DNA of 64,000 nt from Gemmatimonadaceae bacterium (GCA_035533755.1 DATLTC010000026.1:62001-126000), one strand, 5' to 3'; positions 1 through 64,000 are shown, counted from the first letter of the stretch. Program-made: numbers and translations. The notes: a model not told the origin generated them from the sequence alone.

Positions 1-574
1 CCACGGTGAACACGGCCTGGTTGGTGAGGGGCTGCGTGTAGTTGGGCGAGCCGTTCACCGTGTAACCGAGCGCGATGCCGTTGCAGAAGAACTCGCCCAG
101 TTGCATCTCGGTGTAGCCGAGCAGGAAGTACATCTGCCCGGTTTCCGACGGCGTGCCCGGCACGTACTGCTGCAGCGCGAGGATCGCGTCCTGGATGCCG
201 CCGCGGGCCTGCTGCATGGTGGTGTACGCCGGGGAGACCACCGCGTCGTTGGACTGCACGTTGCGCTGGTCCCACGAGTTGCGCTGGGAGAAGGTGTCGC
301 CCGACTTGTACTCGTCGGTGAACAGGCCCGTCTCCAGCACCATGTTCTCCTGGTTGTTGTTGCCGCCGCCCACGGTCCAGTCGCGGAAGCGGCCCAGGGC
401 GCCGGTGCGTAGCGCTTCGGCGCCCGTGACGCCCACCACGTCGGACGGACTGATGACACCGGGCTGCTGCGGTTGCAGCAGCTGCTTGTTCATGTCACAG
501 GCGCCCACCAAAGTCAGCCCGAGTCCGACCGCAACCGCGACCGTCCATCGAGCGCGATCAATATGGCTCTTCAT
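1..574 (-). CDS. SusD/RagB-like outer-membrane lipoprotein, N-terminal part (runs off the left edge)
   Basis: This is the first 191 codons of a SusD/RagB-type nutrient-binding lipoprotein, the surface partner of the SusC channel encoded just upstream. The start at 574 gives a basic N-terminus, a hydrophobic stretch and a lipobox ending in Cys26 (TLVGAC), so it should be lipidated in the outer membrane. After the Cys it reads MNKQLLQPQQPGVISPS, nearly the same as the second SusD in this window (4393-5796). The start is preceded by CGAGGACGAT, which is also found before that second gene. It lies 22 bp behind the susC stop, so the pair is surely cotranscribed. The C-terminus lies outside the window. 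The ligand cannot be predicted. Confidence 0.9.
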   Translation of the reverse strand, partial: MKSHIDRARWTVAVAVGLGLTLVGACDMNKQLLQPQQPGVISPSDVVGVTGAEALRTGALGRFRDWTVGGGNNNQENMVLETGLFTDEYKSGDTFSQRNSWDQRNVQSNDAVVSPAYTTMQQARGGIQDAILALQQYVPGTPSETGQMYFLLGYTEMQLGEFFCNGIALGYTVNGSPNYTQPLTNQAVFTV

Positions 575-596
575 GAGAGTATCGTCCTCGAAGGAA

Positions 597-3500
597 TCAG
601 TAGTGGAGATTGAGGCGCAACGTGAAGTACGTCGGCGGCGCCGTGGTCGAGAAGGTGTTCTGCACGTCGCCGGTGCCGGTGCCGGAGCTGTTGTAGTTCT
701 CTTCCGGATCGACGCCCGTGTACTTGGTCCACAGGTGGAGGTTGCGGGCGCCGAGCGTGAGGTTGGCGCTCTCGGCGTGGCCGAGGAAGCGGGTCACGCG
801 GCGCGGCAGATTGACCACCGCCGACACCTCGCGCAGGCGCCAGAACTGGCCGTTGTCCAGGTAGCCTGCGCCCGTGGACGGATTCTGGTAGCGGAGCGCG
901 ACCAGGCGCGCCTGATCCCACAGCGCCGACTTCTGGTTGGACTCGGTGTAGCAGGAGTTGGTCTGCTGGCAATAGAACGACGTCGTGGCGTTGTACAGGC
1001 TGTAGCCGCCCTTGTAGTCCAGCAGGACGTTGATGCGCACCAGCCGGTTCAACAGGTCGAATCCGTTCTGCAGCGACACGATATCGCGCGGCTGCGACGA
1101 TCCCATGTACGAGAAGTTCGGATTCACGGTGACTTCGCTGGTCGAGATGTAGCCGTCCTTGTTGGCGTCGCTCCAGGTATAGGTGCGATAGAACAGCGCG
1201 TTCACCGGCAGGCCGATGGTGTCGCGGATGGAGCCGGTGCCGATGGTGGGATAGGGCTTTCCCGTGGATGGATTGGTGCCCAGCGACACCACCTTGTTGC
1301 TGTTGTGCGAGGCGGTGATGGTCACGTCCCAGCCGATCTGGTGCAGGTCCACGAGCTGCGCATTGACCGTGGCTTCGACGCCGTCGTTCTTGACCGACGC
1401 GATATTCGCGATCACGCTGGTGGTGGACGGCGCCGCGTTGGGCGCGATCGGCAGGTTGATGAGCGCGTCCCTGGTCTGCTTGCTGTAGTACGTCAGCTCC
1501 AGGTTCAGGCGGCTGTTCCACATCCGCGCGTCGAACCCACCCTCGAACTCCGACGATTTCTCGGGCTTGAGGTTGGCGTTGCCGAGTGCGTTGGCCCGGA
1601 GGCCTGGTGTGTCCACGCTGTTGATGTTGACCGTGGAAGCCGTGAACGTCTGCAGCGACGACGTGGCGCCGGGCTGCACGCCCGACGCGCCGTAGGCGCT
1701 GCGCAGCCGGAACTGGTCCAGCCACGAGAACTTGGGGAAGAACGACTCGTCGGACAGGATCCACGAGACGCTCGCCTTGGGATAGATCACGCGCTGGAAG
1801 TTGGTGCCGAACGCGCTGTTCTGGTCGGTGCGCACGGCCAGGGTGACGAACAGCCGGTCGCGCAGCGATGCCTGCTCCTGGATGTACAGCCCCAGCGTCT
1901 TCACGGCCGTGGCCGGGATGTTGGAGGCGCTGAGCACCGCGGCCGCGCCCACCGTCTGGGCGCCCGGCGGCAGCTGCGAGCCGCTGGCGCTGGATCCGTC
2001 GTTCTCAGCGTTCAGGTAGTCCGCGCCGATGGTGCTCTTGAGGTTGGCCCACGACCGGGCCTGCCAGGTGGACGTGCTCATCACCTTGGCGGTGAAGTCG
2101 CGGTTGTTGTTGTGAGCGTCGGTGATCGAGCCCTGCCGCGTGGTGCCCGAGTTGGGGCATTCGTTGAACCGGCAGAGCGTGAGGTTGTCGCGCACGGCCA
2201 GGTCGATGCCCACCGTCCCGTCGTTCTGCATCCACGAGAGCGGCCGCCAGCTGGCGTTGGTGCTCGCCGTGATGCGCTGGATGCCGGTCTGCACCAGCCG
2301 CTGGAAGATGTCGCCGGGCGTGAAGAACGCGTACCCGTGCTTGTCTTCACCCAGGGCACCGATGTTGCTGTAGCCGAGCCCGGAGTGCTGGAATCCCGGG
2401 TTGCTCCACGCGTTGTACAGATAGCTGAAGCTGTTGTTGTCCACCTGCGGCAGCCGCTGGTCGGTCTTGGCAAAGCCGGTGTTGACCGTGAGGTCGAACG
2501 TGGGGCTCAGCGAAGCCGTGAGGTTGGCGCGGAGGTTCTCCTGCTGGTACTGCTCGGGGTGCATCCACTCGTCGCGGATCTGGGTGCCCGCGGCGTTGAA
2601 CCGCGCCACCGAGAAGTCTGGCATCTTGAGGGGGCCGAGCTCGTTCTCGAGCGACCCGCCCACGAAGAACCGCACCGCCTCGGAGCCGCCGCTCATCTGC
2701 ACGCCGTACTGATTGCGATTCCCGGTGGTGAGCGGGGTGATGCCCGGGGTGCTGAGGATGTTCAACGAGGTGGTGCTGTCCACCACGCACGTGCCCGCCG
2801 GCAGGTTGGTGGCCATCAGGCAGCGGATCTGCGTGGCCGGACTCGCGGGGTTGTGCCCCCAGAGCGCGTACTGCGCGGGGTAATTGTTGCGATCCTTGAC
2901 CTGTCCCTGCTCGGCCGACCAGGTCCACTTGGTGTTGCCGGCCCGCCCCTTCTTGGTGGTGATCACGATCACGCCGTTGGCCGCGTCGGTGCCGTACAGC
3001 GTGGCCGCCGAGGGACCCTTCACGATCTCGACGTCCTCGATCTCGTCCGGGCTGAGCGTGTTCAGGAAGCTCTCGGACGTACCGCCCGTGGACACGCCGA
3101 TCGTGCCCGAGCTGATGCGGATGCCGTCCACGATATAGATGGGGTCGTTGTTCAACGACAGCGAGTTGAGGCCGCGGATGCGCACCACCGGCGCGGCACC
3201 CGTCATGCTGGCCGGCAGCACGACGACGCCCGGCGCCTTGGCCACCATCAGATCGGCCAGGTTGGTGATCGTCGACGTTTCCACGCGGTTGGACACATCG
3301 CCCAGCGTGGAGATCGCGTTGCCCAGCTCCACCTTGCGCTGCTCGCCCGTGGCGGTGGTCACCACATCCTGCAGTTTGACCACGCTCGCCGCCAGCGAGA
3401 AGTCGACCGTGACCGTCTGTCCGGCAGTGACCGTCACCGACTTTTTCTGTTCCTGATAGCCCACACGCAACACACGCACCTCGTGCGCGCCCGCCGGGGC

Positions 3501-3713
3501 GTTGCGAATCGTGTATCGACCATCCTGCGTCGTGGCGGTAGCCGCGCTCGTGCCCACGACGGTCACGCGCGCGTCGCCGACCGGCTCGTTGGTGCCCTGA
3601 GCCGTCACTCGCCCCGTGATCGTTCCCTGAGCGCGCAGCGAACCGCCGCTGAGCGCCAGGAGCAGAAGCGCGGCTGCATTGATCGCCACCAGCTTCCAGC
3701 GTCCCAATCGCAT
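597..3713 (-). CDS. SusC/RagA-family TonB-linked outer-membrane protein (copy 1)
   Basis: A 1038-residue TonB-dependent outer-membrane transporter that pairs with the SusD at 1-574 to import a large ligand. I place the start at 3713 because GGAGG lies 6 bp upstream and the protein then begins with a clean signal peptide (MRLGRWKL..., cleavage near Ala28). The open frame extends upstream to 3809 without such support. Domains in order are a carboxypeptidase-regulatory-like beta domain (about 30-110), a plug (about 115-235, with the family motif NDPIYIVDG), and a long beta-barrel ending in an aromatic residue (NLHY). It is a close paralogue of the protein at 5821-8952, which suggests tandem duplication. 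The substrate is unknown. Confidence 0.93.
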   Translation of the reverse strand: MRLGRWKLVAINAAALLLLALSGGSLRAQGTITGRVTAQGTNEPVGDARVTVVGTSAATATTQDGRYTIRNAPAGAHEVRVLRVGYQEQKKSVTVTAGQTVTVDFSLAASVVKLQDVVTTATGEQRKVELGNAISTLGDVSNRVETSTITNLADLMVAKAPGVVVLPASMTGAAPVVRIRGLNSLSLNNDPIYIVDGIRISSGTIGVSTGGTSESFLNTLSPDEIEDVEIVKGPSAATLYGTDAANGVIVITTKKGRAGNTKWTWSAEQGQVKDRNNYPAQYALWGHNPASPATQIRCLMATNLPAGTCVVDSTTSLNILSTPGITPLTTGNRNQYGVQMSGGSEAVRFFVGGSLENELGPLKMPDFSVARFNAAGTQIRDEWMHPEQYQQENLRANLTASLSPTFDLTVNTGFAKTDQRLPQVDNNSFSYLYNAWSNPGFQHSGLGYSNIGALGEDKHGYAFFTPGDIFQRLVQTGIQRITASTNASWRPLSWMQNDGTVGIDLAVRDNLTLCRFNECPNSGTTRQGSITDAHNNNRDFTAKVMSTSTWQARSWANLKSTIGADYLNAENDGSSASGSQLPPGAQTVGAAAVLSASNIPATAVKTLGLYIQEQASLRDRLFVTLAVRTDQNSAFGTNFQRVIYPKASVSWILSDESFFPKFSWLDQFRLRSAYGASGVQPGATSSLQTFTASTVNINSVDTPGLRANALGNANLKPEKSSEFEGGFDARMWNSRLNLELTYYSKQTRDALINLPIAPNAAPSTTSVIANIASVKNDGVEATVNAQLVDLHQIGWDVTITASHNSNKVVSLGTNPSTGKPYPTIGTGSIRDTIGLPVNALFYRTYTWSDANKDGYISTSEVTVNPNFSYMGSSQPRDIVSLQNGFDLLNRLVRINVLLDYKGGYSLYNATTSFYCQQTNSCYTESNQKSALWDQARLVALRYQNPSTGAGYLDNGQFWRLREVSAVVNLPRRVTRFLGHAESANLTLGARNLHLWTKYTGVDPEENYNSSGTGTGDVQNTFSTTAPPTYFTLRLNLHY

Positions 3714-4312
3714 TGTCTGCCTCCAGTGATCGCCGCTCCCCTTGCGGCACGGCCGAAAACTCCGGGCGCGACGGGGGGTCACGCGCCGGTCCTGAACGGC
3801 AATCGCCATTAGGCGTGCGACAACCGAACGGTCGGTTGCCGCAGCATCACTTCATGTCCAGCGGTGGGTCGGATTCGCGAGCCTGACGCGGTACTTGCTA
3901 GCGTCCATTCCTGGGGGGTGGAGCGCTTCGCTTTGGAGATCGTCGCTGAAGGATGGTTGCCCTTGGAATACGATTCCACATATGGCCACCGCGCGACGTC
4001 TCTCGAACTATGACCTAGTAACTGTGAGATCATCGCGGCGCGTCACATCATGTCGCGCGATGCGTACAACACGAGTGGCGCCCATACAGTTGCTTCTCGC
4101 ATCGCGCTTCCGCCGCATGCGCGGCATGGCCGAACGCCCCGTCACGCAAACGCGACAGCCCGCGTCATGCATGCGACACGGGCTGAGCGAGCGAGATGGT
4201 ATTCCAGTTTGATGGGCGCCGATCAATGCACGCGTGAATCGTCGGTGGATCCCAGCCAATCATTCGGCCAATCATTCATATAGAAGTGCCCGACCACGCC
4301 GCAGAAAACGAA
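3714..4312 (-). promoter_or_regulatory. 600-bp gene-free region upstream of susC copy 1, with palindrome and direct repeat
   Basis: No credible gene is visible here; the short open frames have no ribosome site and no family resemblance. It is the upstream region of the susCD copy-1 operon and therefore should hold its promoter. Two ordered elements stand out. One is a perfect inverted repeat TGGAAT-ACG-ATTCCA at 3964-3978. The other is a direct repeat GCCAATCATTC at 4255-4265 and 4267-4277. Either could be a regulator site for substrate-dependent control, but this is inference. I could not fix a convincing -35/-10 pair. Confidence 0.45.
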
Positions 4313-4344
4313 CGCGGGGGGCGACACCCTCGTCGCCCCCCGCG
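4313..4344 (-). terminator. Rho-independent terminator of susCD copy 2
   Basis: A perfect 13-bp GC-rich stem (CGCGGGGGGCGAC with its complement) closes a 6-nt loop about 50 bp past the susD copy-2 stop. On the minus strand it is followed by a T-rich stretch (GTTCGTTTTC). This separates the two susCD operons, so copy 1 needs its own promoter. Confidence 0.85.
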
Positions 4345-4392
4345 CTCACTGCGTTCCATCATGCCGCCGACCGCGCGGCCCATCCCGAAGGA

Positions 4393-5796
4393 TCAGGCGT
4401 TGTTGTCGATGCAGCCGTGGAAGTTGGGGTTTGTCATTTCGTAATCGGGCACCGGGAATGCAACCTCCGTGCCGAACTGGCCGGACGGCGTGCCGTTGCG
4501 CGTGAAACCGCCCGACGGGAAGACCTGGTCCTGCGTGCGGCCGTACTGCCGGACCAGCCGGCGCAGATCGTCCATCCGATAGCCGCGCTCGAACTGCCAG
4601 AGCGCCTTCTCGCGGAAGAACACGTTGGTGGCCGTGGTCTTGTCGGGCGGCATGGGCAACGGTGCCATGGCCGGGATCTTGAACACGCCGATCACCTGCG
4701 GCGACGTGCGGAGCGCATTCAGAATGCCCATCATCCCGGCGATGTCACCGGTCTGGAGCTTGGATTCGGCCACGATCAACTGCGCGTCGATTCCCGTGAG
4801 CGGCGGCGTCGGATCGTCGCGCCCCCAGTTGTTCACCTGCACGAAGTCCGAGTGGTTGTCCTCGGCCTTCTGGTGCGTATCGGTGATCGACACCCGTGGG
4901 TCGTTCAACTCGGCGAACGGGATGGCATTGAAGATCTGGCCCGCCACGTCCACGCTGTCGCCCGCCGAGTAGCGCTTGACGCTCGGCCCTTCCACCCACC
5001 ATTCGTTGTCGAAGGTGGTCTGCGAGTACGTGAAGTTGTACTGGAAGTTGGTGGGCACCGACGCCACCGTGGCTGCGGCGCCGGCAAAGTCGCCGAGGTC
5101 CACCTGCGCACGCGCCTTGGTCACGAGCGCCGCGTACTTGATGTTCAGCGTGCCGGGGTCCGAGGCCGTGAGATACGTGAGCGCCGTGTCCATGCGGGCG
5201 CTGGCCAGCTTGAAGCCATCGGCATCCATGAGCGGCTGCGTGTACTGCGGCACGCCGTTCACCGTCTCGCCGAACGGAATGCCGTTGCAGAACGCCTCCG
5301 ACATCTCCATCTCGATGTACCCCATCATCAGATACATCTCGCCCACGTGCTGCTTGCCGGTGGCGGACGGATCGTACGTCGCCAGCGCGTTGATGGCGTC
5401 GCGGGCACGCCCGCGCGCCTGCTGCGCCGCGTTGTAGAGGGCCGTCAGCACCACGTCGTTCGTGGCCAGGTTGCGCTGGTCGTCGTCGTTGCGCTGCGAG
5501 AAGGTATCCACCGAGCGAATTTCGTCGGTGAACAGCGCCTCCCAGTTCCACAGCGCCTCCTGGTTGCTGCCGCTGTTGGTGGGACTGCCGTTCATCACCT
5601 TGTTCCATTGGCCCAGGGCGCCCGCGTAGAGGGCGTCGGCCGCGGTGGCGGTAGTCACGGCGGACGGGCTGATGACGCCCGGCTGCTGCGGCTGGAGCAG
5701 TTGATTCTGTACGTCACAGGCCCCGAGGAACAGGGTGCCGCAGGCGACCGCGAGTGCCGCGGTAGCCCCTCGAGCCCGATGGCTGAGTTTCTTCAT
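4393..5796 (-). CDS. SusD/RagB-like outer-membrane lipoprotein (copy 2)
   Basis: A complete 467-residue SusD/RagB-type lipoprotein. The signal sequence ends in a lipobox LFLGAC with the lipidated Cys at residue 27. The mature part begins with an asparagine/glutamine-rich segment and continues with the helical, TPR-like SusD architecture expected for a substrate-binding lid over a SusC barrel. It follows susC copy 2 by 24 bp and is succeeded by a strong terminator, so the operon is just these two genes. The start is preceded by GAGGACGAT. The family is clear from its partner and its N-terminus. The substrate is unknown. Confidence 0.92.
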   Translation of the reverse strand: MKKLSHRARGATAALAVACGTLFLGACDVQNQLLQPQQPGVISPSAVTTATAADALYAGALGQWNKVMNGSPTNSGSNQEALWNWEALFTDEIRSVDTFSQRNDDDQRNLATNDVVLTALYNAAQQARGRARDAINALATYDPSATGKQHVGEMYLMMGYIEMEMSEAFCNGIPFGETVNGVPQYTQPLMDADGFKLASARMDTALTYLTASDPGTLNIKYAALVTKARAQVDLGDFAGAAATVASVPTNFQYNFTYSQTTFDNEWWVEGPSVKRYSAGDSVDVAGQIFNAIPFAELNDPRVSITDTHQKAEDNHSDFVQVNNWGRDDPTPPLTGIDAQLIVAESKLQTGDIAGMMGILNALRTSPQVIGVFKIPAMAPLPMPPDKTTATNVFFREKALWQFERGYRMDDLRRLVRQYGRTQDQVFPSGGFTRNGTPSGQFGTEVAFPVPDYEMTNPNFHGCIDNNA

Positions 5797-5820
5797 CGTT
5801 AGATCGTCCTCGACGGGGTC

Positions 5821-8800
5821 TTAGTAGTGGAGATTCAGGCGCACGATGAAATACGTCGGCGGCGCGAGAGTGGAAAAGTCGGTCTGGGTGTCGCCCGTGG
5901 CATAGTTCGACTCGGGATCGACGCCCGTGTAGGGAGTCCAGGTGTGGAGATTGCGCGCCGAGAACACGAGCTGCGCGTCGCGCGCCCGGATCCGGTTGGC
6001 CACCACCTGCGGCAGCGTCAGCGCCGCCGAGACCTCGCGGAGCTTCCAGAACTGGCCATTCTCCAGGAACCCATAGTTGGACGGCGTGGGGTTCTTGGCG
6101 CTCGAGTTGGCCACGCCACGCGCCTGATCCTTGAGCGACGTGGACTTGAGGTTGTTCGAGTACCAGGTGGAGAAGTTCTGCGAATAGAAGCTGTACGACT
6201 GGTTGTACAGGATGTTGCCACCCTTGTAGTCGGTCAGCACCGTGATGCGCAGCTTGTGGTTCAACAGGTCGAAGCCGTTGGTGACCGAGAAGATGTCACG
6301 CGGCGCCGTGTAGCCGGCGTAGACGTATTTCCCCGAGACCGTCACCTCGTTCGGCGTGATGATGCCGTCGTGGTTCGAGTCGGCAAAGGTGTACGGCCGC
6401 GAGAACGCCGCGTTCACGGGCAGTCCGACCGAATCGCGATACACGCCGGTGCCGATGGTCAGGTTGGGCTTGCCGCTGGGATCCTTGCCGAGCGACAGGA
6501 TCTTGTTGCTGTTGTGCGACGCGGAGACGGTCACGTCCCAGCCCAGCGCGCGCGTGTCGATGAGCGACGCGTCGACCTCGAGCTCGAGGCCCGAGTTCTC
6601 AACCGACGCCAGGTTCTTGAGCACCGACAACGACGAGGCGCCGGACGACGCGGCGAGCTGCTGACTGATCAGCGCGTCGTGCGTCTGCTTGTTGTAGTAG
6701 GTGAAGCTCAGGTGCGCGCGGTTGTCGACCACCGTGGCCTCGAATCCACCTTCGAATTCCGCCGAACGTTCCGGCTTGAGGTTCGGGTTGCCGAGGGCCG
6801 CCGCAAGGAGGCCCGGCAGGTCGGCGCTATTGGTGGTGCCGGCGATGGCGGCGATGTTGGCCGTCTGCGCGGCGTAGGTGCGCAGGGCTACCGTGCCGCC
6901 GGGCGACACGCCCGAGGCGCCGTACGCACTACGCAGCCGGAACTGGTTGAGCCACGAGTACTTGGGGAAGAAGCGCTCGTCGGAGATGATCCACGAGAGG
7001 CTCGCCTTGGGATAGACGATGCGCTGGAACTGCGTGCCGAACGAGCTGTTCTGGTCGGTACGGGCGGCGACGGTGAGGAACATCCGATCGCGGAACGCCG
7101 CCTCTTCCTGCACGTACACGCCGAGCGTCTTGTTCACGGTCTGCAACGTGTTGCCGGCGTTCTTGGTGGCCGCCGCGCCAACCGTCTGCGCGCCCGGCGG
7201 AAGGTTGGTGCCGCTGCCGAAGACGCCGTCGGTTTCGCCGTTGGTGTAGTCGGCGCCGACCGTGGTGGTCACGATCAGGTTGGACCGCGCCTGCCAGTGC
7301 GAGTTGCTCACCAGCTTGGCCGAGACGTTACGGAAGTTGGTCTGGGTCTGGCTGACGCTGCCCTGGCGCTGCGTACCCGAGTTGGGGCACTCACCGAACC
7401 GGCAGATCTGGATCTCGTCGTTGTTGGCCAGATCGATGCCGGCCGTGCCCTGGTTGGTCATCCAGGAGAACGGACGCCACTGCGCGTCGGCCGAGCCGAT
7501 GAAGCGCTGCGTCCCGTTGGCATGGTACACCTGGAACGTCTGCGCCGGGCTGAAGCCGCCGTACCCGTTGCGGAACTCGCCGAGCGAGCCGAGTTCGTTG
7601 TAACCCAGGCCGCTGTGATTGAAGCCCGGGTTGTTGAGGGCGCTGTAGATGAAGCTGTAGGTGTTGTTGTCCGTCTGCGGGAGCCGCTGGTTGGTATTGG
7701 AATACCCGGCGGTCATCGTGAGATCGAATCTGGGCGAGAGACTGGCGCTCAGGTTCGTGCGCAGGTTGTACGACTGGAACTGCTCCGGGTGCAGCCATTC
7801 GTCGCGCATCGGCGTGCCCATGGTGTCCACCAGGGTGGCCTGCGCGAACTTGGGCATCGTGATCGGCCCGATCTCGTTCTGGACGTCGCCGCTCACGAAG
7901 AACCGCACCTGGTCGGAGCCGCCGCTGGTCTGCATGCCGTACATGTTCCGGTTGCCGACCGTGAACGGCGTGGTGGCCGGATTGGTCAGCACGTTGAACG
8001 AGGTGAGGCTGTCGGCCACGCAACTACCCAGGCTCTGGCTGACGAGCGTGCAGCGCTGCAGGGTGCCGGTGGTGGCGCTGTGCCCCCACGTGGCGTAGGT
8101 GGTGGGATACTTGTTCCGATCGTCCACCGCGCCCTGCTCGCCGAACCAGGACCAGCGCGTGGCGCCCGCCCGGCCCCGCTTGGTGGTGATCACGATCACG
8201 CCGTTGGCGGCGTCGGTGCCATACAGCGTAGCCGCCGACGGCCCCTTCACGATCTCCACGTCCTGGATCTCGTTGGGATCGAGGTCGTTGAGCAGGCTGG
8301 CGCTCGTGCCGCCCGTGCCCAGGTTGAGCGTGCTCGTGTTCATGCGCACGCCGTCGATCACGTAGATCGGGTCGTTGCTGATGCCGCTGCCGGCGGTGGC
8401 CAGCGAGCCGATGCCGCGGATGCGGACCGTGGGCGCCGAGCCCGTCATTGCGCCCGGCAGCACCACCACGCCCGGCGACTTGGCCACCATCAGGTCGGCC
8501 AGGTTGTTGACCGGCGTGGTCTCGACCTTCTGGTCCACGTTGCCCAGGGTGGACACCGAGTTTCCGATCTCCACGCGCCGTTGTTCACCCGTGGCGGTGG
8601 TGACGATCTCCGACAGCTGGACGACCGCCTGCGTCATCGAGAAGTCCAGCGTCGCGGTCTCACCGGTGACGACGGTGACCGGCTTCTTGAGTTCGCGGTA
8701 GCCCACGCGAATGACGCGAACCTCGACCGCGCCCGCCGGTACGTCCCGGAGCGTATATCGGCCGTCCGCTCCGGTTACCGTCCGGAGGCTCGTTCCCGCG

Positions 8801-8952
8801 AGCATCACGCGGCTGTCACTGAGCGGTTCGTTCGTACCGGTGGCCGTAACGCGTCCGGTCACGGTACCCTGTGCCTTCACGGACGACGCGGTGACCATCA
8901 GGAGTAGCGCGGCCGCACCGGCCGCGAACAGCTTCCAGCGTCCCAAACGCAT
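5821..8952 (-). CDS. SusC/RagA-family TonB-linked outer-membrane protein (copy 2)
   Basis: A 1043-residue TonB-dependent transporter. The start at 8952 has GGAGG 5 bp upstream and yields a signal peptide MRLGRWKLFAAG... cut near Ala27. Upstream in-frame codons to 9132 are unlikely to be translated. A carboxypeptidase-regulatory-like domain (about 30-110) is followed by the plug (NDPIYVIDG motif near residue 170) and a beta-barrel ending in NLHY. Domain order, many plug motifs and the C-terminal strand match copy 1 (597-3713). The two pairs are therefore diverged tandem duplicates, perhaps with different ligands. Confidence 0.93.
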   Translation of the reverse strand: MRLGRWKLFAAGAAALLLMVTASSVKAQGTVTGRVTATGTNEPLSDSRVMLAGTSLRTVTGADGRYTLRDVPAGAVEVRVIRVGYRELKKPVTVVTGETATLDFSMTQAVVQLSEIVTTATGEQRRVEIGNSVSTLGNVDQKVETTPVNNLADLMVAKSPGVVVLPGAMTGSAPTVRIRGIGSLATAGSGISNDPIYVIDGVRMNTSTLNLGTGGTSASLLNDLDPNEIQDVEIVKGPSAATLYGTDAANGVIVITTKRGRAGATRWSWFGEQGAVDDRNKYPTTYATWGHSATTGTLQRCTLVSQSLGSCVADSLTSFNVLTNPATTPFTVGNRNMYGMQTSGGSDQVRFFVSGDVQNEIGPITMPKFAQATLVDTMGTPMRDEWLHPEQFQSYNLRTNLSASLSPRFDLTMTAGYSNTNQRLPQTDNNTYSFIYSALNNPGFNHSGLGYNELGSLGEFRNGYGGFSPAQTFQVYHANGTQRFIGSADAQWRPFSWMTNQGTAGIDLANNDEIQICRFGECPNSGTQRQGSVSQTQTNFRNVSAKLVSNSHWQARSNLIVTTTVGADYTNGETDGVFGSGTNLPPGAQTVGAAATKNAGNTLQTVNKTLGVYVQEEAAFRDRMFLTVAARTDQNSSFGTQFQRIVYPKASLSWIISDERFFPKYSWLNQFRLRSAYGASGVSPGGTVALRTYAAQTANIAAIAGTTNSADLPGLLAAALGNPNLKPERSAEFEGGFEATVVDNRAHLSFTYYNKQTHDALISQQLAASSGASSLSVLKNLASVENSGLELEVDASLIDTRALGWDVTVSASHNSNKILSLGKDPSGKPNLTIGTGVYRDSVGLPVNAAFSRPYTFADSNHDGIITPNEVTVSGKYVYAGYTAPRDIFSVTNGFDLLNHKLRITVLTDYKGGNILYNQSYSFYSQNFSTWYSNNLKSTSLKDQARGVANSSAKNPTPSNYGFLENGQFWKLREVSAALTLPQVVANRIRARDAQLVFSARNLHTWTPYTGVDPESNYATGDTQTDFSTLAPPTYFIVRLNLHY

Positions 8953-9262
8953 GGTAATCCTCCGGTAGACGCCGCCCGGGTGGGTGGCGGGTGGGGGGGT
9001 AATGCTTGGCGGAGAGCCGAGACCGAAACTGGTGTCTCGTAAGGGCGGGAAAGAGCGACTCGCAGGACCACGCACGGCGTTGATACCTGCAATGTCCCGA
9101 TGGCTAACCATCCAATGGGAGCCAAGCGTCACATGTCATCCTATGGGATGTCTGGCCAGATTATGGCTGCATTCCCGGCGCGAATTTCATAATAGGATGC
9201 AGGGCAATGAGTTGCGGACGGAACACCTGTATCGCGCCGTATTGGTGCCCACCAACATCCGG
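8953..9262 (-). promoter_or_regulatory. 310-bp gene-free upstream region of susC copy 2
   Basis: No gene is visible. The region should contain the promoter of susCD copy 2 and the end of the ffh-rnhB transcript. It holds a CATCC-TATG-GGATG inverted repeat (9137-9150) next to a perfect 10-bp palindrome TCTGGCCAGA (9151-9160). CTGCAT and ATGCAG arms also flank an AT-richer core around 9172-9203. These could be operator or terminator elements. None is followed by a clear T-run. Confidence 0.35.
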
Positions 9263-9919
9263 CTACCCGAAGATCTCGCCCTGCTCTCGCGGAAGAAACG
9301 ACCGCCGGTGGTGCACCGTGGCGCCGTGCACCCAGAGCGCCTCCATATGGGCCGGCGTACCGTAGCCCACGTTGCGCTCCCAGTGGTAGAGCGGGTGCCG
9401 GCGGGCCAGCGACCGCATGAGCCGGTCCCTGGTGACCTTGGCCACGATCGACGCGCACGCCACGCTGTAGCACCGGCCGTCGCCACCCACGACGGCGGTG
9501 TGCGGCACGCCGAGGGTGCGGATGGGCTTGCCGTCCACGATCACGTGGTCGGGCAGCACGGTCAGTCGCGCGAGCGCGCGGCGCATGGCCAGCACGGTGG
9601 CCTTGTAGATGTTGATCTCGTCGATCTCGCGCACGCTGGCGGCGCCGAGGGCCACGGCCAGGGCCCGCTCGCGGATCAGCGCGGCCAGTCGCTCGCGGTC
9701 GCGCGCCGAGAGCTGCTTGGAGTCGTCGACGCCGGCGATGGCGCGGAGTGCCGGGGGCATGACCACCGCGCATGCGACGACGGGGCCCGCGAGGGGGCCC
9801 CGTCCCACTTCATCCACGCCCGCGATGAGCGGGCCTATGGTCTGCCGGAGTTCGCGTTCGAGCGGGCTCCAACGGTGACGCCGGCCGCGGGCCGCCTGGC
9901 GGTCACCGCCGGCCGCCAT
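9263..9919 (-). CDS. rnhB: Ribonuclease HII
   Basis: A 218-residue RNase HII that cleaves RNA in RNA-DNA hybrids and removes misincorporated ribonucleotides. The catalytic block AGVDEVGRGPLAGPV carries the first acidic residues (Asp36, Glu37). DDSKQLS follows, and a later SIVAKVTRDR segment completes the family signature. The gene starts 3 bp after the rplS stop and is the last gene of the ffh-rpsP-rimM-trmD-rplS-rnhB operon, its usual neighbourhood. The first 25 or so residues are basic and not conserved, so a slightly later start is possible. Confidence 0.95.
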   Translation of the reverse strand: MAAGGDRQAARGRRHRWSPLERELRQTIGPLIAGVDEVGRGPLAGPVVACAVVMPPALRAIAGVDDSKQLSARDRERLAALIRERALAVALGAASVREIDEINIYKATVLAMRRALARLTVLPDHVIVDGKPIRTLGVPHTAVVGGDGRCYSVACASIVAKVTRDRLMRSLARRHPLYHWERNVGYGTPAHMEALWVHGATVHHRRSFLPREQGEIFG

Positions 9920-9922
9920 CGG

Positions 9923-10306
9923 TCACTCGGCCTCGGCGGAACCCGTGACCGGAACCGCCACCTTGGCCTTGCGCTCTTTGATGCGCGTGGCCTTGCCGGT
10001 GAGGTGGCGCAGATAGTACAGCTTGGCGCGACGCACGCGGCCGCGGCGCACGATCACGAGATCGCCGATCATCGGACTGTGCACGGGGAAGATGCGCTCC
10101 ACGCCCACGCCGTTGGAGATCTTGCGGACGGTGAACGTCTCGCTCACACCAGCGCCGCGACGCGCGATGCACACGCCTTCGAACGCCTGGATGCGCTCCT
10201 TATCGCCTTCCTTGACGCGGACATTCACGCGGAGCGTGTCGCCGGGACGGAAGGCGGGCAGGTCGGTGCGGATCCATTCTTTTTGGGTTTCGATGAACGC
10301 GTGCAT
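9923..10306 (-). CDS. rplS: 50S ribosomal protein L19
   Basis: A 127-residue L19, a protein at the 30S-50S interface. The motifs [26 protein letters not shown] and ERIFPVHSP are diagnostic. The start is preceded by GGAG. The C-terminal 15 residues ([10 protein letters not shown]) extend a little beyond the usual end. A 102-bp gap separates it from trmD and contains a plausible promoter, so rplS-rnhB may be transcribed both with and independently of the upstream operon. Confidence 0.97.
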
Positions 10307-10333
10307 ATGTCACTCCGGGCTAAGGGCCCGTGA

Positions 10334-10363
10334 AATATCGAGTTATCGGGCGCAGACTAGCAA
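10334..10363 (-). promoter_or_regulatory. Candidate sigma-70 type promoter for rplS-rnhB
   Basis: On the minus strand TTGCTA (10358-10363) and GATATT (10334-10339) are separated by 18 bp in an unusually AT-rich stretch, 28 bp upstream of the rplS start. A small GGGC-CCTTA-GCCC hairpin lies between this promoter and the start codon and could form a leader structure. This is a sequence match only. Confidence 0.4.
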
Positions 10364-10408
10364 AATTAAACCACCAGGGCGATCCACGCCAGTGCGCCAG
10401 GCCAGCGA

Positions 10409-11092
10409 CTATTCCTCGGAGGACCCGCGGTCGCGGTCGTCGGCGTGCCTGGTGAGCCGCGCGCCCTCGGCGCGGCGCCATTCGGCGATGCGCTTGTGGT
10501 CGCCGGAGAGCAGGACTTCGGGCACGGCCAGCCCTCGAAATTCCGGCGGGCGGGTGTAGCTGGGGGCGCTCAAGCCCGCGTCGTCGTAGAACGAGTCGGT
10601 GCGGGCGCTGTCGTGATCGGACATCGCGCCGGGCAGGAGCCGCACCGTGGCGTCGATGATGGCCAGCGCGGCCGGCTCGCCTCCGCTGAGCACGAACGGG
10701 CCGAGCGACAGCTCCTCGGTGGCCAGGTGGTCGGCCACCCGCTGATCCACGTCCTTGTAGTGGCCGCAGAGGACGGTGAGCTCGGAGCCCGCGGCAAAGC
10801 GCGCCGCATCGGCGTGCGTGAACTGCCGGCCGCGCGCCGAGACGAGCACGATCGGGGCCCGGGCCTCGAGCGCTTCGACCGCTTCGAAGAACGGTCCGGG
10901 CTTCATGACCATCCCCGCCCCACCGCCGTACGGATAGTCGTCCACCGTGCGATGGCGGTCGTGCGTGTAGTCGCGGAGGTCGGCCACGCGGTACTCCACG
11001 CTGCCGGCGGCCCTGGCGCGCGCCGGGATGCTGAGCCCGAGAGGGCCGGCGAAGAAGTCGGGGAAGATGGTGACGACGTTGACGCGGAGCAT
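10409..11092 (-). CDS. trmD: tRNA (guanine-N1)-methyltransferase
   Basis: A 227-residue TrmD that methylates G37 of tRNAs from SAM and so guards the reading frame. Recognisable blocks are VNVVTIFPDFF at the N-terminus, the knotted SPOUT region with DDYPYGGGAGMVM, the FVLSGGEPAALAIID stretch, and the late YTRPPEFRGLAVPEVLLSGDH motif. The start overlaps the rimM stop as TGATG, so the two are translationally coupled. The order rpsP-rimM-trmD-rplS is the widely conserved one. Confidence 0.97.
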   Translation of the reverse strand: MLRVNVVTIFPDFFAGPLGLSIPARARAAGSVEYRVADLRDYTHDRHRTVDDYPYGGGAGMVMKPGPFFEAVEALEARAPIVLVSARGRQFTHADAARFAAGSELTVLCGHYKDVDQRVADHLATEELSLGPFVLSGGEPAALAIIDATVRLLPGAMSDHDSARTDSFYDDAGLSAPSYTRPPEFRGLAVPEVLLSGDHKRIAEWRRAEGARLTRHADDRDRGSSEE

Positions 11093-11622
11093 CAGTCGAG
11101 CAACCCGGCGGGCGGATCGATGGTGATGAGGCGCGCCTCGCGGTCCACGGCGGTCACGACGCGGTCGTCGAACGGGACCATGACGGTGCCGCGGGCGCGG
11201 CGGATGTCGAGGGCGAGGCCCTGGGGCAGTTCGTACACCTCTTCCACATCGCCCACGGGCTCTCCGGACGCGAGCACCACGCGCATGCCGAGCAGGTCAT
11301 GGACGTAGATCTCGTGTTCGTCGGGCGGCGGCACTTCGGCGCTGGGCAGGAGCAGGTAGCGACCGCGCCACGTGTCAGCGGCGGTGCGGTCGGGCACCTC
11401 GTCGAATTTGACGAGGAAGCCGTCGCCCATGGGGCGCACCGTGCTCACGTGGAGCTCGCGGGGGTGGGCGGGCAGCTCCCCGGTATGCGTGCCCGCAAGA
11501 ACGCGACGGCCGGGCGCGAAGATCGCGTCCGGCCCGTCGGTGATCGGCTCGACGACGAGTTCGCCGTGAATGCCGTGTGCCTTGCGAACCCGCCCGACGA
11601 TGAGGAACTCGGGCGTGGTCAT
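11092..11622 (-). CDS. rimM: 16S rRNA processing protein RimM
   Basis: A 176-residue RimM, the 30S maturation factor that binds S19. The N-terminal beta-barrel begins EFLIVGRVRKAHGIHGELVVEP. A C-terminal PRC-barrel runs from about residue 100, with YVHDLLGMRV and a closing IDPPAGLLD, both typical of the family. I chose the ATG at 11622 because it gives the conserved N-terminus; the same frame stays open upstream through rpsP. It lies 23 bp behind rpsP and shares one base with the trmD start. Confidence 0.95.
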   Translation of the reverse strand: MTTPEFLIVGRVRKAHGIHGELVVEPITDGPDAIFAPGRRVLAGTHTGELPAHPRELHVSTVRPMGDGFLVKFDEVPDRTAADTWRGRYLLLPSAEVPPPDEHEIYVHDLLGMRVVLASGEPVGDVEEVYELPQGLALDIRRARGTVMVPFDDRVVTAVDREARLITIDPPAGLLD

Positions 11623-11645
11623 GTCCCGATGCCGTGCCTGGCGGG

Positions 11646-11963
11646 CTAGCTCTCGGTGGGCGCGTCGACGGCGACGGCGCTGGCCTTGAGCTTCTCGGCG
11701 AGCCGCGCCTCGTGGCGCGTCTTGAGGACGCCGGCCTTGCGGAGCAGCGAGCGCACCGTGTCGGTGGGCTGGGCGCCGTTGTCGAGCCAGTGATTCACGC
11801 GATCGGTCTTGAGATTGAGCGCCGTCTCGCCCTGGCGCGGCGCGTACTGCCCGATGATCTCGATGAACCGGCCGTCGCGCGGACTGCGGGAGTCGGCGAT
11901 GACGATACGGTAGTAGGGCTGCTTGCTGCGGCCGGTGCGGCGCAGGCGGATCTTGACGGCCAT
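11646..11963 (-). CDS. rpsP: 30S ribosomal protein S16
   Basis: A 105-residue S16, an early-binding 30S protein. The N-terminus [19 protein letters not shown] and the IGQYAPRQG motif are diagnostic. The tail after residue 85 is alanine-rich and longer than in the shortest family members. The start follows GAGAGGAG on the minus strand. It sits 97 bp downstream of ffh in the standard order. Confidence 0.97.
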
Positions 11964-12060
11964 GGTGGTACGCTCCTCTCACACGTGAATGGCACTGCTT
12001 CGGGCTCCTCGCGCGCCGGGAATTTCCCGGCCGCACCCGGTGGTACGACCTACCAATAAT

Positions 12061-13389
<1,329 letters not shown>

Positions 13390-13411
13390 AGCCCTTAAAC
13401 CTAGATGCTGT

Positions 13412-13417
13412 TATGAT
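13412..13417 (+). promoter_or_regulatory. Probable -10 box for lon copy 1
   Basis: TATGAT, one mismatch from the sigma-70 consensus, lies in an AT-rich island between the divergent ffh and lon genes. No good -35 is visible 16-18 bp upstream. Transcription from here would start near 13424, giving a short leader to a GTG at 13438 or an 80-nt leader to the ATG at 13504. Confidence 0.4.
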
Positions 13418-13503
13418 TTAAGACAAGGGAACGGACTGTGGCGCAGGGCCTGGCGCGCCCATCCGACTCCGCCGTCCGACTCGCATCCCACCCTGTGAGG
13501 CGA

Positions 13504-15963
13504 ATGCCCAAGGTCTCTCGGCAGGAAGACCTCTTCGACGCGCTGTTACCGCGCACGCTGCCGCTCATGGCGTTGCGGTCCACGATCGTCTTCCCCCACG
13601 GCACCATCGCCGTGCAGATGGGCGCCCCCGAGAACCTCTCGCTGTTGAACGAGAACCCCGAGCCCGGGGTGGTGGTGGCGCTGGTGGTGGCGACGGGAGA
13701 GGCCGAGGATCCGCTGGACACCGAGACGCTGGTGAACCGGATCGGGGTGGCGGCGCGGGTGCACGAGCGGATCAACCTGCCCGGGAACACGGTGCAGATA
13801 ACGCTCCAGGGGATGCAGCGCATTCTGATCGAGGGCATCCAGCAGACCGAGCCGTATCCGGTGGCGATCGTCCGCGACGCCGCCGAGACGCCGGTGGACG
13901 CGGGCGATGGGCGCGAGCTGATCACGCGCGTGATCGCCTCGGCGGAGACGCTGGCCGACCTGGTGGAGAAGATCTCGGCGGACGTGCCGTCGATCCTGCG
14001 GATGAACGTGGCGGACCCGGGGCGATTTGCCGATCTGGCGGCCACGAACCTGAGCTTCCGCATCGCCGACCGCGACGAGGTATTGCAGCGGTTGGACGTG
14101 GGGCAGCGGCTGCGGTTTGTGCTCACGCGGCTGGAGCGCGAGGTGGCGCGGGCGCGCGTGATGGAGGACGTGAAGAAGCAGACCGAGGTGAAGATCGAGG
14201 AGCACCAGCGCGAGTTCTACCTGCGCCAGCAGCTGCGGGCGATCCAGAGCGAGTTGGGCGAAGCCGATCCGAACGAGAAGGACGTGCTGGATCTGCTCAA
14301 GCGCATCGAGGACGCGGGGCTGCCGGAGAAGGCGCTGGTGGAGGCGAAGCGCGAGGCGGAGCGGCTGCGGATGCTGGCGCCGGCATCGAGCGAGTATCAG
14401 GTAGTGCGCACCTACCTCGATTGGCTGCTGGCGCTGCCGTGGAGCACAAATTCGGGCCGTCACGAGATCGAGTTGGCCAAGGTGCAGGAGGCGCTGGACG
14501 CGCGGCATTACGGGCTGGACGAGGCCAAGGAGCGGATTCTCGAATTCCTGGCCGTGCGCAAGCTGCGCGGCGGGGCCTCGCAGGGACCGATCCTCTGTTT
14601 CGTGGGGCCCCCGGGCACGGGCAAGACGTCGCTGGGCGAGGCGATCGGGGCGGCGATCGGGCGGGCGTGCTACCGGATCTCGGTGGGCGGCGTGCGCGAC
14701 GAGGCGGAGATCCGCGGGCACCGGCGCACATACGTGGGGGCGATGCCGGGGCTGATCCTGCAGGCGCTGCGCCGCGTGCAGGTGAACGACCCGATCCTGA
14801 TGATCGACGAGATCGACAAGATGTCGGGGGGCGGGCCGTCGGGCGATCCGGCGGCGGCGATGCTCGAGGTGCTGGATCCGATGCAGAACAGGACGTTCAC
14901 GGATCACTACCTCAATCTGGCGTTCGACCTGTCGTCGGCGCTGTTCATCTGCACGGCGAACAACCTGTTCGACATCCCGGGCCCGTTGCGCGACCGCATG
15001 GAGGTCATCAAGATCGCGGGCTACACCGTGGAGGAGAAAGTCGAGATCGCGTGGCGCTACCTGGTGCCCAAGCTGCTGGGCGAGCACGGGCTGGGCGAGG
15101 TGGACATCCAGTTCACGGACGAATCGCTGAGCTTCATCTCCAACCGCTACTCGCGCGAGGCGGGGCTGCGCAATTTCGAGCGCAATCTGGCGGCGATCCT
15201 GCGCAAGCGGGCGCGGCGCAAGGCGGAGGGTGAAGAGGGCGCGTGGGTGATCGACGAGGGGCGGGTGGAGGCGCTGCTGGGGGTGCCGCACTACGTGACC
15301 GAACCCGCCGAGCAGGAGCCGGAGGTGGGGGTGGTGACGGGGCTGGCGTGGACGGCGAGCGGGGGCGACCTGATCGTGATCGAGGCGCTGCGCATGCCGG
15401 GCTCGGGGCGGCTGACGGTGACCGGGCAGTTGGGCGACGTGATGCGTGAATCCGTGGACGCGGCGCACTCGTACGTTCGATCGCGGGCCAGCCAGCTCGC
15501 GATCGCCGATTCCACGTTCAAGGAGCACGACCTGCACATCCATCTGCCGGCGGGGGCGATCCCCAAGGACGGCCCGAGCGCGGGGATCACGATCACGCTG
15601 GCGATCGCGAGCGTGCTGAGCCAGCGGCCGGTGCGGCGCGACCTGGCGATGACGGGCGAGGTGACGCTGCGCGGCAAGGTGCTGGAGATCGGCGGCGTGA
15701 AGGAGAAGGTGCTGGCGGCGTACCGGTCGGGGCTGCGCGAGGTGATCCTGCCCAAGGCCAACGAGAAGGATCTGCGCGACGTGCCGCCGGAGGTGCGCCA
15801 GCACATGGCGTTCACCTTCGTGGATCGCATGGACCAGGTGCTGCAGCTCGCGCTGCTCGACCCGGAAGGCCGGCGGGCGCGTCCCCCGCGGCGGCGGTCC
15901 GGCGACGGGACGTCGCGCGAGACGCCCTCGTCGGGAGAGTCGCTCGCCGCCGACGCGCCGTAA
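13504..15963 (+). CDS. lon: ATP-dependent protease Lon (copy 1)
   Basis: An 819-residue cytoplasmic Lon protease (841 if started from the in-frame GTG at 13438). An N-terminal substrate domain (TLPLMALRSTIVFPHG...) is followed by a coiled region and an AAA+ module with Walker A GPPGTGKTSLGE and Walker B ILMIDEIDK. The protease domain carries the Ser of KDGPSAG and the Lys of GGVKEK, so the catalytic dyad is intact. The last 30 residues are a charged, disordered tail. I prefer ATG 13504, which has GAGG upstream; the GTG has AAGGGA 7 bp upstream and cannot be excluded. A second Lon lies at 46641-49046. Confidence 0.96.
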   Translation: MPKVSRQEDLFDALLPRTLPLMALRSTIVFPHGTIAVQMGAPENLSLLNENPEPGVVVALVVATGEAEDPLDTETLVNRIGVAARVHERINLPGNTVQITLQGMQRILIEGIQQTEPYPVAIVRDAAETPVDAGDGRELITRVIASAETLADLVEKISADVPSILRMNVADPGRFADLAATNLSFRIADRDEVLQRLDVGQRLRFVLTRLEREVARARVMEDVKKQTEVKIEEHQREFYLRQQLRAIQSELGEADPNEKDVLDLLKRIEDAGLPEKALVEAKREAERLRMLAPASSEYQVVRTYLDWLLALPWSTNSGRHEIELAKVQEALDARHYGLDEAKERILEFLAVRKLRGGASQGPILCFVGPPGTGKTSLGEAIGAAIGRACYRISVGGVRDEAEIRGHRRTYVGAMPGLILQALRRVQVNDPILMIDEIDKMSGGGPSGDPAAAMLEVLDPMQNRTFTDHYLNLAFDLSSALFICTANNLFDIPGPLRDRMEVIKIAGYTVEEKVEIAWRYLVPKLLGEHGLGEVDIQFTDESLSFISNRYSREAGLRNFERNLAAILRKRARRKAEGEEGAWVIDEGRVEALLGVPHYVTEPAEQEPEVGVVTGLAWTASGGDLIVIEALRMPGSGRLTVTGQLGDVMRESVDAAHSYVRSRASQLAIADSTFKEHDLHIHLPAGAIPKDGPSAGITITLAIASVLSQRPVRRDLAMTGEVTLRGKVLEIGGVKEKVLAAYRSGLREVILPKANEKDLRDVPPEVRQHMAFTFVDRMDQVLQLALLDPEGRRARPPRRRSGDGTSRETPSSGESLAADAP

Positions 15964-15981
15964 GGGCCGGCCGGGTCCGTG

Positions 15982-17541
15982 ATGCTCGATCCCAAAAATC
16001 CGTGGCTCCAGTTTGCCGTGCACGTGACCATCGGCACGATTGCCGGCGGCGCGTCGGACACGGTGGCGGTGTGGATGCTGTTCCATCCGCGCCGCAAGGT
16101 GCTGGGGTTCCAGGGCGCGATCCCCAAGAACCAGGCGCGGCTGGCGCGCAGTCTGGGACGCACGGTGGGCGAGCGCCTGCTCACGCCGCCCGACATCATG
16201 GCCGAGCTCACGCGGGCCGGCGTGCGCGAGAAGCTGGACGAGACGCTGGCGCTGGTGGTGGGCCACGTGCTCGACACCGAGCGGGGATCGTTGCGCGAGG
16301 TGCTGCCGCCCTCGGTGCTGCTCGAGGTGGAGCGGGTGCTGATGGCGGGGGTTCCGATCGTGGTGGAGCGGCTGGCCGACTTCGTGGAGTCGCCGGAGTT
16401 CGAGGAGCGGGCGCGGACGTTCGTGGCGCGGCGGCGCGCCGAATTGCGCGATCGCCTGGTGGGCAACGTGCTCACGGCGGAACGGCGGGCCGCGATCACG
16501 GCCAGGGCGGCGCAGTGGACGGAGGAGTTCTCGCAGTCGGACGAGCTGGAGCGCGGCGTGCGCGACTACGTGCAGCGGCGGGGCCGGGCGATGCTCGCGT
16601 CCACCGAACCGCTCATGGACCAGGTGCCACCGGCGTTCGTGTCGGCGATCGACGGGGGCATCGAAGCCTACCTGCCGATTGCCGTGGAGAAGCTGGGCGG
16701 CGTGCTGCGCGATCCCGGCGCGCGGGAGCGCATCCGGGTGCGGCTGCACGGGCTGTTCTCGCGGTTCGTGCAGGATCTCAAGTTCCACGAGCGGGTGATC
16801 GCCAAGCTGGTGGTGACCGAGCGCACGCTGGACAAGGCGCTGGACTCGGTGGAGAAGGAGGGCGCCGAGCAGTTGGGCGAGTTGCTCGAGGATCCGGCGG
16901 TGCGCGAGCGGATCACGGCGGCCGTGCACGAGGCGATCACGTCGTACCTGGCCAAGCCGCTGGCCGAGATCGTGGGCGCGCCCGACAGCGAGCGGGCGCT
17001 GGCGGTGATGGACACGGTATCGAGCGGACTGCTGCGGGTGTTGCGCGCCGGGGAGACGCGGGGGCTGCTGGTGGAGAAGCTGGACGCGGCGCTCGCCCGC
17101 GCCGAGCAGAAGACGTGGGGTGATCTGCTGGCGCCGCTCGATGACGACACGTTCACCGACTGGATCGTGTCGGCCGCGCGGACGCCGCGCTCGCGCGAGC
17201 TGGTGGAGGACGCGGCGCGGTCGGCCGTCCAGCGGGTGCTGGACAAGCCGCTGGGGCGCCCGGGGCGATGGCTCCCGCCGGACAGTTCCACCCGGTTGGG
17301 CGCCACGTTCGCGCCGGCGATCTGGGAGCTGATCGAGGGGCAGTTGCCGGGCCTGATCCAGCGGCTGGACGTGCAGGCGATGGTGGAGCGCAAGGTGCTG
17401 GCGTTCAGCTTCGAGCGACTGGAGGAGCTGATCCGCGGCGTGATCAACCGCGAGCTGCGGTTGATCATCCTGATCGGCTACATCCTGGGCGGGCTGATCG
17501 CGGTGATCGGATTCTCGCTCTCGCGCCTGGCCGGGATGTAG
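15982..17541 (+). CDS. DUF445 family membrane protein
   Basis: A 519-residue DUF445 protein of unknown function. The N-terminal segment holds a membrane stretch and the family motif (GGASDTVAVWMLFHPRR...GFQGAIPKN). A long, charged, probably coiled-coil middle follows. A C-terminal transmembrane helix runs from about 490 to 515 (LIILIGYILGGLIAVIGF). The topology suggests a helical stalk anchored at both ends in the inner membrane. It lies 18 bp behind lon and may be cotranscribed with it. Its stop codon sits inside a symmetrical hairpin shared with the converging gene. Confidence 0.85.
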   Translation: MLDPKNPWLQFAVHVTIGTIAGGASDTVAVWMLFHPRRKVLGFQGAIPKNQARLARSLGRTVGERLLTPPDIMAELTRAGVREKLDETLALVVGHVLDTERGSLREVLPPSVLLEVERVLMAGVPIVVERLADFVESPEFEERARTFVARRRAELRDRLVGNVLTAERRAAITARAAQWTEEFSQSDELERGVRDYVQRRGRAMLASTEPLMDQVPPAFVSAIDGGIEAYLPIAVEKLGGVLRDPGARERIRVRLHGLFSRFVQDLKFHERVIAKLVVTERTLDKALDSVEKEGAEQLGELLEDPAVRERITAAVHEAITSYLAKPLAEIVGAPDSERALAVMDTVSSGLLRVLRAGETRGLLVEKLDAALARAEQKTWGDLLAPLDDDTFTDWIVSAARTPRSRELVEDAARSAVQRVLDKPLGRPGRWLPPDSSTRLGATFAPAIWELIEGQLPGLIQRLDVQAMVERKVLAFSFERLEELIRGVINRELRLIILIGYILGGLIAVIGFSLSRLAGM

Positions 17542-17561
17542 CGCCGCGGGCGCGGCGCTAC
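17538..17561. terminator. Bidirectional hairpin carrying both convergent stop codons
   Basis: A perfect 10-bp inverted repeat GTAGCGCCGC / GCGGCGCTAC with loop GGGC. The TAG of the DUF445 gene (17539-17541) lies in one arm and the TAG of the opposing lipoprotein gene (17558-17560) in the other. There is no long T-run on either side, so termination strength is uncertain, but the symmetry fits a two-way terminator. Confidence 0.6.
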
Positions 17562-18820
17562 TTGAGGCGGACGGCCGAGAGGTTGATGAGCGCCGTGGAG
17601 CTGCCGGCGGGAACGTCCACGTACAGGACCACGCTGCGTCCGTCGATCAGGGTGGGCGTGATCTCCGCGGTGCGCTTGCTTCCCCGGTAGGTGCGGCGCC
17701 CGCTGGCGGCGAGCGTGGGGTTGGGGGTGCGGTAGCGCTTCTCGGTGGCCTGGCCGAGGGCGTCCACGAACCTGGCGGCCTCGACCGGCGTATGCCACAC
17801 GGTGACCCAGACCACGGCGGTGCCGGAGGGCTCGGCGAGGATGCGGAAGCGTTCGCCGTCCCATCCCTCGGCGGCGCTGACGGCCAGGGTCTGGTCGTGC
17901 GTGTGGCGATAGAGGAACAGGCGGGTGTCGAACTCGCCGAGATCATTCTCGTAGATGGTCCGGCCCACCGTAGCGGGGAGCGTGACCTGGGCCGGCACGT
18001 CGCGCGGCGTGCCGAAGAACGCCGGCTCGTGCAGGATCTGGGTGGTGGACACGGGAAGATCGGTGAGCGGGAGCTTGCCGGGTTCGTGGGCCTTGAAGCG
18101 CCGCATGAATTCGGCGCCGCTCAGGTACGGGAAGAGGAGTTCTTCCTGGATGACCTCCGGCGCCGAGGCGAACACGGGCTGCGAGCTCTGGCTCTCGCGG
18201 ATCATCTCGCGGACGCGGTCCCAGCCGCCGGGCATGAGGGTGGCGATGTTCTGGCCGCCGGTCATGATCGACATCTGCTCGTACGTGGCCTCGCCCTCGA
18301 TCACGGCCTGGATGGCCATCTCGCGGTCGTTGTCGCCGGTGAGGTGCTGGAGCGAATCGAGGTTCACGTATTGATCCTGCAGGGCGTGCACGAGTTCGTG
18401 CGTCACGGTGACGCTCACGAGGTCGTCGGGCGCGCCCTTGACCACGTACAGCACCTTGGCGCTGGGATCGTAGTAGCCGATGATCTGCTCGGTGAGCAGA
18501 TCGACGAGGAACTTGCGGAGGTTGAGGGTATCGGGAATGAGCCCGAACGCCTTGTAGGCCGCCTCCTGCCCGGCGACCTCGGCGGCCGGCGTTCCCTCGT
18601 CGAACTTCTTGATCAGGAAATCGCGCACCTGTTCGCGGGTGCGCACCTCGAGCTTGGGCGGCGTCTTGAAGGGCACGCCCACGGCCTTCTCGATCTTGGG
18701 CACGGCGGCGGCGACCATGTCGGCGTAGGGCCCCTGCCCCGTCTTGCCGTTGCGGCGGCCGCAGCCGGCCAGCGTGACGGCGGCCGCGAGCAGCGCGCCG
18801 GCGATCCAACGATTGTTCAC
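17558..18820 (-). CDS. Putative zinc-metalloprotease lipoprotein (HExxH)
   Basis: A 420-residue lipoprotein. The GTG start at 18820 overlaps the preceding stop as GTGA and gives a signal peptide ending in a lipobox VTLAGC. Near residue 140 is THELVHALQDQ, a zincin-type HExxH motif preceded by IGYYDPSAKVLYVV. This arrangement is known from poorly characterised bacterial zincins. A Glu-rich segment VIEGEATYEQM about 30 residues later could give the third zinc ligand. The C-terminal third looks like a separate beta-rich domain. It is probably periplasmic and membrane-tethered. The substrate is unknown. It closes an operon behind a Clp-like ATPase and a prepilin peptidase. Confidence 0.75.
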   Translation of the reverse strand: MNNRWIAGALLAAAVTLAGCGRRNGKTGQGPYADMVAAAVPKIEKAVGVPFKTPPKLEVRTREQVRDFLIKKFDEGTPAAEVAGQEAAYKAFGLIPDTLNLRKFLVDLLTEQIIGYYDPSAKVLYVVKGAPDDLVSVTVTHELVHALQDQYVNLDSLQHLTGDNDREMAIQAVIEGEATYEQMSIMTGGQNIATLMPGGWDRVREMIRESQSSQPVFASAPEVIQEELLFPYLSGAEFMRRFKAHEPGKLPLTDLPVSTTQILHEPAFFGTPRDVPAQVTLPATVGRTIYENDLGEFDTRLFLYRHTHDQTLAVSAAEGWDGERFRILAEPSGTAVVWVTVWHTPVEAARFVDALGQATEKRYRTPNPTLAASGRRTYRGSKRTAEITPTLIDGRSVVLYVDVPAGSSTALINLSAVRLK

Positions 18821-19968
18821 TCCCACGTGACAGGACCTCCCGACATGAGTGCGACCACGCGTGCCACGTCGTGGCCGCGAACGACAACGCCTTCGTCCAT
18901 CAAGCGCCGGGCCAGCTCGGCATCGAGCGCGGGGCCGGCGGCCGGCGACGCGTCGGCGGACGGCGGCGCGGGCCTGGGCGGCGGCGCGGCGGGTCTCGCC
19001 TCGACGCTCGGCGCTCCGGCGGCGAAGGCCGCCTCGAGCCCGGCCCCGAACCGCTCCAGGACATCGAACGACGTCTTGGCGATCGATTCGATGGGATCTT
19101 CGCTTTCCAGCGGCTCCGCGGCCGCGGCGCGCGGACGCGGCGGATCGCGCCTGACGCGCCGCGCCTGGAGCAGCGCCTCGGTCCGCGGGGTGTACACCGC
19201 CAGCGCCTGCAGGTGCGCGCACGCTTCGTCGAGCGCATCGATGGCCTTGTCGGGCCGGCGGCGGTCGGCAACGTGCCGATCGGTGAGCCGCACCGCCGCC
19301 TCGAGGGCGTCGTCGCCGATGAGCACGCCGTGGTGGCGCTCGAGGCGCTCCTTGCGGGCGCGCAGCACGTCGAGGGTGTGTTCCACGCTCAGCTCGCGCA
19401 CGGCCACTTTCTGGAAGCGCCGTTCGAGCGCGGCGTCACCCAGCACCCAGTGGCCGTACTCCTCGTCGGTGGTGGCGCCGATGACGCGGAAGTCGCCGCG
19501 CGCCAGCGCCGGCTTGAGCATGTTGGCGGCGTCCATGGCCGTGCCCATGGCGGTGCCCTGCCCGATGAGGTTGTGCAACTCATCGATGAACAGGATCACG
19601 TCGGGGGCGGCCTGTGTCTCGTTGACGAGGACGCGGATGCGCTCCTCATACTGGCCGCGGTAGGTGGAGCCGGCGAGGAGCGCCACGTGGTCGAGCGACA
19701 GCACGCGCACGTTGCGGAGGGCGAGCGGGACGGTGCCCGCCGCGATGTGCTGGGCGAGTCCTTCGACGATGGCCGTCTTGCCCACGCCGGCGGCGCCGAC
19801 GAGCGCGGGATTGTTCTTGCCGTGTCGCAGGAGGATGTCGATGACGCGGGCGATCTCGTCCTGGCGGCCGCGCACCGGCTCGAGGCGCCCGGCGCGGGCG
19901 TCCGCCGTGAGGTCGCGCGTGAAGCGTCCCAGCGCGCCGCTCGAGGCGCGCGGCGGTTCGTCGATCAT
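18817..19968 (-). CDS. Single-domain Clp-type AAA+ ATPase (ClpB/ClpC D1 only)
   Basis: A 383-residue protein that matches only the first nucleotide-binding domain of Hsp100/Clp ATPases. Visible are Walker A GAAGVGKT (Lys64), the pore-loop motif STYRGQYEER (Tyr103), Walker B VILFIDE (124-130), sensor-1 GATT and the arginine-finger block ALERRFQKV. The small subdomain begins RRRPDKAIDALDEA. There a ClpB would carry its coiled middle domain, but this protein has about 90 residues of Pro/Ala-rich linker. It ends with GHDVARVVALMSGGPV, equivalent to the D1-D2 junction of ClpB. The N-domain and D2 are absent. It is coupled to the metalloprotease lipoprotein gene by a GTGA overlap. Its role is unknown. 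Confidence 0.88.
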   Translation of the reverse strand: MIDEPPRASSGALGRFTRDLTADARAGRLEPVRGRQDEIARVIDILLRHGKNNPALVGAAGVGKTAIVEGLAQHIAAGTVPLALRNVRVLSLDHVALLAGSTYRGQYEERIRVLVNETQAAPDVILFIDELHNLIGQGTAMGTAMDAANMLKPALARGDFRVIGATTDEEYGHWVLGDAALERRFQKVAVRELSVEHTLDVLRARKERLERHHGVLIGDDALEAAVRLTDRHVADRRRPDKAIDALDEACAHLQALAVYTPRTEALLQARRVRRDPPRPRAAAAEPLESEDPIESIAKTSFDVLERFGAGLEAAFAAGAPSVEARPAAPPPRPAPPSADASPAAGPALDAELARRLMDEGVVVRGHDVARVVALMSGGPVTWE

Positions 19969-19992
19969 CCGTTGGAGCGAAGCGGTGGGCGG

Positions 19993-20838
19993 TCAGCCGC
20001 CCGTGATCCACGCGAACAGCGCATTACCCCAAAGCAATGTCACGACGGCCGCAGGCGCAAGGAACACGCCGAATGGGACGAGCGGCGGTTCGAACCCGGG
20101 CTCACCCAGGGACAACTCGGCCTGGGCGGACCGGCGGCCGCGGCGCATCCACGCCACGGGATAGACGACGCCCAGGAATACGGCGGCGCCGATCGCCGCG
20201 CCCACGAACACGGTGAAGATGGCGCGCGTGGGCCCCACCGCCGCGCCGACGAACGCCATCAGGGTCATGTCGCCGAGGCCCATCGCTTCTTTCTTGAGCG
20301 CCACCTCACCCAGCCAGCCGACGATGGCGATCAGGCCGGCGCCCGCGCAGGCGCCGATCACCGCGTCGCCGAGCCCGGCGAACGGTCCGTTGTCGCCGCC
20401 GAACCACGCGTACGTGGCCAGCGCGAGGGTGAACCCCAGCCCGAACAGCGTGAACCCGTCGGGGATCAGATAGTGCTTGCCGTCGGTGATCGCGACGCCG
20501 AGGAGCACGGTGACGGTGGTGGCCACGCGAAACGCCGTGAGCGAGGGACCGAAGTTGACCACGGTGAGCGTCCAGATCACGGCCACGGCGAGCTCGACCA
20601 GCGGGTACTGGGCGGAGATCGGCTCGTCGCAGCAGCGGCAGCGCGCGCGGAGCACCAGCCAGCTGAGCAGGGGAATGTTCTCGAACCAGGCCAACTGGTG
20701 TCCGCAGTTGGGGCACCGCGAGCGGGGACGCACCACCGACAGCTCGGCGGGCCAGCGTCCGATGCAGACGTTCAGGAACGATCCGATGACGGCGCCGAAC
20801 ACGAACGCGACGATCTCGAAGTACAGGTCGGGGCTCAC
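19993..20838 (-). CDS. pilD: Prepilin peptidase (type IV leader peptidase, A24 family)
   Basis: A 281-residue polytopic inner-membrane aspartic protease that cuts, and usually N-methylates, type IV prepilins and type II pseudopilins. The N-terminal GAVIGSFLNVCIGRWP and the zinc-binding loop with CPNC and CRCC are clear. The catalytic regions are DGKHYLIPD and GLGDM. The GTG start overlaps the upstream stop (GTGA). The only other pilus/secretion gene in the window is the GspE-like ATPase at 51292-53418. The symbol is used in the generic sense. Confidence 0.93.
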   Translation of the reverse strand: MSPDLYFEIVAFVFGAVIGSFLNVCIGRWPAELSVVRPRSRCPNCGHQLAWFENIPLLSWLVLRARCRCCDEPISAQYPLVELAVAVIWTLTVVNFGPSLTAFRVATTVTVLLGVAITDGKHYLIPDGFTLFGLGFTLALATYAWFGGDNGPFAGLGDAVIGACAGAGLIAIVGWLGEVALKKEAMGLGDMTLMAFVGAAVGPTRAIFTVFVGAAIGAAVFLGVVYPVAWMRRGRRSAQAELSLGEPGFEPPLVPFGVFLAPAAVVTLLWGNALFAWITGG

Positions 20839-21647
20839 GGGCGAAGCTCGTACAGGAGGATGCCGGTGGCCACGGCGACGTTGAGCGATTCCACGGCCGA
20901 CGCGATGGGGAGGGCCACGATGTGATCGGCGCGCTCGCGGGCCTGCGCCGACACCCCCGCGCCTTCGTTGCCGACCACGAGGCCGAGGCGCGCCGGCGGC
21001 GGCGTCCGGCCGAGGGGCGTGCCGCCGGCGTCGGCCACCCACCACGACAGCCCCACGCGGCGGTGGAACGCGTCGAGCTCGTCCCACGTGGCGTTCAGAC
21101 AGCGGTGGTGGAAGAGCGCGCCCATCGCGCCGCGCACGACCTTGGCATTCCACAGATCCACCGTGCCCGGGAGGGCGACGGTGGCGTGGGCGCCCAGCGC
21201 GGCGGCCGTGCGGAGGATGGTGCCCACGTTCCCGGGGTCCTGCACGGCGTCGAGCACGACGACGCGAAGGCCGTCGGCGGCGGCGATGTGGTCGAGCGAG
21301 TGGGCCGGCACGGGCGCGATGGCGAGCACGCCCTGCGGCGAATCGGTTTCGGCGGCGGTGTGAAAGTCGCGCGCGGCCACCTCCTCCACCGGCACGCCGG
21401 CCTGGAGAATGGCGTCGCGCAGGGCGGCGCCGCGCGGGGCCTCGAGCAGCTGCGGGGCGACGATCACGCCGCTGGGCGTGATGGGCGACCGGAGCAACTC
21501 CTCCACGGCGCGCACGCCTTCGCACACGAACAGTTGCTGCCGTTCGCGGGCTTTTCGACGACGGAGATCACGCGCTAACGTCAGGAGTCGCAAGGCGGTT
21601 GCGGAGAGAGGGTCCGGCGGCCGCCGCTCACCAACCGGCGCCGCCAT
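20835..21647 (-). CDS. SpoU/TrmH-family RNA 2'-O-methyltransferase
   Basis: A 270-residue SPOUT methyltransferase of the TrmH/RlmB type. An N-terminal substrate-binding domain (LFVCEGVRAVEELLRS) precedes the knotted domain with LDAVQDPGNVGTILRTAAALG, LVVGNEGAG and the closing VALPIASAVESLNVAVATGILLYE. It methylates a ribose in rRNA or tRNA; the target cannot be read from sequence. The start at 21647 is the first ATG giving a family-length protein. It lacks a clear ribosome site and a start a few codons away is possible. Confidence 0.9.
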   Translation of the reverse strand: MAAPVGERRPPDPLSATALRLLTLARDLRRRKARERQQLFVCEGVRAVEELLRSPITPSGVIVAPQLLEAPRGAALRDAILQAGVPVEEVAARDFHTAAETDSPQGVLAIAPVPAHSLDHIAAADGLRVVVLDAVQDPGNVGTILRTAAALGAHATVALPGTVDLWNAKVVRGAMGALFHHRCLNATWDELDAFHRRVGLSWWVADAGGTPLGRTPPPARLGLVVGNEGAGVSAQARERADHIVALPIASAVESLNVAVATGILLYELRP

Positions 21648-21688
21648 GCCTAGGACGACCGAGCCGGCGAAACGATTGCGCCCCGCGG

Positions 21689-22468
21689 TCAGAGGGCGGC
21701 GACGACGCCGGTGATGAGGGATTCGAACGTGGCCGCGGCGCGGGCGGTGGTGTCGATCACCTCGGCATGCGTGATCGGCGCATCGGACAGCCCCGACGCG
21801 AGATTGGTAATGCAGCTCACGCCCAGCACGCGCATGCCGAGGGCGCGGGCCACGATCACCTCGGGCACGGTGGACATGCCCACGGCGTCGATGCCGAGCG
21901 TGGCGAGCATGCGCACTTCGGCCGGGGTCTCGTAGCTCGGGCCGAGCAGGCCCGCGTACACGCCCTCCTCGAGCGCGATCCTCGCGGCGTCGGCCACGCT
22001 GCGCGCCAGTCCGCGGAGCACCGGGTCGTACGGATCGGACATGTCGGGAAAGCGCTCGTCGCCCGGCTCCACGCCGCCGATGAGTGGATTGCGGAACATC
22101 AGATTCACGTGGTCGCGGATGAGCATGAGCGTGCCGGGCGCGAAACTGCGCCGGATGCCGCCGGCCGCGTTGGAGACGATGAGCACGGGAGCGCCGAGGG
22201 CGCGCAGGACGCGTGCGGGGAACGCGGCCAGGCGGGCGTCGTGTCCCTCGTACATGTGGAACCGGCCGGCGAGGGCGAGCACGGGACGGCCGGCGAGCGT
22301 GCCGGCGAGGAGTTCCCCGGCGTGGCCGGCCACGGTGGACGGGGGAAACCCGGGGATGTCGCGATACGGAATGACCACCGGATGGTGGATGCGCTCGGCG
22401 AGCCCGCCGAGACCCGAGCCGAGGATGATGGCCGCGACGGGATGGAACGCGCCGACGCGGGCGCTCAC
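21689..22468 (-). CDS. Purine nucleoside phosphorylase
   Basis: A 259-residue trimeric-type (PunA-like) phosphorylase converting inosine or guanosine plus phosphate to the base and ribose-1-phosphate. Motifs are ILGSGLGGLA, the phosphate-binding GRFHMYEGHD, SNAAGGI, and GPSYETPAEVRM followed by AVGMSTVPEVI. I used the GTG at 22468. The frame remains open upstream for about 15 codons (IPPFGAEAARQAAAA) that look like the family's usual N-terminal helix, so the real start may be a rare codon near the add stop at 22513. It follows adenosine deaminase, whose product it uses. Confidence 0.93.
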   Translation of the reverse strand: MSARVGAFHPVAAIILGSGLGGLAERIHHPVVIPYRDIPGFPPSTVAGHAGELLAGTLAGRPVLALAGRFHMYEGHDARLAAFPARVLRALGAPVLIVSNAAGGIRRSFAPGTLMLIRDHVNLMFRNPLIGGVEPGDERFPDMSDPYDPVLRGLARSVADAARIALEEGVYAGLLGPSYETPAEVRMLATLGIDAVGMSTVPEVIVARALGMRVLGVSCITNLASGLSDAPITHAEVIDTTARAAATFESLITGVVAAL

Positions 22469-22512
22469 CGCGGCGGCAGCCTGGCGCGCCGCCTCGGCGC
22501 CGAACGGCGGGA

Positions 22513-23559
22513 TCAGACCCCGCTCCGGCGCAGGCGGCCCATCTCACGCTCGGCGTCGGCGATCAGGGCGCGCCGCTGCTCGAAAGGAAGGAACGCGCTC
22601 TCGAACCCGTTGAGCGACACGCGCGCGAGTTCGTCGAACGAGAAGTGCAGCCGCTGGGCCGCGTGCTCGTACTCGTCGGTGAGCGTGGTGCCGCTCATCA
22701 GGCGATTGTCGGTGTTCAGCACGACGTTCACCCCGCGATCGTAGTACGCGCGCAGCGGATGCGTGTCGTACGACGCCGCGGCGCGCGTCTGGACGTTGCT
22801 GGTGAGGCAGATCTCGAGCGGGATGCGACGATCGTTCACGTAATCGAGGAGCGCCGGGTCTTCGATGATGCGGGTGCCGTGTCCGATACGATCGACGCAG
22901 CAGGTGTGGAGCGCCTGGCGCACCGATTCCGGTCCGTCGCCCTCGCCGGCATGGCAGGTGCAGGCGAGGTCGTGGGCGTGCGCATAGCGGAACGCGCGCT
23001 CGTGCAGCGCGGCGGAATGGCCGGCTTCGCCGCCCGCGAGATCGAACCCCACCACGCCCTGCGCGCGATAGGCCACGGCGAGCTCGGCGAGTTCGAGCGA
23101 GACGTCGGGGGCCATGCTGCGAATGGCGCAGATGATCACGCGGCCGACGATGCCGAGCTCACGCTCGGCGCGCGCGAGGCCGCGCAGCGGGGCCTCCACC
23201 GCGTCGCCGAGGGCGAGGCCGTGGCGCACGTTGAGAATGGGCGCATAGCGCACCTCGATGTACCGCACGCCGTCGGCGGCGGCATCCACGGCCAGCTCGT
23301 AGGCGATGCGTTCCAGCGCCTCGGCGGTCTGCATCACCGAGAGCGTCACCGAGAACCGCTGCAGGTAGTCTTCGAGATTGTGGGCGTCGGCCACGAGCAT
23401 GTAGTCGCGGAGCGACTCGGCGTCGGGGCGCGGCATGGGCTGGTCGTACTCGCGAGCCAGGTCGAGGAGCGTGGCGGGACGCACCGAGCCGTCGAGGTGG
23501 CAGTGCAATTCGGCCTTGGGAAGCCGGCGGAGCAGTTCCCGGTTGATCGTGGGGGGCAT
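22513..23559 (-). CDS. add: Adenosine deaminase
   Basis: A 348-residue amidohydrolase turning adenosine into inosine. The N-terminal AELHCHLDGSVRP supplies the metal-binding HxH. CHAGEGDGPESV carries a zinc His and the catalytic Glu-containing region, DRIGHGTR gives another active-site His, and LNTDNRLMSGTTL the metal Asp. The gene follows the small beta-grasp-like gene by 6 bp. With the nucleotidase upstream and the phosphorylase downstream it forms a linear AMP to hypoxanthine route. Confidence 0.95.
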   Translation of the reverse strand: MPPTINRELLRRLPKAELHCHLDGSVRPATLLDLAREYDQPMPRPDAESLRDYMLVADAHNLEDYLQRFSVTLSVMQTAEALERIAYELAVDAAADGVRYIEVRYAPILNVRHGLALGDAVEAPLRGLARAERELGIVGRVIICAIRSMAPDVSLELAELAVAYRAQGVVGFDLAGGEAGHSAALHERAFRYAHAHDLACTCHAGEGDGPESVRQALHTCCVDRIGHGTRIIEDPALLDYVNDRRIPLEICLTSNVQTRAAASYDTHPLRAYYDRGVNVVLNTDNRLMSGTTLTDEYEHAAQRLHFSFDELARVSLNGFESAFLPFEQRRALIADAEREMGRLRRSGV

Positions 23560-23565
23560 TCGGGT

Positions 23566-23811
23566 TCAGTCGAAAGGTTCAGCGTCGCCGGACTCGGCGC
23601 CGCGATTGGGAAGCAGGCGGAAGATGGCGCCCGCCTGGAGCGCGGTCTGGCCGTCGATGGGCAGCCCGCGACTGTCGGTGATGATGCGGGTCCCGGCCAC
23701 GACGGCATCGGCCTCGGCGGCGTTCCAGGCGCGGACGGCGTCGAGGGCCGTGGCGCCGCGCGGCACCGAGACCGGGGCGGCGTTGACGAACACTCGCATG
23801 GGATCGCTCAT
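23566..23811 (-). CDS. Small hypothetical protein, beta-grasp (ThiS/MoaD)-like
   Basis: An 81-residue protein whose ATG overlaps the nucleotidase stop (ATGA). The pattern MRVFVNAAPVSVPRGATALDA, then a helix, then IITDSRGLPIDG and a late GAIFRLLP resembles the ubiquitin-like beta-grasp fold of ThiS/MoaD/SLBB-type domains: a beta-hairpin, a helix and further strands. The C-terminus is acidic and lacks the Gly-Gly tail needed for thiolation or conjugation, so it is not a standard sulfur carrier. It is tightly coupled between 5'-nucleotidase and adenosine deaminase. The fold is inferred by eye. The function is unknown. Confidence 0.65.
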   Translation of the reverse strand: MSDPMRVFVNAAPVSVPRGATALDAVRAWNAAEADAVVAGTRIITDSRGLPIDGQTALQAGAIFRLLPNRGAESGDAEPFD

Positions 23812-25496
23812 CGGGAGCCCTGGGCCGGCGGGCGGTGCATGGCGCGGTATGCCTCGCCGACGGCCGCCGCGGGCTCGAGCCGCCAGTTGCGCGCGGCATA
23901 ATCCTGCGGGCGCAGCACGTGGCGGCGGCGCACCTCGTCGATGAGCAGCTGGCGGATGTCCTGCTGCCGGTCGTACACCACGGGAGCACCGTCGAGCATG
24001 GCGTAGCCGCCGCCGCCCGTCTGTCGATAGTTGTTGAGCGCCATGGTGAACGTGTCGGTGGGAGTCACGGGCCGGCCGTTGCGGGTGAGCGACGTGATGC
24101 GGCGGCCGGCCGGCATGGAGAGATCGATCACGTAGTCCACACCCGAGACGACGTCGAAGTTGTAGCCCGGCACCGACTGATCGACCAGCGACCCGCCGGT
24201 GCCGAGCGTGCGATAGTACCGCGCGCTCTGTTCGAGATACTCGCGCAACTGCGCGCCGGTGATGCGCACGGCGCGCAGGGTGTTGTCGTACGGGTACAGG
24301 GCGGCGAGTTCGGCCACCGTGATGTTGCCGGCGGCGAGCGACGCATCGAGCGAGAACGCGGCCGTGGACGCGAGATCGGTGCCCGCCGCGCGGCGCTCCA
24401 CGTCGAGGATGAAGTCCAGAAGCGGCGTGTCGACCACGCGCGCGGAGTCGGCGCGCCAGGCCACCGGCGTGGAGCCGATGGGCGCGGTGACGTAGGCGAC
24501 GGTGAGGCGATGCATGTCGGCCGTGGCCGCGAGCACGAGTGGGTCCTCGGCGTGGCCGGCGGCGCGGATGATGCGACTGGACTTGCGTGCCACCGTCCAG
24601 CGGCCCGCGGCGCGTTGGAGTTCCAGATGCGCCACGGCCACGCTGGCCGCCCAGTTCCTGGGTTGCATGAGGAGCGCGCCGCCGATCACCGTGTCGGCCA
24701 TCTCCTTGTGGGAATGCCCATAGACGATGAGGTCGATGCCCGGCACCTCGTGCGCCACGCGCGCGGCAACGTTCTCGCTGGCCACGCCGGTGCCGGCGGT
24801 GTCGTAGCTCGAGGGTTCGTCGAGGCCGGCATGGAGGGTGACGAGGACGACGTCGGCGCCGTGGGCGCGCACCGCGCGGACCGCGTCTCCGATGGCGGGC
24901 ACGGCGTCGCGGACCGTGAGGTGGGCGGCGGCCAGGTGGTCGCGGTCCCAGAGGTCGGAGCCCGGGGCGGTGGCACCCACGATCCCGATCTTCACGCCGC
25001 GGCGCTCGACGATGGTCCACGCCTCGAAGGCGTGGGCGCCCGTGGTGGTGCGCACCGCGTTGGCGGCCAGGAACGGAAACGCGGCCTGGGCGATGGCGCG
25101 GCGGAGTTCCGGCACGCCGTAATTGAACTCGTGGTTGCCCACGGCCGCGGCGTCGTAGCGCATGACGTTCATGGCGGCGATCACGGGGCTGGGCTGCTCG
25201 GGGTGCATGCGGGCCGCGACGTACGCGAGGGGGCTGCCCTGGAGGAGATCGCCGGCATCGAGGAGCACCACGCGGCCCGGATTCGCAGTACGCAGCGAGT
25301 CGACGATGGTGGCGGCGCGCGACAGGCCGCGCGCGCTGTCGGGGCGGTTGGTATAGTAGTCCCAGCCCCGCAGATAGCCGTGCACGTCGGTGGTGGCAGC
25401 CACCACCAGGTCGACCGTGGCGGGCCTCTGGGCGGCGAGCGGCCACGCGGCGCCCAGGAGGGCCCCCACCGCCACGAGGACGCGCGTTCTCTTCAT
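23808..25496 (-). CDS. Secreted 5'-nucleotidase / 2',3'-cyclic phosphodiesterase (UshA-like)
   Basis: A 562-residue periplasmic or exported metallophosphoesterase. A signal peptide (about 1-22, ending LAAQ) precedes the N-terminal catalytic domain with TTDVHGYLRGWDYY, LDAGDLLQGSP and GNHEFNYG, the two-metal motifs. A later YGHSH supplies another metal ligand. The C-terminal substrate-specificity domain (from about 330) includes ALNNYRQTGGGGYAML. It would release nucleosides from nucleotides or cyclic nucleotides for uptake. It heads the operon that continues with deaminase and phosphorylase genes. Its short leader can fold extensively (25502-25570). Confidence 0.92.
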   Translation of the reverse strand: MKRTRVLVAVGALLGAAWPLAAQRPATVDLVVAATTDVHGYLRGWDYYTNRPDSARGLSRAATIVDSLRTANPGRVVLLDAGDLLQGSPLAYVAARMHPEQPSPVIAAMNVMRYDAAAVGNHEFNYGVPELRRAIAQAAFPFLAANAVRTTTGAHAFEAWTIVERRGVKIGIVGATAPGSDLWDRDHLAAAHLTVRDAVPAIGDAVRAVRAHGADVVLVTLHAGLDEPSSYDTAGTGVASENVAARVAHEVPGIDLIVYGHSHKEMADTVIGGALLMQPRNWAASVAVAHLELQRAAGRWTVARKSSRIIRAAGHAEDPLVLAATADMHRLTVAYVTAPIGSTPVAWRADSARVVDTPLLDFILDVERRAAGTDLASTAAFSLDASLAAGNITVAELAALYPYDNTLRAVRITGAQLREYLEQSARYYRTLGTGGSLVDQSVPGYNFDVVSGVDYVIDLSMPAGRRITSLTRNGRPVTPTDTFTMALNNYRQTGGGGYAMLDGAPVVYDRQQDIRQLLIDEVRRRHVLRPQDYAARNWRLEPAAAVGEAYRAMHRPPAQGSR

Positions 25497-25501
25497 GGGA
25501 A

Positions 25502-25570
25502 AAAGCTAGCCGCCGCACGGGCGAGCCGGGAGCCCGCGGTTGACGCGCGGATCGCGGGCTGGCCAGCTTT
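25502..25570 (-). promoter_or_regulatory. Structured leader just upstream of the nucleotidase operon
   Basis: On the minus strand the 75 nt before the start codon can form an outer stem AAAGCT(g)GCC / GGC(t)AGCTTT. Its 3' arm ends six bases before the ATG at 25496. An inner perfect 8-bp stem AGCCCGCG / CGCGGGCT is stacked on it, with a 19-nt bulge on one side. It would overlap the place where a ribosome site should be. It might be a regulatory leader, or an operator or terminator read as DNA. No known riboswitch consensus is recognised. Confidence 0.45.
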
Positions 25571-25685
25571 CAAAGGCGCGTCACTCCCTCCCCCAACGAT
25601 ACAGGATCGTGACACCTCATTCGCTACGTTCCGGCTTCGACTCGGCGAGATTCGAGTCACATCGGACCCATCATCGGGCCACGGC

Positions 25686-26312
25686 GTGAAGCCGCTGATC
25701 ATCGGGATCGCCGGCGGGACCGGCTCCGGCAAGTCCACCGTGGCGCGACGGGTGGCCGAGGCGCTGGCGGGCACGTCGGTGGCGTTCATCGACATGGACG
25801 CCTACTACAAGAACTACGTGGAGCTGCCGATCGCGCAGCGCCGGAAGATCAACTGGGACCATCCGGAGTCCATCGACTGGGCGCTGCTCGAGTCGCAGCT
25901 GAGCGAGTTGGCGGCGGGCGCGTCGATCGAGAAGCCGGTGTACGATTTCGTGCAGCACCTGCGGAGCCCGCAGAAGGTGACGGTTCCGCCGGCCGAGGTG
26001 GTGGTGATCGACGGCATCCTGCTGTTCGTGGAGGAGAAGGTGCGCGACCTCTGCGACGTGAAGGTGTTCGTGGACGCGGACGCGGACATCCGACTCATCC
26101 GGCGCATTCGCCGGGACATCGCGCGGCGCGGTCGGCCGTTGGAGGAGATTCTGGACCAGTACGTGAAAACCGTGCAGCCCATGCATCTGCAATTCGTGGA
26201 GCCGAGCAAGCGCTATGCGGACGTGATCGTGCCGCGGGGCGGGCACAATGCGGTGGCGATCGGCATGATCGTGGCCCGCATCCGGCTGCAACTCGAGGGC
26301 GCCGCCCGGTGA
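25686..26312 (+). CDS. udk: Uridine/cytidine kinase
   Basis: A 208-residue P-loop kinase that phosphorylates uridine and cytidine. The N-terminal LIIGIAGGTGSGKSTVARRV is the Walker A. It is followed by DMDAYYKNY, NWDHPESIDW, PVYDF, and the lid region RLIRRIRRDIARRGR, all typical of the family. The GTG at 25686 is the only start giving the family N-terminus; it has no strong ribosome site. It is divergent from the purine salvage operon, and its stop overlaps the response regulator start (GTGA). Confidence 0.95.
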   Translation: MKPLIIGIAGGTGSGKSTVARRVAEALAGTSVAFIDMDAYYKNYVELPIAQRRKINWDHPESIDWALLESQLSELAAGASIEKPVYDFVQHLRSPQKVTVPPAEVVVIDGILLFVEEKVRDLCDVKVFVDADADIRLIRRIRRDIARRGRPLEEILDQYVKTVQPMHLQFVEPSKRYADVIVPRGGHNAVAIGMIVARIRLQLEGAAR

Positions 26313-27037
26313 CGGCCGCGCCGATCGCGCCCACGGCGGGCGCCCGGGTGCTGGTGGTGGACGATGAGGCCGACATCGTGGCGCTCGTGGCCTTCCACCT
26401 GGCCAAGGCGGGCTACCGGGTGAGCACGGCGGCCAACGGCCCCGACGCGCTGGCGGCGGCGCGGCAGGAGCGCCCGATGCTGATCGTGCTCGACCTCATG
26501 CTCCCGGGCATGTCGGGGCTGGACGTGCTGCGCGAGCTGCGGGCCGGCGAGAGCACGCGGGACACGGCGGTGTTGCTGCTCACGGCGCGGCGCGAGGAAC
26601 AGGATCGGATCGAGGGGCTGTCGGTGGGCGCCGACGACTACCTCACGAAGCCGTTCAGCCCGCAGGAGCTGGTGCTGCGGGTGGGCGCCATCCTGCGCCG
26701 CGTCACGGCCAACGGCGTGGGCCCCACGGACGTGGTGACGCACGGCCCGATCGAGATCGACCGCGCGGCGCACCGGGTGCGGGTGAGCGGCCAGGAAGTG
26801 GAGCTGACGCCCACGGAATACCGGCTGCTGCTGCTGCTGTACGAGCGCCGGGGGCGCGTGCAGGCGCGCGCGCACCTGCTGGAGACCGTGTGGGAGGCGG
26901 CCCCCGACATCCAGACGCGCACGGTGGACATGCACGTGCAGCGCCTGCGCGCCAAGCTGGGCGAGGCGGGCGATCTCATCGAGACCGTGCGCGGGTTCGG
27001 CTACCGGCTGCGCGGACCGGCCTGGCGCGGCTCGTGA
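26309..27037 (+). CDS. OmpR/PhoB-family response regulator
   Basis: A 242-residue two-component regulator. The receiver domain (about 12-130) has VLVVDDEAD, the phospho-acceptor Asp in LIVLDLMLPGMSG and the conserved Lys in YLTKPF. The DNA-binding winged helix (about 145-235) has ELTPTEYRLLLLL and TVDMHVQRLRAKLG. It overlaps udk at its start and the kinase gene at its stop. With the adjacent PhoR-like kinase and the phosphate genes downstream, a PhoB role is plausible but not proven. Confidence 0.93.
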   Translation: MTAAPIAPTAGARVLVVDDEADIVALVAFHLAKAGYRVSTAANGPDALAAARQERPMLIVLDLMLPGMSGLDVLRELRAGESTRDTAVLLLTARREEQDRIEGLSVGADDYLTKPFSPQELVLRVGAILRRVTANGVGPTDVVTHGPIEIDRAAHRVRVSGQEVELTPTEYRLLLLLYERRGRVQARAHLLETVWEAAPDIQTRTVDMHVQRLRAKLGEAGDLIETVRGFGYRLRGPAWRGS

Positions 27038-28752
27038 GCCTCACGCGGCGGCTCCTGCTCGGATCGGCGGTCGTCATCGTCCTGCTCGTGGCGGCGATCG
27101 TGACGCTGGCGGGCGGGCGGCTGCGCGACCGGTTGCGCGACGAGACGGTGCAGGACCTCACGCGGTCGGCGCGGTTGGTGTCGATCAGCTGGCGCGCCGG
27201 CGCGAACGCCGACTCGCTGGCGGACGCCGCCGGCGCGGCGCTCGACCGCCGCGTGACGCTGATCGGCGACGACGGGCGCGTGCGCGGCGACTCCAAGTTC
27301 ACGGCGGCGGAGCTGTCGGGGCTGGAGAATCACCGCACGCGGCCCGAGGTGGTGCAGGCGCGCGCCGAGGGCGTGGGCAGCTCGTACCGGCAGAGCACCA
27401 GCGCCGGGGACGAGGAGCTCTACGTGGCCGTGCGGCACCCGCTGGGATTCGTGCGGGTCTCGATCAGCCTCGACACGCTGAACGACATCGTGTGGGGAGC
27501 GCAGCGCGACGTGATCGCCGCCGGTCTGTTCGCGCTACTCGGCGCGCTGCTGATCGCGGCGCTGTTCGCGCGCAGCGTGTCGGGGCCGGTGGTGGAGCTG
27601 CGCAACGTGGCGCGCGCGCTGGCCGACGGCGACCTGACCCGCCGGCCCAGCCTCAACGCGCCGGGCGAGGTGGGCGATCTGGCGGCGGCGCTCCACCGGA
27701 TGGCGGAACAGCTGGCCGGACGGCTAGCGGCGCTGCAGGCCGAGGAAGGCCTGATGCGCGCGACGATCGAGGCGCTGGATGAAGGCATCATGGTGGTGGA
27801 CGCGCGCAACCAGGTGGTGCGGCTGAACAGCAGCGCCCGCCGCCTGCTCGACGTGCCCGACCCGGTTCCGTTCGCGGCCGACCGGCTTCCGCCGGGCCGG
27901 CCCCTGCGGGACGCCCTGCGCGCGGGCATGGCCGGCGAGTCGCCCGACACCGGCGAGGTGGAACTCGGCGGCCGCGTGCTGGCGCTCGTGGCCCGACCGC
28001 TGCCCGGCGGCGGCGCGGTGCTGGCGCTGCTGGATCTCACGGCCCGCCGCCGGCTGGAGAACGTGCGCCGCGAATTCGTGGCCAACGCCTCGCATGAGCT
28101 CAAGACGCCGCTCACCGTGGTGAGCGGCTTTGCCGAAACGCTGCTCGATCCCGACCTCGGCGTCGACGACCGGCAGCGGTTCGCGGGGATGATCCGGTCG
28201 AGCGCGCAGCGCATGCAGCGCATCGTGGACGACCTGCTCGACCTGTCGCGGTATGAATCGGGCGGCTGGAAGCCCGATCCCCGGCCGTTGGATCTCCGGG
28301 CACTGGCCGCGGACGTGATCGCCGGCGTGGAGCGCGCGGCGAGAACCAAGGGGCTGGCATTGGCCACGGACATCCCCGACGACGCGACCCCGGTGCGCGC
28401 CGATGCCACCGCGTTGCGCCAGATCCTCGGCAACCTGATCGAGAATTCGGTGCGCTACACGCCCGCGGGCTCGGTGACGCTGTTCGCGGCGCGCGAGGCC
28501 GGCGGCGTGTGGGTGGGGGTGCGCGACACGGGCATCGGGATCGCGCCGGAGCATCTGCCGCGCGTGTTCGAGCGGTTCTATCGCGTGGATGCGGCGCGGT
28601 CGCGCGAAGAGGGGGGCACCGGCCTGGGGCTGGCCATCGTGAAGCATCTGGCCGAAGCGCACGGCGGCGCGGTGCGGGCCGACAGCACGGTGGGACGGGG
28701 CACGACGATCAGCGTGTTCCTGCCCGACGAGGGCGCGGCGCGGCCGACCTGA
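27034..28752 (+). CDS. PhoR-like sensor histidine kinase
   Basis: A 572-residue membrane kinase. Two transmembrane segments (about 8-27 and 160-180) enclose a periplasmic sensor region. A HAMP domain follows (VSGPVVELRNVARALADGD), then a PAS-like segment (EGIMVVDARNQVVRLN). The DHp block EFVANASHELKTPLTVVSGF carries the phospho-His. The ATPase domain has the N box NLIENSVRYTPAGS and glycine boxes DTGIGIAPE and GGTGLGLAIVKHLAEAHGG. It starts by GTGA overlap with the regulator gene. The architecture is that of PhoR. The signal is not known from sequence. Confidence 0.93.
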   Translation: MSLTRRLLLGSAVVIVLLVAAIVTLAGGRLRDRLRDETVQDLTRSARLVSISWRAGANADSLADAAGAALDRRVTLIGDDGRVRGDSKFTAAELSGLENHRTRPEVVQARAEGVGSSYRQSTSAGDEELYVAVRHPLGFVRVSISLDTLNDIVWGAQRDVIAAGLFALLGALLIAALFARSVSGPVVELRNVARALADGDLTRRPSLNAPGEVGDLAAALHRMAEQLAGRLAALQAEEGLMRATIEALDEGIMVVDARNQVVRLNSSARRLLDVPDPVPFAADRLPPGRPLRDALRAGMAGESPDTGEVELGGRVLALVARPLPGGGAVLALLDLTARRRLENVRREFVANASHELKTPLTVVSGFAETLLDPDLGVDDRQRFAGMIRSSAQRMQRIVDDLLDLSRYESGGWKPDPRPLDLRALAADVIAGVERAARTKGLALATDIPDDATPVRADATALRQILGNLIENSVRYTPAGSVTLFAAREAGGVWVGVRDTGIGIAPEHLPRVFERFYRVDAARSREEGGTGLGLAIVKHLAEAHGGAVRADSTVGRGTTISVFLPDEGAARPT

Positions 28753-28841
28753 GGGAACGCGCAGACGCGTCGTGCCGGTGACAGCTTCGTTGCGCCGTTC
28801 GCGGGGGGACGTGACACACCACCTCTAGTGTCCCCGGCAGC

Positions 28842-29363
28842 ATGGCAACCGCGCTGCTCTCTCGACTCGCCACTCACGATCGCGACCTGTACGCCCGATG
28901 GGCCTTGGACCGGTCATCGCGGCGCGCGCTGCGCAACCTGCTCGTGGCGATCACCCATGCGGGCGGCGTGTGGAGCAGCGTGACGGTGGCGGCCCTCCCG
29001 CTCATGGGTATCCGGGGCATGGCGCGCGCCGGATGGAAGCCCTTGGCGGCGCTGGTGGTGTCGCACCTGATCGTACAACTGTTCAAACGCAGCGTGGGGC
29101 GCCCGCGGCCGTCGTGTTCCGCCCACGGACGACCGGCGATCGTCGAACCCGACCGGTTCTCGTTCCCGTCAGGCCACGCGGCGGCGGCGATGTCGATTGC
29201 CGTGGTGTACGCGGTGCTGTTCCCCGCTCTGGCGGTGCCGGTGGTGCTGTGCGCGACGGCGATCGGACTGACGCGGGTGCTGCTGGGCGTGCACTATCCG
29301 GGCGACGTGATCGCCGGCCAGCTGATTGCCGTGGCCGCGGCGCTCGCGGTGCTGGCGTGGTGA
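28842..29363 (+). CDS. PAP2-family membrane phosphatase
   Basis: A 173-residue integral-membrane lipid phosphatase. The three PAP2 signature segments are present: KRSVGRPRP, PSGHAAAAM and GLTRVLLGVHYPGD, which hold the catalytic His pair. It is likely to act on undecaprenyl pyrophosphate, phosphatidic acid or a similar lipid phosphate at the outer face of the inner membrane. Its stop overlaps the next glycosyltransferase start (GTGA), which suggests a role in a glycolipid or envelope glycan pathway. Confidence 0.9.
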   Translation: MATALLSRLATHDRDLYARWALDRSSRRALRNLLVAITHAGGVWSSVTVAALPLMGIRGMARAGWKPLAALVVSHLIVQLFKRSVGRPRPSCSAHGRPAIVEPDRFSFPSGHAAAAMSIAVVYAVLFPALAVPVVLCATAIGLTRVLLGVHYPGDVIAGQLIAVAAALAVLAW

Positions 29364-30667
29364 CGTCGGCCGCTGTATCGCGCGCCGCGTCAGCGGCCGA
29401 CGCCGACCCGCGGGGAGAGCGGGCCGTGGAGCGGGCCCTGCTCGAGGTGCCGCGACCGCAACGCGGGCTGGACATCGGCGCGCAGGCACTGCCCCCGCGG
29501 CTCCGCCCGCACGCGCGGCGATCGGTGCTCGACATCACCGAGTTCTTCGGCGAGACCAGCGGCGGGGTGCGCACTTACCTGTTCGAGAAGGCCAAGTACG
29601 TGGAGGCGCACCCGGAACTGCGCCATGTCGTGGTCGTGCCGGGGCGCCGCGACGCGATCACGGAGACCCGCGGCATGCGGTGCTATCGCCTGGGAGGACC
29701 CCGCGTGCCGACGCAAGCGCCATACCGCTTCATGCTGGCCACGCGATCGACCCGCCGCATCGTGGAGCACGAGCGGCCCGACGTGATCGAGGTGGGGAGC
29801 ATCGGCCTGGTGCCCTGGCTGCTGCGGCAAGCGACCCGCGGGACCGAGGTTCCGCTGGTGGCGTTCTACCACAGCCATCTGCCGCGCATGATCGCGCCGT
29901 CACCCGAGCATGCGGCGCCGCACCGGCGCCTGGCCGAGCAGCTGGCGTGGCGATACCTGCGTGCGCTGGACCGGCAGTTCGCGACGACGATCGTGGCCTC
30001 GGACTTCGTGGCCCGCGAGCTGGCCGCGGCGGGCATCGACCGCACGACGCGCGTTCCTCTGGGGGTGGATCTCGCGCTGTTCAATCCGGCCCTCCGCGCG
30101 CGGGGGGCATGGACGCGGCGCATGGCGGGCCTCTCGACGCGGCCGATGGTGCTGTACGTGGGCCGCCTAGCACGGGACAAGGAACTGGAGACGCTGATCG
30201 ACGGCTGGCGCGTGGCCGAGTCCCGCATGGACGCCGAGCTGGTGATCGTCGGCAATGGGCCGCGCGCAGGCGCATTGAGGGCGCGGGCCCGGGGCCTTCG
30301 CGTGCGATGGCTGCCGCACGTTGCCAGTCGGACGCGGCTGGCGCACCTGATGGCAGCGGCCGACCTGTGCGTGGCGCCGAGCTCGGTGGAGACATTCGGG
30401 CTGGCCGCCCTGGAAGCGCTCGCGAGCGGTGTTCCGGTGATGTGCGCCGATCGCGGCGGCGTGGCGGAGATGGTGCAGCGCTCGGGCTCGGGCGCGGCGT
30501 TCGCCACCGCATCGCCGGACTCGGTGGCCGAGACGCTGCGGGCACTACTGCAACAGAACCTTCCGGCGCTGGGGTTACGCGGGCGCGCCTATGCCGAGCG
30601 GGAGCACGACTGGCAGGCGGTGTTGGCGCGACTGTTCATCGTCTACGGTGGGCTGGTGAGGACATGA
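29360..30667 (+). CDS. GT4-family glycosyltransferase
   Basis: A 435-residue GT-B glycosyltransferase. The first 50 or so residues are charged and poorly conserved. The N-domain proper begins SVLDITEFFGETSGGVRTYLFEK. The C-domain has VLYVGRLARDKELETLIDGW and the nucleotide-sugar binding PSSVETFGLAALEALASGVPV. The family resembles alpha-mannosyl and glucosyl transferases of lipid glycosylation. It is coupled by GTGA to the PAP2 gene and by ATGA to the deacetylase gene. Donor and acceptor are unknown. Confidence 0.9.
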   Translation: MTSAAVSRAASAADADPRGERAVERALLEVPRPQRGLDIGAQALPPRLRPHARRSVLDITEFFGETSGGVRTYLFEKAKYVEAHPELRHVVVVPGRRDAITETRGMRCYRLGGPRVPTQAPYRFMLATRSTRRIVEHERPDVIEVGSIGLVPWLLRQATRGTEVPLVAFYHSHLPRMIAPSPEHAAPHRRLAEQLAWRYLRALDRQFATTIVASDFVARELAAAGIDRTTRVPLGVDLALFNPALRARGAWTRRMAGLSTRPMVLYVGRLARDKELETLIDGWRVAESRMDAELVIVGNGPRAGALRARARGLRVRWLPHVASRTRLAHLMAAADLCVAPSSVETFGLAALEALASGVPVMCADRGGVAEMVQRSGSGAAFATASPDSVAETLRALLQQNLPALGLRGRAYAEREHDWQAVLARLFIVYGGLVRT

Positions 30668-31377
30668 AGCTTCTGGTCTCGATCCACGACGTGACGCCGG
30701 CGCTGGAGCGCGACGTGCGCGCCCTCTGGGATCTGTGCGCGGAGCGCAGCGTGACGCCGGCGCTGTTCGTGGTGCCCAACTGGCACGGGCGGTGGCCGCT
30801 GGAGGAGCATCCGCGGTTCGCGGCGTGGCTGCGCGCCAAGGCGCGCGAAGGCGCCGAAGTATTCCTGCACGGCGAACGGCACGACGAAGCGGGCCTGCGG
30901 CGCGGCTTCGCGGACGCCGTGCGCGCATGGGGTCGGACGGACCGTGAGGGGGAGTTCCTGACGCTCGACGAGCGCCAGGCCGGCGAGCGCATCAATCGTG
31001 GGGTGGCGCGCCTGCGGGGACTCGGGCTCGACCCGATCGGATTCGCCGCGCCGGCGTGGCTGGCGCGTGAAGCCAGCTACCGCGCCGTGCGCCGGGCCGG
31101 CCTGCGCATCAGCGAGGACGTACGCGAGATCCGGCTGCACGCCCGCGCCACGCGCATCCCGTCGCCCGTGATCCGGTGGAGCGGCCGCACACTACTGCGG
31201 GCCCACGCGTCAGCGGCAATTGCCGGGGCGCGCTGGATGGCCGAACGCCACTGTTGGGTCACCCGGGTGGCGCTGCACCCGTCGGACCTACAGCACCGCG
31301 CCACCGCGGAGAGCATTGTCATCCATCTGGATCGGTGGCTGCAGGTGCGGCGGCAATTCCATTACGCGCGGCTCTGA
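30664..31377 (+). CDS. DUF2334 polysaccharide deacetylase-like protein
   Basis: A 237-residue protein of the NodB-like/DUF2334 group. The N-terminal LLVSIHDVTPALERDV has the His-Asp metal pair. FVVPNWHGRWPLEEHPRFAAWL and EVFLHGERHDE follow, and the latter gives further metal ligands. APAWLAREASYRAVRRAG is a typical later block. It probably removes an acyl group from a glycan or glycolipid. It is sandwiched, with overlaps on both sides, between two GT4 genes, which points to a three-step modification of one sugar lipid. Confidence 0.87.
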   Translation: MKLLVSIHDVTPALERDVRALWDLCAERSVTPALFVVPNWHGRWPLEEHPRFAAWLRAKAREGAEVFLHGERHDEAGLRRGFADAVRAWGRTDREGEFLTLDERQAGERINRGVARLRGLGLDPIGFAAPAWLAREASYRAVRRAGLRISEDVREIRLHARATRIPSPVIRWSGRTLLRAHASAAIAGARWMAERHCWVTRVALHPSDLQHRATAESIVIHLDRWLQVRRQFHYARL

Positions 31378-32567
31378 TGATCGCGCGGGATGCGCCACTG
31401 CGCGTGGCGCTGTTCACCGACACGCACCTGCCGCAGCTCAACGGGGTGACGCGCACGTTGGAGCGCCTGGAGCGGGCGGTCGTGGCGCGAGGCGGCACGG
31501 TGCGGGTGTGGACGGTGGACGGACCCGGCACGACGCCTGACACCGACGTCCGGCGACTGCCCAGCGTGCCCTTCTGGGCCTACCCCGAATTGCGCATCGC
31601 GCTCCCGAATCCGGCCGCGGTGCACGCCGAGGTCCGCGCCTGGCGGCCAACGCTCGTGCACGCCGCGACGCCGTTCGGCGTGGGCATGGCCGGCCGCCGG
31701 ACGGCTGCGCGGCTGGGGATCCCCCTCGTGACGTCGTACCACACGAGCTTCAGCGCGTACGCGCGGTTCTATCGGCTGGGGCTGCTGGCCACCCCGGGGT
31801 GGGCGTTCTTGCGCTGGTTCCACAACGGCGGGCGGCGCACGTATGCGCCCAGCGAGTCGGTCGCGGGAGAGTTGCGCCACCGCGGCTTCAAGCGCGTGAA
31901 GGTGTGGAGCCGCGGCGTGGACACCGCGCAGTTCAATCCGGCGCATCGGTCGCAGGCGCTGCGCGAGCAACTCGGCGTCCGGGACGGGCGTCTGCTGGTG
32001 GGCAACGTGGGGCGGGTGGCGCGGGAGAAGGGGCTGGAGACGATGCTCACCGCCATGCACCTGCTGGAGCGCGCGACGCCGGGCCGGTTCGTGTTCGCGT
32101 TCGCGGGCGACGGCCCGTACCTGGAACCGCTGCGGCGGGCCGCGCCGTCGTCGGCGCGGTTCCTCGGCCGCCTGGAGGGCGAGGCGCTGAGCCGATTCTA
32201 CGCCTCGCTCGACCTGTTCGTGTTCCCGTCCACCACCGACACGTTCGGCAACGTGCTGCTCGAAGCGATGGCATCCGGAGTGCCGATCGTGGCCGCCGAC
32301 GCCGATCCCACGCGCGAACTCGTCACGGGCGGCCGCGGCCTCTTGTATTATCCGGGCGCGGGATTGAATCTTGCCAATGGCATCCGCACCGCGGTGGCGC
32401 AGCCCACGCGCCTGGCCGCGATGCGCGATGCCGCACTCACCTTTGCCGCGCAGCGTGGATGGGATCGCATCTTCGACGACCTGATCGCGGACTACCGCAT
32501 GGCGATGGCCGAGGCGCAGATCGTCATGCGACCGGCCGCTCAGGCGCGCGCGATCGCGCGGGCGTGA
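31377..32567 (+). CDS. GT4-family glycosyltransferase (lipid mannosyl/glucosyl type)
   Basis: A 396-residue GT-B enzyme. The N-terminal RVALFTDTHLPQLNGVTRTL is typical of the GT4 branch making mannosyl or sulfoquinovosyl lipids. HAATPFGVGMAGRRTA, SYHTSF, VGNVGRVAREKGLETML and FPSTTDTFGNVLLEAMASGVP follow. The start shares a base with the deacetylase stop (TGATGA). The Ppx-like gene overlaps its end. I cannot tell the sugar or acceptor. Confidence 0.9.
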   Translation: MIARDAPLRVALFTDTHLPQLNGVTRTLERLERAVVARGGTVRVWTVDGPGTTPDTDVRRLPSVPFWAYPELRIALPNPAAVHAEVRAWRPTLVHAATPFGVGMAGRRTAARLGIPLVTSYHTSFSAYARFYRLGLLATPGWAFLRWFHNGGRRTYAPSESVAGELRHRGFKRVKVWSRGVDTAQFNPAHRSQALREQLGVRDGRLLVGNVGRVAREKGLETMLTAMHLLERATPGRFVFAFAGDGPYLEPLRRAAPSSARFLGRLEGEALSRFYASLDLFVFPSTTDTFGNVLLEAMASGVPIVAADADPTRELVTGGRGLLYYPGAGLNLANGIRTAVAQPTRLAAMRDAALTFAAQRGWDRIFDDLIADYRMAMAEAQIVMRPAAQARAIARA

Positions 32568-34150
32568 CGCGCGCCGTCGCCGGGCGTCCGCAGCGCATCG
32601 CCGCCATCGACGTCGGGTCGAACTCCGTGCGGCAGATCCTGGCCGACGTCTGGCCGGACGGCCGCATCCAGATCGCCGACGAGATGAAGGCGGCCCCGCG
32701 GCTGGGGTCGGGGCTCACCGAACGCGGCGCGCTGGACGACGGCGCGATCGCCCGCGCGCTGGACACGCTGCGCCGGATGACGATGCTGGCCCGGCAGCAG
32801 CACGCCAGCCGGATCGAGGTCGTGGCCACGAGCGCCGTGCGCGAAGCGTCCAACGGCGACGCGTTCGTGGCCGAAGTGAAGCGCGCCACCGGTCTCCGCA
32901 TGCGCGTGCTCTCCGGCGAGGAGGAGGCCCGGCTGGCGTTCCGCAGCGCGCTGGCCCACTTCGAGCTGGGCGCGGGGCGCGCGGTGGTGATGGACATCGG
33001 CGGCGGCTCGCTGGAGCTGGCGCTCAGCTCCGACGGCATGGTGGAGCATCTGGCGTCGCTTCCGCTGGGCGCGCTGCGGTTGAGCGAGCGGTTCCTCGGC
33101 GGGCGGGACGCGCACAAGGGCCTGGCCAAGCTCCGCCGGCACGCGCGCGAGCTCATCCGGCCGCACCTGCCGGTGCGGGAATGGCGCGGCGCGCGGCTCA
33201 TCGCGTCGGGCGGCACGTTCACGAACCTGGCCGGCATGTACCTGGCCCGGCAGGGAATGACCACGGCGCGCAGCGTGCACGGCACGGCGATCCCGCACGT
33301 GGACGTGGAGCGGATCCTGGAGATGCTCGCGGGGCTCACGCCGGCGGAGCGGCGCGGCGTGCCCGGGCTCAACACCGGGCGCGCCGACATCATCGTGGCC
33401 GGCATCGCCGTGGGCATGGAGGTGATGGCGCGCATCGAGGCGCGCACGCTGCAGGTGTCGGCCTACGGCATCCGCGAGGGGCTGCTGCTCGAAGCGGCGC
33501 GCGTGGTGCCCACGGTGGCCGATCCCGGGCAGGCGCGCGAGAAATCGGTGCGCGACTTCGGCGCGCGCTGCCACTTCGACGCCGTGCATTCCGACCGCGT
33601 GCGCGCGCTGGCACTCCGCCTGTTCGACGGCGTGGGGCCGCGGCTGGGGTGCCTGCCCGAGGACCGGCAGATCCTGGCCGACGCCGCGCTGCTGCACGAC
33701 GTGGGCTACCACATCGGGTTCCGCGGCCATCACAAGCACTCGTACCATCTCATCCTGCACGCCGAGCTGCTGGGCATGTCGCCCTCCGAGCAGGTGATGG
33801 TGGCCAACGTGGCGCGCTACCACCGCGGCAAGCGGCCGAGCAAGCGCGACGAGAGCCTGGCCGGACTGGCGCCCGACGTGCGCAAGCGCATCCGCCGGCT
33901 GGCCGCCATCCTGCGCCTGGCCGACGGCCTGGACCGCGGGCACATGGGCGCGGTGCGCGACGTGCGCGTGCGCTGGCTGCGGCGGGCGCTACGCGTGACG
34001 CCGGTGCCGGCGCGCTCGGGGCGCGCGTTGCGCCTGGAAGTGTGGGGCGCGCAGCGGAAGAGCGACCTGCTGGCGCGCGTGGCCAGGCGTCCGGTGGAGA
34101 TCGTGGCCCCCGACGGCGCCGTGCACTCCTCGGCGGCGCTCGAGGTCTAG
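32564..34150 (+). CDS. Ppx/GppA phosphatase with C-terminal HD domain
   Basis: A 528-residue exopolyphosphatase/guanosine pentaphosphatase. The actin-like fold carries AAIDVGSNSVRQILADV, SGEEEARLAF and VVMDIGGGSLEL, then LIASGGTFTNLAGMYL. From about residue 330 an HD domain follows (HDVGYHIGFRGHHKHSYHLI) that is typical of the long family members. It is likely to degrade polyphosphate or pppGpp. It is convergent with ppk at 34164, 13 bp away, putting polyphosphate synthesis and breakdown genes end to end. Confidence 0.92.
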   Translation: MTRAVAGRPQRIAAIDVGSNSVRQILADVWPDGRIQIADEMKAAPRLGSGLTERGALDDGAIARALDTLRRMTMLARQQHASRIEVVATSAVREASNGDAFVAEVKRATGLRMRVLSGEEEARLAFRSALAHFELGAGRAVVMDIGGGSLELALSSDGMVEHLASLPLGALRLSERFLGGRDAHKGLAKLRRHARELIRPHLPVREWRGARLIASGGTFTNLAGMYLARQGMTTARSVHGTAIPHVDVERILEMLAGLTPAERRGVPGLNTGRADIIVAGIAVGMEVMARIEARTLQVSAYGIREGLLLEAARVVPTVADPGQAREKSVRDFGARCHFDAVHSDRVRALALRLFDGVGPRLGCLPEDRQILADAALLHDVGYHIGFRGHHKHSYHLILHAELLGMSPSEQVMVANVARYHRGKRPSKRDESLAGLAPDVRKRIRRLAAILRLADGLDRGHMGAVRDVRVRWLRRALRVTPVPARSGRALRLEVWGAQRKSDLLARVARRPVEIVAPDGAVHSSAALEV

Positions 34151-34163
34151 CGGGGCGCCGATA

Positions 34164-36317
34164 TCAGGGGGCGGTGCCGGCGTGCTGCGGCACCGCCGGC
34201 ATCTCGTCGGTCACGTCGGCGGCCGGCCGCCCCCACGAATCGCGCAGCAGGATCACGTGCGTGGCCCGCACCGGTCCGTCGGGCGTGCGCTGGTGCCAGA
34301 TGCCGTCGGCGTCCAGGTCCCACGCCTGGCGGTTGTCGCCGAGGAGCGTCTCGAACAGCGCCCGCAGCCGCGGATGCAGCGTGCGGTCCTCCACCGGCAC
34401 CACCGCTTCCACGCGGCGGTCGAAGTTGCGCGGCATCCAGTCGGCCGAGCCCAGGTAGTACTGCCCCGCTCCGCCGTTGGCGAAGTACCACACGCGGGAG
34501 TGCTCCAGGAACCGCCCGATGATGCTGGTCACGCGAATACGGTCGCTGACCCCGGGAATGCCGGGGCGCAGGCAGCAGATGCCGCGCACGATGAGATCGA
34601 TGTCCACGCCGGCCGCGGACGCCGCGTACAGCGCGCGCATGATCTCCTCGTCCACGATCGCGTTCATCTTGGCGATCACGCGGGCCGGGCGTCCGGCCTG
34701 GGCGTGCGCCGACTCGCGCTCCAGCAGCTCGATGAAGCGCGCGCGCATGGCCGTGGGGGCCACGAGCAGCGTCTGGTACGACCGCTTGCGCGAGAAGCCG
34801 GTGAGGGCGTTGAAGAGGTCGGTGACCTCCTCGCCGATCTGCGGGTTGCAGGTGAAGAGCCCAATATCGGTGTAGATGCGGGCCGTGCGCGAGTTGTAGT
34901 TGCCGCTGCCGATGTGGACGTAGCGGCGGATGCCGTCGCTCTCGCGCCGCACCACGAGCACCGTCTTGGCGTGGGTCTTGAGCGTGGCCGAGCCGTAGGC
35001 CACGTGGACGCCCACCTCTTCCAGCGTCCGCGCCCAGTTGATGTTGTTCACCTCGTCGAACCGCGCCTTGAGCTCCACGATCACCGCCACCTGCTTGCCC
35101 CGCTGCGCGGCCTCGGTGAGCGCGTCCACGATCTGCGAATCGCCCGACGTGCGGTACAGCGTCATCTTGATGGCCAGCACCTGATCGTCGAGCGCCGCCT
35201 CCTCGATGAACCGCTCCACGCTCGCCGTGAACGAATCGAACGGATGGTGCACCAGCATGTCGCGTTCCCGGATCACGTCGAACATGGAGCGCGACGTGTC
35301 GCGGAGACCGGGCGGCGTGGCCGGCGTGAACGCCGCGTCCTTGAGCGCCGGCAGGTCGAGCGCGGCGAGCGAGAGCAGATCGCCCAGGCCGAGCAGCACG
35401 CCGGCCTCGTGCACGTCGCGGTCGGTGAGCGCGCCGGCCAGCACGTCGCGCTCGTCGCGCAGCTCCTCGAGCAGCAGCTGGCGCAGATGGGCCGGCATCG
35501 CGTCCACCACCTCGAGGCGGATGACCTCGCCGAACCGCCGCTTGAACACCTGCTCCTCGATCGTCGCCAGCAGATCCTCGGGCTCGTCGAGGAATTCGGG
35601 CAGCTCGAGATCGGAGTAGCGGGTGACGCGGAAGGCATACCAGTCGAGCACGTCCACGCCCGGGAAGAGCGCGTCCAGGTGCGCTCCCACCAATTCCTCC
35701 AGCGGCACGAACTGCGTGACCCGCCCCTCGATGGGCACCCAGCGCGGCAGGCTCTTGGGCACCTTGACCCGCGCAAACCGCACCGCGCCCGTGTCGGGAT
35801 CGCGGATCTCGACGGCCAGCGAGATGGACAGGTTGGAGATATGGGGAAACGGATGCCCGGGGTCCACCACCAGTGGCGTGAGCACCGGGAACACCTCGCG
35901 CCGGAAGTACGCGTCCATGGCGGCGCGCTCGCCGGCCAGCAGCTCGTCCACCGGCACCAGCCGCACGCCGTGATCCCCCAGGCGCGCCAGGAGCTCGCGC
36001 AGGCACTCGCGCTGCACCGCCAGCAGCTCGCCGATCTTGCGGCTGATCGCGTCGAGCTGTTCCTGCGGCGTGAGCCCGTCCGGGGGCGTGTGCTGCACCC
36101 CGGCCACCACCTGCCGGCGCAGGCCGGCCACGCGGACCATGATGAACTCGTCCAGGTTCGAGGCGAAGATGGACAGGAACTTCACCCGCTCGAGGAGCGG
36201 GTTCCGGTCGTCCTCGGCCTCATGGAGCACGCGCTGGTTGAACGCCAGCCAGCTCAGCTCGCGATTGAAGAACAGCGATGGGGTAGACGCGGTGGGCACG
36301 GTGGGCGGCACGGACAT
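34164..36317 (-). CDS. ppk1: Polyphosphate kinase 1
   Basis: A PPK1 of 717 residues that polymerises the gamma phosphate of ATP into polyphosphate. The N domain starts SLFFNRELSWLAFNQRVLHEA. Later come FSIFASNLDEFIMVRVAGL-like, DRDVHE and the catalytic-core block YVHIGSGNYNSRTARIYTD with the phospho-His. The C-terminal GSADWMPRNFDRRVE is also diagnostic. I start at 36317 because a -10-like TATACT lies just upstream, which makes the earlier ATG at 36347 untranscribed. AGGAGG lies only 1 bp before this ATG, so the GTG two codons later (36311), at ideal spacing, may be the true start. Confidence 0.95.
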   Translation of the reverse strand: MSVPPTVPTASTPSLFFNRELSWLAFNQRVLHEAEDDRNPLLERVKFLSIFASNLDEFIMVRVAGLRRQVVAGVQHTPPDGLTPQEQLDAISRKIGELLAVQRECLRELLARLGDHGVRLVPVDELLAGERAAMDAYFRREVFPVLTPLVVDPGHPFPHISNLSISLAVEIRDPDTGAVRFARVKVPKSLPRWVPIEGRVTQFVPLEELVGAHLDALFPGVDVLDWYAFRVTRYSDLELPEFLDEPEDLLATIEEQVFKRRFGEVIRLEVVDAMPAHLRQLLLEELRDERDVLAGALTDRDVHEAGVLLGLGDLLSLAALDLPALKDAAFTPATPPGLRDTSRSMFDVIRERDMLVHHPFDSFTASVERFIEEAALDDQVLAIKMTLYRTSGDSQIVDALTEAAQRGKQVAVIVELKARFDEVNNINWARTLEEVGVHVAYGSATLKTHAKTVLVVRRESDGIRRYVHIGSGNYNSRTARIYTDIGLFTCNPQIGEEVTDLFNALTGFSRKRSYQTLLVAPTAMRARFIELLERESAHAQAGRPARVIAKMNAIVDEEIMRALYAASAAGVDIDLIVRGICCLRPGIPGVSDRIRVTSIIGRFLEHSRVWYFANGGAGQYYLGSADWMPRNFDRRVEAVVPVEDRTLHPRLRALFETLLGDNRQAWDLDADGIWHQRTPDGPVRATHVILLRDSWGRPAADVTDEMPAVPQHAGTAP

Positions 36318-36329
36318 TCCTCCTACTCT

Positions 36330-36335
36330 AGTATA
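36330..36335 (-). promoter_or_regulatory. Probable -10 box of ppk
   Basis: On the minus strand TATACT (consensus TATAAT) is followed after 6 bp by AGGAGG and the ppk start. The -35 region is not convincing, which could mean that an activator such as a PhoB-type regulator is needed. The very short leader argues against translation from the upstream ATG at 36347. Confidence 0.45.
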
Positions 36336-36386
36336 CCGCCTCCGCATGGGCGGTGACCGTGTCGTAGCGGCGATGTCACGCCTGCG

Positions 36387-37424
36387 TCACGGCCCAAGTA
36401 GCGCCCGCAGAAGGATATAGCCCACCGCCGACAACCCGCCGGCGGCCGGGATGGTGAGCACCCAGGCCCACACGATCCGGCCCGCCACCCCCCACCGCAC
36501 CGCCGAAAGGCGGTGGGTGGCCCCCACGCCGACGATCGAACCCGTGATCGCGTGCGTGGTGCTCACCGGGATCCCGAACCGCGTGGCGAAGAGGATCGAG
36601 ATCGCGCCCCCGGTCTCGGCGCAGAAGCCGCCCACGGGCCGCAGTTTGGTGATGCGCGAGCCCATCGTGTGCACGATGCGCCACCCGCCGAACAGCGTGC
36701 CCAGAGAGATGGACGTGTACGCGCACACCTCCACCCAGAGGGGGATGGTCTTGGCATCGGTCACGTAGAGGTGGTGCAGCAGGCCGGTCTGGTGCGCGAA
36801 CACCGGTTGGGTGGCCACCAGCAGCGCGACGATGATGCCCATGGTCTTCTGGGCGTCGTTGCCGCCGTGCGACAGCGAGAGCAGAGCCGAACTGGCGAGT
36901 TGCGACGGCCGGAAGAACCGGTCCACGCGGGCCGGCGCGCTGCGCCGGAAGATCCAGTACACGGCGACCATCAGGAAGTAGCCCGCCACCAGGCCCACGA
37001 CCGGCGAGATGACGATGAAGGCGAGCGTCTGCTTCCACTTGGTGCCCCAGAGAATCGCCGTGATGCCGGCCTTGGCGATGGCGGCGCCGGCGTAGCCGCC
37101 GATGAGCGCGTGCGACGAGCTGGACGGGATGCCGAAGTACCAGGTGATGATGTTCCAGGCGAGGGCCCCGAGCAGCGCGCCGAGGATCACGTTCGGCGTG
37201 ACGATGCTCATCTCCACCATCCCCGAGCCGATCGCCGTGGCCACCGCCGTCTTGACCACGAACAGCGCCGCGAAGTTGAAGGTGGCGGCCCAGACCACGG
37301 CGGCGAGGGGGCTCAGCACGCGGGTCCCGACGATCGTGGCGATGGAATTGGCCGAATCGTGAAACCCATTGCTGAAATCGAAGACGAGCGCGACGAGAAT
37401 GATCCCGACGATGAACGCGGCCAC
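36387..37424 (-). CDS. pit: Low-affinity inorganic phosphate transporter (Pit family)
   Basis: A 345-residue polytopic inner-membrane carrier that imports phosphate or metal phosphate with protons. The inverted family signatures DFSNGFHDSANSIATIVGTR and SLSHGGNDAQKTMGIIVALL are both present, with GIPSSSSHALIGGYAG and GIPVSTTHAITGSIVG. The GTG at 37424 lies 1 bp behind the DUF47 stop and gives a normal N-terminal helix. It is cotranscribed with the PhoU-like partner and lies next to ppk. Confidence 0.95.
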   Translation of the reverse strand: MAAFIVGIILVALVFDFSNGFHDSANSIATIVGTRVLSPLAAVVWAATFNFAALFVVKTAVATAIGSGMVEMSIVTPNVILGALLGALAWNIITWYFGIPSSSSHALIGGYAGAAIAKAGITAILWGTKWKQTLAFIVISPVVGLVAGYFLMVAVYWIFRRSAPARVDRFFRPSQLASSALLSLSHGGNDAQKTMGIIVALLVATQPVFAHQTGLLHHLYVTDAKTIPLWVEVCAYTSISLGTLFGGWRIVHTMGSRITKLRPVGGFCAETGGAISILFATRFGIPVSTTHAITGSIVGVGATHRLSAVRWGVAGRIVWAWVLTIPAAGGLSAVGYILLRALLGP

Positions 37425-37425
37425 G

Positions 37426-38043
37426 TCAGGCGTTCTTGAGGGAGATGCTCTGCAGCACCTGCGCCACACCCATGCAATAGTCGGTGGTGCGCTCGAGCGT
37501 GTCGTACATCTCCTTCCACCGGAGCACGTCCAGGACGTCGCCGCCGTTGGCGAACAGGCCGCCCACGGCTTCCTGATAGATCGCGTCGGCTTCCTCCTCC
37601 AGCCGCTTCACCTCGGCCACCTGGCGGGTGACCTCGGCGGGCTTCTTGATCCCCTCCACGGCCAGGTGCAGGTGATCGGCGGCGTCCACCAGCACGCGCG
37701 CCAGTGCCTTGGCCTGCGGGCGCACGGCCTTGATGTGGAGCATCTCGTAGCGGCGGGCGGCGCCGTCGATCAGGTCCACGACATCGTCCAGCCGCGACAC
37801 CAGCATGTGGATGTCCTCGCGGTCGAACGGCGTGATGAAGCTCCGGTTGAGCCGGAGGTTCACCGCGGCCGTGATGTCGTCGGCCTGGTGCTCGATTTCC
37901 TTGAGCGCTCGCACGTGCGCCGCCGCGTGCTCCGCGTCGTCGAAGAGCTGGGCGAGCTTGCGGGCGGCGGCCACCAACTGTTTGGCCAACTGGTTGAAAG
38001 CCTGGAAGAACTGCTCGTCGTGCGGGATGAGCCGACCGAACAT
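37426..38043 (-). CDS. DUF47/PhoU-like phosphate transport regulator
   Basis: A 205-residue all-helical protein of the DUF47 (PhoU-like) family, the usual partner of Pit. It begins MFGRLIPHDEQFFQAFNQLA and contains EIEHQADDIT, ITPFDREDIHMLVSRLDDVVDLID and a late ERTTDYCMGVAQVL, which are the acidic metal-binding helices. It probably gates or senses phosphate flux through the adjacent transporter. I chose ATG 38043, which gives the family N-terminus. No ribosome site is obvious. Confidence 0.93.
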   Translation of the reverse strand: MFGRLIPHDEQFFQAFNQLAKQLVAAARKLAQLFDDAEHAAAHVRALKEIEHQADDITAAVNLRLNRSFITPFDREDIHMLVSRLDDVVDLIDGAARRYEMLHIKAVRPQAKALARVLVDAADHLHLAVEGIKKPAEVTRQVAEVKRLEEEADAIYQEAVGGLFANGGDVLDVLRWKEMYDTLERTTDYCMGVAQVLQSISLKNA

Positions 38044-38176
38044 TGGGGGGCCAAGGAGGTTGGGGTGCCGGAACCTATCCGGCGGGCCCAAGGCGCGGGA
38101 AGAGGGTGAAAACGGACGGATTTGAAGGGGAATACCCGGCGTCGGGAGCCGGCGCGGCCCCTTTCAGGGTGCCGGG

Positions 38177-38935
38177 TCAGGCCACCGGCACCAGCCGGCG
38201 GCGCTGTTCCATGTAGTCGGGGCGGAGAAACACGCGGATGAGCAGCATGCCCGACAGGAACCCGCCCACGTGGGCCCACACCGCCACGCCGCCGGAGAGG
38301 TCGGGCACGCCGGCGGACAGCGAGGGGAGGGCCGTGAGGAGCTGCACGGCAAACCACCAGATGAGCACGATCCACGCCGGGATGCGGAACACTTTGAAGA
38401 AGATCACAAAAATGAACAGCATGTGGACGCGCACCCGGGGATACAGCACCAGGTAAGCGCCCATGACGCCGGAGATGGCGCCCGACGCGCCCACCGTGGG
38501 CACGGGCGACGCCGGGTCGGAGGCGATCTGGACGGCGGCGGCGATGAGCCCGCAGATCAGGTAGAACGCCAGGAAGCGGCCCGGCCCCATCGTGTCTTCC
38601 ACCGCGCGCGCGAACACCCAGAAGAACACGGCGTTGCCCAGGATGTGCAGCCATCCGCCGTGCAGGAACATCGAGATCAGCGGCGTGAAGATGTTGATCC
38701 GATCGTTGTCGATCACGCACGCCAGGCCGTTGCCCATGGGCAGCGCCGACCCCAACGGGGCCAGGTGCGTGATCTCTCCCGGCACCATCCCCAGGTTGCA
38801 CACGCTGCTGATCAGGCTGATGTCGCTCAGCCCGGCGCCCTGGACGAAGATCCACACCGCGAACATCGTGGCCAGCAGCGCCCAGGTCATGACCGGCGGC
38901 CGGAGGGAGACGTTCTCGTCGCTGAGCGGGATCAT
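38177..38935 (-). CDS. Rhomboid family intramembrane serine protease
   Basis: A 252-residue rhomboid. It has six or so transmembrane helices, with MFLHGGWLHILGNAVFFWVFAR, the nucleophile in TVGASGAISGVMGAYL, and the catalytic His in AVWAHVGGFLSGMLL. It should cleave membrane proteins inside the bilayer of the inner membrane. It is a single gene divergent from dnaK across a 198-bp region. The downstream 130 bp to the DUF47 gene contains only weak hairpins. Confidence 0.92.
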   Translation of the reverse strand: MIPLSDENVSLRPPVMTWALLATMFAVWIFVQGAGLSDISLISSVCNLGMVPGEITHLAPLGSALPMGNGLACVIDNDRINIFTPLISMFLHGGWLHILGNAVFFWVFARAVEDTMGPGRFLAFYLICGLIAAAVQIASDPASPVPTVGASGAISGVMGAYLVLYPRVRVHMLFIFVIFFKVFRIPAWIVLIWWFAVQLLTALPSLSAGVPDLSGGVAVWAHVGGFLSGMLLIRVFLRPDYMEQRRRLVPVA

Positions 38936-39133
38936 GCGTGGATTGGGGCGTGCATGGCGGTCCGGGGCTGCCTTGGCGTCAGGCCCAGGGCACTGGCGCC
39001 AGACTGTCAGACTTGAGAATGGCTGAGCGGGGGCGATTCTGCCAGACTGGCGCAGATATCCGGCCCCTGACTTGCGATAGATGCCGGCGTCAACGGCGTC
39101 GTGCATGCCGCGCATCCACTCACAGGGGAAGAC
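38936..39133 (+). promoter_or_regulatory. Divergent rhomboid/dnaK control region with repeated CTGnCAGACT motif
   Basis: This 198-bp stretch should hold the dnaK promoter. CTGTCAGACTTG (39004-39015) and CTGCCAGACTGG (39039-39050) recur 35 bp apart. The palindrome CTGGCGCCAG (38994-39003) abuts the first copy, and CTGGCGCAG overlaps the second. AGAAT and ATTCT arms lie between them. There is no CIRCE or HAIR element. These may be sites for an unrecognised heat-shock regulator. Confidence 0.4.
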
Positions 39134-41056
<1,923 letters not shown>

Positions 41057-41073
41057 TTAACGACCGTAGCGAA

Positions 41074-41115
41074 CGAGAGCGGGCGCCGGAGAAAAACTTC
41101 CGGCGCCCGCTCTCG
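41074..41115 (+). terminator. Rho-independent terminator after dnaK
   Basis: A perfect 17-bp stem beginning CGAGAGCGGGCGCCGG, with an 8-nt loop GAAAAACT, lies 18 bp past the dnaK stop. ATTTC follows. It is one of the strongest hairpins in the window. Confidence 0.85.
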
Positions 41116-41190
41116 ATTTCGCGATCCACTCGCGGAAACCGCGGGCGCAGGCTATGTGTCCAAACAGCGCACCGGCGGCAGGCGCCGGCG

Positions 41191-41219
41191 TGAACCAACG
41201 GCTCGGACCTGTGTATAAC
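41191..41219 (+). promoter_or_regulatory. Candidate promoter of htrA
   Basis: TGAACC (41191-41196) and TATAAC (41214-41219) are 17 bp apart. The -10 is close to consensus and the -35 is weak. Transcription would start near 41226, giving an 18-nt leader to the ATG at 41244. Confidence 0.4.
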
Positions 41220-41243
41220 CCGACATCCTGACTCACACGTGGA

Positions 41244-42824
41244 ATGACGAACATGTCTACAGGCTCTCGCATCAAGCTCGGCGCCGCCGTCACGGTGGCC
41301 TTCCTTTGCGGTCTCATCTTCGCGTCGGGGTTCAACCTGACGCGACTCAGTTGGGCCCAGGCCTCGCGGCCGCAATTCAGCACGGCGGCGCTGACACCGC
41401 CGCCGTCGGTGAAGATGGCGGACGCGTTCTCCGACGCCTTCGAGTGGGTGGCCACGAACGTCACGCCGGCGGTGGTATCCATCCAGGCCGAGACGCAGCC
41501 CAAGCCGCAGGCGCGGGGCCAGAACAACATGCCCCCGGGGCTGGATCAGTTCTTCCATCAGTTCCAGATGCCACCCAACAACCAGCCCGAGGAATCGAGC
41601 GGATCGGGGTTCATCGTCTCGCGCGACGGCTACATCCTCACCAACAATCACGTGGTGGCGGGCGCCGACAAGCTGACCGTGAAGCTGCTGGATAACCGCA
41701 CGTTCAAGGCCACAGTGGTGGGCCGCGACCCGACCACCGACGTGGCGGTGATCAAGATCGACGCCGACAACCTGCCCACCGTATCACTGGGCGAGGATTC
41801 CGCGGCCAAGATCGGCCAGTGGGTGGTGGCGATCGGCAATCCGTTGGGACTCAACTTCACCGTGACCGCGGGCATCGTGAGCGCCAAGGGACGGCAGCTG
41901 GGCAACCTGCTCAAGTCGCAGTACTCGATCCAGGACTACATCCAGACGGATGCGGCCATCAATCCGGGCAACAGCGGCGGTCCGCTGGTGAACCTGCAGG
42001 GCCAGGTAATCGGCATCAACAGCGCGCTGGCCAGCGGCACCGGGTACTACGCCGGGTACGGATTTGCCATTCCCATTTCCCTGGCCCGCAAGGTGATGGA
42101 CGACCTGATCCGGTACGGCAAGGTGCGCCGCGCGGTGCTCGGCGTGTCGATCACTGAAGTGGACGCGGCCACGGCAAAGGTGTCGGGGCTGGCGAGTATT
42201 CACGGCGCCCTGGTGGGCGGCTTCACCGACGACAACGGGCCGAGCCCGGCCGAGAAGGCGGGCATGGAAGCAGGTGACGTGATCACCGCCGTCAACGGCC
42301 AGCCCGTGAAGGACGTGGCGTCGCTGCAGCGCATGATCCGGAACTACGAGCCCGGCCAGACGGTGAACCTGGACGTCATGCGGTACGGCCAGCAGAAGAC
42401 GTTTGCCGTGAAGCTCGGCACGCCGCCCAGCAGCGCGACGACGACCGTGGCCAGCAACGATCAGGGAAACAACTCCCGAGGCGGCGCGGCCAAGGCGGAG
42501 TCCCGTCTGGGGATCTCCGTGGCGCCCGTGCCCAGTGGGATGGTGCAACAGGACAGCATTCCTACGGAGTACCGCCAGGGGCTGCTGGTGACCAACGTGT
42601 CGCCCACCGGACCGGCGTATCCGGATCCGTCGTCCACGAGCACGGGGCTGGATCCCAACGGCGACATCATCGTGCGGAGCATGTATCCCAAGCGGATGGA
42701 GATCCACAGCCTGGACGATCTGACCAAGGCCGTGAACTCGGTGAAGAAGGGCGACTACCTGCAACTGCTGGTGTACAATGCGCGGGCACAGCAGACGCGG
42801 CCCGTGAACATTCAAATTCAGTAG
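41244..42824 (+). CDS. htrA: Do/HtrA-family periplasmic serine protease with two PDZ domains
   Basis: A 526-residue DegP/HtrA protease-chaperone. An N-terminal membrane anchor or signal (about 10-35) places it in the periplasm. The trypsin-like domain has His136 (TNNHVV), Asp166 (TDVAVI) and Ser244 (PGNSGGPLV). The first PDZ (about 305-395) includes AGMEAGDVITAVNGQPV. The second, less conserved PDZ begins near 420 after an Asn/Ser-rich linker. The stop codon is also the first base triplet of an octamer repeat. It lies in a run of quality-control genes. Confidence 0.95.
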   Translation: MTNMSTGSRIKLGAAVTVAFLCGLIFASGFNLTRLSWAQASRPQFSTAALTPPPSVKMADAFSDAFEWVATNVTPAVVSIQAETQPKPQARGQNNMPPGLDQFFHQFQMPPNNQPEESSGSGFIVSRDGYILTNNHVVAGADKLTVKLLDNRTFKATVVGRDPTTDVAVIKIDADNLPTVSLGEDSAAKIGQWVVAIGNPLGLNFTVTAGIVSAKGRQLGNLLKSQYSIQDYIQTDAAINPGNSGGPLVNLQGQVIGINSALASGTGYYAGYGFAIPISLARKVMDDLIRYGKVRRAVLGVSITEVDAATAKVSGLASIHGALVGGFTDDNGPSPAEKAGMEAGDVITAVNGQPVKDVASLQRMIRNYEPGQTVNLDVMRYGQQKTFAVKLGTPPSSATTTVASNDQGNNSRGGAAKAESRLGISVAPVPSGMVQQDSIPTEYRQGLLVTNVSPTGPAYPDPSSTSTGLDPNGDIIVRSMYPKRMEIHSLDDLTKAVNSVKKGDYLQLLVYNARAQQTRPVNIQIQ

Positions 42825-42853
42825 GACGGTAGGACGGTAGGAGGGTAGGACGG
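42822..42853 (+). repeat. TAGGACGG octamer tandem repeat after htrA
   Basis: Four head-to-tail 8-bp units: TAGGACGG, TAGGACGG, TAGGAGGG, TAGGACGG. The first three bases are the htrA stop codon. The same octamer occurs after clpX, starting on that gene's stop codon too. Confidence 0.9.
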
Positions 42854-42863
42854 TGGGATTTGG

Positions 42864-42892
42864 AAGGGGGCCGGCGTTGCGCCGGCCCCCTT
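42864..42892 (+). terminator. Rho-independent terminator after htrA
   Basis: A 13-bp stem AAGGGGGCCGGCG / CGCCGGCCCCCTT with a 3-nt loop is followed by CGTTATT. It lies 40 bp past the htrA stop, beyond the octamer repeat. Confidence 0.8.
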
Positions 42893-42955
42893 CGTTATTC
42901 GGGGCGGCGGCTCGGTGTGGCGCCGTGCGCGATCATGCATAGTTTCATGGTCATC

Positions 42956-43037
42956 GCGAGAGTGGCGGAACTGGCAGACGCGCAGGACTTAGGATCCTGT
43001 GCCGCAAGGCTTGGGGGTTCGAGTCCCCCCTCTCGCA
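42956..43037 (+). tRNA. tRNA-Leu(UAG)
   Basis: An 82-nt class II tRNA. The acceptor stem is GCGAGAG / CTCTCGC with discriminator A. The D-stem is GCG / CGC and the anticodon stem CAGGA / TCCTG encloses CTTAGGA, with anticodon TAG at 42990-42992 (reads CUA/CUN leucine codons). The long variable arm GCCGCAAGGC and T-arm GGGGGTTCGAGTCCCCC complete it. CCA is not encoded. Confidence 0.96.
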
Positions 43038-43183
43038 TCGCCACGTACGGAGTTCAATCGCGGGGGTTCGACCCTAGGCCCCCCCTCCCCCCCGGGTTAG
43101 CTTTCAGGTGACTGGCGGCCGCTCGGCCACCCCCTTCCGGCGGTGGGGCTTTCAGGCCGCCGCCGGCGCCCAACTCAGACGAC

Positions 43184-44431
43184 ATGGACATCCAGATCAC
43201 CACCAAGAAGAGCGCCGGCGTGGAGCGCCTGCTGGCGGTCAGCGTGCCCGCCGCCGCGATCAAGGCCGTGGAGACGACCACCGCCCGCCGCTACGCCTCC
43301 ACGGTGCGCCTGCCCGGCTTCCGGCCCGGCAAGGCGCCGCCGGACCTCGTGAAGAAGCGGTTCAAGGACGCCATCCGCCAGGAAGTCATCGAGCGGGTGG
43401 TCCAGGAGGCATTCCAGCAGGTCATCGATGAGCAGAAGCTCAAGGTGGCGGCCCAGCCCCACGTGCACGACCTCAAGTTCGACGACGGCGAGGGGATGAC
43501 GTTCGAGCTGCACCTCGAGGTGCGGCCCGAGATCGAGTTGGCGCGCGTGGAGGGGTTCAAGGTCCAGCGCCCGGCGGGCGAGGTGGCCGAGACCGGCGTG
43601 GACGAGCAGATCGAACAGCTTCGCGACCAGCGCGCGGCGTGGTCGCCGGTGCTGGAGCGTCCGCTTCCGGGCGACATGGTCACCGTCCTCCTGGCCACGG
43701 CCGAGGATGACGGCGAGATCCCGGAGGGGCGCGAGTACACGATCGTGCTGGGCGGCAACCAGGCCATCCCGGGCATCGAAGAGTTGATCATGGAGATGGC
43801 GCCGTCCGAGACGCTGGAGCGCGCGGTGCGCTGGCCGGAGGACTTCCCGGACGAGGCGCAGCGCGGCAAGACCAAGCCGGTGCGGGTGGCGCTGCAGGAA
43901 GTGAAGCGCAAGTCGGTGCCGCCGCTGGATGACGCGTTCGCCCGCGAGGTGGGCGACTTCGAGTCGCTGGAGGGGCTGCGGGCCACGGTGCGCAAGGATC
44001 TGGCCGAGCACGCGGTGCGCGAGGCCGACGCGGCGGTGCGGCAGCAGCTGGTGGAGCAGATCGCGGCGGCCAATCCGTTCGACGTGCCTCCGAGCTGGGT
44101 GAATCAGATGATCGACGCCTATCTCCAGGTGTACCAGGTAACGGAAGACGAGCGCGACCGGTTCGTGTCGGAGTTCCTGCCGGTGGCGGAGCGGCAGGTG
44201 CGCCGCGACCTGATCATCGACACGCTGGCCGAGCGGGAGCATCTGGCGGCCACGGAAGCGGATGTGGACGAGCGCGTGGCCGAGGTGGCGCAGAAGCGGG
44301 GCGCCGAGCCGGGCCAGGTGTACGCGTCGCTGCAGAAGGCGGGGCGACTGAAGGAAATCGAGCGCAGCCTCACCGAGGACAAGGTCTTCGGCTGGCTGCT
44401 GGAACGGAACACCGTGGAGCAGGCCAACTGA
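43184..44431 (+). CDS. tig: Trigger factor (ribosome-associated chaperone and PPIase)
   Basis: A 415-residue trigger factor. The ribosome-binding N-domain carries the signature [21 protein letters not shown] peptidyl-prolyl isomerase domain (about 150-235) follows with [23 protein letters not shown]. The helical C-terminal chaperone arms run to the end. It is somewhat shorter than the E. coli protein. The stop overlaps the clpP start (TGATG), giving the classic tig-clpP-clpX order. Confidence 0.96.
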
Positions 44432-45087
44432 TGAGCCACACACCCATGTCGACGATCTATCCTCCCTACGTCATCGAGCGGTCGAGCCGCGGCGAACGCA
44501 GCTACGACATCTTCTCGCGGTTGCTGATGGACCGCATCATCTTCCTCGGCACGCCGGTGAATGACGACGTGGCCAACATCATCATCGCGCAGATGCTGTT
44601 CCTGCAGGCGGACAATCCGGAGCGGGACATCCATCTGTACATCAACTCGCCGGGCGGCAGCGTATCGGCGGGGTTGGCGATCTACGACACGATGCAGTAC
44701 CTGAAGGCGCCGGTGAACACGATCTGCATGGGGATGGCGGCGAGCATGGGCGCCTTCCTGCTGGCGGCGGGGCGCAAGGGCAAGCGGTTCGCGCTGCCGC
44801 ATTCGCGGATCATGATCCACCAGCCGTCGCAGTCGGGCGGCGGGGGCACGGCATCGGACATCGAGATCCAGGCCCGGGAGATCCTGTACCTGCGGGCCAA
44901 GCTCAATGAGCTGATGGCCAAGCACACCGGCCAGCCCATCGAGCAGGTGGAGAAGGACACCGACCGGGACCGGTTCATGTCGGCCGACGAGGCCAAGGAA
45001 TACGGGCTGGTGGACACGGTGATCACCAACGCGGCCGAGATTCCGGCGGCCGAGAACGCCATCGCCGCCCAGGCGGCCAAGAAGTAG
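44431..45087 (+). CDS. clpP: ATP-dependent Clp protease proteolytic subunit
   Basis: A 218-residue ClpP. The catalytic Ser105 lies in [15 protein letters not shown] and His130 in [11 protein letters not shown]. The Asp comes from the [18 protein letters not shown] region. [20 protein letters not shown] is the handle-adjacent signature. It assembles into the double heptamer that degrades substrates fed by ClpX, encoded 136 bp downstream. Short N-terminal processing is likely. Confidence 0.97.
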
Positions 45088-45223
45088 ACTGCGTCACCAT
45101 TCTGGCCAGGGCTCGTGAAAACATTCACGAGCCTGGCTCGTCAGTTCCTTGACCGGTTGTGCGTCGGCTGTATATCCTCAGACAGTGCGCGACCGGTCCG
45201 GCGTATCCCTCGGGGTGAGTTGA

Positions 45224-46477
<1,254 letters not shown>

Positions 46478-46480
<3 letters not shown>

Positions 46481-46524
46481 GACGGTAGGACGGTAGGGGA
46501 GTAGGACGGACAGACGTAGGACGG
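46478..46524 (+). repeat. TAGGACGG octamer repeat after clpX
   Basis: Units TAGGACGG at 46478, 46486, 46502 and 46517, with a degenerate TAGGGGAG at 46494. The first unit begins on the clpX stop codon. An inverted copy CCGTCCTA lies at 46600-46607 in the leader of the next gene, in a C-rich stretch with degenerate CTACCCCC-type units. Confidence 0.88.
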
Positions 46525-46528
46525 AAAC

Positions 46529-46567
46529 ACGGCGGGCCGGCAGACTCGGCCCGCCGTTGCTTTTTTT
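46529..46567 (+). terminator. Rho-independent terminator after clpX
   Basis: An 11-bp stem ACGGCGGGCCG / CGGCCCGCCGT with loop GCAGACT is followed by TGC and seven Ts. This is the most canonical terminator in the window. It ends the tig-clpP-clpX transcript, so the following lon has its own promoter. Confidence 0.9.
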
Positions 46568-46640
46568 CCGCCCTGCCCCCCTACCCCCCTACTGCCCTAC
46601 CGTCCTACTGCCCACCCGGCCGGGATCGTTAAGTTACAGA

Positions 46641-49042
<2,402 letters not shown>

Positions 49043-49046
<4 letters not shown>

Positions 49047-49714
49047 ACGCGCCGGCCACCCGGCACGCCGATCCGCTCGTCATCCGCTCGATGGAGTTCA
49101 CGGGGCCGATGGTCACGGCCGACGGCTGGCGTCCGCCGGCGTCGCTGCCCGAGGTGGCGTTCGCGGGCCGCTCCAACGTGGGCAAGTCGTCGCTGCTCAA
49201 CACGCTCGTGCGACGCAAGAAGATGGCGCGCGTGAGCCATACACCGGGCCGCACGCGCCAGATCAACTTCTTCAAGATCAACGACCAGTTCACGCTCGCC
49301 GACCTGCCGGGCTACGGCTACGCGCGCGTGGCCAAGTCGCGGCGCGCCGAGTGGAAGCCGCTGATCGAAGGGTACCTGGCGGGGAGCCGCGAACTGCGCG
49401 GCGTGGTGCTTCTGCTCGACGCCCGTCACGAACCCACCGAAGACGATCTGGACATGCTCGAATTCCTGGCCGAGCTGGGCGCGCCGACGATTCTCGTGGC
49501 CACGAAGATCGACAAGCTCAAGCGCGCAGCCCGCGCCGAGCGTCTGACGGCGCTGGCGCGGCAGACGGGAATGTCGGAAGATCAGGTGATCCCGTTCAGC
49601 TCGGAGACCGGCGAGGGCCGGAACGACCTGGCCCAGGCGCTCGTCGATCTGGTGAGCGGCGCGTCGTGGCGGGACGAGGTATCGGAGGCACCACCGGACG
49701 AAGGGGGAGTCTGA
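49043..49714 (+). CDS. ysxC: Ribosome biogenesis GTPase YsxC/EngB
   Basis: A 223-residue GTP-binding protein needed for late 50S assembly. Motifs are VAFAGRSNVGKSSLLNTL (G1), TPGRTRQINFF (G2), ADLPGYGYA (G3), ATKIDKLKR (G4) and FSSETGEG (G5). It overlaps lon by four bases. The lon-ysxC order is common in bacteria. The last 15 residues are an acidic tail. Confidence 0.95.
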
Positions 49715-49715
49715 C

Positions 49716-50438
49716 ATGGGGCGGCTGCGAATGCCGGGACGGTTCGTGCTCGGTGCGTGGGGAGCGCTGGCGGCGGCGGGTTGCGCCACCGGGACGTCCG
49801 GTTCGGCGCCGCAGGCGGGAGCACCCAATCGGTCGATGTCGGCCACGTCGGCCGCCGACACCGCCGCCGGCGGCCTGATCCCGGCGGGGTACGGGTCGCT
49901 CCGCCAGGACGACATCTCGATCAAGCTCACCCTGGACGGCGTGCTGGTGCAGCTGTTGCCGATGAACGAGTCGGTGATTCGCACGCTGTCGCCCGACGCG
50001 TACCGGGCGCTGCACGACCTGCTGGCCAGCCAGCGCCGGTCGATCGCGGCGTACGCGCAGCAGTACGGGCTGCGCGAGGACAACGTGTGGTACGTGTCGT
50101 TCTACGGCATGGCGCCCGACGCCGCGTTCACGCCGCTCGACCTGACCATTCGCGCGCCGGGGCGTGACTTCACGCCGTTGCGCGTGCTGCCGATCACGCC
50201 GGGGTTCGGCCAGAACCGGTTGCAGGTGCGCGATGTGCAGCGCGCCTTCTATCTGTTCGACGACGGGCTGCAGTTGAACCAGCCGCTCACGGTCACGATG
50301 GGCGCGGTGACGGACAACAGTTGGCAGAACATCGAGCGGACGATCGAAGCCGAGCAGGCGCACGTGCGGGCGCGGGCCATGCAGCGCGACCGCGACCACG
50401 GCGGTTCGGGATCGCCGCGCGAGGATCCGGAACCGTGA
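49716..50438 (+). CDS. Hypothetical lipoprotein
   Basis: A 240-residue protein that starts one base after ysxC. The N-terminus MGRLRMPGRFVLGAWGALAAAGC is a lipoprotein signal with Cys23, so it is anchored in the periplasm or outer membrane. A Ser/Ala/Thr linker to about residue 52 precedes a folded, mostly beta region with DDISIKLTLDGVLVQLLPMNESVIRTLSPDAY. The C-terminus is charged. I do not recognise a family. It overlaps the acyltransferase gene by GTGA. Bases around its stop (GCGAGGATCCGGAACCGTGA) resemble the 16-bp repeat at 55615-55678. Confidence 0.75.
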   Translation: MGRLRMPGRFVLGAWGALAAAGCATGTSGSAPQAGAPNRSMSATSAADTAAGGLIPAGYGSLRQDDISIKLTLDGVLVQLLPMNESVIRTLSPDAYRALHDLLASQRRSIAAYAQQYGLREDNVWYVSFYGMAPDAAFTPLDLTIRAPGRDFTPLRVLPITPGFGQNRLQVRDVQRAFYLFDDGLQLNQPLTVTMGAVTDNSWQNIERTIEAEQAHVRARAMQRDRDHGGSGSPREDPEP

Positions 50439-51295
50439 CCTATCTCCCGCTGCGCGGGTTGCCGGAGCGCGCCATCTCGACGGTGGCCGCGGAATGGCTC
50501 GAAGGACTGCACGCGACGCTCGCCGACGCGGCCGCCGACCGCGCGCTCCTGTGCCGGCGCACGCTCACCGAGCTCTGCTATCCGGAATACGCCGCCAACT
50601 GGGAAACGGCGGTGGAGGATGCCAAGCTGCCGCACGCCACGCGCCTCGCGCTCTCGGCCATGGACCCCCGCAACGTCACGCTGGAGCCCGAGTACTACTC
50701 CGACTGCGACGACGCCCGGTTCCAGCGGGTAAAGCCCCTGCTCTGGCTCTGGTATTCGTTCGATCGCACCGCGATCGGCGGGCAGAACGTGTGGCTGGGG
50801 GTGCTGCTCCGGCGGCTGCTGGCGCAGCACATCTTCCGCAAGTGCGGCGAGAACTTCAAGGCCTTCCAGCACGTCGAGTTCTCGTTCGGCTACAACATGG
50901 AAGTGGGCGACGACGTGGTGGTGCACCGCCACGTGCTGCTCGACGACCGGGGCGGCATCCAGCTGGGCAACAACGTGTCGATCAGCGACTACGCCAACGT
51001 GTACAGCCACACGCACAGCATCGTGGATCCGCGCGAGGTGACCAACTCGGCCACGGTGATCGGCGACGGCGTGCGGATCACGTACCACGCGACGATCCTG
51101 GCCGGCGTGCACGTGGCCGAGCAGGGGATGGTGGGCGCGATGGCGATGGCGACCAAGGATGTGCGGCCGTATCACGTGTACGTGGGCATCCCGGCCAAGA
51201 GCGTGCGGGTGAAGCCCAACGCGCCCTCGCCCGACGTGGTGTCGCGGACCGCGGCGCGGCCGGCGGAGCCCCGCAAGCCGGACGGCGGCGGCTAG
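50435..51295 (+). CDS. Left-handed beta-helix (hexapeptide) acyltransferase
   Basis: A 286-residue protein. The N-terminal 120 residues are helical, and the C-terminal part has the hexapeptide repeat of maltose/galactoside-type O-acetyltransferases: FSFGYNMEVGDDVVVHRHVLLDD, IQLGNNVSISDYANVYSHTHS, VIGDGVRITYHATILAGVHV and the final YVGIPAKSVRVKP. The His of SHTHS is the usual catalytic base. The acceptor, a sugar or an envelope glycan, is unknown. Its stop shares the palindrome CTAG with the stop of the converging gene. Confidence 0.85.
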   Translation: MTYLPLRGLPERAISTVAAEWLEGLHATLADAAADRALLCRRTLTELCYPEYAANWETAVEDAKLPHATRLALSAMDPRNVTLEPEYYSDCDDARFQRVKPLLWLWYSFDRTAIGGQNVWLGVLLRRLLAQHIFRKCGENFKAFQHVEFSFGYNMEVGDDVVVHRHVLLDDRGGIQLGNNVSISDYANVYSHTHSIVDPREVTNSATVIGDGVRITYHATILAGVHVAEQGMVGAMAMATKDVRPYHVYVGIPAKSVRVKPNAPSPDVVSRTAARPAEPRKPDGGG

Positions 51296-53418
51296 CGGAT
51301 GCGCAGCACGTCGTCCACGCGGGCGACGTTGTCGGGGCCGAGCAGCTGCGCGATGTCGCCGATGGTGCGGCGCGACCGCGGCCAGGTGCACCGCTGCGCC
51401 GCATGCTCCACGGACAGCCACTCGAAGCGGGCGTGCTCGTGGCTCAGCGCCACGGCGCCCGGGGCATCGACGAACGCGGCGAACACCACCGAGAGCTGGA
51501 TGGTCGACCGCCGCGGCAGGTAGAACGGCTGCACGGCCACGCTGTACAGCCGGTCGGCGGCGAGTCCGGTCTCCTCGCGCAGTTCGCGCGCGGCCGCGGC
51601 TTCGGGCCGTTCGCCGGCGTCGATGCTTCCGGTGACCACCTCCCACGAGCCCGGACGGATGACGTCCGCGGCGCGCTGCAGCACGAGCACCCGCCACCCG
51701 TCGGGATCGGGATGCACGACGTAGACCTCCACGGTGCCGACGTCGACGCTGATCGGGGATTCGAACACGGGGCTCCTCTGGACGGGTGCGGATCGCGCCA
51801 CCGGACGCGACGCCCTGAAGTTACCCGCGGCGGGGGGCGCGGCAACGCGTCGCAGTTCCTCGAGCGTGGTGCGGCCGGCCCGCACGTGCGCCAGCCCCGA
51901 CTCCCACAGACTGCGCATGCCGCCGTCCCGCGCCGCCTCCCCCAGCCGTTCCGCGGAATCGCCGGCCGCCACGCGCCGTTCGAACTCGGCGCCGACGATG
52001 AGCACCTCGACGATGGCCAGCCGGCCGTGGAATCCGTCGCCGCCGCACTGCGCACACACCGTCCGCTCGGCCACGGCGGCCTGCGGGCGGCGCTCGACCT
52101 CGCCCGCGGGGCGGCCGCCGTCGGACGCGCACGCGCACAGCCGGCGCACGAGCCGCTGCGCCACCAGTCCCTTGACCGCGGTGGCGATCTTGTACGGCGC
52201 GACGCCGAAATCGGCCAACCGCGTGACGGCGCTGGCGGCGTCGTTGGTGTGCAGCGTGGACAGCACGAGGTGCCCGGTGAGCGAGGCCTGGATGGCGATC
52301 TCCGCCGTCTCGCGGTCGCGGATCTCGCCCACGAGCAGGACGTCCGGATCCTGCCGCATGATGGACCGCAGCGCCGACGCGAAGGTGAGCCCGGCGCGCT
52401 CGTGCACCTGCACCTGGACGATGCCCTGGATGCGGTACTCGATGGGATCCTCGACCGTCACGATGTTCACGTTGCGTTGCTGCAGGCGCTGGAGCGCCGC
52501 GTAGAGCGTGGTGGTCTTGCCGGAGCCCGTGGGCCCGGTAACGAGGATGAGCCCCTCGCGGCACTGCAGGAGGGTCTCGATGCGCTCGTGCTCCTCGGGG
52601 TGGAAGCCCATGGCGTCGAGGGAGCGCAGCGCCGAGCGGCGGTCGAGCACGCGGATGACCACCTTCTCGCCCCGCGATGCCGGGAGCGTGGACACGCGGA
52701 GGTCCACGGCGGTGCCGTTCACGGCCACGCGGGCCCGGCCGTCCTGCGGGCGCAGGCGGTCGGCGATATCGAGGCCCGAGACGATCTTGATGCGCGACAC
52801 GAGCGATCGGGCCACGCCGCGGGGCAGCGTACGCACATGGCGCAGCACGCCGTCCACGCGGTGGCGCACGGCGATGCCCTGCTCTTCGGGTTCGATGTGG
52901 ATGTCGCTCACGTGGGCGGCCACGCCGTCGGCCAGGATCTCGTCCACGAGGCGCGTGACGCTGGCGCCGTCGTCCTCGCCAAGCACCGGCGGCGCCACCT
53001 CCTGCTCGGCGCTCAGCATCTGGACGTCGCGGGGCGGCTCGGGGCGGGGATTGGCCCCCGATCCGTCGCTGTACGCGGCGCTGATGGCCTCGGCGAGCGC
53101 CGAGGGCGCGGCGACGGCAAAGCGCACGGCGCGTCCGGTGGCGAAGGCCAGCGTGCGCTCGCATTCGAGGTCGAGCGGATCGGCGGTGGCGAGGACGATC
53201 TGGTCGTCGGTGGCGTGGAGGGGCAGCACGCGAAACTGGCGGGCCCAGCGCTCCGCGAGCAGCGCCCGCGCCCTGGGGTCGGCGGCGTCGAGGTCGGCCA
53301 CGTCGAGGCGGAGACGGGCGGCGAGCAGGCGCACGAACGCCGGCTCGTTGTCGGGAAGCGTAGGCGCCGCCACCGCGAGCACGCGGCGGGGCCAGTCGTC
53401 GTATCGCGCGGTGGCCAT
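51292..53418 (-). CDS. GspE/PilB-type secretion ATPase fused to a C-terminal Nudix hydrolase domain
   Basis: One 708-codon open frame. An N-terminal GspE/MshEN-like domain (about 1-115) leads to the ATPase with GEKVVIRVLDR, Walker A TGPTGSGKTTT (294-304), the Asp box EDPIEYRIQGIVQVQV, Walker B LLVGEIRDRETAEIA and STLHTNDAASA. A cysteine module follows with CAC (428-430) and CAQC (455-458). GspE proteins end near residue 525 (RTTLEELRRVA). Here the frame continues through a linker into a Nudix fold with a perfect Nudix box (597-619, GSIDAGE...RELREETGL). GTG 51768, with AGAGGAG upstream, could start Nudix alone. A six-G run at 51832-51837 makes a lost stop by indel possible. Confidence 0.88.
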   Translation of the reverse strand: MATARYDDWPRRVLAVAAPTLPDNEPAFVRLLAARLRLDVADLDAADPRARALLAERWARQFRVLPLHATDDQIVLATADPLDLECERTLAFATGRAVRFAVAAPSALAEAISAAYSDGSGANPRPEPPRDVQMLSAEQEVAPPVLGEDDGASVTRLVDEILADGVAAHVSDIHIEPEEQGIAVRHRVDGVLRHVRTLPRGVARSLVSRIKIVSGLDIADRLRPQDGRARVAVNGTAVDLRVSTLPASRGEKVVIRVLDRRSALRSLDAMGFHPEEHERIETLLQCREGLILVTGPTGSGKTTTLYAALQRLQQRNVNIVTVEDPIEYRIQGIVQVQVHERAGLTFASALRSIMRQDPDVLLVGEIRDRETAEIAIQASLTGHLVLSTLHTNDAASAVTRLADFGVAPYKIATAVKGLVAQRLVRRLCACASDGGRPAGEVERRPQAAVAERTVCAQCGGDGFHGRLAIVEVLIVGAEFERRVAAGDSAERLGEAARDGGMRSLWESGLAHVRAGRTTLEELRRVAAPPAAGNFRASRPVARSAPVQRSPVFESPISVDVGTVEVYVVHPDPDGWRVLVLQRAADVIRPGSWEVVTGSIDAGERPEAAAARELREETGLAADRLYSVAVQPFYLPRRSTIQLSVVFAAFVDAPGAVALSHEHARFEWLSVEHAAQRCTWPRSRRTIGDIAQLLGPDNVARVDDVLRIR

Positions 53419-53497
53419 GCCCCACACTACGGACGCGGGGCGCGTGGCCGCACCCATTCTCACGCACGACGCACGATTTTCTCCGTCGGCGACCGGC

Positions 53498-55693
53498 TCA
53501 GAGAATGCCCCAGAAGGCGCGGGTCACGTCGACGGAGAAGGTCCAGCGCCCGTCCTCGCGGAGTCCCTTGGCCACGTCCAGACGCACGAGATCGAAGAAC
53601 CCGATGAGCCCCACGCCGGCCGATGGATAGAAGCGCGACGTGCGCGCGACGCCCGCCGCGACGGACGACGCGGCGAGCGGATCGAGCCCCACCAGGTTGA
53701 CGAAGGGCGCGAGGGTGGCCTGCGCCGGCGAGCGTCCGAATGTGCCGAGGGAGAACGCGTAGAACGGGACCGGCATGCGGAGCTCGAACCGCTGCGACGC
53801 GCCGCGCGTGCCCACGAGTTCGTGCAGGCCGTAGCCGGGCGCCGTGACCGGACCGCCAAAATAGATGAGCTGCTGGGCCGGGATGTCGCCGCCGCTGGCG
53901 CCCGAGGCGCCGGCATCGGTGTGGCTCACGAACTGGAGGCGGCCGATGGACCGTTGGACGTCGGCCACGCCGGAGAGCCGCCATGCATCGTCGGGCGCCA
54001 ACACGCACGGCGCTCCGGCGGCCGGGCAGACGGGATGGCCGTGCGCATGATTCCAGTCGGCCTGTCCCGCGGCGCGCACGTCGAAGCCCCAGACGTCGAG
54101 CGGCCCGTCGCGCTCGATGCGCAACGCGGTGTGCAGGGGCGAATAGGCGGTGGCGGCGATGGTGGGCGCGTACCGGCCGGTGGCGGGTTGCGCGTAGACG
54201 TGCGCGGCCCGCTGGCGTTCGGCGGCCACCGACAGCGTCCATCGCAGTCCGGCCATCGGCGCCTCCACCGAGGCGCCGGCGGCGAGGACGTCGTACGGCT
54301 CGGTGGCGTCGCCGCCGAACTCCTGGGCGGCGAGGCTGTTGGCGATGCCCGACCGCTCGGGCTCGAGGCGCGCGTCGGCCAGCACGCGCCGGGCGAACAG
54401 GTGCACCGACGCGCCGCGCGCGGCCTGCCATCCCAACGAGAGTTCGCCGCGCAGGCGGCGCTCGTCGATGCCGAAGTTGGGCCGCACCGCCAGCGTGAGG
54501 CCGGGGCCCACGCGTTGCTCGATGCCGGCGCCCAGCGTGAGGCCCTGCACGCGGTTCACGCGCACCATGTCGCTCACGCCGCGGGCGCTCACGCGCGTGG
54601 CCTCGGCGCGCTCGAGGGCCTGCCGGCGCACGAGGGCGCGGGCTTCAGCCTGCACGCGGCGCACGTCGGCGTCGGTGGTGACGGTGACGTCCGGGGGCAG
54701 CGAGTCGAGGATGTTGCCCTTGAACGGGTACGCCTTGAGCACCTGCGGCGGCTCCTGGACGAATTCGGGGCCGGCGAAGCTGGCCACGGGGAGGTTCACG
54801 TTGAGCTTGTAGTCCGACACCTCCCACCGGCCGCGGATGATCCCGCGCACCGGATAATCGAACCAGGTGCCCGTGCGGCGGATCTCGATCTCCTGGTGCC
54901 GGGGCAGCCAGAACCGGGTGCCGATGAGGCCGTTCTCGAGCACGATCGAGATGTCCTCGAGCTGGGGATCGAGCATCGCGGCGCGGGTGAAGCTGAGCGC
55001 CATGCGCACCACCTGCCCGGTGGTACGGTCCAGATAGACGGCACCCACGACGCGCGGCTGCGTGTCGTCCTTGGGGCGCACCTTCACCTCGTAGACGTCG
55101 AACGTCTGGCCCGGAATGGACAGGCGCAGCGAATCGGCGATGGCGAAGTCGTAGAGCTGGAGCCCGATTGGCGAGAGCGGGTGCGGGCAATCGCGCACCT
55201 CGTCCCCTTCGCCCAGGCGGATGATGTCGGGGAAGTTGTTCTGGATGATCCCCAGGTGATCGCGGTGGTAGTTGATGTCGGTGGGGAGCAGCGTGGTGTC
55301 GCGGCGGCCGATGATGCGCTGCTTGCTCAGATCGGGCGACCGCCAATAGACTTGGAGCGCGAGTTGGTCGGTGCGCACGATCTTGGGCGGCGTGGGATAG
55401 CCCTGGCCCAGCTGTACCAGAAATGTGAGGTAGCCCTTGGCCACGGCCTGGTACTCCACGAGGCCGGTATCGGAGAGCTGGGCCTCGCGGCGCTCGGTGG
55501 CTCGCTGGACGAGCGAGAGGACGCGGGGCGAGTTCCACTGTTGGGCCGCCGAGGGCACCGCGATCAACAGCAACAACACGGCCGGGGCGAGACGGCGCAG
55601 GGCCGGCACGGCGCGGGACCGGAACGGCGCGGGGCCGGAACCGCGAGGGGCCGGAACCGTGTGGGGATGGGAAGGGTTGGAACTGCGGATCAT
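53498..55693 (-). CDS. Outer-membrane beta-barrel protein (large, family unclear)
   Basis: A probable 731-residue outer-membrane protein. A hydrophobic signal (RRLAPAVLLLLIAVPSAAQ) ends near residue 50. A periplasmic beta-rich domain (to about 390) contains YRSPDLSKQRIIGRRD-like and WFDYPVRGIIRGRWEVSDY. The C-terminal 330 residues show alternating beta-strand character with ADVQRSIGRLQF, GGPVTAPGYGLHELVG and a final VTRAFWGIL, which recalls surface-antigen/BamA-type barrels. The start is uncertain. ATG 55693 precedes a 16-bp tandem repeat, while GTG 55609 lies after it and begins directly with the signal peptide. It is divergent from trpE. Confidence 0.75.
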   Translation of the reverse strand: MIRSSNPSHPHTVPAPRGSGPAPFRSRAVPALRRLAPAVLLLLIAVPSAAQQWNSPRVLSLVQRATERREAQLSDTGLVEYQAVAKGYLTFLVQLGQGYPTPPKIVRTDQLALQVYWRSPDLSKQRIIGRRDTTLLPTDINYHRDHLGIIQNNFPDIIRLGEGDEVRDCPHPLSPIGLQLYDFAIADSLRLSIPGQTFDVYEVKVRPKDDTQPRVVGAVYLDRTTGQVVRMALSFTRAAMLDPQLEDISIVLENGLIGTRFWLPRHQEIEIRRTGTWFDYPVRGIIRGRWEVSDYKLNVNLPVASFAGPEFVQEPPQVLKAYPFKGNILDSLPPDVTVTTDADVRRVQAEARALVRRQALERAEATRVSARGVSDMVRVNRVQGLTLGAGIEQRVGPGLTLAVRPNFGIDERRLRGELSLGWQAARGASVHLFARRVLADARLEPERSGIANSLAAQEFGGDATEPYDVLAAGASVEAPMAGLRWTLSVAAERQRAAHVYAQPATGRYAPTIAATAYSPLHTALRIERDGPLDVWGFDVRAAGQADWNHAHGHPVCPAAGAPCVLAPDDAWRLSGVADVQRSIGRLQFVSHTDAGASGASGGDIPAQQLIYFGGPVTAPGYGLHELVGTRGASQRFELRMPVPFYAFSLGTFGRSPAQATLAPFVNLVGLDPLAASSVAAGVARTSRFYPSAGVGLIGFFDLVRLDVAKGLREDGRWTFSVDVTRAFWGIL
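55615..55678 (-). repeat. 16-bp tandem repeat at the 5' end of the barrel gene
   Basis: Read on the plus strand, four units follow each other: GGGACCGGAACGGCGC, GGGGCCGGAACCGCGA, GGGGCCGGAACCGTGT and the degenerate GGGGATGGGAAGGGTT. The unit length is not a multiple of three. The repeat lies between ATG 55693 and GTG 55609, thus either inside the N-terminal coding sequence or in the leader. Confidence 0.85.
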
Positions 55694-55720
55694 TGACTGA
55701 AGTATCGCGAGCGATATACG
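55693..55720 (+). promoter_or_regulatory. Promoter of trpE
   Basis: TTGACT (55693-55698) and TATACG (55715-55720) are 16 bp apart, the best promoter match in the window. The -35 overlaps the ATG of the divergent barrel gene. Transcription from about 55727 leaves only 13 nt before the trpE start, so no attenuator leader peptide can exist on this transcript. Confidence 0.6.
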
Positions 55721-55739
55721 AGCGGGCAACGGACCATCC

Positions 55740-57239
55740 ATGAGCTTTGAAGCATTTTTGTCGCGCGCCGCACGTGGGCATCTGGTACCCGTGTGGCGCG
55801 AATGCGTGCTCGACACCGAGACGCCGGTGGCGGCGTTCACCAAACTCAAGCGGGGGCCGTTCTCGTTCCTGCTCGAGTCGGCGCCGGCGGGGAGCGAGAC
55901 CTGGTCGCGCTACACGTTCATGGGCACCGAGCCGCGCGGCGCCTGGCGGCTCACCGACCGCGTGGTGGAGGACTGGACCCCGGAGGCCGGCTGGCACGGC
56001 GCGCGCACGCCGGCCGATCCGCTCGACGACCTCGACCAGCTGGTGAAGCGGTTCCCGCCCGTGGACGTGCCCGAGTTGGGCGAGTTCTGGGCGGGCGCGG
56101 TGGGGTACTTTGGCTACGACGTGGTGCGCGCCATCGAGCACCTGCCCCACGCGCCGCCGCGGGTGCTCAACGTGCCCGATGCGCTGTTCGTGTTCACCCG
56201 GGTGCTGGTGGTGGTGGACAACCTGCGCTCGCGGGCGCGGTTCGTGGCGTCGGTGCCCGTGCCCGCCGACGCCGCCGACGCCGACCTGCGCGCCCTGTAC
56301 GACCGGGCGGAGGCGGACATCACGGCGGCCATGGCGCGGCTGCGCGCGCCGGGCACGTTGCCGCCACTGGAGCTGGCCGAATCGGCGCCGCCCGCCGTGG
56401 GCACGTCGCGCTACGAGCGCGGCAAGTACCTGCGCGACGTGGACCGGATCAAGGAGTACATCGTGGCCGGCGACGCGTTCCAGGTGTTGCTGGCCCGGCG
56501 GATCACGCTGCCGCACGACTTCTCGTCCGACCTGCTCTACCGCGCGCTGCGCGTGGTGAACCCGTCGCCGTACATGTACCATCTGGAGCTGGACGGCGTG
56601 GAGCTGGTGGGGAGTTCGCCCGAGCTGCTGGTGCGCGTGGCGGCGGGGCGGGTGACGGTGCGTCCCATCGCCGGCACGCGGCCGCGCGGGCGCACGGCGG
56701 CGGAGGACGACATGCTGTCGGCCGAGCTGCTGGCCGACGAGAAGGAGCGCGCCGAACACCTGATGCTCGTGGATCTGGGGCGCAACGACGTGGGGCGCAT
56801 CGCGCGCTACGGGAGCGTGCAGGTGACCGATCTCATGGTGGTGGAGCGTTATTCCCACGTGCTGCACATCGTGAGCCAGGTGGAGGGCGCGATGCGCCCC
56901 GAGCTGTCGGCCATGGACGCCTTCCGCGCCACCTTTCCCGCGGGGACGATGACGGGCGCGCCCAAGGTGCGCGCCATGGAGATCATCGACGAACTGGAGC
57001 CCGAGCGGCGCGGCCCGTACGCCGGCGCCGTGGGTTACATCTCGGCCGGCGGCACGCGCATGGACCTGGCCATCACCATCCGCACCTGCGTGATCGCGGA
57101 CGGGGTGGCGTCGGTGCAGGCCGGGGGCGGCATCGTGTACGACTCGGTGCCGGAGCGCGAGTGGGACGAGACCGAGAACAAGGCGCGGGCCATGCTCACC
57201 GCCATCGGGCGCGTGCGCGCTTCCATGCGGGACAGCTAG
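55740..57239 (+). CDS. trpE: Anthranilate synthase component I
   Basis: A 499-residue chorismate-utilising enzyme, the first step of tryptophan synthesis. The N-terminal FSFLLESAPAGSETWSRYTF holds the LLES tryptophan feedback site. The catalytic half has EYIVAGDAFQVLLARR, GSSPELLVRV, PIAGTRPRGRT, HLMLVDLGRNDVGR, FPAGTMTGAPKVRAMEIIDELEP and QAGGGIVYDSVPE. The glutaminase partner trpG is not next to it; the downstream gene is a cyclase. A paralogous aminodeoxychorismate synthase (PabB) is less likely, given LLES and length. Confidence 0.93.
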   Translation: MSFEAFLSRAARGHLVPVWRECVLDTETPVAAFTKLKRGPFSFLLESAPAGSETWSRYTFMGTEPRGAWRLTDRVVEDWTPEAGWHGARTPADPLDDLDQLVKRFPPVDVPELGEFWAGAVGYFGYDVVRAIEHLPHAPPRVLNVPDALFVFTRVLVVVDNLRSRARFVASVPVPADAADADLRALYDRAEADITAAMARLRAPGTLPPLELAESAPPAVGTSRYERGKYLRDVDRIKEYIVAGDAFQVLLARRITLPHDFSSDLLYRALRVVNPSPYMYHLELDGVELVGSSPELLVRVAAGRVTVRPIAGTRPRGRTAAEDDMLSAELLADEKERAEHLMLVDLGRNDVGRIARYGSVQVTDLMVVERYSHVLHIVSQVEGAMRPELSAMDAFRATFPAGTMTGAPKVRAMEIIDELEPERRGPYAGAVGYISAGGTRMDLAITIRTCVIADGVASVQAGGGIVYDSVPEREWDETENKARAMLTAIGRVRASMRDS

Positions 57240-57274
57240 TCGCCCGCCCCCGCGCGCCGCATATTCCACCGTAC

Positions 57275-58837
57275 ATGGCCTACAAGCTCACGAGCGCGGA
57301 CCAGACCCTGTCGTTCGAGCTGCGCGCCGGATCGCCGCAGCTCGTGGGCCGGGCGCCCACGTGCGACCTGCCGATCATCGACCCCACGATCTCGCGCCGT
57401 CACGCCGAAGTGGAGTGCACCGCCGGCGGCGTGCGGGTGCGCGACCTGGGGTCCAGCAACGGGACGTTCGTGAACGGGGCCCGCATCGAGCACGCCGACC
57501 TCGCGGCCGGCGACCGGGTGACGTTCGGCAAAGTGGAGCTCACGCTCGAGGAGTTCACCCCGCGCGTGCCCGCGGCGGCGCAGGCCGCCGCGCCCGCGCC
57601 GCCGCCGGGCGCGACGATCGTGCGCCAGCTCCCGGTGCGCGGGCAGACGCCGCCCACGTCGTCCCCCGGCATCCCCGCCACGCCCGCCGACAAGAGCCGC
57701 GAGAAGCTCGCCACGCTGCTCGAGGTGTCCAAGGGACTGGGACGCGCGGTGGACACCGACGCGATCCTCGACCAGATCGTGCAGTACGCCTACCAGATCC
57801 TGGCCGTGGACCGGGTGGCGATCCTCCTGCTCGACGACGGCGGCGCGCTCGTGCCCAAGATCTCGCGCGACAAGCGCGGCGGCGATGCCCCGCGCGCCGT
57901 GCCGCAGTCGATCGCGCGGGCCGCGGTGGCCGACAAGGTGGCCATCCTCTCGGACAACGCGGGCGAGGACGAGCGGTTCGGCGGGCAGTCGGTGGTGCTC
58001 CAGCAGGTGCGGTCGGCCATCTGCTCGCCGCTCATCGGCAGCGAGGACCGCGTGCTCGGCGTGCTGTACGTGGACAACGTGTCCACCACGCACCGGTTCA
58101 ACGACGACGACCTGGATTTCGTGATCGCGTTCAGCGGCATCGCCGCCGTGGCCATCGAGAACAGCCAGTTCGCGGAGCGCATCCGGCGGGAGACGCTGGC
58201 CCGCAGCAACTTCGAGCGCTACTTCACCCCGCAGCTCGCCAAGCGCATCGCCTCGTCGGCCGGCGCCACGCGGCTGGGCGGCGAGAAGCGCAAGGTGGCC
58301 GTGCTGTTCAGCGACATCCGCGGGTTCACGCAGCTGTCGGAGACGATGAACCCCGACGACATGGCGCGCCTGCTCAGCGAGTACTTCACCGAGATGGTGG
58401 ACTGCGTGTTCCGCCACGACGGCACGCTGGACAAGTTCATCGGCGACGCCGTGATGGCGCAGTGGGGCGCGCCGATCGGCGATCCGCGCGATGCCGACAA
58501 GGCCATGGGCGCCGCCGTCGACATGATCCGCGAGCTCGACAAGCTCAACGCCAAGTGGCGCGACGAGGGGCGGCCCGAACTGCAGATCGGCATCGGGCTC
58601 AACTTCGGCGACGCGTTCGCGGGCAACATCGGCTCCGAGAAGCGCCTCGAGTTCACGGTGATCGGCGATACGGTGAACACGGCCAGCCGGCTGTGCTCGG
58701 TGGCCGGCCCGGGCGAGATCCTGATCTCGGGCAGCATGAAACAGGCGCTGTCGGCGCCGCCGCCGCTGGAGGAATGCCCGCCCATGGAACTCAAGGGCAA
58801 GACGCAGCCGGTGCCGGTGTTCCGCGTGGTGGCGTGA
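57275..58837 (+). CDS. FHA-GAF-class III adenylate/guanylate cyclase
   Basis: A 520-residue soluble signalling enzyme in three parts. An FHA phosphothreonine-binding domain (1-95) has VGRAPTCDLPI, SRRHAEV and LGSSNGTFVNGARI. After a Pro/Ala linker comes a GAF domain (about 145-300) with ICSPLIGSEDRVLGVLYVDN. A class III cyclase domain (about 335-515) has both metal aspartates (Asp347 in LFSDIRGFTQLS, Asp391 in FIGDAVMAQWG) and the late EFTVIGDTVNTASRL. It could make cAMP in response to a phosphorylated partner and a GAF ligand. Its stop overlaps the next start (GTGA). Confidence 0.93.
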   Translation: MAYKLTSADQTLSFELRAGSPQLVGRAPTCDLPIIDPTISRRHAEVECTAGGVRVRDLGSSNGTFVNGARIEHADLAAGDRVTFGKVELTLEEFTPRVPAAAQAAAPAPPPGATIVRQLPVRGQTPPTSSPGIPATPADKSREKLATLLEVSKGLGRAVDTDAILDQIVQYAYQILAVDRVAILLLDDGGALVPKISRDKRGGDAPRAVPQSIARAAVADKVAILSDNAGEDERFGGQSVVLQQVRSAICSPLIGSEDRVLGVLYVDNVSTTHRFNDDDLDFVIAFSGIAAVAIENSQFAERIRRETLARSNFERYFTPQLAKRIASSAGATRLGGEKRKVAVLFSDIRGFTQLSETMNPDDMARLLSEYFTEMVDCVFRHDGTLDKFIGDAVMAQWGAPIGDPRDADKAMGAAVDMIRELDKLNAKWRDEGRPELQIGIGLNFGDAFAGNIGSEKRLEFTVIGDTVNTASRLCSVAGPGEILISGSMKQALSAPPPLEECPPMELKGKTQPVPVFRVVA

Positions 58838-59589
58838 CCCGCGACGCCCCACCGCCCGGCTACGAGCGCGCGCGGGTGGGGCGCGCCGAACTGGTGGCGC
58901 GGCACGAACTCGTGCCGGCGCTGCGCGAGATCCTGGCCGGCGGCACGGTGTACGCGTACGCCGCCGGCCGGCCCGACCACACCCGCATGACGGGCCGCCA
59001 GCCGGCGTACGCCATCGCGCTGCCCGGCGGCGAGCGCGTGGTGGTGCGACACAACCGGCACGGCGGCACGTTCGCGGGCATGACGCGCGACCTGTTCCAC
59101 CTGCCCACGCGCGCGCCGCTGGAGCTCGCGATCTCCGCGCGCCTGGCCGGCGCCGGCGTGCCCACGCCGCTGATGCTCGGCTACGTGGTGTATCCGGTGG
59201 CCGGAGTGCTGGCGCGCTCCGACGTCATGACGCGCGAGATCGCGCCCGGCCGCGACCTCGCGGCGGCGCTCGGCCCCGCGGAACCGGCGTCGGCGCGGGC
59301 GGCCGCGATCGCGGCCACGGCCACGCTCGTGGCCGTCCTGTCGCGCGCCGGCGCGCGCCACCATGACCTGAACGTGAAGAACGTGCTCCTCGCGGGCGAC
59401 GTCGCGGCGCCCACGGCATACCTGCTCGACGTGGACCGGGTCACCTTCCACGCCGATCGTGGCCATTGCCTGGAGACCAACCTCGCGCGGCTCGAGCGTT
59501 CGGCGCGCAAGTGGCGCGACCGGTTCGGCGCGCCGGTGACGGACGACGATCTGGCGCGGCTCCGCGCCGACGCCCAGCGGCAACTCTAG
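58834..59589 (+). CDS. Kdo-kinase/WaaP-like lipopolysaccharide kinase
   Basis: A 251-residue protein-kinase-like enzyme of the lipopolysaccharide kinase (Kdo/WaaP) family. VVVRHNRHGGTFAGMTRDLF resembles the family's nucleotide-binding N-lobe. HHDLNVKNVLL is the catalytic loop with Asp and Asn, and YLLDVDRVTF stands for the DFD metal motif. NLARLERSARKWR follows, as in KdkA. It likely phosphorylates an inner-core sugar on the cytoplasmic face. The GTG start overlaps the cyclase stop. Its own TAG shares CTAG with the converging glycosyltransferase. Confidence 0.88.
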   Translation: MTRDAPPPGYERARVGRAELVARHELVPALREILAGGTVYAYAAGRPDHTRMTGRQPAYAIALPGGERVVVRHNRHGGTFAGMTRDLFHLPTRAPLELAISARLAGAGVPTPLMLGYVVYPVAGVLARSDVMTREIAPGRDLAAALGPAEPASARAAAIAATATLVAVLSRAGARHHDLNVKNVLLAGDVAAPTAYLLDVDRVTFHADRGHCLETNLARLERSARKWRDRFGAPVTDDDLARLRADAQRQL

Positions 59590-60671
59590 CGCGCACCCCG
59601 CAGCACGTCGCGATACACCCCGATCGTGGCGTCGGCCATTCGCCGCACGGAGAAGTCGTCGGCCCGCGCCAGCCCCGCCTGTCGCAGACGCTGGGCCAGC
59701 GCCGGGTCGTTCACGATGCGCGCGATCGCCGCGCCGAGCGCGGGGGCGTCGCCCACCGGCACGAGCAGCCCGGTGTCGTCGTCGGCCACCAACTCCGGCG
59801 TGCCGCTGCCCGCGGTGGCGGCCACCGGCACCCCCAGCGCGAACGCGTCCATGATCACCAGCGGCAGCCCTTCGAAGCGCGAGCTGAGCACCGCCACGCG
59901 CGCCGCCGCGAGCAGCTCGTCCACGTCGGTGCGGAACCCGGCCAGGTGCACGAACCCGGAGAGCCCGAGCCCCGCGATCTCCGTCTCCACCGCTCCGCGC
60001 AACTCCCCCTCGCCCACGAGCAGTCCGTGGAGCGTGGGCGCCTGACGTCGCGCCGCCGCCACCGCGCGGACGAAGGTCAACGGGTCCTTCTGCTCCACCA
60101 GCGCGCCGACCATCACCGCCAGGGGCGCGCCGGGGGGCACCCCGAGCGTGGCCAGGAGCTCGGCCGGCGCCGGCGCCACGGTGCGGTCGGTCTCCACCCC
60201 GCCGTGGACCACGGACAGGAGCTCGGGCCGCACGCCCGCCGCGCCCAGGGCGTCGGCCGCGGCACGCGACACCGCCATCACGGCGGCGGCCCGGCTGTAC
60301 TTCCAGCGGGTGCCCGGGTTGGCGCGCGGCGGCTTGGCGAGGTGGCGCGTGACGACCAGCCGTGCCGTGGTGCCGAGCGTACACATGGCGCCCAACGTGA
60401 CGTCGTGCGCCGTCTGGGCGTGGACGATCTGCACGTCGTGCCGCTTGATGAACCGCCGCAGCCGCCAGGCGGTGAGCAGCGCCACCTCGCCGGTGGGCGC
60501 GGCGGGCACCACCGGGAGCCCCAGCGCGTGCGCGCGCTCGGCCAGCGGCGCCAGAGGCCGCGCGGCCACATAGCACTGTTCGCCCCGGCGGGCCAACTCG
60601 CGCGCCAGCAGCAGGGTCTGTCGCTGCCCACCGCGCCAGCCGCGCTCGGTGTCCAGCACCAGAACTCGCAT
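59586..60671 (-). CDS. GT4-family glycosyltransferase
   Basis: A 361-residue GT-B enzyme. MRVLVLDTERGWRGGQRQTL begins the N-domain. HAQTAHDVTLGAM, VVHGGVETDR, VMVGALVEQKDPLTFVRA and SSRFEGLPLVIMDAFALGVPV lead through the C-domain. It lies between a Kdo-kinase-like gene and two GT9 genes, so it is probably a lipopolysaccharide core or glycan transferase. The start at 60671 gives the normal N-terminal strand; upstream in-frame codons are unlikely to be translated. Confidence 0.9.
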   Translation of the reverse strand: MRVLVLDTERGWRGGQRQTLLLARELARRGEQCYVAARPLAPLAERAHALGLPVVPAAPTGEVALLTAWRLRRFIKRHDVQIVHAQTAHDVTLGAMCTLGTTARLVVTRHLAKPPRANPGTRWKYSRAAAVMAVSRAAADALGAAGVRPELLSVVHGGVETDRTVAPAPAELLATLGVPPGAPLAVMVGALVEQKDPLTFVRAVAAARRQAPTLHGLLVGEGELRGAVETEIAGLGLSGFVHLAGFRTDVDELLAAARVAVLSSRFEGLPLVIMDAFALGVPVAATAGSGTPELVADDDTGLLVPVGDAPALGAAIARIVNDPALAQRLRQAGLARADDFSVRRMADATIGVYRDVLRGAR

Positions 60672-60771
60672 CCGCCCACCTTGCCCGGGCGCGGCCACTG
60701 CTTGATGTTGCATGCTCACGGCCGCACAAGCTCTCGCCGCGCCACGCGTTGCGCAAGATGATCGCCCCTCG

Positions 60772-61794
60772 ATGACCGATTCCCTCGGCCGGCCCGCGCC
60801 GGTGCCCGCTCCGCGGCGGCTGCTGCTGGTGAGCCTCGACAACCTGGGCGATCTGGTGTTCGCGTCGGCGCTCACGCCGCCGCTCCACGACCGCTTTCCC
60901 GACGCCTCGATCACGCTCTGGTGCAAGGACTACACGCGCGACATCGGCGCGCTCATGCCGCATGTGGACGAGGTCATCGCGTCGGATCCCTATTGGGACA
61001 AGGCGCCGGGTCGCGGCAAGGGAAGTCTGTTTCGCTTTCTTGGCGCGATGACACGCATCCGGCGCGGCGGGTTCGACACCGCGGTGCTCGCCGCATCGCC
61101 CTGGCGCACGGCGCGCGCGGTGGCGTTCTGCGGCATTCCGGTGCGCATCGGCCTGGAGCGGCGCAGGAACGCGCGCTGGCTCACGCACGCGCTGCCGGCC
61201 GAGGACATCCACCGTCCCGTGCTCGCCGAGGAGTCGCGGCTGCTGGCGCCGCTCGGGATCGCGCCGCGGCCGCTGCGGTACCGGCTGGATGCGCGCCGGC
61301 TGTCGCCGCGCCCCGATGTGGAGCGCGCCCTCTCGCGCCGCATCGTGGCGCTACACCCGTTCGCAAGCAAGCGCGAGCGCTGCGTGCCGGTGCGCGTGTG
61401 GATCGCCGTGGCCACGGCGTTGGAGCATCGCGGGTACTCGCCCCTCTGGATCGGGAGCACGGCGGAGCTGAACGAGGTGCGGTCGTCGTCCGGGCGGCCG
61501 GACTGGCGGTACGTGGACCAGTTCGGCCCGCGGCTGGTGGATACGGCGGCGGCGCTGGCGCGCGCGGCGCTGTTCATCGGCCACGATTCCGGCCCGCTGC
61601 ACGTGGCTGGCGCGTTCGGCGTGCCGGCGCTCGGCATCTTCGCGCCGGGCGAGCCCGAGCGCACCTTCCCGCAGGGTGTGGGCCCGTCGGGCATGATCGC
61701 GCGCCCATCGCCCGAAGGGATCGGCGCCGAGGAGATCGTGCGCGAAGCCGTGGCGCTGGCCGGCGCTCCGGCGCACTTCCACGGGACGCGATAA
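60772..61794 (+). CDS. GT9 (heptosyltransferase-type) glycosyltransferase 1
   Basis: A 340-residue GT9 enzyme. The N-terminal RRLLLVSLDNLGDLVFASALTPPL is the signature of ADP-heptose:LPS heptosyltransferases. LFIGHDSGPLHVAGAFGVPALGIFAP is the C-domain substrate-binding block. It likely adds heptose or a related sugar to the lipopolysaccharide inner core. I prefer the ATG at 60772; a start at 60712 would add 20 unconserved residues. A second GT9 follows 10 bp later. Confidence 0.9.
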   Translation: MTDSLGRPAPVPAPRRLLLVSLDNLGDLVFASALTPPLHDRFPDASITLWCKDYTRDIGALMPHVDEVIASDPYWDKAPGRGKGSLFRFLGAMTRIRRGGFDTAVLAASPWRTARAVAFCGIPVRIGLERRRNARWLTHALPAEDIHRPVLAEESRLLAPLGIAPRPLRYRLDARRLSPRPDVERALSRRIVALHPFASKRERCVPVRVWIAVATALEHRGYSPLWIGSTAELNEVRSSSGRPDWRYVDQFGPRLVDTAAALARAALFIGHDSGPLHVAGAFGVPALGIFAPGEPERTFPQGVGPSGMIARPSPEGIGAEEIVREAVALAGAPAHFHGTR

Positions 61795-61804
61795 CTTCCG
61801 GCGC

Positions 61805-62872
61805 ATGATCGAGGCCAGGCTCGACCGCATCTGCATCGTGATGATGAGCGCCGTGGGCGACGCCGTCCACGTGCTGCCGGTGATCAACGCCATCAAGCGC
61901 GCGCACCCCGCCAGCCACATCACGTGGGTCCTGCAGCCGGGACCGGCCACCCTGGTGCGCGGGCATCGCGCGGTGGACGACATCGTGCTGTTCGACCGCA
62001 GCCGGGGCTGGCGGGCGTTCACCGACGTGCGGGCCGAGCTGGCGCGGCGCACGTTCGACGTGGTGATCAACCTGCAGGTGTACTTCAAGGCGGGCATCGT
62101 CACGTCGTTCACGCGCGCCCCGATCAAGCTCGGCTTCGATCGCGCGCGGGCGCGGGACATGAACTGGCTGTTCACCAACCGCAAGATTCCGCCGCACGCC
62201 GGCCAGCACGTGCAGGACCAGTACTTCGAGTTTCTCACGGCGCTGGGCATCGCCCACGAGCCCGTGGTGTGGGACCTCGGCCCATGGCCAGCGGAGCGCG
62301 CCTGGCAGAGGGAGTTCTACCGGAATGCCGAACGTCCCGCGGCGGCGATCGTCGTGGCCACGAGCAAGCCGGAAAAGGACTGGGCCCCCGAGCGCTGGGC
62401 CGAGGTGGCCGACGCGCTGCACCACGATTTCGGATTGCAGCCCGTGCTGGTGGGCGGCAGGTCGCCGCGCGAATTGCACGCCGAGCGCACGATCATGGAG
62501 CGCGCCGGGTGCGCGCCACGATCGGCGCTCGGCAGCGGGTTGCGCAATCTGGTGGGGATCATGGACGGCGCGGCGCTGGTGCTGTCGCCCGACACCGGCC
62601 CGTTGCACATGGCGGTGGCACTCGACCGCCCCGTGGTGAGCCTGATCGGATACACCAACCCCAAGCGCACTGGGCCATATCGCCGATTCCACGATCTGAT
62701 CGTGGACGCCTACGGCGACCCCGGCGAGGACTATCCGCTGTCCATGGAGAACCGCCCGGGACGGATGCCGCGCATCACGGTGCGCGACGTGCTCGACCGC
62801 GTGGAGCGCTGGCGCGCCGTCTACGGCCCGGACTACGGGCGGGCCGCGACTTCGAGCGGGCCGAACGGATAG
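61805..62872 (+). CDS. GT9 (heptosyltransferase-type) glycosyltransferase 2
   Basis: A 355-residue GT9 enzyme, a distant paralogue of its neighbour. It begins RICIVMMSAVGDAVHVLPVINAIKR and has VVATSKPEKDWAPERWAEVADAL and LVLSPDTGPLHMAVALDRPVVSLIGYTNP. Together the pair and the nearby Kdo-kinase-like protein outline an inner-core assembly set. Its last 40 bp overlap the end of the converging maf gene, an unusually long tail-to-tail overlap. Confidence 0.9.
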   Translation: MIEARLDRICIVMMSAVGDAVHVLPVINAIKRAHPASHITWVLQPGPATLVRGHRAVDDIVLFDRSRGWRAFTDVRAELARRTFDVVINLQVYFKAGIVTSFTRAPIKLGFDRARARDMNWLFTNRKIPPHAGQHVQDQYFEFLTALGIAHEPVVWDLGPWPAERAWQREFYRNAERPAAAIVVATSKPEKDWAPERWAEVADALHHDFGLQPVLVGGRSPRELHAERTIMERAGCAPRSALGSGLRNLVGIMDGAALVLSPDTGPLHMAVALDRPVVSLIGYTNPKRTGPYRRFHDLIVDAYGDPGEDYPLSMENRPGRMPRITVRDVLDRVERWRAVYGPDYGRAATSSGPNG

Positions 62873-63432
62873 CGCAGGCCCATCCGCTCGCACATCCGGA
62901 TCAGCCGGTTGAGCGCCAGCCCCATCACGGCGAAGTAGTCGCCGTCCACGCGGGTGACGATCGTGGCGCCGAACCCCTGGATGCCGTAGGCACCGGCCTT
63001 GTCCATGGGCTCGCCGGTGGCGATGTAGCGCGCGATCTCCTCGTCGGACAGTTCGCGGAAGGTGACGCCCACCTCCTCCACGCCCGATTCCACGCGCCCG
63101 CGCCAGGCCACGGCCACACCAGTCAGCACGACGTGCGCCCGTCCGCTCAGCCGCCGCAGCATGCGGGCCGCGTCGGCCTCCGATTCCGGCTTGGCCAGCA
63201 CCTCGCCGTCCACCACCACCGTCGTGTCGCTGCCGATGGCCACAGCGTCGGCGTCGCCCAGCGCCAGGGCCTTTTCGCGCGCCAGCCGCTCGACGTACGC
63301 GGCCGGCGGCTCGCCCGCGCGCAACGATTCGTCCACGTCGGCGGGCCGTACCTCGTGCGGGATGCCCACCAGCGTGAGCAGGTCGCGGCGGCGCGGCGAC
63401 GCCGAGGCGAGGACCACGCGCGGCGCGGTCAC
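62833..63432 (-). CDS. maf: Maf-like nucleoside triphosphate pyrophosphatase
   Basis: A 199-residue Maf protein that hydrolyses non-canonical or modified NTPs, most likely dTTP/UTP-type substrates. Motifs are [14 protein letters not shown], the metal-binding [18 protein letters not shown], and [30 protein letters not shown]. The GTG start overlaps the dtd stop (GTGA). The pair is common in bacteria. Confidence 0.93.
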
Positions 63433-63866
63433 TTTTCCAGCCACAGGGTGACCGGTCCGTCGTTGACCAACTCCACGTCCATCATCGCGCCGAACTCGCC
63501 GGTCTCGGTGCGCACGCCGCGCGCGCGCAGGGCGGCCACGAACCGCTCGTAGAGCGGCACCGCCACGTCGGGACGCGCCGCGTCGATGAAGCTGGGGCGG
63601 CGTCCCTTGGCGGCGTCGCCGTAGAGCGTGAACTGCGACACCACCAACAGCGCGCCGTCCACGTCGGCCAGAGCGAGGTTCATCTTGCCCTCGGCGTCGC
63701 CGAACAGCCGCAGCCCCACCACCTTCTCGGCCATCCACGCCACCTCGGCGTCGCCATCGGCGTGCGTGAACCCCACCAGCAGCAGGAATCCGCGGCCGAT
63801 CGAGCCGGTGACGCGGCCGTCCACGCGGACCTCGGCCCGCGACACGCGTTGGAGCAGGATGCGCAT
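63429..63866 (-). CDS. dtd: D-aminoacyl-tRNA deacylase
   Basis: A 145-residue DTD enzyme that removes D-amino acids, and glycine mischarged on tRNA-Ala. It starts [17 protein letters not shown] and carries both signatures of the family, [17 protein letters not shown] and the C-terminal Gly-Pro motif in [12 protein letters not shown]. The start at 63866 gives the exact family N-terminus. Confidence 0.96.
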
Positions 63867-63952
63867 GGCGCAGGAATATAATGCGCCCTCGCATCCACGG
63901 GCCCGAGCGCGCATCTTCAAGCGGTCTCGCACTCCACCCTCTCGCCCCCGCC

Positions 63953-64000
63953 ATGCCGCTCTTTGCACGACGACTCGACGACCTCGGCGTCGAAGGCTCG
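63953..64000 (+). CDS. Start of a probable class I aminotransferase (cut by the window edge)
   Basis: Only 16 codons are visible: [16 protein letters not shown]. This resembles the first residues of many PLP-dependent class I/II aminotransferases, which begin with a basic helix of the type ARRLDRLG. The start is divergent from dtd with an 86-bp gap. The assignment is tentative because no catalytic residue is in view. Confidence 0.4.

Follow-up and report, generated by a model that had tools for sequence, protein, structure and literature searches.

A D1-only family of Hsp100 AAA+ ATPases encoded between prepilin peptidase and HExxH metallopeptidase genes in Gemmatimonadales

In two-ring Hsp100 proteins the roles of the rings have usually been dissected by means of mutants and cut-down constructs. 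The main threading motor of ClpB resides in D2, and DnaK is recruited by the M-domain; ClpP-docking loops, too, are borne by D2. Published work on ClpB describes D2 as the main motor and D1 as a weaker, regulatory ring (PMC6593972). An isolated Thermus ClpB fragment made up of NBD1 and the M-domain (NBD1-M, residues 141-534) was an active ATPase; it formed ATP-dependent trimers, the smallest active unit, rather than stable hexamers, and this behaviour required the arginine pair (PMC4239642). A natural Hsp100 relative with a single AAA+ domain is Skd3 (human CLPB), in which a domain homologous to NBD2 is fused to ankyrin repeats (PMC7343390).

Here we describe a bacterial protein that likewise has a single AAA+ domain but represents the opposite half of Hsp100 from Skd3. 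Like the Thermus fragment, it consists of D1 without the N-domain and D2, whereas that fragment is man-made and retains the M-domain. No paper on such a D1-only protein was found in the open-licence literature, outside of which most subscription papers lie. We give an even chance to the interpretation that the protein is an evolved Hsp100 reduced to its D1 half, which works either alone as a single-ring remodeller or in trans as a regulator in ClpB/ClpC hexamers. If this is true, the protein would be to D1 what the D2-only Skd3 is to D2. A D1-only lineage under purifying selection makes it possible to see in nature how far D1 gets by itself in assembly, ATP hydrolysis and protein grip, in the absence of the main motor, the DnaK-binding domain and ClpP docking.

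The gene lies in a stretch of 64,000 nucleotides from a Gemmatimonadaceae bacterium (GCA_035533755.1 DATLTC010000026.1:62001-126000), referred to below as the window. It is part of the following block (positions counted from the first letter of the window):

17558-18820, minus strand: gene of a secreted HExxH metallopeptidase, 420 aa, with a lipobox-like Cys20; relative of Hvo_1808/DUF6782
18386-18400, minus strand: HELVH zinc motif (HExxH) of the peptidase, residues 141-145
18817-18820, minus strand: GTGA stop/start overlap of the ATPase TGA and the peptidase GTG, read from the sequence
18817-19968, minus strand: gene of the D1-only Hsp100 AAA+ ATPase (AAA), 383 aa, ATG start
19993-20838, minus strand: prepilin peptidase (A24, pilD) gene, upstream of AAA; Pfam A24_N_bact and Peptidase_A24
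20835-21557, minus strand: gene of a SpoU/TrmH-type RNA methyltransferase, next in the conserved block by synteny

The coordinates, strand and GTGA coupling of the ATPase gene had been given correctly in an earlier note on this DNA. The peptidase gene could also begin at an in-frame GTG 6 bases further upstream, which makes the extent of the overlap uncertain. The prepilin peptidase gene ends 24 bases upstream of the ATPase ATG, which leaves no space for an N-domain upstream of AAA.

The NCBIfam ClpB model (TIGR03346) matched residues 7-256 of the ATPase with its positions 150-399 of 853, at 325 bits. This score is far below the full-length cut-off of 1232 bits and, together with the matched positions, shows that the similarity to ClpB spans D1 only, in agreement with the earlier note's claim that the N-domain and D2 are missing. 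The NCBIfam models of ClpV, ClpA, ClpG and ClpK matched the same D1 part, and Pfam recognized AAA and AAA_lid_9. There was no match to Pfam ClpB_D2-small, and the locus was also absent among the D2-small matches in 41 genomes from its own genus, family and order. The protein contains a complete Hsp100 D1 AAA+ module and has no N-domain, M-domain or D2.

This architecture departs from each of the known Hsp100 types. With the D1 of ClpB/Hsp104 the ATPase shares the fold, the Walker motifs, sensor 1, the arginine pair and the aromatic pore loop, and identity to ClpB D1 reaches about 58%; however, it has neither the two AAA+ rings of the disaggregase nor the coiled-coil M-domain in the D1 lid, the place of which is taken by a low-confidence linker of 71-131 aa with one helix. 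ClpC and ClpA have the same D1, but the N-domain for adaptors is lacking from the ATPase, and the D2 with its ClpP-docking loop is lacking from it and from all orthologues found. The D2-type single-domain proteins ClpX, HslU and Skd3 differ in that the lid of the ATPase is AAA_lid_9. ClpV/TssH is a full-length two-ring protein of type VI secretion, unlike the D1-only ATPase with its syntenic neighbours pilD and the peptidase gene. Separate ClpV-like genes were seen in some relatives (L187, L190, L197).

All elements of a Hsp100/Clp D1-type module were present: Walker A, Walker B, sensor 1, the arginine pair and a Clp-type lid. The motifs and the more distal segments of the protein map as follows:

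19774-19797, minus strand: Walker A GAAGVGKT, residues 58-65; G58 and A60-T65 invariant in 19 orthologues
19654-19671, minus strand: pore loop 1 GSTYRG, residues 100-105, with Tyr103
19579-19599, minus strand: Walker B VILFIDE, residues 124-130; L126, F127, D129 and E130 invariant
19468-19479, minus strand: sensor 1 GATT, residues 164-167, invariant in orthologues
19417-19422, minus strand: arginine-finger pair R183/R184 in ALERRFQ, invariant in orthologues
18940-19182, minus strand: linker rich in Pro/Ala that replaces the M-domain, residues 263-343; length across the family 71-131 aa
19024-19068, minus strand: conserved amphipathic helix of the linker, residues 301-315, from motif and hydrophobic moments
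18820-18939, minus strand: last part of the D1 lid, reaching the D1-D2 junction, residues 344-383, from model and tail profile

The Walker motifs, sensor 1, the pore-loop tyrosine and the arginine-finger block of D1 were all present, as the earlier note had reported. P239 and D240 were invariant as well, and this conservation, like that of the Walker motifs, sensor 1 and R183/R184, extended to orthologues of only 54% identity.

An AlphaFold2 model (19 family members) had a mean pLDDT of 80.9, with most of D1 and the lid above 90 and block averages of 95-98 for residues 351-380. Values below 50 occurred only at the very start of the chain, in pore loop 2 (138-146) and in the linker segments 279-295 and 317-341. 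In the model D1 is intact, the C-terminal piece of its lid included. A Foldseek search with this model returned the ClpC chain 9a66_A as the top match, and also 4hse, ClpB NBD1. The Pro/Ala linker described earlier in place of the M-domain was indeed there, but it is not featureless: inside it lies the conserved amphipathic helix (ALERFGAELEALF is an example), modelled as a helix at 292-315, with G308 nearly invariant among orthologues. The tail profile aligned repeatedly, and at the same profile positions, with the D1-D2 junction of ClpB and ClpC, although each alignment was weak (E from 0.0018 upward). Together with the high-confidence modelled tail, these alignments bear out the proposal that the protein stops at the D1-D2 junction. 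The conservation of the last Trp is partly confounded, as potential starts of the downstream gene overlap the Trp codon.

Among the 41 genomes an orthologue was found in 22, and no copy contained an internal stop. Every orthologue was D1-only and occupied a single syntenic slot wherever the contigs permitted checking; complete copies were about 370-440 aa long, alignable end to end and with the same ends. The window protein has the single D1, the helix-bearing linker, the junction tail and the position between pilD and the peptidase gene by which we define the Gemmatimonadales family. The earlier note had proposed to look among relatives for recurrence of the D1-only length and of the pilD and HExxH neighbours, and both recurred. 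Neither of the two outcomes that it had regarded as fatal to its reading, full two-domain homologues in close relatives or a linkage unique to one genome, was seen.

At E <= 1e-85 the family was carried by 48 of the 298 genomes of the phylum, all of one order, which going by the matching records is the Gemmatimonadales, an order of soil bacteria. The family profile, applied to 49 genomes of the phylum, separated members (at least 568 bits) from everything else, that is, full-length Clp proteins (at most 355 bits). Beyond the phylum the search consisted of one scan of named genomes, of which the best 80 loci were considered; its patterns were drawn from the D1-only family, so that a D1-only Hsp100 of another lineage could escape it. 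The first 26 loci (L098-L123) were from Gemmatimonadota, one of them recorded only as 'bacterium', with frames of 313-429 codons from the D1 start, two of which ended at a contig edge. The other 54 loci belonged to other taxa and nearly all had frames typical of full-length ClpB/ClpC, a few being cut at contig ends or unusually short. Within the phylum genomes and these best 80 loci, the D1-only family was found in one order only. Phage and plasmid matches, among those listed, were partial, had less than 60% identity and all fell short of 80% query coverage, and the annotated ones were ClpB or Clp protease subunits. The only match in a defence library was a weak one to TRIP13, located in the AAA core of the protein.

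A FastTree phylogeny of 94 D1 sequences placed the family in a single clade, with a support of 1.0, which sat on a long stem and lay outside the ClpB and ClpC groups of its phylum. The nearest group was ClpV, a weakly supported sister (0.79) on long branches, where long-branch attraction is possible. The inner split of the clade matched the families of the order, as expected if inheritance was mainly vertical within the order. On a tree of four neighbouring genes the presence of the family required 9 changes; shuffles averaged 13.9, and 6 of 1000 were as low. The family looks ancestral in the order, with about 11 losses. As judged from these trees the gene is old, conserved and often lost, and the number of losses means that it is dispensable.

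These results bear on the possibility that a ClpB/ClpC gene has broken or is decaying here. In favour of this, one half of a normal ClpB/ClpC protein is missing, and the gene is absent from many relatives. However, the stop-free copies, the invariant catalytic residues, the identical ends of complete copies and their grouping in one clade, divided internally along the families of the order, refute decay, which we consider extremely improbable. The recurrent D1-only length, the invariant catalytic residues, the separate clade and the recurring neighbours point instead to an architecture that has evolved, as the earlier note had held.

What such a protein could do is constrained by what it lacks: with no D2 and no M-domain, feeding of ClpP or cooperation with DnaK is impossible by the known routes. 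We regard it as evenly balanced whether the protein acts as a stand-alone Hsp100 D1 that uses ATP, as a full or partial ring, to remodel proteins to a limited extent. In this mechanism the protein would bind and probably hydrolyse ATP and, by analogy with NBD1-M, would self-associate into such a full or partial ring, with contacts made by its D1 interfaces and arginine fingers. The aromatic pore loop, to go by its conserved residues, would grip a polypeptide, and a small set of clients, picked through the linker helix or an adaptor, would be remodelled or disassembled; bulk disaggregation or degradation would not be its task. Limited remodelling by a self-associating D1 is suggested because of the conserved residues and the published work on Thermus NBD1-M and on the D2 motor. 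On the sequence evidence, the catalytic and trans-acting residues are all conserved in a complete D1 fold, which supports the stand-alone mechanism. The trimers of NBD1-M qualify the earlier statement that Hsp100 D1 domains drive hexamer assembly. That this analogue was described as reaching trimers and not hexamers, that D1 is the weaker ring in ClpB and that about 11 losses have occurred count against a stand-alone D1. A split Hsp100 was considered and rejected: the D2-small matches lay almost all on frames of ClpB, ClpC, ClpV, ClpX or HslU size, with a few short frames besides, and no clear lone D2 partner gene was found among the ClpB_D2-small matches in the 41 genomes. The ClpS adaptor was found in 0 of the 41 genomes.

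The main rival is that the lone D1 joins the D1 ring of ClpB or ClpC as a trans-acting subunit and tunes it, a brake or adaptor role being proposed because a D1-only subunit brings no D2. The D1 interface motifs, arginine fingers included, are retained, ClpB- and ClpC-type proteins are encoded in the same genomes, and reconstitution of ClpB in trans from NTD-NBD1-MD and NBD2 pieces has been stated (PMC7343390). But identity between this D1 and the D1 of the host ClpB/ClpC is only about 52-53%, the family is a separate long-stem clade, and ClpB/ClpC are present with or without AAA, so there is no co-occurrence signal; we consider mixed rings unlikely.

Comparison with ClpB/ClpC revealed several family-specific substitutions (E. 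coli ClpB numbering). In the VIGR motif ahead of the nucleotide site, Ile was replaced by Arg at position 181 in all members; at position 182, Gly was replaced by Cys in 17 of 20 members, the window protein having Gly. Pore loop 2 contained one extra residue, Ala. Further changes were P341L, Gly352 to Ala, and L353R. The Lys preceding the pore Tyr (position 250) was replaced by T, M, S, V, I or A across the family. In E. coli ClpB the substrate is contacted by K250 and Y251 (PMC6593972), and loss of the Lys may weaken the substrate grip, a further point against the stand-alone mechanism. Taken together, the family-specific changes point to a specialised rather than a relaxed function. The loss of the Lys and the altered pore loop 2 in all members, and the conservation of the linker helix, would also fit a role as ATP-dependent switch or scaffold, in which nucleotide is bound, a partner is held via the linker helix and no polypeptide is threaded through the pore. 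The pore-loop Tyr/Phe and the following RG are, however, retained in all members, and we hold such a switch to be unlikely.

The stop of AAA overlaps the start of the peptidase gene in 16 of the 18 orthologous loci (starts were picked by rule, so that single values are approximate). This conserved overlap makes it likely that the two genes form an operon and are co-translated; we take it to indicate a conserved operon, which does not prove that the products act together. The earlier note had taken the neighbours to suggest envelope or pilin biogenesis, and one may imagine an envelope helper with cytosolic targets such as the peptidase precursor, prepilins or the regulators of either. Wherever contigs permit checking, AAA is flanked by pilD and the peptidase gene, and this position and the kept overlap agree with such a role. 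The inference from the neighbours was not supported, though. The order pnp-spoU-pilD-(AAA)-peptidase was retained with and without AAA, pilD and the peptidase gene being adjacent in most of the genomes that lack it. The peptidase was present in 41 of 41 genomes, as were one A24_N-type prepilin peptidase match each and T2SS/T4P-type ATPases (PF00437), and since the latter two are universal their co-occurrence with AAA is uninformative. Outside the order, relatives of the peptidase had no pilD, spoU or AAA neighbour within the stretches fetched. The peptidase carries an export signal and the ATPase none. An envelope helper thus appears quite improbable.

The lipoprotein metalloprotease announced for the downstream gene was recognizable by its HELVH motif and lipobox-like Cys20. 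H141, E142, H145 and E175 were invariant in 31 relatives, and the AlphaFold2 model had a pLDDT of 90.4; it gave no fold match in the PDB at E <= 0.001. Similarity to Hvo_1808 (NF038145; 98 bits) and to the DUF6782 putative metallopeptidases (22.9 bits) was below the curated cut-offs of 200 and 27, respectively. The peptidase gene was retained where AAA had been lost. A replacement gene in the AAA-lacking genomes was considered and rejected, the slot being simply closed in most: the distance from pilD to the peptidase gene ranged from a 4-base overlap to a 164-base gap in all but three. In these three (f2), pilD and the peptidase gene were separated by about 3 kb that held other genes, which on sequence alone we read as encoding an ECF sigma factor, an anti-sigma factor and repeat-rich secreted proteins.

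ClpS was detected in none of the 41 relatives (same genus, family and order) in a whole-genome search, although ClpC-type proteins are present there. In the 41 relatives ClpC is therefore probably served by adaptors other than ClpS. A third, ClpV-like Hsp100 occurs in some relatives (loci L187, L190 and L197, in other genomes of the family), and one relative carries an additional Hsp100 (L184), which stands alone on its own long branch.

Two further genes were noted in the window:

46159-46398, + strand, ClpB_D2-small match within a 418-aa frame
13438-15963, Lon

The 418-aa frame containing the ClpB_D2-small match is probably ClpX.

The C-terminal half of the model of the secreted HExxH metallopeptidase (17558-18820, - strand) gave weak fold matches to the mycobacterial envelope proteins LpqN, TiME and the PknH extracellular domain as well as to DcrB, none of them significant. 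An extra in-frame GTG lies 6 bases upstream of the GTG start of this gene (18820-18826, - strand) and may be the true start.

In three genomes lacking the D1-only AAA+ gene, all of one family, the prepilin peptidase gene pilD and the metallopeptidase gene are separated by approximately 3 kb:

L072, 7503-10437, stretch between pilD and the metallopeptidase gene
L073, 3189-6444, the same interval
L074, 2991-5844, the same interval

Judged by its sequence alone, this stretch seems to encode an ECF sigma factor and a zinc-finger anti-sigma factor, along with two secreted proteins rich in repeats.
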